Of a DNA stretch of 20,059 bases, positions 1 to 20,059 are shown one piece after another. The position numbers and the translations under genes are program-made. The notes beneath the pieces were generated by a model. It did not search any database. It was given only the letters and a program-made list of their open reading frames with translations, and was not told the origin of the DNA. Where the stretch lies: IMG/VR virus record IMGVR_UViG_3300037264_007271, positions 1-20,059 of that record. The stretch is one strand, 5' to 3'. The stretch is from a virus. The stretch's first letter is position 1; every line of letters starts with the position of its first letter.

Positions 1-106
1 GGATAGGGTCCTCCGTCCACGGCCCCGGGGCGCCGCTGCTCCTCGCCAGGTGGATGCGGTACCTCTCCCGGGCGAAGGCGAAGAATGCGTCAGTCCCGGG
101 CGTCAT
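1..106 (-). CDS. Partial N-terminus of putative DNA base hypermodification enzyme (5-hmdU kinase helical/aGPT-type)
   Basis: Only the first 35 codons are in the window; the gene continues past the left edge. The ATG at 106-104 lies inside the end of the 58-aa gene (17-base overlap). The visible protein runs MTPGTDAFFAFARERYRIHL and then ends in a PWTEDPI segment. From memory of the families, an FxFxxERxxIxL helix followed by PWTxDPIL is the usual opening of phage proteins carrying the helical domain of 5-hmdU DNA kinases and the related alpha-glutamyl/putrescinyl-thymine pyrophosphorylases. These enzymes act on 5-hydroxymethyluracil in phage DNA. The adjacent kinase and the amino acid:DNA transferase at 4396-5253 fit that reading. 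The start and frame are well supported by context. The family call rests on a short stretch and would be settled by the rest of the gene. Confidence 0.6.
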   Translation of the reverse strand, partial: MTPGTDAFFAFARERYRIHLARSSGAPGPWTEDPI

Positions 107-266
107 CGGCAACCTCCATCACGCACAGCTGAACGCCGAACCCCAGCAGGATCAGGGTCACCTCCAGCACCCACGGATGGTCCCAGTCCCAGCTGCAGCC
201 TGCCTCCATCAGGGTCACGCCCCAGAGGTTCCTCCAGTTGTTGATGAAGCCAAGGTGGATCCTCAT
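90..266 (-). CDS. Small 58-aa protein of unknown function in the hypermodification operon
   Basis: The ATG at 266-264 overlaps the TGA of the upstream P-loop kinase as ATGA, and the TGA at 92-90 lies inside the next gene. The protein is 58 residues, begins MRIHLGFINNWRNLWGV, is rich in Trp, and has a hydrophobic stretch at about residues 33-50 (VLEVTLILLGFGVQLCVM). It has no signal peptide and no recognisable catalytic motif. The hydrophobic part could be a single membrane helix or the core of a small beta fold; its spaced acidic and polar residues make me lean towards a soluble protein. Its reality rests on tight coupling at both ends within an otherwise gapless operon. Function unknown; it could be an accessory subunit of the kinase. 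Confidence 0.6.
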   Translation of the reverse strand: MRIHLGFINNWRNLWGVTLMEAGCSWDWDHPWVLEVTLILLGFGVQLCVMEVADDARD

Positions 267-1147
267 GTCGCCCCCGGTCGATTCATGAGTTCGCGGTCGA
301 ACTCGTTGACGTCTAGCTCGGCTGCGGCCTGGCGAATCCAGTCCGGTGCCCGCGCCGCTGCCTTGTCCACTGCGGCCCAGATGTCCCTGCCCGCCTCGGT
401 GTCCTCCTTGCGGAGTACGTCTCCAACGACGAACTCAGAGGCTCTCCCGGCGGCCACGTCTCCCGGGATCGCCTCCACGGTTTCCTTGACCAGGGTCTCC
501 AGGTCAGGCCCCCGTGTAGACTTCGGCACGTAGAAGTTCTCAGCTGCGCGATCTGCCGCCAGGACGAGCGCCTCGTTCATCTCCCGCCCGAGCAACCGGG
601 CGATCGAGAACAGCACCTGCGTCCTGGTCCCCCAGTAGGTCCGGACGCCCAGCTCCTTCAGTCGGTCCATGGCGAGGTGCACGCCGCGCCACTTGGCCGT
701 CGTCGTCCTCGGATCCACGTCCGGCGCCTCGGGGTTCTTCTCCCGCCTCCGGGCGTTCACGGAGGCCAGGCACTCCTCCAGCGGCAGCTGGATGGCGAAC
801 ACGATGATGTTCCGACCCTCCGCGTGCAGCGCGGCGGTCCTCTTGACGTCCCCGCTCAGGAGCAGGCCCTCGTAGAGGACGTCGAACCCCGCGCTGTCGG
901 CGCGGCGGATCAGGTCCATGGTGAAGTCGTAGGACGGGAGCGTGTCGCACCCACCGCAGGCCGTCTCGTAGTGTCCGGGCACGACCAGCCCCCGGGCTCC
1001 CGGCTCCGTGATGCCCAGTTGATAGCAGACGGGCTGTCGGCGCCCCTCGCGCTTCCACTTCATCCTCGCCCCGGGGTATTGCTCCATGATTCGGCGGACG
1101 ATGGTGCTCTTGCCGGAGCCGGAGGTGCCCTTGATTGTGATGATCAC
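263..1147 (-). CDS. P-loop kinase of the hypermodification cluster (candidate 5-hmdU DNA or nucleotide kinase)
   Basis: I place the start at GTG 1147-1145, which overlaps the phosphatase TGA as GTGA, giving 294 aa. The longer frame running upstream to 1660 would cover the whole phosphatase gene and is not the real start. The protein opens MIITIKGTSGSGKSTIVRR, a textbook Walker A (GTSGSGKST, residues 7-15). It continues with REGRRQP (33-39), a PGHYETACGGCDT block (57-69) with a CGGC cysteine pair, and a Walker B-like DVLYEG (89-94). A basic RREK segment at about 131-134 could be the lid. The C-terminal third (after about residue 175) is helical and unassigned. I recall similar GHYETxCGGCDT kinases beside phage base-modification genes. 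The likely role is phosphoryl transfer to hmdU in DNA or to a nucleotide. The kinase fold is certain; the substrate is inferred. Confidence 0.8.
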   Translation of the reverse strand: MIITIKGTSGSGKSTIVRRIMEQYPGARMKWKREGRRQPVCYQLGITEPGARGLVVPGHYETACGGCDTLPSYDFTMDLIRRADSAGFDVLYEGLLLSGDVKRTAALHAEGRNIIVFAIQLPLEECLASVNARRREKNPEAPDVDPRTTTAKWRGVHLAMDRLKELGVRTYWGTRTQVLFSIARLLGREMNEALVLAADRAAENFYVPKSTRGPDLETLVKETVEAIPGDVAAGRASEFVVGDVLRKEDTEAGRDIWAAVDKAAARAPDWIRQAAAELDVNEFDRELMNRPGAT

Positions 1148-1581
1148 GGCAGAGTCCTCGCCAGCTCGAGTGAGGCTCGGATGATGCCCTCGGTCGTCGC
1201 GATGAACTCCGGGCTCTGGTCCCGCATGAAGGCCGGGTCCTCGATGCGCGGCGCCCCAATGTAGGTGCCCAGGCAGACCGTCCTGGGCCACTCGCTGGCC
1301 GGGACTCCCTCGAGGAGGGCGCTCAGCCTGCGGTAGTTGCCCACGTCCATGTAGACCAGCAGTTCCACCGTCGGATCCAGGACCATCTCCCTGGTCACGG
1401 TTCGGGTTCGGTGCGGCGCCAGGTCGTAGCCGTGCCGCGCCATCTCCCGTCGCATCTTGCCCGCCGCGCGGCGCCCCGCGTGGGTGAACCCGGCGGAGGT
1501 GGCGTCCACTCCTATGGATCGGAGGACCGCCTCGCATGCGGGTGAGCGGTTGACGTTGCCGTGGCAGAGGACGAGGATCAC
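1144..1581 (-). CDS. Low-molecular-weight protein tyrosine phosphatase family protein
   Basis: This 145-aa protein has the size and order of the LMW-PTP/arsenate reductase-like family. The active-site loop CHGNVNRS (residues 6-13) gives the CX5R(S) signature, with nucleophile Cys6 and phosphate-binding Arg12 right at the N-terminus. The general acid is probably Asp115 in RIEDPAF, matching the family's late Asp-Pro. The family hydrolyses phosphotyrosine or small phosphomonoesters through a phosphocysteine intermediate. The ATG at 1581-1579 overlaps the amidoligase TGA (ATGA), and its own TGA overlaps the kinase GTG. No exporter or polysaccharide gene is nearby, so the usual partnership with a tyrosine kinase is not evident. 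Placement between an amidoligase and a kinase suggests work on a phosphorylated intermediate of base modification, or on host phosphoproteins. The family is firm; the substrate is unknown. Confidence 0.88.
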   Translation of the reverse strand: MILVLCHGNVNRSPACEAVLRSIGVDATSAGFTHAGRRAAGKMRREMARHGYDLAPHRTRTVTREMVLDPTVELLVYMDVGNYRRLSALLEGVPASEWPRTVCLGTYIGAPRIEDPAFMRDQSPEFIATTEGIIRASLELARTLP

Positions 1582-2504
1582 GACGGCTGCTCCGGGGTTC
1601 GACCCTCAAGGATAGCCGCGATGTTGCGAATGGCAAGATCCCGGGGGATGCTTCCGTCAAGTACCGTGAGCCGGTATCTCTGCTCCATCCAGTGGACGTA
1701 ACTGGGGAACTTGGGCCAGCCCCTGTGGGCGTAGGTTGTCTGGTAGAACCGGATGGGATCGTAACCCGGAGCCCAGTCCAGGGCCATGATCATCCAGTCT
1801 CGGCACCACGAGACGCAGGTGTCCAACTCCCCTGCGTCCAGGGTGCCGGGGAAGTGGCGGAACTCGACCGTGTCCGTCTCCCTCAGCTGCCGCACGTTCA
1901 CGGCGGCGCGGGGCTGACAGTACCAGAGGGGAACCCCGTCGTCCTTGGCGGGCACCTCTCCCTCGAAGAACTCCTGGAGGGTGAGGGCTGTCAGCTGCCG
2001 GTTCACGCGGGCCTCGGGGAGAGTCGTGTGGTGTGAGCGGAGGCGCCTTCGGTATCGGCGCATGGCGCCGATGAACTCCTCGGCGTTGCCCAGGAACTCG
2101 TTCACGTTGGGTCTTGGTATCGGCTCCACCAGCGGGAGGATCCGCTTCAGGAACCGCTGGTTGAAGAAGGCCAGCTTCTTCAGCGCCGGCAGGTCGTCCC
2201 GCAGGCCGGGGACCCGCACGTGCACGTGCAGGTTGCTGCGGTAGTTGACCACGGCATCCCTGCAAGGCCCCTGAAGCAGCTGGCTCATGAGGACCGATTG
2301 GTCGTAGGGATTGGACGTGGGGCGGGTGTTCACCTCGCCGCCGCGGTGGTGGTGCCGCCCGGTGGGGTCGACGGCGATTCCGTTCGAGTTGACCATCGTC
2401 GTGTCGCGACGATCGATGCCGAAGCCGTGGGGGAGCGGGTTGCGCTGGTCCCAGTCGGCCCACTCGTGCTCGCAGCCGAAGGTCAACCCCGTGAGATCTA
2501 TCAT
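1578..2504 (-). CDS. Amidoligase family protein (glutamine synthetase-like fold)
   Basis: The start is ATG 2504-2502, overlapping the flavoprotein TGA (ATGA), for 308 aa; the longer upstream frame runs back into that gene. Motifs occur in the order expected for the Amidoligase_2 family. These are an early acidic metal/ATP site GCEHEW (10-15), GGEVNTRPT (55-63, like the family G-E-hydrophobic-x-T-P motif), NLHVHV (91-96), and EFRHFPGTLD (214-223). These enzymes are relatives of glutamine synthetase and gamma-glutamylcysteine ligase. They are predicted to form amide or isopeptide bonds at ATP's expense, on small molecules, peptides or surface polymers. Here the enzyme sits between a DAO-type flavoprotein and a phosphatase, downstream of an amino acid:DNA transferase. 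It may therefore add an amide or amino acid to the modified base. The family call is strong; the substrate is a guess from context. Confidence 0.85.
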   Translation of the reverse strand: MIDLTGLTFGCEHEWADWDQRNPLPHGFGIDRRDTTMVNSNGIAVDPTGRHHHRGGEVNTRPTSNPYDQSVLMSQLLQGPCRDAVVNYRSNLHVHVRVPGLRDDLPALKKLAFFNQRFLKRILPLVEPIPRPNVNEFLGNAEEFIGAMRRYRRRLRSHHTTLPEARVNRQLTALTLQEFFEGEVPAKDDGVPLWYCQPRAAVNVRQLRETDTVEFRHFPGTLDAGELDTCVSWCRDWMIMALDWAPGYDPIRFYQTTYAHRGWPKFPSYVHWMEQRYRLTVLDGSIPRDLAIRNIAAILEGRTPEQPS

Positions 2505-3322
2505 CTCACCGCCTCCAGGATCCTCTGCGCCGCCCACCCGGCGGCGATGGTGCCGTTCTTCCCGCCCCCGGTGACGATCCACAGGCCGGGCTCCCGCTCC
2601 TCCAGGTAGCAGGGCTTGCACTTCGGCACGAAGGGGCGGATGCCGGTCAGGGCCGTCGCCCGGGCGGGGTCCAGCTTCGTGGCGCCGGCAACGCGGGTCA
2701 GGCACGTCGCCTGCCGCTCGATGGTCCAGTTCTCGGTCTTGATGGCGGATCCGTCCCCGGCCCAGATGGTCATCGGGTCCTGGTTGAACGCCACCAGCTG
2801 CTTGTACGGCGCCCAGGGGCGGATGAAGGGGGTCGGGATCTGGCCCCGCCAGAGGAACGACACGCCCTTCTTCCCCGTGAGCCCGGGTACGGGCAGCAGC
2901 TTCCCGGTCCAGACGCCCGCGGCGACGACCACGATATTGGCGTCGAATCGCATGCCGTCGACCTGCACGAATCGCTGGCCAACGGCCTCCACGGTCCCCT
3001 CCCAGAAGTCCACCGTGGGGTCGCGGAGGATGTTCTCCGGCGCCACCCGGAACACCGGGAAGAAGGCCCGCGTCGGCGGGATGGCGAACTGCAGCGTCTG
3101 CACGCCGTAGAGGCGGTCCAGCAGGGCGAGGCTCGGCTCGTGTACGTCCCTGCCGAGGCCCGCGAACCAGCTGGGCTTCATCAGGCAGGCCGAGGGGCGG
3201 CTACCGCTGTCTGGCCGCAGGTCATCGACGACCACCACCTTGGCCCCCGCATCGTGCAGGGTGCGGGCGACGATGGAGCCGAACAGGCCCGCGCCGACGA
3301 CTATCACCTCGGGGTCCGTCAC
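2501..3322 (-). CDS. DAO-family FAD-dependent oxidoreductase (glycine oxidase-like; candidate flavin lyase)
   Basis: I take GTG 3322-3320, which overlaps the stop of the 64-aa gene as GTGA, giving 273 aa. An ATG at 3349 would overlap that gene by 31 bases. The N-terminus EVIVVGAGLFGSIVARTL carries the GxGxxG dinucleotide-binding loop (10-15), followed by VVVVDD at the end of the second strand. ANIVVVAAGVWTGKLLP in mid-protein is the usual DAO ATG-like FAD contact. GGGKNGTIAAGWAAQ near the C-terminus (about 252-266) is the second FAD-binding loop. It is shorter than typical D-amino acid or glycine oxidases (around 350-390 aa). In studied phages, flavin-dependent lyases trim glycine installed on thymidine; an enzyme of this class next to an amino acid:DNA transferase fits that job. 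A free amino acid oxidase remains possible. Confidence 0.8.
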   Translation of the reverse strand: MTDPEVIVVGAGLFGSIVARTLHDAGAKVVVVDDLRPDSGSRPSACLMKPSWFAGLGRDVHEPSLALLDRLYGVQTLQFAIPPTRAFFPVFRVAPENILRDPTVDFWEGTVEAVGQRFVQVDGMRFDANIVVVAAGVWTGKLLPVPGLTGKKGVSFLWRGQIPTPFIRPWAPYKQLVAFNQDPMTIWAGDGSAIKTENWTIERQATCLTRVAGATKLDPARATALTGIRPFVPKCKPCYLEEREPGLWIVTGGGKNGTIAAGWAAQRILEAVR

Positions 3323-3513
3323 GGGCTGGCGAACTTCGCGGGGGTCCACTTGCGGGTCTCCGGCTCGAAGATGAGGAAGCCGTCAGGCGGGAGTCGCTTG
3401 ATGGCTGCGGCGTAGGACATGGGCTTGTCGGTGAATAGTTGAATCGAGGCGCCCAGGAGCTTTGCCTCCTGGTGCGCCTCGCGGTAGGTCTTCGTCTTGA
3501 TCTTGGGTCGCAT
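3319..3513 (-). CDS. Small basic 64-aa protein of unknown function
   Basis: The ATG at 3513-3511 lies 4 bases after the TGA of the dockerin-like gene, and its TGA overlaps the flavoprotein GTG. The protein begins MRPKIKTKTYREAHQEAKLL, so it is strongly basic at the N-terminus, and later has PPDGFLIFEPETRKW. It has no signal peptide or membrane segment. The pattern suggests a short alpha/beta protein, perhaps a nucleic-acid- or partner-binding accessory. I do not recognise the family. Its reality is supported by exact packing between two well-supported genes. Confidence 0.6.
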   Translation of the reverse strand: MRPKIKTKTYREAHQEAKLLGASIQLFTDKPMSYAAAIKRLPPDGFLIFEPETRKWTPAKFASP

Positions 3514-3517
3514 GAAC

Positions 3518-4399
3518 TCAGTCCCAGCTGCCGAGGGTCCCCAGCAACTCGGGGATGCCGACCGTCATCATAGGCGCGGCGAAGTCCGCGGGGCAGGGTT
3601 CCGGCATCCCCGGGCAGCCGCCCCAGCTGGAGATGATCTCGAGGAGGTCGCCCATGCCGACCAGGCCATCTCCATCGACGTCAGCCTCCTCATCCTCCTC
3701 GCCGATCATCTGCGAGGAGCCGATGACGTAGAACCATCCCACCTGCTGGGCCACGGTTGCCTGACCATAGGGGGAGAGGCCGATGAGCGCCTTGCCCTCG
3801 AGTTCCCAGTAGGGGGTCGGGTAGGTGTATGAGTGGAGCGCCACGGTGGAGGTCAGGGCGCCCTGGTCGAACCGGAGCAGCTCGACTCCGTCCACGAGCA
3901 CGCGATAGGACACGTCGTTGCTGGCATCATCCGAGATCTCCCGGATGAGGCGGATGGCGTGGGGCGTGGAGGCGTCGATGTCCGCGACCACCGGCTGCTC
4001 ATTGAACAGAGCCCAGGGGGAGTTGGGATCAAGGAAGATCTCCTTCACGCCGATCTTCGTCGGAGTGACCGTGATGACCTGGGCGGAGGTGTCGAAGATC
4101 CCGAACGAGAGGGAGCCCTCCTGGATGCCGAGCAGGGTTTGCTCGATCACGTACTCGCTGGGGGCCGCGACGTCGCGGCAGAGGTTGTTGCCCTCCTCGT
4201 AGAGGATCCAGTCCTCGAAGAGGAGGGGACTGATGCTCTCGTAGAGGCACATGCCGTAGATGCCTGACCCGTAGAGGGTGCCGCCATCCACTTGACCCTG
4301 AACCTGATCCACGTTGAAGTCGAACGACCACGGCTCCGCCTGGGCGTAGACCACGTTGCTGACGCCGAGGAGGATGATGATGGGCCAGGACTTTCTCAT
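3518..4399 (-). CDS. Secreted protein with C-terminal dockerin-like EF-hand repeat
   Basis: This 293-aa protein starts at ATG 4399-4397, overlapping the transferase TGA (ATGA) with AGGAG just upstream. The N-terminus MRKSWPIIILLGVSNVVYAQ is a signal peptide, with cleavage likely near VYA or AQA (residues 19-21). The middle (about 25-225) looks like a beta-rich extracellular domain of unknown type, with an acidic EEDEE linker before the tail. The C-terminus (239-293) holds DVDGDGLVG, a calcium loop, followed by a DLLEIISSWGGC helix. A second, degenerate repeat follows: CPAD is kept, the calcium-loop acidic residues are lost, and it ends ELLGTLGSWD. Such paired GDLLxxxxxWG repeats are typical of dockerin-type tails of Planctomycetota secreted proteins. 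A secreted host-like protein inside a DNA-modification operon is unexpected and may be acquired. Function unknown. Confidence 0.82.
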   Translation of the reverse strand: MRKSWPIIILLGVSNVVYAQAEPWSFDFNVDQVQGQVDGGTLYGSGIYGMCLYESISPLLFEDWILYEEGNNLCRDVAAPSEYVIEQTLLGIQEGSLSFGIFDTSAQVITVTPTKIGVKEIFLDPNSPWALFNEQPVVADIDASTPHAIRLIREISDDASNDVSYRVLVDGVELLRFDQGALTSTVALHSYTYPTPYWELEGKALIGLSPYGQATVAQQVGWFYVIGSSQMIGEEDEEADVDGDGLVGMGDLLEIISSWGGCPGMPEPCPADFAAPMMTVGIPELLGTLGSWD

Positions 4400-5253
4400 G
4401 ACTCACTCCTTGTTGGTAGGGCGATCTGGAACGCCGCGGCGAGCTCGCTGTCGGCGACCCACTTGTCTATGGAGTGTCCTATCTCGGTTATGTCGTTCCA
4501 CAGCGGGTAGTGGCCGCTCATGTGGCTCTTCCATTTGCAGAGGATCGTCTCGATCTCCTGCAGGTTGATCCCTCGGTCGCGGGTGGGGGGCGCCTTTCGA
4601 TCGGCGAAGGCGTCCTGGAGGTACTGGACCACCGTGCGAAGCACCCCCTCCCGATCCCGGGGGTTGGCGTAGTCCACCAGCTTGTTGACGTTTCTCCAGA
4701 GCATGATCGCAGCCTCGACGGGCTGCTCGAACATGAACACGTGGCCCATGTCGAAGTTGATGTGATGGCCCAGGCAGCGGTCCAGCATGTCCGCCACCTT
4801 GAAGGCGATCCAGTCGCCGAAGAGGTAGTGACGCTTGACCTCGGCCATGACGGCGCCGATCGAGGGCTGCACGGAGCGGAGCCTGTCGATCATCCGGATG
4901 GGCTCGGGGTAGGCCCACTCCAGCTCCCTGACTGCCTTGATCGCCTTGCCGCCGCGGAAGTGGCGGCGCTCCTTGGCGCGGGGCCACCTTCCCACTGGGG
5001 AGGGCTTCTCGTTGGTCGCCGCGGTCACCATCCACTCCCAGAAGGGCAACCCCTCCTCCGCCATCCAGCAGGCCACCCCAGCGTCGTAGAAGCACCAGTA
5101 GGCCACCAGCCACCGGGCGATCTGCTCCTCCGGCCACCCGAAGTCGGTGCGGCAGCGGTGCAGGGCGACGTAGATGGGATCGAGATCCTCGGTGTCCAGA
5201 AGGTGGGCGCCGAAGGTCTCGATGCTGAGTCGGGGGTATGCCTGCGTTCCCAT
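4396..5253 (-). CDS. Amino acid:DNA transferase / alpha-glutamyl-putrescinyl-thymine pyrophosphorylase family
   Basis: This 285-aa protein starts at ATG 5253-5251, 4 bases after the preceding stop. Conserved-looking blocks are LDPIYVALHRCR (24-35), RWLVAYWCFYDAGVACW (47-63), GRWPRAKERRHFRG (88-101), FGDWIAFKVADMLDR (145-159) and NFDMGHVFMF (166-175). I recognise this series, especially the AYWCFY, RWPR-ERRHFRG and FGDWIAFKxADMLxR motifs, as the phage family that attaches amino acids or polyamines to phosphorylated 5-hydroxymethyluracil in DNA. Its helical scaffold is thought to be related to HhH DNA glycosylases. It leads the run of coupled genes down to base 1 and should define the first adduct on the base. 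I cannot tell from sequence which amino acid or amine is used. Confidence in the family is high, from memory of motifs. Confidence 0.82.
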   Translation of the reverse strand: MGTQAYPRLSIETFGAHLLDTEDLDPIYVALHRCRTDFGWPEEQIARWLVAYWCFYDAGVACWMAEEGLPFWEWMVTAATNEKPSPVGRWPRAKERRHFRGGKAIKAVRELEWAYPEPIRMIDRLRSVQPSIGAVMAEVKRHYLFGDWIAFKVADMLDRCLGHHINFDMGHVFMFEQPVEAAIMLWRNVNKLVDYANPRDREGVLRTVVQYLQDAFADRKAPPTRDRGINLQEIETILCKWKSHMSGHYPLWNDITEIGHSIDKWVADSELAAAFQIALPTRSES

Positions 5254-5257
5254 GGCG

Positions 5258-5737
5258 TCAGACCACCAGCTTGATCACGCCCCGCTCGTCCTCGACCAGG
5301 CCGTAGCCCAGGTAGGTGTGCAGGATGCGGATCCCCTCGTAGGTGTTGCGGAAGTCCCAGCCGGTGGCGGCCATGCACTGCTCGATCGTGGCGCCGCTGT
5401 GCAGGAGCTGGACCAGCTTGGCTCGGTTCGTCCCCTCCCGGTGGGGCTTCTGGTTGCTGCGGGCCGGGAGGTTCAGCAGCTTGCGCCGGGCCTTGGAGGG
5501 CTTGCCGCTCATGGCGGCCTTCTTCGGAGTGCTCTCCTTCACGGCGACCGCCGCGGCCTCGGCGAGGCCAATGGGGCCGGACTGGGCCCCCAGGGCCTTG
5601 ATCGTCCGGGCGATGCCCGTCTTCCGATCCGAGAACTTCTTGACGGACTGGCCCGTCAGCTCGTTGAACGTCCGGACCAGCTCCGTGCCGTTCATCGCCT
5701 CGATGGCCTCCTTGGTGATCACTGCAGTCGCGGACAT
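5258..5737 (-). CDS. DUF3489-like putative DNA-binding protein
   Basis: The ATG at 5737-5735 has GAGGAG about 8 bases upstream, giving 159 aa; in-frame codons further upstream cross a hairpin-bearing gap and are not needed. Residues 11-40 (AIEAMNGTELVRTFNELTGQ, then SVKKFSDRKTGIAR) match a common N-terminal module in phage and proteobacterial proteins annotated as DUF3489-like. A basic linker (about 70-102) precedes KLVQLLHSGATIEQCMAATGWDF, which reads as a helix-turn-helix of the type found in that family. The protein probably binds DNA. Because it comes first after the 91-base gap and just before the transferase, it could regulate the modification operon or be a small nucleoid-type protein. 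Function not established. Confidence 0.7.
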   Translation of the reverse strand: MSATAVITKEAIEAMNGTELVRTFNELTGQSVKKFSDRKTGIARTIKALGAQSGPIGLAEAAAVAVKESTPKKAAMSGKPSKARRKLLNLPARSNQKPHREGTNRAKLVQLLHSGATIEQCMAATGWDFRNTYEGIRILHTYLGYGLVEDERGVIKLVV

Positions 5738-5772
5738 TGGACTCTCCTCGTAGTTGGCTTGGATGAAAGAAC

Positions 5773-5805
5773 GCCCCAAGTCTCCCATGGGGGAGGGCTC
5801 GGGGC
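5773..5805. other. Interrupted inverted repeat (possible RNA hairpin) in the gap before the modification operon
   Basis: The arms are GCCCC (5773-5777) with GGGGC (5801-5805) outside and CTCCC (5782-5786) with GGGAG (5791-5795) inside. The loop is ATGG, with a 4/5-base internal bulge. It lies in the 91-base gap between the lipoprotein stop and the next start, one of the few real gaps in the window. On the minus strand it is followed by GTTCTTTC, a weak T-rich tail. It could be a terminator or attenuator separating the replication block from the modification operon, or a chance GC-rich fold. I see no convincing promoter boxes in the gap. Confidence 0.35.
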
Positions 5806-5828
5806 AAGAAGATTCTCGAGGAAATCTC

Positions 5829-6218
5829 TCAGTGAGGGTTGCCGTGATCCCCGTCGTGGCCGGGAGGGGTGAAGCCCCCACCCTCGGCGTTGCTCTCGGA
5901 GCGACTATCGGACTCGGACAGGGAGACGCTGCCCGCCGCGCCCCCGCTGGCGCTCGAGGTGACGGTCGTGCGGGCCGGACGCACCAGAGCCCCGCCCGCG
6001 GCCTGACCAGCCGCCCCCGCCACCTGAGCCATTCCCGGAGGGCCTCCGACGTAGCCGATGGGCTGGCCCTCGAAGAGGAGCACCGTGGCGCTCGGCTCGA
6101 AGATGGTCGAGCGGGAGACGAAGGTCACGCCCTCCTTCGTGGTGTAGGAGTTGACGCACCCTGCCATCAGGGAGAGGAGGGCCAGGATGAGTAGACCGAG
6201 GAGGAGACGGGGACGCAT
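5829..6218 (-). CDS. Putative phage lipoprotein
   Basis: With the ATG at 6218-6216 the protein is 129 aa and starts MRPRLLLGLLILALLSLMAG followed by Cys21, a signal peptide with an LMAGC lipobox. An alternative ATG at 6236-6234 overlaps the helicase TGA (ATGA) and adds six residues (MKGIPS). I prefer 6218 because AAAGGA lies about 9 bases upstream of it. The mature part has a compact region (YTTKEGVTFVSRSTIF, then a GQPIGYVGG turn). The tail from about residue 60 is low-complexity, rich in Gly, Ala and Ser, and ends in a His/Asp-rich segment. It should be anchored in a membrane. It might be an outer spanin or an exclusion lipoprotein, but no inner spanin or endolysin is next to it, so I leave the role open. 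Confidence 0.7.
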   Translation of the reverse strand: MRPRLLLGLLILALLSLMAGCVNSYTTKEGVTFVSRSTIFEPSATVLLFEGQPIGYVGGPPGMAQVAGAAGQAAGGALVRPARTTVTSSASGGAAGSVSLSESDSRSESNAEGGGFTPPGHDGDHGNPH

Positions 6219-6232
6219 GGACGGGATTCCTT

Positions 6233-7450
6233 TCATCGAACGATTGTGAGACTTTCCGACGCCCGGGTGACCGCGGTGTACAACCACGCCCGGGCCGCCT
6301 GGCTGAACTTCTTGCTCTCGTCGAACACGAGGACCTTGGGCCACTGGCTGCCCTGGGACTTGTGCACCGTCAGGGCGTAGCCGAAGTCGAACTCCTGGGC
6401 GTCGCGGCGGGTCCAGTGCTCCACCTCCTGGCCCATGAAGGGGGCGAGGTGCGCCATGACGTCTAGGTGGGCGCCGTCCTCGGACTCGATCGTCAGGGGG
6501 ATCTGGTCCTGGTCCGCCGAACCCGCGGCGAGCACCTTCCAGATGGCCCCGTTCATCAGGCCCTCCTGGTGGTTGTTGCGCAGGCAGACCAGGCGGTCGT
6601 TCGCCTCGGGGAGGTGGGTCTTGAAGCCCAGCAGCTCCCGCATGCGCTGGTTTGTCCCTCGCCGCAGCTTGTTGGTCCCGACCAGGATCTGATCCACGGC
6701 CAGGGCGTCCTCCGGCTCCACGTCCGCCCAGTCGATGACCCGGCTGGAGCCATAGGTACCCTCCTCCAGCTTCTGTCCCTCACGGACGGCGGTGGCGAGC
6801 TGGATGATCGGGTTCCCCCGGGCCTGGCGATGGATCTCCGTCAGCATGGCATCGGGCTTGCCGTTGGTGAAGAAGCCGGTGCCCATGACGGGCGGCAGCT
6901 GGGCCGGATCTCCGATCACGAGGATCTTCGTCCCGAAGCTCAGCAGGTCCTGACCGATCCGCTCGTCCACCATGGAGCACTCGTCGATGATGACGAGGCT
7001 CGCGTCCCGCACCACGCTCTCCGAGTTGAGGGAGAAGGAGGGCCTCTTGAGTAGCTTCGTCTCCTCGGCTATCTTCCCCCTGATCTCCCGCACCTTGATG
7101 GAGTCCGGCTCCACGAGGAGGAGATCGGTGAGCTCCCCCTGGAGCGTCCGAAGCCGCTCGCGACTCTTCTCCCTGGGGACATAGATGAGGCGGTGGATGG
7201 TCGTCGCGCCCATGCAGCCGCGCTGGCTCATGACGTAGGCGGCCTTGCCGGTGAAGGCGGCGAATAGGGTCATTCCGCTCTGCATCCGGGCCAGGTGCTT
7301 GGCTAGCTCAGTCTTGCCGGTCCCGGCGTAGCCGAAGAGCCGGAAGATCTGCTCCCGTCCGGATCGCAGCCAGCTACCTACGTCATCCAGCGCGGCGGCC
7401 TGCTGGGGGGACCAGACCACGGACTGGGTGGTGGAGGGGGGATCGCTCAT
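6233..7450 (-). CDS. SF1B DNA helicase, RecD/Dda type
   Basis: This 405-aa protein carries the ordered motifs of RecD2/Dda-type 5'-3' helicases. They are Walker A GYAGTGKT (40-47), TGKAA (67-71), ATTIHRL (82-88), Walker B IIDECSM (154-160), motif III GDPAQLPPV (180-188), HKSQGSQW (363-370) and motif VI YTAVTRA (391-397). Its length is close to T4 Dda, a helicase that helps remodel forks and recombination intermediates. The ATG at 7450-7448 has no obvious Shine-Dalgarno and sits just after a strong hairpin. The stop sits at the start of the lipoprotein region. It belongs with the SNF2 helicase and the SSB-like protein in the replication/recombination block. Confidence 0.93.
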   Translation of the reverse strand: MSDPPSTTQSVVWSPQQAAALDDVGSWLRSGREQIFRLFGYAGTGKTELAKHLARMQSGMTLFAAFTGKAAYVMSQRGCMGATTIHRLIYVPREKSRERLRTLQGELTDLLLVEPDSIKVREIRGKIAEETKLLKRPSFSLNSESVVRDASLVIIDECSMVDERIGQDLLSFGTKILVIGDPAQLPPVMGTGFFTNGKPDAMLTEIHRQARGNPIIQLATAVREGQKLEEGTYGSSRVIDWADVEPEDALAVDQILVGTNKLRRGTNQRMRELLGFKTHLPEANDRLVCLRNNHQEGLMNGAIWKVLAAGSADQDQIPLTIESEDGAHLDVMAHLAPFMGQEVEHWTRRDAQEFDFGYALTVHKSQGSQWPKVLVFDESKKFSQAARAWLYTAVTRASESLTIVR

Positions 7451-7471
7451 TCTGACGAGGATGGGGGAAAG

Positions 7472-7503
7472 GGATCCCCGAGCGCGGGTGCGCCCGGGGA
7501 TCC
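7472..7503 (-). terminator. Terminator-like hairpin before the SF1 helicase
   Basis: Perfect 9-base arms GGATCCCCG (7472-7480) and CGGGGATCC (7495-7503) enclose a second perfect pair, GCGC (7482-7485) and GCGC (7490-7493), with loop GGGT and one A/C mismatch. On the minus strand the stem is followed by C, TTT and then C-rich sequence. The T-run is short, so termination may be partial. It falls 14 bases after the stop of the SSB-like gene and only 21 bases before the helicase start, leaving no room for a promoter in between. It may therefore work as an attenuator or mRNA-processing/stabilising structure. Confidence 0.6.
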
Positions 7504-7516
7504 GGCGCGGAGGGGG

Positions 7517-8344
7517 TCAGAACGGAACGTCGGACATGTCGGCGGCGCCGCCGGTGGTCGAGCCCAGGGTCTCGTCGGCCGCGCGGACGGCGCCGCGGGA
7601 CGCCGCCTCCCGCAGGAGCCGGGCGGCCTGGAACCGCTCGTCGGTCGGGGGGAGGAGGGAGCTGGCGATGTCGCCATTGGCGGGCTCGACGCTGAAGTTG
7701 AAGAAGTCCTCACCTCGCTTGTTCGTCTCCGGCACGGTGCCGATGCGGGCCAGGTGGGCGAAGAGCGGCGGGACCTGCTTCCGACCGTTCACGTCGATCT
7801 GGAAGGTGCGCACGCGAGTCATCCAGCGCTTGTACACCCTGATCTTCGTGCTGCTGAACGCCACGATGGCTGGGATCGGGGTGCCGTTGCAGATGGCGAT
7901 CCCGTAGACGTAGAACGTCTCGACGAGGTCGTTCCCGTCCTCCTCCTTGGTCGTGAGCTTGCCGAAGTCCTTGCTGATTGCGCGAGCCTTGGCGACCACC
8001 TCGCTGTTGGGGGCGTGGCGAGCCACGAAACCGCCGCCCTTGTTGCGCGGCACCCACTCGACGAAGAAGTGCTCCGTCGTGGCCGGGATGAACTCGATGC
8101 CGTCCGGGAGCAGCTCCTGGGTGACGGTGTTGATGAGGATCCCCGGCTCGGCCCCGGCGATGTACTCCGCCTTGTTCTTCTTGACCTGCGGGCTGAGGTC
8201 CTGCAGGATGGAGATGAACGGGATCGCGACGTCGGCGCTGGTCTGGTTCTCGAACCCCTTCCCCACCTCGTTGCCGTAGTCGTAGATCGTGGCCAGCTCC
8301 CCCTTGGTCTGCTCGGCCAGTTCGGTGCTCTGCTGCTTCGCCAT
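7517..8344 (-). CDS. Putative phage ssDNA-binding / recombination-module protein with SSB-like C-terminal tip
   Basis: The start ATG 8344-8342 (MAKQQSTELAEQ) has AGGAG about 11 bases upstream, giving 275 aa; the longer frame upstream runs through the gap and the previous gene. The N-terminal half contains FISILQDLSPQVKKNKAEYI and PGILINTVTQELLPDG, a pattern I associate with a widespread, poorly named phage protein of replication modules. The middle looks beta-rich, with several aromatic and basic residues. The last residues, ADMSDVPF, resemble the acidic ...D-[IV]-P-F tip by which bacterial SSB recruits partner enzymes. Together with its position between two helicases, this suggests an ssDNA-binding role. 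I do not see a clear OB-fold signature by eye, so the function stays tentative. Confidence 0.72.
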   Translation of the reverse strand: MAKQQSTELAEQTKGELATIYDYGNEVGKGFENQTSADVAIPFISILQDLSPQVKKNKAEYIAGAEPGILINTVTQELLPDGIEFIPATTEHFFVEWVPRNKGGGFVARHAPNSEVVAKARAISKDFGKLTTKEEDGNDLVETFYVYGIAICNGTPIPAIVAFSSTKIRVYKRWMTRVRTFQIDVNGRKQVPPLFAHLARIGTVPETNKRGEDFFNFSVEPANGDIASSLLPPTDERFQAARLLREAASRGAVRAADETLGSTTGGAADMSDVPF

Positions 8345-8379
8345 TGGGATCGAACTCCTGTGCTCGCCGGGCTCTTTAG

Positions 8380-8404
8380 GGTCCCCCGGTCGCTTGGGAC
8401 CAAG
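8380..8404. repeat. Short inverted repeat between two replication-module genes
   Basis: GGTCCC (8380-8385) and GGGACC (8396-8401) form a 6-base perfect stem. CTTGGGACCAAG (8393-8404) is itself nearly palindromic. It lies in the 71-base gap between the coiled-coil gene and the SSB-like gene, upstream of the latter's Shine-Dalgarno. It may be a weak mRNA structure or a protein-binding site; there is no T-run, so it is not a convincing terminator. Confidence 0.3.
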
Positions 8405-8415
8405 TTTTCGACGGC

Positions 8416-8952
8416 TCAGGTGCCTACCTGGGCGACTCGTCGACGGAAGATTCCGAATAGGTCGAGGGGCAGGTCCCTCCCGCCCTTCAGCTGCTCGCGG
8501 GCGAACGCCCGGAGAGTTGCCGATTCGACCTTGGTGTCCTGCTCCACGGAGGAGAAGTTGCCGACCAGCTGGTCCGCCAGCCGCTGAGCCTCGTCCTGCT
8601 GCTCCCGGGAGAACCGGACGGTGACGTTGCGCTTGATCAGTCCGCCGAACCCGTTGTCGTCCAGCCACTTCATGGCCTCGTCGTGGCGGCTCTTGGGGAT
8701 GCTGGCAAAGATGTTGACGTCGACCTTCACCTTCAACCCGGAGCTGGTCCTGAACTCCTCCAGGCCCAGCTGGTCCATCAGGTCCGGCAGCTGACGCTCG
8801 GAGATGTCGCGGTGCCGCTCCTTGGCGGCCTCCATCAGCTTCTCCAGCTCCAGCATCTCCTTCTGAGCGAAGTGCATCTGGCGGGTCAGGGCCTCGAGCT
8901 GCTGGAACTCGGCGGCCACCGGCTTGTCGAGGTATTCTGTGTAGTCAGGCAT
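8416..8952 (-). CDS. Coiled-coil phage protein of the replication module, function unknown
   Basis: With ATG 8952-8950 (MPDYTEYLDKPVAAEF) the protein is 178 aa. ATG 8964 (adding MIDG) is an alternative that overlaps the SNF2 gene by 8 bases. Residues about 13-60 are a charged heptad-like helix (LEALTRQMHFAQKEMLELEK and on), predicting a coiled coil. A short beta segment (GLKVKVDVNIFASI) follows, then a helix pair containing KWLDDNGFGGLIKRNVTVRF. Its pattern of a long helix plus a small alpha/beta domain is common in phage proteins next to SSB-like and nuclease genes. I do not recognise a named family. It may be a recombination mediator or structural partner. Confidence 0.65.
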   Translation of the reverse strand: MPDYTEYLDKPVAAEFQQLEALTRQMHFAQKEMLELEKLMEAAKERHRDISERQLPDLMDQLGLEEFRTSSGLKVKVDVNIFASIPKSRHDEAMKWLDDNGFGGLIKRNVTVRFSREQQDEAQRLADQLVGNFSSVEQDTKVESATLRAFAREQLKGGRDLPLDLFGIFRRRVAQVGT

Positions 8953-8956
8953 GCCG

Positions 8957-10453
8957 TCAATCATTCCCCAGGTTGGACGGTAAGGCAAGGGGCCGGATCA
9001 AAGTTTCCTGCCGGAGGTGGTCGTGGAGGATCCGGGCGGAGATCAACTCCTTCCGCTGGAGCGCATCCGCGATCCGCTCGTCCACGGTTCCCTCGCACAC
9101 CAGGTCGATGTAGTTGACCGGGTGCGCCTGTCCGATGCGGTGGGCGCGGTCCTCGCTCTGGAGTCTCTTCTCCAGGTCGAAGTCGTTGTTGTAGTAGATC
9201 ACCGTCCTCGCGGCGTGCAGGGTCAGCCCAGTCCCTCCCGCCGCGGGGTTGCCGACGAAGTATTTCACCTCGCCAGCCTGGAATCGGTTGATGGCGGCGG
9301 TGCGATCGTCCTCCCCCACCTTTCCATCGTAGCGAACGACCTGGTCGCCCAGGAGGCCGCAGATCAGGTCGATGTCCCGGGTGAAGTTGGCCCAGATGAT
9401 CGCCTGGTGCGGGACCTCATCGAGGAGATCCTCGAGGGCGTAGAGCCGGGCGTTGAGCTCGGGGAAGTCCAGGCAGGCGGAGTTGAGATCGCTGGGCAGG
9501 TAGCCCGAGAGGATCTGGCGGAGCCTCAGCTCCCGCGTGATGGCCAGCGGCGCCGTGAGCGGCTCCCCGGTGGCGAGGAATGTCACGAAGTCGTCCCGGA
9601 TCTCGCGATAGTGGCGCGCCTGCTCGGGACTCATCTCGAACGTGCGGGTGCTGTATAGCTTGGGCGGCAGGTCCAGCACCTCCGACTTGACGACTCGGTT
9701 GGAGATGGTCGACAGCAGCTTGTTCAAGCTCTCCAGGCTCCGGAACGCGAGCAGCTTCTGGAACTGCCTGTGGCCGAGGCGCAGCTGCTCCCAGACGCCG
9801 AAGGTCGTCTTGAACGCGAGGTACGAGCCCAGGCCGTGGCGGGACCAGAAGGTCTCGTCCAGGAACTTGATGGGGGCGTAGACGTCGAAGGGGCCGTTGG
9901 CCACGGGGGTTCCGGTGAGGATCCGCCGGTAGGAGGCGTGGCAGCCCTCCGCCACGATGGCTCGGGTGCGCTTCGCGGCGGGGCTCTTGATCCTCCGCGA
10001 CTCGTCCAGGACGAAGAGGACCCGGCGGCTCTGCAGGAACTTCCGGGCCAGGAGGCGGCCCCGCTTCGTCATGAAGCCGTCGTAGCCCATGGCGACCACC
10101 ACGAACTCCGGTCGGGCGTGGACCTTCTCCATCTGCTCGAGGTACTTAGCATTCCTCCTCTGGCTGCTGAAGACGAAGGTGTAGGTCCGCTCCAGCACCC
10201 CCTCGGGCATGTGCTGCACCAGCTCCCGCAGGACCCAGTTCTGGTGCACTCCGTTCGGGGCGATCACCAGCATGCCGTCGATCTTCCCCGTCTGGAGCAG
10301 CCACGCCGCGGTGTCGATGATGAGCTTGGTCTTCCCCGTCCCCTGCTCCCAGAAGATGGCGCGGCTCTCGTCGTCCCTGTGGGCCAGGAACTCCTCCAGC
10401 TGGTGGCGGAACGGCTTGGTGCGGAACTGGTACTCGGCAACCTGGCTGCTCAT
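8957..10453 (-). CDS. SNF2-type (SF2) DNA helicase/ATPase
   Basis: This 498-aa protein starts at ATG 10453-10451, overlapping the previous TGA (ATGA). It has FRHQLEEF as the Q-like lead, Walker A EQGTGKTK (36-43), DESRRIKS in place of DEAH/DESH (150-157), LTGTPVAN (179-186) and motif VI QSEDRAHRIGQ (432-442). The last is diagnostic for the SNF2 family. The two RecA lobes are complete and there is no extra nuclease domain. Compact SNF2 proteins like this are frequent in phage replication blocks, where they are thought to translocate on dsDNA and help replication, recombination or removal of bound proteins. The gene directly follows a putative metallopeptidase gene and precedes the coiled-coil gene. 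Confidence 0.93.
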   Translation of the reverse strand: MSSQVAEYQFRTKPFRHQLEEFLAHRDDESRAIFWEQGTGKTKLIIDTAAWLLQTGKIDGMLVIAPNGVHQNWVLRELVQHMPEGVLERTYTFVFSSQRRNAKYLEQMEKVHARPEFVVVAMGYDGFMTKRGRLLARKFLQSRRVLFVLDESRRIKSPAAKRTRAIVAEGCHASYRRILTGTPVANGPFDVYAPIKFLDETFWSRHGLGSYLAFKTTFGVWEQLRLGHRQFQKLLAFRSLESLNKLLSTISNRVVKSEVLDLPPKLYSTRTFEMSPEQARHYREIRDDFVTFLATGEPLTAPLAITRELRLRQILSGYLPSDLNSACLDFPELNARLYALEDLLDEVPHQAIIWANFTRDIDLICGLLGDQVVRYDGKVGEDDRTAAINRFQAGEVKYFVGNPAAGGTGLTLHAARTVIYYNNDFDLEKRLQSEDRAHRIGQAHPVNYIDLVCEGTVDERIADALQRKELISARILHDHLRQETLIRPLALPSNLGND

Positions 10454-11022
10454 GGGGCTCCCTGCCGATCCACGGGGTCGACGACGGTGTTCATCTTCCT
10501 GATCTCCGCCATGAGGCTGTCCTTCATCCTCTGGAGATTCCCCGGCTGCTCGAAGGTGAAGGCATGAGGACCCAGCACCAGGGGATCCGCGTGGCAGCCT
10601 CCACGGCGGAGGGTGACCAGGGAGTGGGAGAGCCGGTCGATGGGCTGCTCGATGAACACGTCTCCCTCCTCCTCGGTCATCCCCTTCCCGACGTGGTCGG
10701 TCCAGCCCGCCAGCACCACGTGGAGGAGCTCGTGAACCAGGCTCTCCTCCTCGTCCATGGGGTCATCGAGCGATTTGAGATCGTCGCAGTGCAGAAGGTG
10801 GATGGTCGCGCGGCGCCGGGACAGGGTCCAGTTCACGCTCGCGTAGAGACCCTGCAGCTCGCAGGCCCTCTTGCGCTGAACGTCGACGGACCAGTCCGAG
10901 ATGCCCAGCATGATGCACCACCACTCCAGGGCCTCCTGGAGTGCATCGGGATTCGGGAATTGCCAGCGGATGGGGAAGGAGCTGGGGTGTCCGGAGCGAA
11001 CGTCGATTGGGGGGTCGGGCAT
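10450..11022 (-). CDS. Putative HExxH zinc metallopeptidase-like protein
   Basis: This 190-aa protein starts at ATG 11022-11020 with GGAGAGGAG about 10 bases upstream. The core is SLVHELLHVVLAGW, giving HELLH (His97, Glu98, His101), the zinc-binding and catalytic motif of gluzincin-type peptidases. A plausible third ligand is Glu125 in DVFIEQPIDRL, about 24 residues on, which is the normal spacing. Before it, LHCDDLKSLDD and a beta-like QGLYASVNW/RRATIHLL hairpin resemble small SprT/WLM-like scaffolds. No signal peptide, so it acts inside the cell. Phage homologues of such minimal metallopeptidases usually have no known substrate. The SNF2 neighbour makes a DNA-protein repair or processing role conceivable but unproven. 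Confidence 0.75.
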   Translation of the reverse strand: MPDPPIDVRSGHPSSFPIRWQFPNPDALQEALEWWCIMLGISDWSVDVQRKRACELQGLYASVNWTLSRRRATIHLLHCDDLKSLDDPMDEEESLVHELLHVVLAGWTDHVGKGMTEEEGDVFIEQPIDRLSHSLVTLRRGGCHADPLVLGPHAFTFEQPGNLQRMKDSLMAEIRKMNTVVDPVDRQGAP

Positions 11023-11028
11023 GCAGAT

Positions 11029-11310
11029 CTACTCCTCTCCATCCCACTTCACGGAGGCGAACCAGCGACTCGCCATGGTGGCGAGGAAGTCTAGGGAGCC
11101 GTCCACGTTGCGGATGGGCTCCCCGTCGATGAACTCGGTCAGCACCCCCCTGTTCTCGCGCGACCGCGTGCGGATGCGCAGGGTGAACCTTCCCCTCGTC
11201 CAGATCCTGGAGAGGGCGCCATCATCCTCGGCCCTCTGCCGGCTCGGCTCCGGCAGGGCGCTCAGAGGTGGAATGACTCGTTGCTGCTGCTGATGTCGTC
11301 TCTGGCGCAT
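11029..11310 (-). CDS. Small basic protein of unknown function
   Basis: This 93-aa frame starts at ATG 11310-11308, which overlaps the end of the phosphoesterase gene by 49 bases. No later ATG, GTG or TTG offers a better start before the conserved-looking part. It begins MRQRRHQQQQR and contains SRIWTRGRFTLRIRTRSR, so it is very basic with a small beta-like segment, then ends in FLATMASRWFASVKWDGEE. The TAG stop lies 6 bases before the metallopeptidase start, which favours a real gene. No family recognised; nucleic-acid binding is possible from charge alone. Confidence 0.5.
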   Translation of the reverse strand: MRQRRHQQQQRVIPPLSALPEPSRQRAEDDGALSRIWTRGRFTLRIRTRSRENRGVLTEFIDGEPIRNVDGSLDFLATMASRWFASVKWDGEE

Positions 11311-12602
11311 GTCGCGTGGCTGCCTCGGAAACCATCCATGTCATACCTCCAGGCCTCGACGCACCGGGTCCCGCCGATGAATCCCTGGGCGTGGTGCCAG
11401 GCGTCGGCGTTGCAGAGGCTGGGGTTGGTTCGGATCAGGACGCCGTTGTTGGGCGTGACGGACTGGTACATGTGCTCGCGGTGCTGGTGGGTGTGGCCGA
11501 TCTGGATCTCCCGGTACTTCACCTGGGACCAGACCTCGCGGCACTCCTCGGCCATGATCAGCGCCAGCTGCTGAGCCTTGCACTTCTGGCCGTGCTCGAA
11601 GCCTATGAGGGTGCGGCCGTGCACCCGGTACTTGCGAGGGTTGAAGTCCAGGTCGGCGACCACCCGGGCGTCGTTCCGGTACCGCTGGGCGAGCGCCGCG
11701 ACCAGGGTGAAGCTGGTGGCCAGGTCGTGGTTGCCCGGGACGTAGATCAGCTCGAGGTGATTGGTCAGCTGCAGAGCCGTCTCGATCATGTAGGCCAGGC
11801 AGCGGAGCGCCTCCAGGTAGACCTTGCCGTACCGGGAGTCAGTGTCCAGGTAGTGCTCACCGAAGGTCGTCTGGGCCTTGGCGTTGTCGAAGTGCATGAA
11901 GTCGTTGCCGATGGGCATCAGGATCTTCGAGACGGGGTAGGGCCTCAGCTCCTCGGCCATGTCGTCGATGGAGTTGAACACCCGCCGAGCCGCGATCTTC
12001 AGGTCGTAGTCCTCACCCACCTCGCCCCGCCAGGCGTGCATGCCCAGGTGCGTGTCCCACAGGCCCCAGCTCACCATGAAGCCGGGCCTGCGCAGCTCCG
12101 TGGTGCGAACCCGTCGCGGGGGCGCGGGCTTGGCCACCAGGTTCTCCCGCATGAACTCCAGGATGGCGCTCTCGATGTACTCGGTGACGACCCGCTTCCA
12201 GGACACCCTCGTCTGCCACAGCGCCACCTTCTGGTGGCTGCCGGTCGGCAGCTTGTAGAAGCCCTGCCACTCGTTGGCCCGCAGCGCCGTGGGGATCCAC
12301 TTGGTCTTGTCGATCCCGAAGAGGACGTACATCTCCTCCAGGGTCCGGGGCCGGTCGGGGGTCAGGATGTGCGTCTCCCCTCCCACAGGGCCGCGGTCGT
12401 CGATGGGCTTGTTGAGCTCCTCTCGGGGGATCTGCCCGGTCGCCCGGTCGATCCCCGCCTCGGGCAGGATGCTCTTGCAGTGCTTGTGGGCCGTGGAGCT
12501 GTTGATCCCCAGCTGCTCGCCTATCGCCCGGTAGGATAGTCCCTCGCGGCGCAGCTGGATGATCTTATGTTGTATGTCGTCGGGGAGGCGGGGGTTGGCC
12601 AA
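11262..12602 (-). CDS. Metallophosphoesterase with N-terminal HTH domain
   Basis: This 446-aa protein starts at TTG 12602-12600, supported by GAGGT about 8 bases upstream within the previous gene's stop region. Residues 5-45 form a homeodomain-like HTH (IIQLRREGLSYRAIGEQLGI, then NSSTAHKHCK), as in transposase or terminase small-subunit N-termini. After a linker, residues 178-380 carry the calcineurin-like phosphoesterase motifs DTH (183-185), GND (232-234), GNHD (290-293), His337 and GHTHQH (369-374), which bind two metals. The nearest functional relatives are SbcD/Mre11-type nucleases or phosphodiesterases. Phage proteins with this layout sit with helicases and are presumed nucleases. DNA binding by the HTH and phosphodiester cleavage are inferred. 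The stop overlaps the next small gene. Confidence 0.88.
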   Translation of the reverse strand: MANPRLPDDIQHKIIQLRREGLSYRAIGEQLGINSSTAHKHCKSILPEAGIDRATGQIPREELNKPIDDRGPVGGETHILTPDRPRTLEEMYVLFGIDKTKWIPTALRANEWQGFYKLPTGSHQKVALWQTRVSWKRVVTEYIESAILEFMRENLVAKPAPPRRVRTTELRRPGFMVSWGLWDTHLGMHAWRGEVGEDYDLKIAARRVFNSIDDMAEELRPYPVSKILMPIGNDFMHFDNAKAQTTFGEHYLDTDSRYGKVYLEALRCLAYMIETALQLTNHLELIYVPGNHDLATSFTLVAALAQRYRNDARVVADLDFNPRKYRVHGRTLIGFEHGQKCKAQQLALIMAEECREVWSQVKYREIQIGHTHQHREHMYQSVTPNNGVLIRTNPSLCNADAWHHAQGFIGGTRCVEAWRYDMDGFRGSHATCARDDISSSNESFHL

Positions 12603-12612
12603 AGGGTCTACC

Positions 12613-12849
12613 TCAGTGCTGCAGGGCAGCCTTGATGCCGAGCCAGAGAACGGTCGCGAGGCCAGCCAGGGCGATGCCGATCAGGGTGATGATGCTCTTC
12701 GAGCGGACCTGCCGAACGCCCTCGCGGAGCTCGCGGAGGAACTGGAAGTCCTGCTGCATCTCGAAGGGGTCGGTGTACCGCAGCCCCAGGGAGGTGAGCG
12801 TGTTCTTGACGGTCTTGTGGATGAGCTCCTCCAGCTCCTCCTTCGTCAT
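12613..12849 (-). CDS. Small single-span membrane protein (DUF6127-like)
   Basis: I choose ATG 12849-12847 (MTKEELEELIHKTV), with GGAGGAGGGG ending 12 bases upstream, giving 78 aa. ATG 12873 or TTG 12882 would add up to 11 residues. The N-terminal two-thirds is an acidic amphipathic helix with coiled-coil character. Near the C-terminus SIITLIGIALAGLATVLWLG is one membrane helix, followed by a short tail. This layout matches small proteins often found beside phage tail or gene-transfer-agent tip genes (DUF6127 as I recall). It follows the tail-tip gene directly. It could be holin-like or a tail-assembly accessory; no endolysin is adjacent, so I do not call it a holin. Confidence 0.7.
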   Translation of the reverse strand: MTKEELEELIHKTVKNTLTSLGLRYTDPFEMQQDFQFLRELREGVRQVRSKSIITLIGIALAGLATVLWLGIKAALQH

Positions 12850-12894
12850 AGTGATCTTCGGCCCCTCCTCCATGGTACTCAATCATAGCTCCAG

Positions 12895-15762
12895 TCAGAT
12901 GACCAGGATGGCGTAGGCGTCAGGCCCCGCCGTGGGCGCCACCAGCTCCATGAAGGTCTCCGTGGCGTTGGAGCCCCCCTGCGTGTGCCGGACCTCGATG
13001 GTGTCCGCCGCCACCACCCCGGGCAGGGTGCCGGTCACGTTGCCGGTCGCTATCACGGTCACGAAGCTGCCCGCGTTGATCCTGGCCTCGAGGATCCCGG
13101 AGGACAGTAGGTTGCTGCCGATGTTGAACGTGTACGTCCCGGTATCCGGCGCCGTGTAGACGGTGCTGATCTCGGAATCGTCCAGCGTCGTGAAGTTGAA
13201 GTGGCCCGCGATGGTGTTGAACTCGACGGTGAAGTCGTGGTCGAGGGTCTGCTGCGCCGCGAGGGAGAGATCCGTCTCGAAGTCGTGCCGCGCCCGGATC
13301 CGCACGCCCAGGTCCGTGGGTTGGACGCCGTTGGTGAACCGCAGGACCCTGCGACGCAGCACCTCGATGGGCGCGGCGCCGTCCTCCAGCGGAGTGGTGT
13401 AGAGGGTGGTCGGGGTGCCGCCCGGATCCTCGATGACGTCGATCTCGTACTCGGTGCCGTTGAACGCGGGGAAGTCCGGTTGGATGGATGCCGCGTCCAC
13501 GGTAAGCCCCTGCACCTCGTCGGCCGTCCTCCAGTCCCGACGGATGAACTCAACCTCGAGGTGGGGGTCGTCCAGGCCGGAGCCCAGGTCGTCCAGGTCC
13601 ACGGGGCCGGGCTCGTAGAGGACCGCGTTGATCTCCGGGAGGATCGGGGGGTAGGGACGCCGGTCCCGCCTGCCCATGGAGAAGCTGATGGTCGTCGCGC
13701 TGCCCGACGCCACCTGGTCGGTGAGGCTCCTGGGCAGCAGCCGCACGTCCACGTTGTTGTTGATGGGCAGGGAGGTGCCCGACATGCCGCCCCCGACGAA
13801 GATGAGGTAGACGGGGGTCCCCGCGACGTGGAGCTGGGGCGTCGTGTCCAGGAGACCCCGGTACACGTTGGCGAGCCTCAGGTCCCCGCCGACGGAGGTG
13901 CCGTCCTCGGCGGCGATGAACTCCCCGCCGACGTACATCAGCTGGGCGAGGCTCACCCCGATCTGGCTGGGGGAGACGGGGGTGAAGGCCGCCACCAGGG
14001 TCGCGACGGCATCCGGATCCGGGTCCACGTCCACGGTGGCCTGGGGGCTCGCCCCGTCCCGCTCCAGGTCGGCCTCCAGCTCCCCGATGAGCATGAAGGC
14101 CACCACCGTCCCGTCGTTCGCGAAGGCCCCGGAGGGGCTGCCGGAGGCATTCCGCTGGGTCAGGTCGAATAGCACCGCCCCGTCCCCCTGGTTGCGCCCT
14201 GCGGCCCAGACGCGGCTCCTGGTGCCCGGCTGGGCCGGATCCCGGAAGATGAAGGCGTAGGGGGCGGGGAAGGCCAGCTGCTGGGCGGAGGGGAAGGGTA
14301 CCAGGCTGTCCTGCGGGGGGTCCCAGCCCGTGGCCGGGGGGTTGGAGAAGGAGCCCGCGGCGAACTGGAAGATGTCCTGGACCAGATCCAGGGTGATCCG
14401 TCCATCCTGGAGCTCGCCCAGGTCGATCTTGGTGATGCGCATCGGCAGCTGGGTGAAGCCGAGCTGGGCGTCGGTCCAGGCCACCACGTCCCCGGGATCC
14501 AGGTCCCAGAAGGTTCGATCCACCACCAGCTTGGCCTTGGCCAGGGGGTAGGAGAGGCCGCGGAGGTCCCGCCAGGCGATGCTGTTGGCCAGGGCCGCGT
14601 CCTTGACGCCCGGATAGGTCTCCTGGGCGATGATGTTCTGGCCAGCCTGGATTCGGACGTTGGCCATGTCCTGGGCCTTCGCGGACGTGTCGAAGTAGCC
14701 CCGGGCGCGGTCGGTGAAGTCGACGTTGACGTGGTTGGTGGTGTCCTCCCAGGCTCCGCGGGCGAAGTCGGAGATCTCCAGGATGTTGCCCTCGTCCAGC
14801 TGGGGCACGTCGTCGATGTCGTAGCCGCCTCGGGCCAGGTTGATCTGCCACTTGCCCGAGGAGCGGGAGTAGATCACCAGGCCGTCCATCTGCTTCTCGA
14901 GGATCCGCAGGAGCTCCAGCGCCTCCATGCTGCGGTCCAGCACCATGCTGAAGCCGTTGCCCTCGGTGATCAGGGTGCTCGCCGCCGCGGTGAAGTTGGT
15001 GGTGTCGATGGTGGCCGCCGGGAGCCCGAGGCCCCACTCGGCGTTGGTCAGCAGCTCGTAGATGACGTTGGCGGGGTTGGCGTCGAAGGTGTTGATGGTG
15101 GGGGTGCCCAGGGCGAGGCCGTTCGGGATGCGCTGCACCTCGAAGGACCAGGGCTTGATGCTCGTGCTGTTGCCGATGTAGCCGCCCTCGAAGACGCCGT
15201 AGCAGGTCCCGACGTAGCCAGGTGTATCGCCCCCCTCCAGCTGGAACTCCGTCAGGTACGTGTTGGGCGCCTGCACCTCCGTCCCCAGCTTGAAGCTGAA
15301 GTCGCCCACGATGCCGCCGTTGCCCAGGTCATCCCCGCCGTAGAAGTTGGGCTGGTCAATCGACGTCGTGGCCTCGCCCAGGGTGCCGCTGAACAGCTCC
15401 TCGTCGCCGACCCAGATGCGCCTCAGCGAACCAACCGGGCCGCGGCAGAGGGCGAACTGGATGCCGACGAAGTATTTGAATCCCACGGCCTGACCGCCGC
15501 CAGCGAAGAGGCCGAAGAAGGCCAGGAGGCCGCCGCCGCTGGGGTCCTGGGTGATGGCGACCTGGGAGGTATCTCCGTACCAGACTACGTTGGGGCCGTC
15601 GATCTTGACCGTACCCCAGATGAGCGGGACGATGCGCCCCTCCGTCGCGGTGGGGAAGTTGAACGTCGGCTTGCCCGGCTGCTGCTCCTCGGGCTTGGGG
15701 CGCAGGAGCTGCGTGAGGACGAAGAACCCCACGAATAGAAGCAGCATCAGGAAGAAGGCCAT
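12895..15762 (-). CDS. Tail tip / host-specificity protein (gpJ-like, Phage-tail_3 region)
   Basis: This 955-aa protein starts at ATG 15762-15760, sharing one base with the previous TGA. It opens with a hydrophobic segment (AFFLMLLLFVGFFVLTQLL), then RIVPLIWGTVKIDGPNVVWYGD, the characteristic lead-in of gpJ-like and gene-transfer-agent tip proteins. Residues about 230-250 (NPANVIYELLTNAEWGLGLP) and about 420-470 (DLDPGDVVAWTD, then MRITKIDLGEL and DGRITLDLVQD) are typical of the Phage-tail_3 family. The last third is beta-rich, with Thr/Gly repeats, and probably makes host contact. It forms the tail tip or baseplate hub. The N-terminal hydrophobic stretch is common in this family and need not mean membrane anchoring of the virion protein. 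It follows the BR0599-type protein, as expected. Confidence 0.9.
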   Translation of the reverse strand: MAFFLMLLLFVGFFVLTQLLRPKPEEQQPGKPTFNFPTATEGRIVPLIWGTVKIDGPNVVWYGDTSQVAITQDPSGGGLLAFFGLFAGGGQAVGFKYFVGIQFALCRGPVGSLRRIWVGDEELFSGTLGEATTSIDQPNFYGGDDLGNGGIVGDFSFKLGTEVQAPNTYLTEFQLEGGDTPGYVGTCYGVFEGGYIGNSTSIKPWSFEVQRIPNGLALGTPTINTFDANPANVIYELLTNAEWGLGLPAATIDTTNFTAAASTLITEGNGFSMVLDRSMEALELLRILEKQMDGLVIYSRSSGKWQINLARGGYDIDDVPQLDEGNILEISDFARGAWEDTTNHVNVDFTDRARGYFDTSAKAQDMANVRIQAGQNIIAQETYPGVKDAALANSIAWRDLRGLSYPLAKAKLVVDRTFWDLDPGDVVAWTDAQLGFTQLPMRITKIDLGELQDGRITLDLVQDIFQFAAGSFSNPPATGWDPPQDSLVPFPSAQQLAFPAPYAFIFRDPAQPGTRSRVWAAGRNQGDGAVLFDLTQRNASGSPSGAFANDGTVVAFMLIGELEADLERDGASPQATVDVDPDPDAVATLVAAFTPVSPSQIGVSLAQLMYVGGEFIAAEDGTSVGGDLRLANVYRGLLDTTPQLHVAGTPVYLIFVGGGMSGTSLPINNNVDVRLLPRSLTDQVASGSATTISFSMGRRDRRPYPPILPEINAVLYEPGPVDLDDLGSGLDDPHLEVEFIRRDWRTADEVQGLTVDAASIQPDFPAFNGTEYEIDVIEDPGGTPTTLYTTPLEDGAAPIEVLRRRVLRFTNGVQPTDLGVRIRARHDFETDLSLAAQQTLDHDFTVEFNTIAGHFNFTTLDDSEISTVYTAPDTGTYTFNIGSNLLSSGILEARINAGSFVTVIATGNVTGTLPGVVAADTIEVRHTQGGSNATETFMELVAPTAGPDAYAILVI

Positions 15763-16577
15763 CAGTCGAGCCCCGTCGAGAAGATATTCTTCAGCGGCAC
15801 GAACGCGAAGCCCCCGTAATTCTGTACGTTGTCAAAGCTGCTCTTGCACGTCGCGATGTCGTGGGCGCAGCCCCGGAAGATGTCCACCTCACTCCCAATC
15901 GCCACCTCCGGTCCAAAGGGCAGCAGCAGCGTCAGGGCATCCCCGCTCTGGCTCAGGATCAGGCGGTAGTCGATGGACTGGAACCGCACGAAGCCGCTCG
16001 CAGCGGGGGTCGCCACGGAGGCTCCGACTCCAGGGATGGTGTAGACGTTCGCCACCACGGCGGACACGTTACCCGTGAACCGGAAGTCGTTCTCGACGAC
16101 CTTGCAGCCGGAGTCGTAGAGGACGTGGTTGCAGAGGTTGCTGTAGTGGAACCGAGGGATGGTGCGGCTGAGCCCGGAGGTGAGCGGCAGGACAGCCACC
16201 CGCGCCGAGCGCCCATCCAGGGAGAAACCCACCGAGCGGACCACCCCGGTGAAGATCGTGACGACCTCGGGGGTGACGCCGTCGAAGCGGTGGAACCTCT
16301 TTATGGTCAGGACCGCCTGGGCGCCGGGGACGATGTCGATGTACAACCTGGCGAAGGCGTTGTTGCTGGGCAGCTCGATCGAGATGATCTCGGTCCGGAC
16401 CTCCGGCCCCACGTTGATGGAGCTCCTGGAGATCGAGACGGGATCGTAGGTCACGGCCCCCACGACGACCTCCTCCTCCCCGGAGGTGAAGGCGTAGGTG
16501 CTCCCCTGGAGGGCGAACTCGAAGAGCTCAACCGGGGAGCCGCCCTCGGTGCTGATCTCGTTGGCGCTGAACGTCAC
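15762..16577 (-). CDS. Tail assembly protein, DUF2163/BR0599 family (gpL-like)
   Basis: The start is GTG 16577-16575, overlapping the previous TGA (GTGA), for 271 aa. The N-terminal domain (VELFEFALQGSTYAFTSGEE, about 16-35, and IFTGVVRSVGF, about 108-118) is the DUF2163-like part. The C-terminal part has HYSNLCNHVLYDSGCKV (C149, C158) and RGCAHDIATCKSSF (C237, C244), ending NYGGFAFVP, the BR0599 signature. The four cysteines are placed like those that hold an iron-sulfur cluster in lambda tail-tip protein gpL; a cluster here is an inference. The protein bridges the tail tube end and the gpJ-like tip. Gene order (578-aa tail protein, this, then tip) is the standard one. Confidence 0.9.
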   Translation of the reverse strand: MTFSANEISTEGGSPVELFEFALQGSTYAFTSGEEEVVVGAVTYDPVSISRSSINVGPEVRTEIISIELPSNNAFARLYIDIVPGAQAVLTIKRFHRFDGVTPEVVTIFTGVVRSVGFSLDGRSARVAVLPLTSGLSRTIPRFHYSNLCNHVLYDSGCKVVENDFRFTGNVSAVVANVYTIPGVGASVATPAASGFVRFQSIDYRLILSQSGDALTLLLPFGPEVAIGSEVDIFRGCAHDIATCKSSFDNVQNYGGFAFVPLKNIFSTGLD

Positions 16578-18310
16578 TCAAGCACCGTGCGAACGGGGAA
16601 GGAGATCTCCGCCTCGCCCAGCGCCGAGCGGTGGAGCAGCTCGATGGAGTCGCTGTCGATCCGAACCTTCTCGAGGAAGTAGGCCCGGGCGAGGTTGTTC
16701 GCGGTGACGTCGGTACCCCAGGTGGCGTTCACGGTGAGTCGCTCCACATCTGCCGAGATCTCCGCTGAGTCCAGGATCGTCCGGTCGATGATGGTCCCAT
16801 CCACCAGCTCGACCCGCAGATACTGCTTGGGGCTCCGCTGGCGGACGTACCGAGTATATCCCACGTTGACGATGTCGGCAACAGCGGTCGCGGAAAGCCA
16901 CGAAGATTCGAGAGTTACGTCCCGATAGAAGTTGGGGAGGTAGAAGGACACCTGGCGACCGCGGAGGAAGTGCAGCAGCTGCCGAACCTCCCACAGGGCC
17001 TGGCGGTCCTGGACGGAGAACGACTTCTGGCTGATGCGCCGATCCCGATCCCATGGACTGCCCTGGATGATCACCCCGGTCGCGCCGTCCACCCGGATGA
17101 TCCGCCGCCGAAGGGTCTCGGGGAGCTGACCCTGCCTCTGCAGGACGTTCTCGTCGTCCAGCAGGATCTTCCCCTGGAAGGTGGGCCAGGCGGAGTCGTC
17201 CGCGAGATCCGAGTCGTTGTCGAAGATCCGCGTGGTGACCGAGAACTCGGCCAGATTCACTGGATGGCGGCTGCCGTCCACGTCGGCATCCAGGTAGGCC
17301 AGGCGCATCGGCATGACCTCCACCCCGGCATCGTAGTCGTTGACCAGCGGATTGGTGAAGGTGATGGTGGTCGCGGTGAGGCTGGCGATCGGGAGCGACT
17401 CGAAGTGGGTCTCGTCCTGGAAGATGACGGCGCTGCCCCCAACCCGGTAGTCGGCGTAGGCCGTGCTCTCCACGGTGATCGTGACGTCGTCCACCGACGC
17501 GGGGAGGGTGAGCACCGTAGGCTCGTGCCACGCCGGCAGGCCCAGGAGCTCATCGTGGAGATCGAAGAGGATGTACTCGAGCCTCTGCCGCTCCGCGCCG
17601 TCCTCTCGGAGGATCTTCAGGTCGAACACCTGGCGGGGGTTCTTCCTCAGCGCGACGCGCTGCTCCGTCCCGTCCACGTGCTCCAGGATGTCCGTCAGGA
17701 ACTCCAGCCGCTCGGCCATGGGCCGCTCGGGGCGGTAGGCGAAGACCAGCAGCCGTCGCCCGGTCAGCGGAACCGAGAGGATCAGGACCCCGATCGGGAA
17801 GTTGAACTGGAAGTCGAGGGTTCCGTCTATGACGGGTGGGCCTGAGGGGGAGACCTCCAGGGTGAAGCTGTCGCCGTGCTGCCCGGGGATGGCGAGGGGC
17901 AGCGCGGGCAGGTCGATGATGGACACCCCATCGTCCGTGTTGTTCGTGAACGCCGTCCAGCTGTGGGTGCCGGGGATGGCGCGGTCGGAGTTGTACACCT
18001 CCATAGCCACCTGGGTCGCCGAGAGCACCAGCCCGACGTCGATCTCCCTGGGCAGGACGTAGAACTTCTCGAACCAATCCTCGGCGATCGCCAGGACGCG
18101 CGTCCCCTCCCAGCTGGCGACGGTCATGATCGGCGCGAAGTCCTCGAAGTCGCCGAAGAAGCCCGGGGGCTGCAGCGCGTTCAGGTTCGTGAACCGCGGG
18201 GCGCCGATCCAGTTGCCATCGGTGGACAGCTCCTGGAAGACAGTGAAGCGAGCCCCGTCCTGGGTCTGGTCCCCGAGAGCCGTGATCGGGCCTCCGGCGA
18301 AGTTGGCCAC
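16574..18310 (-). CDS. Tail structural protein upstream of the gpL-like gene
   Basis: The start is GTG 18310-18308 (MANFAGGPITALGDQTQD), 3 bases after the previous TGA, giving 578 aa. The protein is beta-rich with no signal or membrane segment. An internal repeat-like stretch (TVLTLPASVDDVTITVESTA, then ASLTATTITFTNPL) looks like an Ig/jelly-roll-type module at about 265-325. The C-terminal part contains LLHFLRGRQVSFYLPNFYRD, a segment I associate with tail proteins that precede DUF2163 genes. The position fits a distal-tail or baseplate component. I cannot assign a named family with confidence. Confidence 0.8.
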   Translation of the reverse strand: MANFAGGPITALGDQTQDGARFTVFQELSTDGNWIGAPRFTNLNALQPPGFFGDFEDFAPIMTVASWEGTRVLAIAEDWFEKFYVLPREIDVGLVLSATQVAMEVYNSDRAIPGTHSWTAFTNNTDDGVSIIDLPALPLAIPGQHGDSFTLEVSPSGPPVIDGTLDFQFNFPIGVLILSVPLTGRRLLVFAYRPERPMAERLEFLTDILEHVDGTEQRVALRKNPRQVFDLKILREDGAERQRLEYILFDLHDELLGLPAWHEPTVLTLPASVDDVTITVESTAYADYRVGGSAVIFQDETHFESLPIASLTATTITFTNPLVNDYDAGVEVMPMRLAYLDADVDGSRHPVNLAEFSVTTRIFDNDSDLADDSAWPTFQGKILLDDENVLQRQGQLPETLRRRIIRVDGATGVIIQGSPWDRDRRISQKSFSVQDRQALWEVRQLLHFLRGRQVSFYLPNFYRDVTLESSWLSATAVADIVNVGYTRYVRQRSPKQYLRVELVDGTIIDRTILDSAEISADVERLTVNATWGTDVTANNLARAYFLEKVRIDSDSIELLHRSALGEAEISFPVRTVLE

Positions 18311-18313
18311 AGC

Positions 18314-19309
18314 TCAGGTCTCCAGGTACGCGATGCCCATGGAGCGACTCTCCTGGGCGTCATCTTGGAGGTTGCGCTTCCGCACGGCGGGGAATATCCA
18401 CCACGTGTCCGCCCCCACCACCAGGCTCGTGGCGGGCTCCAGGTGCTGGATCTGCAGCTGCCGGATGTTGGGCATGTAGCCCAGGAGCGTGTACTGGTCG
18501 GGGTTCGTGGAGTCGTTGACGTGGCAGATGGGGATCGGGATCAGGGGGATGAAGCCGTTGTTGAGATTCGCGGAGAGGTACGCGAACTGGTTCAGGAGGA
18601 GGCCGCCGCGGAATCCCCCCACTGCCCGGGTCCGCTGGTTGCCGCCGCCATCGGTCGTCATCCAGGTCGTGTTGATGCCTCCCCCGACGTTCGCCCAGTC
18701 GCTGGCGCCCTGACCGGGGAGTCCCTCCACGTGGATCGTGGCGGGCTCCCGCTCGTCATCTCCAGTCTCCGAGGTGTGCAGGGCGTCGAGCAGCAGGGAG
18801 TGCTCGCCGGAGGTGGGGTTGTCATCCTGCACGCCCGAGAGGTCCCAGACGTGGCCAGCGACGTACTCCCCGCCGGTCCAGTCGCCGATCTTGTTGATCT
18901 CGCCGAAGCTGAAGTGGCGGTAGATGTCCGTGGAGACCAGGAGCACGACGTGGATGTACACGTCGTCGGCGAAGAACCAGTAGGTGTATGGTCCGTTCCC
19001 CACGCCCGAGACGCGGCGCTCCGTGGAGAGCACCGTCGTCCCGACTCCATTCCCGGAGTCGTTGGTGTGGGCGTCGATCGCGATCCCAGTTCCGGAGAAG
19101 GCCAGGGACTGCGTCAGCGCGATGTTGTTCGGGCCGCCGCCCTCGGTGCCGTCCCAGGAGAAGTGGACGAAGACGCTGTTGCGGTGCAGGGAGCCGCGGT
19201 CGTTGGTGTTGTCCTGCTCATCCACCGTCCAGCCGTTCGCCGCGGCGAACGTGAAGAGATCGGAGATGAGGTCCTCCTGGTCCGAGGATGTTCCTGTCTG
19301 GAAGGGCAT
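18314..19309 (-). CDS. Phage virion structural protein, paralogous to the upstream gene
   Basis: This 331-aa protein starts at ATG 19309-19307, directly abutting the preceding TGA. It opens MPFQTGTSSDQEDLISDLFT followed by FAAANGWTVDEQDN, a layout shared by several phage structural proteins that begin with a helix and a W-T-V strand. The central segment YTYWFFADDVYIHVVLLVST, IYRHFSFGEINKIGDWTGGE corresponds to YWFNVTPRRIIGVATES and SFYLGWVNPF in the neighbouring gene. That suggests a duplicated fold. The rest is beta-rich and Gly/Asn/Thr-rich, typical of exposed virion parts. It is probably a tail-tip or fibre-associated component; no enzymatic motif is visible. Confidence 0.78.
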   Translation of the reverse strand: MPFQTGTSSDQEDLISDLFTFAAANGWTVDEQDNTNDRGSLHRNSVFVHFSWDGTEGGGPNNIALTQSLAFSGTGIAIDAHTNDSGNGVGTTVLSTERRVSGVGNGPYTYWFFADDVYIHVVLLVSTDIYRHFSFGEINKIGDWTGGEYVAGHVWDLSGVQDDNPTSGEHSLLLDALHTSETGDDEREPATIHVEGLPGQGASDWANVGGGINTTWMTTDGGGNQRTRAVGGFRGGLLLNQFAYLSANLNNGFIPLIPIPICHVNDSTNPDQYTLLGYMPNIRQLQIQHLEPATSLVVGADTWWIFPAVRKRNLQDDAQESRSMGIAYLET

Positions 19310-20059
19310 TCAATCCTCCGAGGTTCTCATGGCCCAGCGGGTCCACGTCTCGCTGCGGTTGCCCATGCCGAACACTGTGAAGTTCCCGTCGACGACGTCC
19401 TGCGGGGCGATCCCCCCGACGGACGCGGGGAGCCAGAACACGTCCTCCATCTCGCCCAGGATCCCGATGAAGCCGCTGTGGGAGTGGATCGTGCAGGGGA
19501 ACAGGGGGTACAGATCGCCGCCGCTGTCCTCTGTTGGGGCCATGCCGCGATTCGGCGCCCCGGGCAGACCCGTCTGGGGCACCAGGGCGCTCGCCGTCTC
19601 CACCCCGCCGTACCACGCCTTCTGGTCGGTGCCGGTCAGGGCCGGGGGCGTGGCGGAGGGGAAGATCTGCCCCTCGGTGGTGCTCGCGGCTCGGCTGGTG
19701 CCGCCGGTGGTGATGCTGTTGCGGACTCGGTACCACGTCCCATCGGGCGCGCGGAACATGGCCGGTCCAGCAGTCCCGGAGGACGTGGCCACCGGGTCGG
19801 GGATCCCCGAGAAGTTGATCAGGGATGAGCTCATGTTGACGGCGGAGGATTCGCTGGAGCCGCAGATGAAGATCGGGTAGGGCAGCTCCACGGCCGTGGC
19901 GAAGGGGTTCACCCAACCCAGGTAGAAGCTGGCGTAGGCAGCGGACTCAGTTGCCACGCCGATGATGCGTCGCGGCGTGACGTTGAACCAGTAGGCGGTG
20001 ATGCCGGTGTTGTTCAGCGGGACGTAGGTGCTGCCCAAGGACTCGGGGAATCCTGGGCT
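19310..20059 (-). CDS. Partial phage virion structural protein (N-terminus beyond right edge)
   Basis: The frame is open to the right edge of the window. A TTG at 20038-20036 could be read as a start, but it has no good ribosome-binding site, and the codons upstream (SPGFPES) continue without a stop. A full-length relative, like the next gene, would need an N-terminal helix and W-T-V strand that are missing here. I therefore treat it as 5'-truncated by the window, with 249 residues visible. It contains TGITAYWFNVTPRRIIGVAT and a SFYLGWVNPFATAVELPYPI segment, then a Ser/Thr/Gly-rich region and an aromatic C-terminus. A virion surface or tail-tip role is likely from position and composition. 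Confidence 0.75.
   Translation of the reverse strand, partial: SPGFPESLGSTYVPLNNTGITAYWFNVTPRRIIGVATESAAYASFYLGWVNPFATAVELPYPIFICGSSESSAVNMSSSLINFSGIPDPVATSSGTAGPAMFRAPDGTWYRVRNSITTGGTSRAASTTEGQIFPSATPPALTGTDQKAWYGGVETASALVPQTGLPGAPNRGMAPTEDSGGDLYPLFPCTIHSHSGFIGILGEMEDVFWLPASVGGIAPQDVVDGNFTVFGMGNRSETWTRWAMRTSED

Follow-up and report, generated by a model that had tools for sequence, protein, structure and literature searches.

The window analyzed here, a 20-kb viral fragment (20,059 nt) from an uncultured phage that constitutes its entire database record, carries what appears, with strong support from homology, to be a PaMx11-type operon for thymidine hypermodification whose final step differs. 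The acetyltransferase that follows the lyase in Pseudomonas phage PaMx11 (gp48, exactly between lyase and kinase) is not found in the window, and its slot is occupied instead by a GS-fold amidoligase and an LMW phosphatase (LMWP). This pair of enzymes recurs in dozens of virus lineages, where it probably adds a further group to the base.

A preliminary description had named a transferase, a DAO flavoprotein, an amidoligase, an LMW phosphatase, a kinase and the start of a 5-hmdU-kinase/aGPT-like protein from the letters of the sequence, and profile searches recovered all six genes within positions 1-5253 on the minus strand (Table 1), including the proposed membership of the first in the ADDT transferase family. 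Its picture of a single run of coupled genes holds at four junctions with 4-base overlaps (ADDT/next ORF, FAD/amidoligase, amidoligase/LMWP and LMWP/kinase), but two further ORFs separate the transferase from the flavoprotein.

Table 1. Features of the operon and its flank in the window
Feature	Position	Strand	Supporting match or remark
Start of HMUDK_hel (5-hmdU DNA kinase helical-domain protein)	1..103	-	cut by window end
5-hmdU DNA kinase, P-loop	263..1147	-	PF18748 HMUDK_HMUD1 2.6e-7, above cut-off
LMW phosphatase (LMWP)	1144..1581	-	LMWPc 1.4e-10
GS-fold amidoligase (ATP-dependent carboxylate-amine ligase)	1578..2504	-	Amidoligase_2 2.8e-4
Flavin-dependent lyase homologue, DAO fold	2501..3349	-	DAO 4e-12; phrog_16743 3.3e-74
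64-aa ORF	3319..3513	-	ORF list
Secreted-looking ORF, EF-hand/dockerin-like C-terminus, between transferase and lyase	3518..4399	-	ATGA overlap with transferase
Amino acid:DNA transferase, probable glycinyltransferase	4396..5253	-	PF18724 (ADDT) E=1.5e-18
Small conserved protein, just upstream of transferase	5258..5881	-	phrog_7790 5.3e-16
Dda-like helicase, conserved flanking gene	6233..7450	-	phrog_325 1.4e-100

The transferase also matches phrog_6364 (E=8.5e-84) and the PDB entries 8z2m, a 'Glycinyltransferase' (E=3e-69), and 25qc (E=2e-82), and is 47% identical to M6 gp51 and its relatives. The flavoprotein matches the 'Flavin-dependent lyase' entries 8z2o/8z79 (E=3e-75); its best NCBIfam match is the ThiO glycine oxidase, with the MnmC C-terminal domain also matched, and by homology it would convert an N-glycyl adduct into 5-aminomethyl-dU. 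The kinase ORF was scanned as 263-1186 and its start set at the GTG at 1147, which overlaps the LMWP stop; the gene holds the same position in PaMx11, M6 and Simon, which likewise share the Dda flank. Only 34 codons of the helical partner remain (103-2), and these score 33.5 bits against the 5-hmdU kinase helical-domain homologue profile, the best of 2000 shuffles reaching 4.5 bits. Profile searches returned no family match for the ORF at 3518-4399 and no significant one for that at 3319-3513. Homologues of the small protein at 5258-5881 sit upstream of the transferase in eight of the compared lineages, and it probably belongs to the modification neighborhood.

The reading as a thymidine hypermodification operon has strong support: these proteins are homologous to PaMx11 enzymes of solved structure, and the gene order is kept in phage Simon as well as in roughly a dozen uncultured phages. 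PaMx11 gp46-gp51 comprise a transferase, flavin lyase, tailoring gene, kinase, helical protein and thymidylate-synthase homologue, an order that the window follows as far as it extends, with its transferase and lyase about 47-49% identical to those of PaMx11. By analogy, the system of the window would work like that of PaMx11 without being identical to it. The Pseudomonas phage M6/YuA, which makes 5-aminoethyl-dU, shares the transferase, kinase, helical protein, thymidylate-synthase homologue and Dda flank of window-type clusters, but uses a PLP enzyme and a radical SAM enzyme rather than a flavin lyase and has neither amidoligase nor LMWP; conversely, the M6-type PLP enzyme and radical SAM isomerase are both absent from the window, which has the lyase instead. 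The gene set of the window resembles those known to convert the thymine of phage DNA to a base that bears an amine. Simon (PQ683277.1), an unannotated sewage phage compared here by its genes, has the whole cluster in the same order, including the amidoligase (44% identity) and LMWP, together with Nmad5 and one extra gene between lyase and amidoligase. In Simon and the related uncultured phages a thymidylate-synthase-like gene lies downstream. No such homologue, the candidate dUMP hydroxymethylase, is found in the 20-kb fragment, which is too short to show it, its end cutting the operon before the expected place of that gene.

The amidoligase scores just below the Pfam cut-off for Amidoligase_2 (21.3 versus 22 bits). 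A search of PDB sequences with its profile gave chance matches only, so that a fold comparison was required: the AlphaFold2 model (pLDDT 95.3, pTM 0.92) finds YbdK, GshA and glutamine synthetase as its best PDB matches. A single-sequence scan with the window protein detected no relatives, but an alignment-based search did, and E12, E14, E57, H95, R199, E214, R216 and H217 are conserved across 56 deduplicated relatives. The predicted fold and these invariant residues together make the GS-fold amidoligase assignment of 1578-2504 a firm one. Phage amidoligases of the Amidoligase_2 family (PF12224) have the GS-like fold and a C-terminal catalytic motif in common with the window protein, which differs as a diverged, sub-cut-off subfamily nearly confined to viruses and ADDT clusters: 84,980 prokaryotic species genomes yielded a single relative, and 51 of 57 deduplicated amidoligases adjoin an ADDT. 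The enzyme can serve as a sequence marker for phages with such clusters.

The comparison set consisted of 46 distinct clusters with both transferase and lyase. Amidoligases are present in 18 of these, acetyltransferases in 14 and both in none (Fisher p=1.7e-4; p=2.4e-4 at 70% clustering), in counts that are not phylogenetically independent and with a GNAT profile made of PaMx11-type sequences only, so that other acetyltransferases could be missed. On the transferase tree about 15 state changes are seen, only a few of them forced by well-supported branches, and phylogenetically independent-pair tests had too little power, with 2 usable pairs. LMWP accompanies 14 of the 18 amidoligase clusters and none of the 28 others (p=1.3e-8). 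In three clusters the amidoligase is found beside the aminoethyl branch of the M6 type (PLP and radical SAM enzymes), suggesting that the feature shared by its contexts is an amine-bearing base.

The LMWP itself has the invariant C6, R12, S13 and D115-P116 (18 sequences), and the CX5R(S/T) loop and the DP acid of LMW protein tyrosine phosphatases are each present in 97 of 98 LMWP hits. In one lineage (L023) amidoligase and LMWP are fused in a single ORF (LMWPc 5.6e-16, Amidoligase_2 5.5e-5), and the sequence of another (L174) indicates a second such fusion. On the tree of amidoligases, the absence of LMWP requires no fewer than 3 changes. Certain amidoligase residues vary with its presence, namely E209, which is Q in all eight LMWP-less lineages, and also H93, N91, R153 and D34; these differences, confounded by descent, give a hint of a ligand with more negative charge. 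A role of LMWP in cleaning up unreacted phosphorylated hmdU was ranked lower because LMWP goes with the amidoligase rather than with the kinase. Its context weakly suggests that it serves the amidoligase step. The earlier proposal that amidoligase and phosphatase carry out new tailoring steps is supported by their recurrence, slot position and fusion, and by the lack of co-occurrence with the acetyltransferase.

These observations suggest a pathway in which a thymidylate-synthase homologue encoded outside the window would make 5-hmdU at the nucleotide level, and the kinase with its helical partner would phosphorylate it in phage DNA. The transferase would exchange the phosphate for glycine, and the flavin lyase would take off the glycyl carbon as glyoxylate to leave 5-aminomethyl-dU, all steps up to this point being proposed by homology. 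The amidoligase would then activate a carboxylic acid with ATP and couple it to the amine, giving N-acyl-aminomethyl-dU. Gene context argues moderately for acylation at the base amine, and the acyl donor might, as a guess, be gamma-glutamyl, the default for the GS fold. LMWP may perhaps dephosphorylate a phosphorylated acyl donor or product, which is equally a guess. Taken as a whole, a PaMx11-type operon in which an amidoligase caps the lyase-made amine with LMWP assisting is the explanation we favor, with some reservation. The new amide-bearing base envisaged previously is compatible with an amidoligase in the tailoring slot, while the amide product stays a prediction.

A second cassette type (type II) holds 28 of the 57 amidoligase lineages, nearly all of which are without lyase or PLP enzyme, so that the substrate on the DNA side may in some lineages be something other than an amine. 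These cassettes carry a glutaminase, usually with a TET/JBP dioxygenase; the glutaminase is of class II with an N-terminal Cys, and no amine-forming enzyme accompanies it. It is conceivable, if rather unlikely, that the amidoligase amidates the carboxylate of an amino-acid adduct rather than an amine, with the type II glutaminase providing ammonia. There is a precedent in Synechococcus phage S-B43, where the AsnB-like ligase CmoY couples 5-carboxymethylcytosine to glycine in phage DNA (PMC12783734). That CmoX/CmoY system resembles the one proposed here in that an ATP-dependent ligase builds an amide onto a base of phage DNA, but there the base is cytosine and its carboxymethyl handle provides the carboxylate (PMC12783734). 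In the cassette type of the window the lyase would remove the carboxylate of the amino-acid adduct, and the amidoligase is never alongside the amine-acetylating candidate, yet is found with the M6-type amine branch. It is improbable that the amidoligase, with LMWP, does not act on DNA and instead supplies the transferase with a small molecule, for instance a dipeptide, as donor; its fold neighbors GshA and YbdK do produce free gamma-glutamyl compounds, but the operon has a glycine-type transferase, the glycyl-adduct lyase is retained, and the same slot in PaMx11 holds a tailoring enzyme. Finally, other phage amidoligases are part of a module with a predicted role in peptidoglycan modification (PMC11945000), but the adjoining ADDTs across two cassette types, the slot, the fusion and the avoidance of the acetyltransferase make it very doubtful that the pair is mere operon cargo acting on cell wall or host proteins.

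Beyond the amine-capping reading of this operon, we tentatively raise the prospect, itself on the doubtful side, that a widespread, almost virus-only amidoligase-phosphatase module makes undescribed amide-capped aminomethyl and aminoethyl thymidines, a phosphorylated acid being ligated and then dephosphorylated, and that it also operates in a TET/JBP-started glutaminase pathway. Hypermodification of phage DNA blocks restriction, and longer side chains stop more enzymes (PMC6449724). If the proposal is true, amide-bond formation and a coupled phosphatase would join the tailoring steps of thymidine, a new family of bases would be predicted, and Simon and about 55 other lineages would offer enzymes for placing amine- or acid-bearing groups on DNA.

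The operon genes under discussion all lie on the minus strand of the 20,059-base viral fragment, and 4-base overlaps at four of their junctions suggest translational coupling. Past 5.3 kb the window is that of an ordinary tailed phage, with Dda-like and SNF2-type helicases and tail and head genes. The preliminary description had placed the first gene in the amino acid:DNA transferase (ADDT) family, which is borne out by a Pfam ADDT match (1.5e-18) and by PDB matches to 8z2m, named a glycinyltransferase (3e-69), and to the amino acid:DNA transferase 25qc (2e-82). The flavoprotein matches the PDB entries 8z2o and 8z79, named 'Flavin-dependent lyase' (about 3e-75); in NCBIfam it is closest to glycine oxidase ThiO, with a weak match to the MnmC domain, which converts carboxymethylaminomethyl-U to aminomethyl-U in tRNA. 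A conversion of that type is the chemistry expected here. The kinase matches HMUDK_HMUD1 over the cut-off; the score of the 34-residue fragment against a profile of the kinase's helical domain far exceeds those of shuffled sequences. The secreted-looking protein, for which no family match was found, carries two EF-hand/dockerin-like motifs; C-termini of this style are common in Planctomycetes and may hint at the host.

Genes of the operon in transcription order
Feature	Position	Strand	Order
Transferase	4396-5253	-	first
Secreted-looking ORF	3518-4399	-	second, after transferase
64-aa ORF		-	third, between secreted-looking ORF and flavoprotein
Flavoprotein (lyase)	2501-3349	-	fourth
Amidoligase	1578-2504	-	fifth
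LMW phosphatase	1144-1581	-	sixth
Kinase	263-1147	-	seventh
Further protein, first 34 codons	103-2	-	last

The amidoligase has only a sub-threshold match in Pfam. Its AlphaFold2 model (18 sequences, pLDDT 95.3) recovers YbdK, GshA, the bifunctional GshF and glutamine synthetases as top fold matches (E-values of 1.7e-4 to 1e-2 in Foldseek; a Z-score of about 10 across about 220 residues in VIA-align), and 21 positions, including E12, E14, E57, H95, R199, E214, R216 and H217, are conserved at 97% or more among 56 deduplicated relatives. From the predicted fold and these positions we take it to be, very probably, a catalytically active member of the glutamine synthetase superfamily that works as an ATP-dependent carboxylate-amine ligase.

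In Pseudomonas phage PaMx11 an acetyltransferase lies between lyase and kinase; in the window the amidoligase and LMW phosphatase occupy exactly that slot. Flavin-lyase loci were gathered independently and their gene content scored with profiles built in this analysis: among 46 distinct transferase-lyase clusters, 18 have the amidoligase, 14 the PaMx11-type acetyltransferase, none both and 14 neither (p=1.7e-4, lineages taken as independent). The phosphatase accompanies 14 of the 18 amidoligase clusters and none of the other 28 (p=1.3e-8, on the same assumption). On the transferase tree the supported branches require only a few state changes and a paired test has no power; the window transferase falls, without strong support, among those of the acetyltransferase-bearing loci L039 and L035. 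Part of the sample, loci L001-L030, was also gathered via the amidoligase, which could inflate its share and cannot create the zero overlap. Amidoligase and phosphatase form a single ORF in L023, and the sequence of L174 gives a second fusion. In three phosphatase-less clusters a radical SAM enzyme, perhaps another tailoring step, adjoins the amidoligase (L040:6686-7972, L048:9732-10928, L172:8843-9900), the first two having a SPASM-like C-terminus. Elsewhere, a DNA-methyltransferase-like ORF occupies the lyase-kinase slot (L069:8720-9478), and one cluster holds three tandem paralogous 5-hmdU-kinase-like genes (L056:12160-14040).

Among 50,697 phage records, amidoligase relatives occur only in phage Simon (44%) and, more distant in sequence, in a Vibrio phage; IMG/VR holds at least 115, and 84,980 prokaryote species yielded one, in a MAG contig. 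Phage Simon, which is unannotated, has the entire cluster in the order of the window; the genes that come next are HMUDK_hel (1.3e-42), Nmad5 and a homologue of thymidylate synthase. An extra, possibly nuclease-like gene without a Pfam match lies between its lyase and amidoligase (L001:14337-14996). In most window-type relatives the genes likewise run from transferase through lyase, amidoligase, phosphatase, kinase and helical protein to a thymidylate synthase homologue. An ADDT gene lies near the amidoligase in 51 of 57 lineages (90% identity), and three of the other six end near a contig edge. Relatives in Vibrio phage 2.275.O (L002) and L012 lie apart from ADDT genes, near 7-deazaguanine-type genes (QueF, QueD and GTP cyclohydrolase; a QueE-like radical SAM enzyme, respectively). 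In the virus of L024, L030 and L119 the amidoligase adjoins a PLP enzyme and radical SAM enzymes, and neither ADDT nor thymidylate synthase was detected.

About half the lineages (28 of 57) carry the amidoligase in another cassette (L025-L027, L113, L114, L116, L117, most of L120-L171, and L174), with a standalone class-II glutaminase, LMW phosphatase, a distinct, divergent ADDT, another P-loop kinase and, in 43 of 55 loci, a gene family represented by a Tet_JBP dioxygenase. The viral records of this type that were searched, which may be incomplete, contain no thymidylate synthase; the record of L027 has one. This cassette probably specifies a base hypermodification pathway that begins with a TET step.

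In the papers searched, no amidoligase was tied to thymidine hypermodification. In their abstract, Lee et al. 2022 reportedly name radical SAM isomerases, PLP decarboxylases, flavin lyases and acetyltransferases, and are said to mention combinatorial gene sets in viral metagenomes, which may include amidoligases. The amidoligase co-occurs with both amine routes, lyase (aminomethyl) and PLP plus radical SAM (aminoethyl), and never alongside the acetyltransferase. Most simply read, it would acylate the amine carried by the base. Alternatively, it might amidate the carboxylate of the amino-acid adduct, in the manner of CmoY, the sole published amide ligation on phage DNA found, which acts on 5-carboxymethylcytosine (PMC12783734). 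The second cassette, in which the group acted on in the DNA may not be an amine, is our main reason for retaining this alternative. The phosphatase follows the amidoligase and not the kinase, so its task is probably not to clear away phosphorylated hmdU. Amidoligases from phosphatase-less clusters differ at E209, H93, N91, R153 and D34, and the phosphatase state has changed independently at least three times; these residue differences fit, and do not show, a phosphorylated co-substrate. As for the group that base-amine acylation would add, the nearest enzymes with solved structures in this fold family act on glutamate by activating its gamma-carboxylate, and by this analogy gamma-glutamyl would be the default guess.

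Follow-up and report, generated by a model that had tools for sequence, protein, structure and literature searches.

The window analyzed here, an entire IMG/VR record (IMGVR_UViG_3300037264_007271) that is a 20-kb fragment of 20,059 bases, probably carries the second half of a phage pathway for thymidine hypermodification, the last step of which would join an amino acid to a base amine through an amide bond. This step would be catalyzed by an amidoligase related to glutamine synthetase (GS). For the wider family, we lean towards a base-agnostic DNA aminoacyl ligase that would join an amino acid through an amide bond to the exocyclic amine of thymidine-derived and 7-deazaguanine bases, whatever the route by which the amine is made, and that would have a dedicated phosphatase partner.

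The operon in the window

The amidoligase and its neighbors are arranged as follows.

1..106, minus strand: start of an aGPT-PPlase gene, 35 codons, interrupted by the contig end (PPlase profile, hmmsearch E 3e-12)
263..1147, minus strand: 5-hmdU DNA kinase (HMUDK_HMUD1, PF18748; 30.2 bits, cut-off 27)
1144..1581, minus strand: low-molecular-weight (LMW) phosphatase-like protein, C-X5-R-S and DP motifs intact
1578..2504, minus strand: amidoligase, a carboxylate-amine ligase of the GS fold and predicted DNA-base amine acylase (ATG start, 308 aa)
2501..3349, minus strand: flavin-dependent DNA lyase (DAO family), about 49% identical to PaMx11 gp47 (PDB 8z2o)
3319..3513, minus strand: 64-aa ORF directly upstream of the flavoprotein, no NCBIfam match
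3518..4399, minus strand: secreted-looking 293-aa protein with a dockerin-like DGDGLVGMGDLLEIISSWGG motif, between the AADT and the flavoprotein
4396..5253, minus strand: amino acid:DNA transferase (AADT; PF18724, E 1.5e-18)

The flavoprotein matches the solved 'Flavin-dependent lyase' (PDB 8z2o, whose sequence is that of PaMx11 gp47) at E 3.4e-75, with 48.8% identity to PaMx11 gp47, and the AADT matches the 'Glycinyltransferase' (PDB 8z2m) at E 3e-69. An earlier sequence-only reading of this DNA had named the flavoprotein neighbor, and the kinship to these solved proteins confirms both the flavoprotein and the AADT. The AADT is predicted to be of the glycine type, and the flavoprotein to turn N-alpha-glycyl-thymidine into 5-aminomethyl-dU. 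The same reading held that the amidoligase is translationally coupled to the flavoprotein, and its start indeed overlaps the flavoprotein stop by 4 bp (ATGA). The amidoligase stop overlaps the start of the downstream phosphatase gene (GTGA), and the two overlaps have the layout expected of translational coupling. The 64-aa ORF probably belongs to the same operon. The secreted-looking ORF has no match in Pfam, PHROG or NCBIfam and probably lies outside the pathway. Repeats like its dockerin-like motif are typical of planctomycetes, and the motif may be a hint to the host.

Phage PaMx11 has the same operon order (AADT, flavin lyase (FAD), GNAT, kinase, PPlase and a thymidylate-synthase-like gene), with a homologous AADT (about 47% identity to close relatives), flavin lyase (about 49%), 5-hmdU kinase and aGPT-PPlase. 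The two operons differ in one slot, where PaMx11 has the acetyltransferase and the window has the amidoligase and the LMW-phosphatase-like gene. The PaMx11 type of hypermodification, with its AADT glycinyltransferase, flavin lyase and GNAT and the nucleosides N-alpha-GlyT and 5-NmdU, was reportedly described by Wen et al. in 2024 and by Lee et al. The window operon thus looks like the PaMx11 pathway to 5-aminomethyl-dU, with the amidoligase and phosphatase in place of the acetyltransferase. A dUMP hydroxymethylase of the thymidylate synthase family is not found in the window, which ends inside the PPlase gene; in relatives, among them phage Simon, a hydroxymethylase gene of this type comes next. 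Simon, a phage from raw sewage, shares the window arrangement, and its ligase and phosphatase are 44% and 45% identical to those of the window.

Fold and conserved residues of the amidoligase

The amidoligase ORF is intact, with 308 codons and no internal stop. Against Pfam Amidoligase_2 (PF12224), the protein scores 21.3 bits (E 2.8e-4), slightly below the curated cut-off of 22. Relatives exceed the cut-off (24.1 bits for L028 and 24.3 bits for L024; L numbers denote loci with a relative), and PHROG 2443 ('amidoligase enzyme') matches the window protein at E 5.4e-4. It is not a chance ORF, because it has 116 relatives in viral contigs. The four motifs that the sequence-only reading had called intact (GCEHEW, GGEVNTRPT, HVH and EFRHFPGTLD) proved real, and aligning 84 homologues showed them to be conserved. 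Invariant in all 84 are G10, E12 and E14 (GCEHEW), G55 and E57 (GGEVNTRPT), H95 (HVH), R199, and T212, E214 and R216 (TVEFRH). H93 is kept in 81 of the 84, and N87, R89 and H93 each differ in three or four homologues.

The PDB sequence search with the amidoligase profile gave no real match, and fold comparison was used instead. The AlphaFold2 model, built from 49 homologues, has a mean pLDDT of 96.8 and a pTM of 0.93. Its best solved-structure matches (Foldseek, VIA-align) are all proteins of the carboxylate-amine ligase fold. At the top are bifunctional glutathione synthetase (GshAB), gamma-glutamylcysteine synthetase, YbdK, glutamine synthetase and Dop/PafA, and the best match has a Z score of 10.4 over 224 residues (rmsd 5.0). 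YbdK, gamma-glutamylcysteine ligase, glutamine synthetase and PafA share this fold and the same ExE / E / HxH / R / ExR constellation. GS-like ligases are, however, only 8–15% identical to the window subfamily, and their known substrates are small molecules or proteins. We take the invariant residues to correspond to the ExE motif, the NGSGMHxH loop and the ExR pair of glutamine synthetase, an assignment based on the known motifs of that enzyme and not on superposition. In glutamine synthetase, these elements hold the metals, ATP and the acyl phosphate. Because of this correspondence, the amidoligase is most likely active and of the acyl-phosphate type.

Gene neighborhoods of the relatives

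Relatives were picked by ligase sequence only, ignoring context, in two alignment-based scans. The first gave 23 and the second 116 viral-contig relatives (80 kept), and three more lie in genome contigs of MAGs. One of these (L108) equals the viral contig L104 in flank length and annotation. A scan of the viral contigs with the single window protein as the query found nothing; alignments were needed. The subfamily is confined almost wholly to viral contigs. Flanks were annotated automatically with profiles built here, and ORF boundaries in this GC-rich DNA are approximate. Since related contigs taken at the same site are only partly independent, counts are given for clusters at 60% identity, 32 in all.

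Base-modification genes occur in the fetched flanks of all 32 amidoligase clusters. Of the individual relatives examined, almost all lie in gene clusters of this kind. As a background rate, a relative of the window AADT occurs in 92 of 50,697 phage records. A peptidoglycan module of the LUZ24 type (ATP-grasp, COOH-NH2 ligase and GGCT genes) was seen in none of the scanned window genes or inspected neighborhoods. The survey bears out the sequence-only reading, which had proposed a DNA-base tailoring enzyme in a family usually linked to peptide or surface-polymer chemistry. Four main settings can be described.

In setting A (the window, Simon and about a dozen more clusters), the ligase accompanies an AADT and a flavin lyase, and the product before ligation would be 5-aminomethyl-dU. 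Setting B (L021, L024, L031, L053, L101) combines an AADT with a PLP fold-II enzyme and a radical SAM protein, as in phage M6, the base of which is 5-(2-aminoethyl)-dU (PMC6449724); an M6-type 5-aminoethyl-dU is predicted here as well. L026 has PLP and radical-SAM genes as in setting B, and the AADT is absent from its record. In both L026 and L033, the amidoligase is flanked by two radical-SAM genes and a PLP enzyme; neither an AADT nor a thymidylate synthase was found in their 50–60 kb records, and the two loci possibly represent a further base route.

Setting C comprises about 45 loci, classed with home-made profiles and checked against Pfam on representatives, in which a class II glutamine amidotransferase stands with an AADT of the ViI/Kuttervirus type and a P-loop kinase. 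This cluster (L028, L029, L051, L052 and about 40 more) also has the amidoligase and the phosphatase. It was not seen in the phage record collection, and thymidylate synthase is absent from most of the setting-C contigs tested. L107 and L110 each have one amidoligase near both the amidotransferase/ViI-type AADT set and the kinase, PPlase and thymidylate synthase set of the PaMx11 type. L025 carries three 5-hmdU kinase paralogues in tandem (L025:15116-16993).

Setting D is a 7-deazaguanine setting (L013, L042 and Vibrio phage 2.275.O). In Vibrio phage 2.275.O, the ligase gene is immediately flanked on one side by queF and on the other by a transglycosylase-like gene with a TGT-like DSGGFQ motif. 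The full records of L013 and L042 (>100 kb) have folE, queD, queE, queC and queF together with transglycosylase-like ORFs, and no AADT, 5-hmdU kinase, flavin lyase or thymidylate synthase was detected in them by these profiles. A queuine-transferase-like gene (PHROG 887) adjoins folE in one QueF contig. The QueF contigs gave no transglycosylase match with Pfam TGT (PF01702), but this is uninformative because the profile also misses the 2.275.O protein. By homology (QueF plus a DpdA-like protein), the base in setting D would be dPreQ1; preQ1 does occur in phage DNA in this form (PMC6884629). Because phage QueF and QueF-L are hard to distinguish by sequence (PMC6884629), setting D could partly be dG+ instead.

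Substrate of the ligase

The genes adjoining the ligase are those for a base-borne primary amine in three of the four settings (A, B and D). The flavin-lyase, PLP/radical-SAM and QueF routes would have in common an exocyclic primary amine, with the amino-acid carboxylate gone or never there. The base amine is the best-supported shared substrate of the ligase, because the deazaguanine contigs lack thymidine-modification genes. The sequence-only reading had left two options, the freed amine or the remaining carboxylate. Since the amine is common to all three routes, the comparison favors the amine.

The distribution of acetyltransferases is consistent with this. Among the flavin-lyase contigs, the amidoligase is present in about 13, GNAT in six, neither in four and both in none, and the GNAT profile had no match at any amidoligase locus, even at E<0.01. 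Such mutual exclusion is what would be expected of two ways to acylate one amine. The flavin lyase stands without acetyltransferase or amidoligase in L123, L127, L129, L005 (Rhizobium phage RHph_TM26) and L006 (Stenotrophomonas phage Sonora), and these are predicted to carry bare 5-aminomethyl-dU.

In the ligase tree, the two metagenome deazaguanine ligases nest among the setting-A ligases (25-row set, 99% support), and at least eight changes of route are needed on it; this is one tree from a short search, with weak deep branches. As the QueF contigs lack AADT, kinase and flavin lyase and their ligases nest in this way, one ligase lineage appears to have switched between two bases, a pyrimidine and a deazapurine, with an exocyclic aminomethyl group in common. 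For setting C, we infer the source of the aminomethyl group: it could be an ammonium branch by analogy with MnmEG, or the amidotransferase could feed ammonia to the ligase instead. This second option in the largest setting, like the lack of thymidylate synthase in most of its tested contigs, counts against the preferred reading.

The strongest alternative, which we nevertheless regard as unlikely, is that the ligase activates the carboxylate of the amino acid on the DNA and condenses it with ammonia or a free amine, either ahead of flavin cleavage or in its place. The amino acid put on by the AADT does have a free carboxylate, the class II amidotransferases at about 45 loci could supply the ammonia, and CmoY is a proven precedent for such chemistry. 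However, the ligase family is kept although that carboxylate is lost in the flavin-lyase and PLP/radical-SAM routes and is absent from preQ1. The ligase also stands where PaMx11-type clusters have an acetyltransferase, which would acylate an amine.

Next in order, and also improbable, is a ligase that makes a free gamma-glutamyl amide, a dipeptide or acylated preQ1, which an AADT or a DpdA-type transglycosylase would then insert into DNA. Genomic linkage would look alike for a ligase that acts on DNA and for one that acts on a free base, a nucleotide or a donor molecule. Small molecules are substrates of relatives with the GS fold, and preQ1 in the QueF contigs may be the free base before insertion. 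Against this, the amine in the flavin-lyase clusters would arise on DNA, after the AADT step; the lyase and ligase genes are in many cases coupled; and one donor would need to suit two unrelated inserters. We prefer DNA itself as the predicted acceptor.

Modification of peptides, the cell surface or host proteins is considerably less probable. It would suit the general reputation of the amidoligase family and the LUZ24-like module, which has been interpreted as peptidoglycan modification (PMC11945000). The LUZ24 amidoligase is likewise phage-encoded and annotated as an amidoligase, but it adjoins ATP-grasp, COOH-NH2 ligase and gamma-glutamyl cyclotransferase (GGCT) genes, whereas the window ligase and the rest of the 32 clusters have base-modification genes. 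LUZ24 gp18 has no recognizable pairwise similarity to the subfamily (BLAST E 2.5; hhalign probability 8%). A GS fold run in reverse, as a Dop-like amidase or deamidase that trims an amide on the base or on a defence-related conjugate, is very improbable: Dop is a GS-fold hydrolase and Dop/PafA structures are among the fold matches, but the clusters show no amide-forming enzyme to reverse and the ligase fills the slot of an acyl-forming acetyltransferase.

Proposed pathway and precedents

On the preferred reading, with ligation to the DNA-borne amine, a hydroxymethylase of the thymidylate synthase type, which relatives have and which would lie beyond the contig end here, would lead to 5-hmdU, which the kinase would phosphorylate in DNA. 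The AADT would swap the phosphate for glycine, and the flavin lyase would cleave the glycine to leave 5-aminomethyl-dU (5-NmdU). The amidoligase would bind ATP-Mg and, as glutamine synthetase does, phosphorylate the carboxylate of an amino-acid-like donor. Attack of the DNA-borne primary amine on the acyl phosphate would give a 5-(aminoacyl-aminomethyl)-dU. In other phages, the substrates of the same ligase family would be 5-(2-aminoethyl)-dU and the preQ1 aminomethyl group. Primary amines are used by some GS-fold enzymes, such as the gamma-glutamylmethylamide and gamma-glutamylputrescine synthetases. By analogy with these, a gamma-glutamyl amide is our tentative first guess for the product.

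Longer side chains are known to block restriction better (PMC6449724). A larger, charged side chain would accordingly resist restriction enzymes better than the small aminomethyl group, and ligation of an amino acid to it is a plausible way to gain protection.

Phages are already known to ligate an amino acid to DNA. CmoY (2025), an asparagine-synthetase-like amide ligase of Synechococcus phage S-B43, ligates glycine to 5cxmC in DNA (PMC12783734). Like the proposed window ligase, it completes the hypermodification by using ATP to link an amino acid to phage DNA through an amide bond. CmoY differs in its asparagine-synthetase-like fold, for which an adenylate mechanism is proposed, from the GS-like window ligase. 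The polarity is also opposite, as in CmoY the base gives the carboxylate and the amino acid the amine, and the base is cytosine, not thymidine or deazaguanine. Profile scans gave no Asn_synthase match in the window ligase and no CmoA/CmoX-type match in the scanned window genes. What would be new here is the enzyme fold and the base amine. Among the papers covered by full-text searches, no earlier report of a GS-fold ligase acting on a base amine was found.

A parallel for the preceding steps exists in tRNA, where E. coli MnmEG and MnmC convert cmnm5U to nm5U and then mnm5U, with the flavin part of MnmC trimming cmnm5 to nm5 (PMC3936742). In both systems, glycine or ammonium is placed on the uridine C5 methylene, a flavin glycine-oxidase-like domain leaves an aminomethyl group, and the amine is then tailored. 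The tRNA system acts on RNA and tailors by methylation, whereas the window pathway would act on DNA.

If the proposal is true, phages would have a third DNA acylation chemistry besides acetylation of the PaMx11 type and CmoY ligation: a relative of glutamine synthetase would use ATP to attach an amino acid to a base amine, a new phage DNA armour. About 120 viral loci would gain a function, and a single enzyme lineage would be seen to have crossed from a pyrimidine substrate to a deazapurine. New nucleosides would be expected, and the enzyme could serve to put chosen groups on amine-bearing DNA. The idea is directly testable, since two phages with named genome records, phage Simon and Vibrio phage 2.275.O, carry the gene.

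The phosphatase

Ligase and LMW-phosphatase-like genes are no more than 300 bp apart in 70 of 76 cases, and the C-X5-R-S motif is intact in all 76 phosphatases. It is missing beside the ligases L002, L025, L026, L031, L045, L053 and L101. Amidoligase–phosphatase fusions occur in distant lineages (L024:9971-11335 and L109:7977-9359), and one phosphatase–kinase fusion was found (L071:3184-4257); these fusions appear to tie the phosphatase to the modification pathway. One candidate role, the resetting of unused 5-phosphomethyl-dU, is disfavored, as deazaguanine contigs without a 5-hmdU kinase also pair the phosphatase with the ligase. Because it persists in these contigs, the phosphatase seems to belong to the ligase step. 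The chemistry proposed above gives this near-constant partner no role, which counts against our best explanation. Near the phosphatase in two deazaguanine loci lies a gene for a NusG/RfaH-like transcription factor, recognized by eye (L013:12474-13010 and L042:10657-11148).
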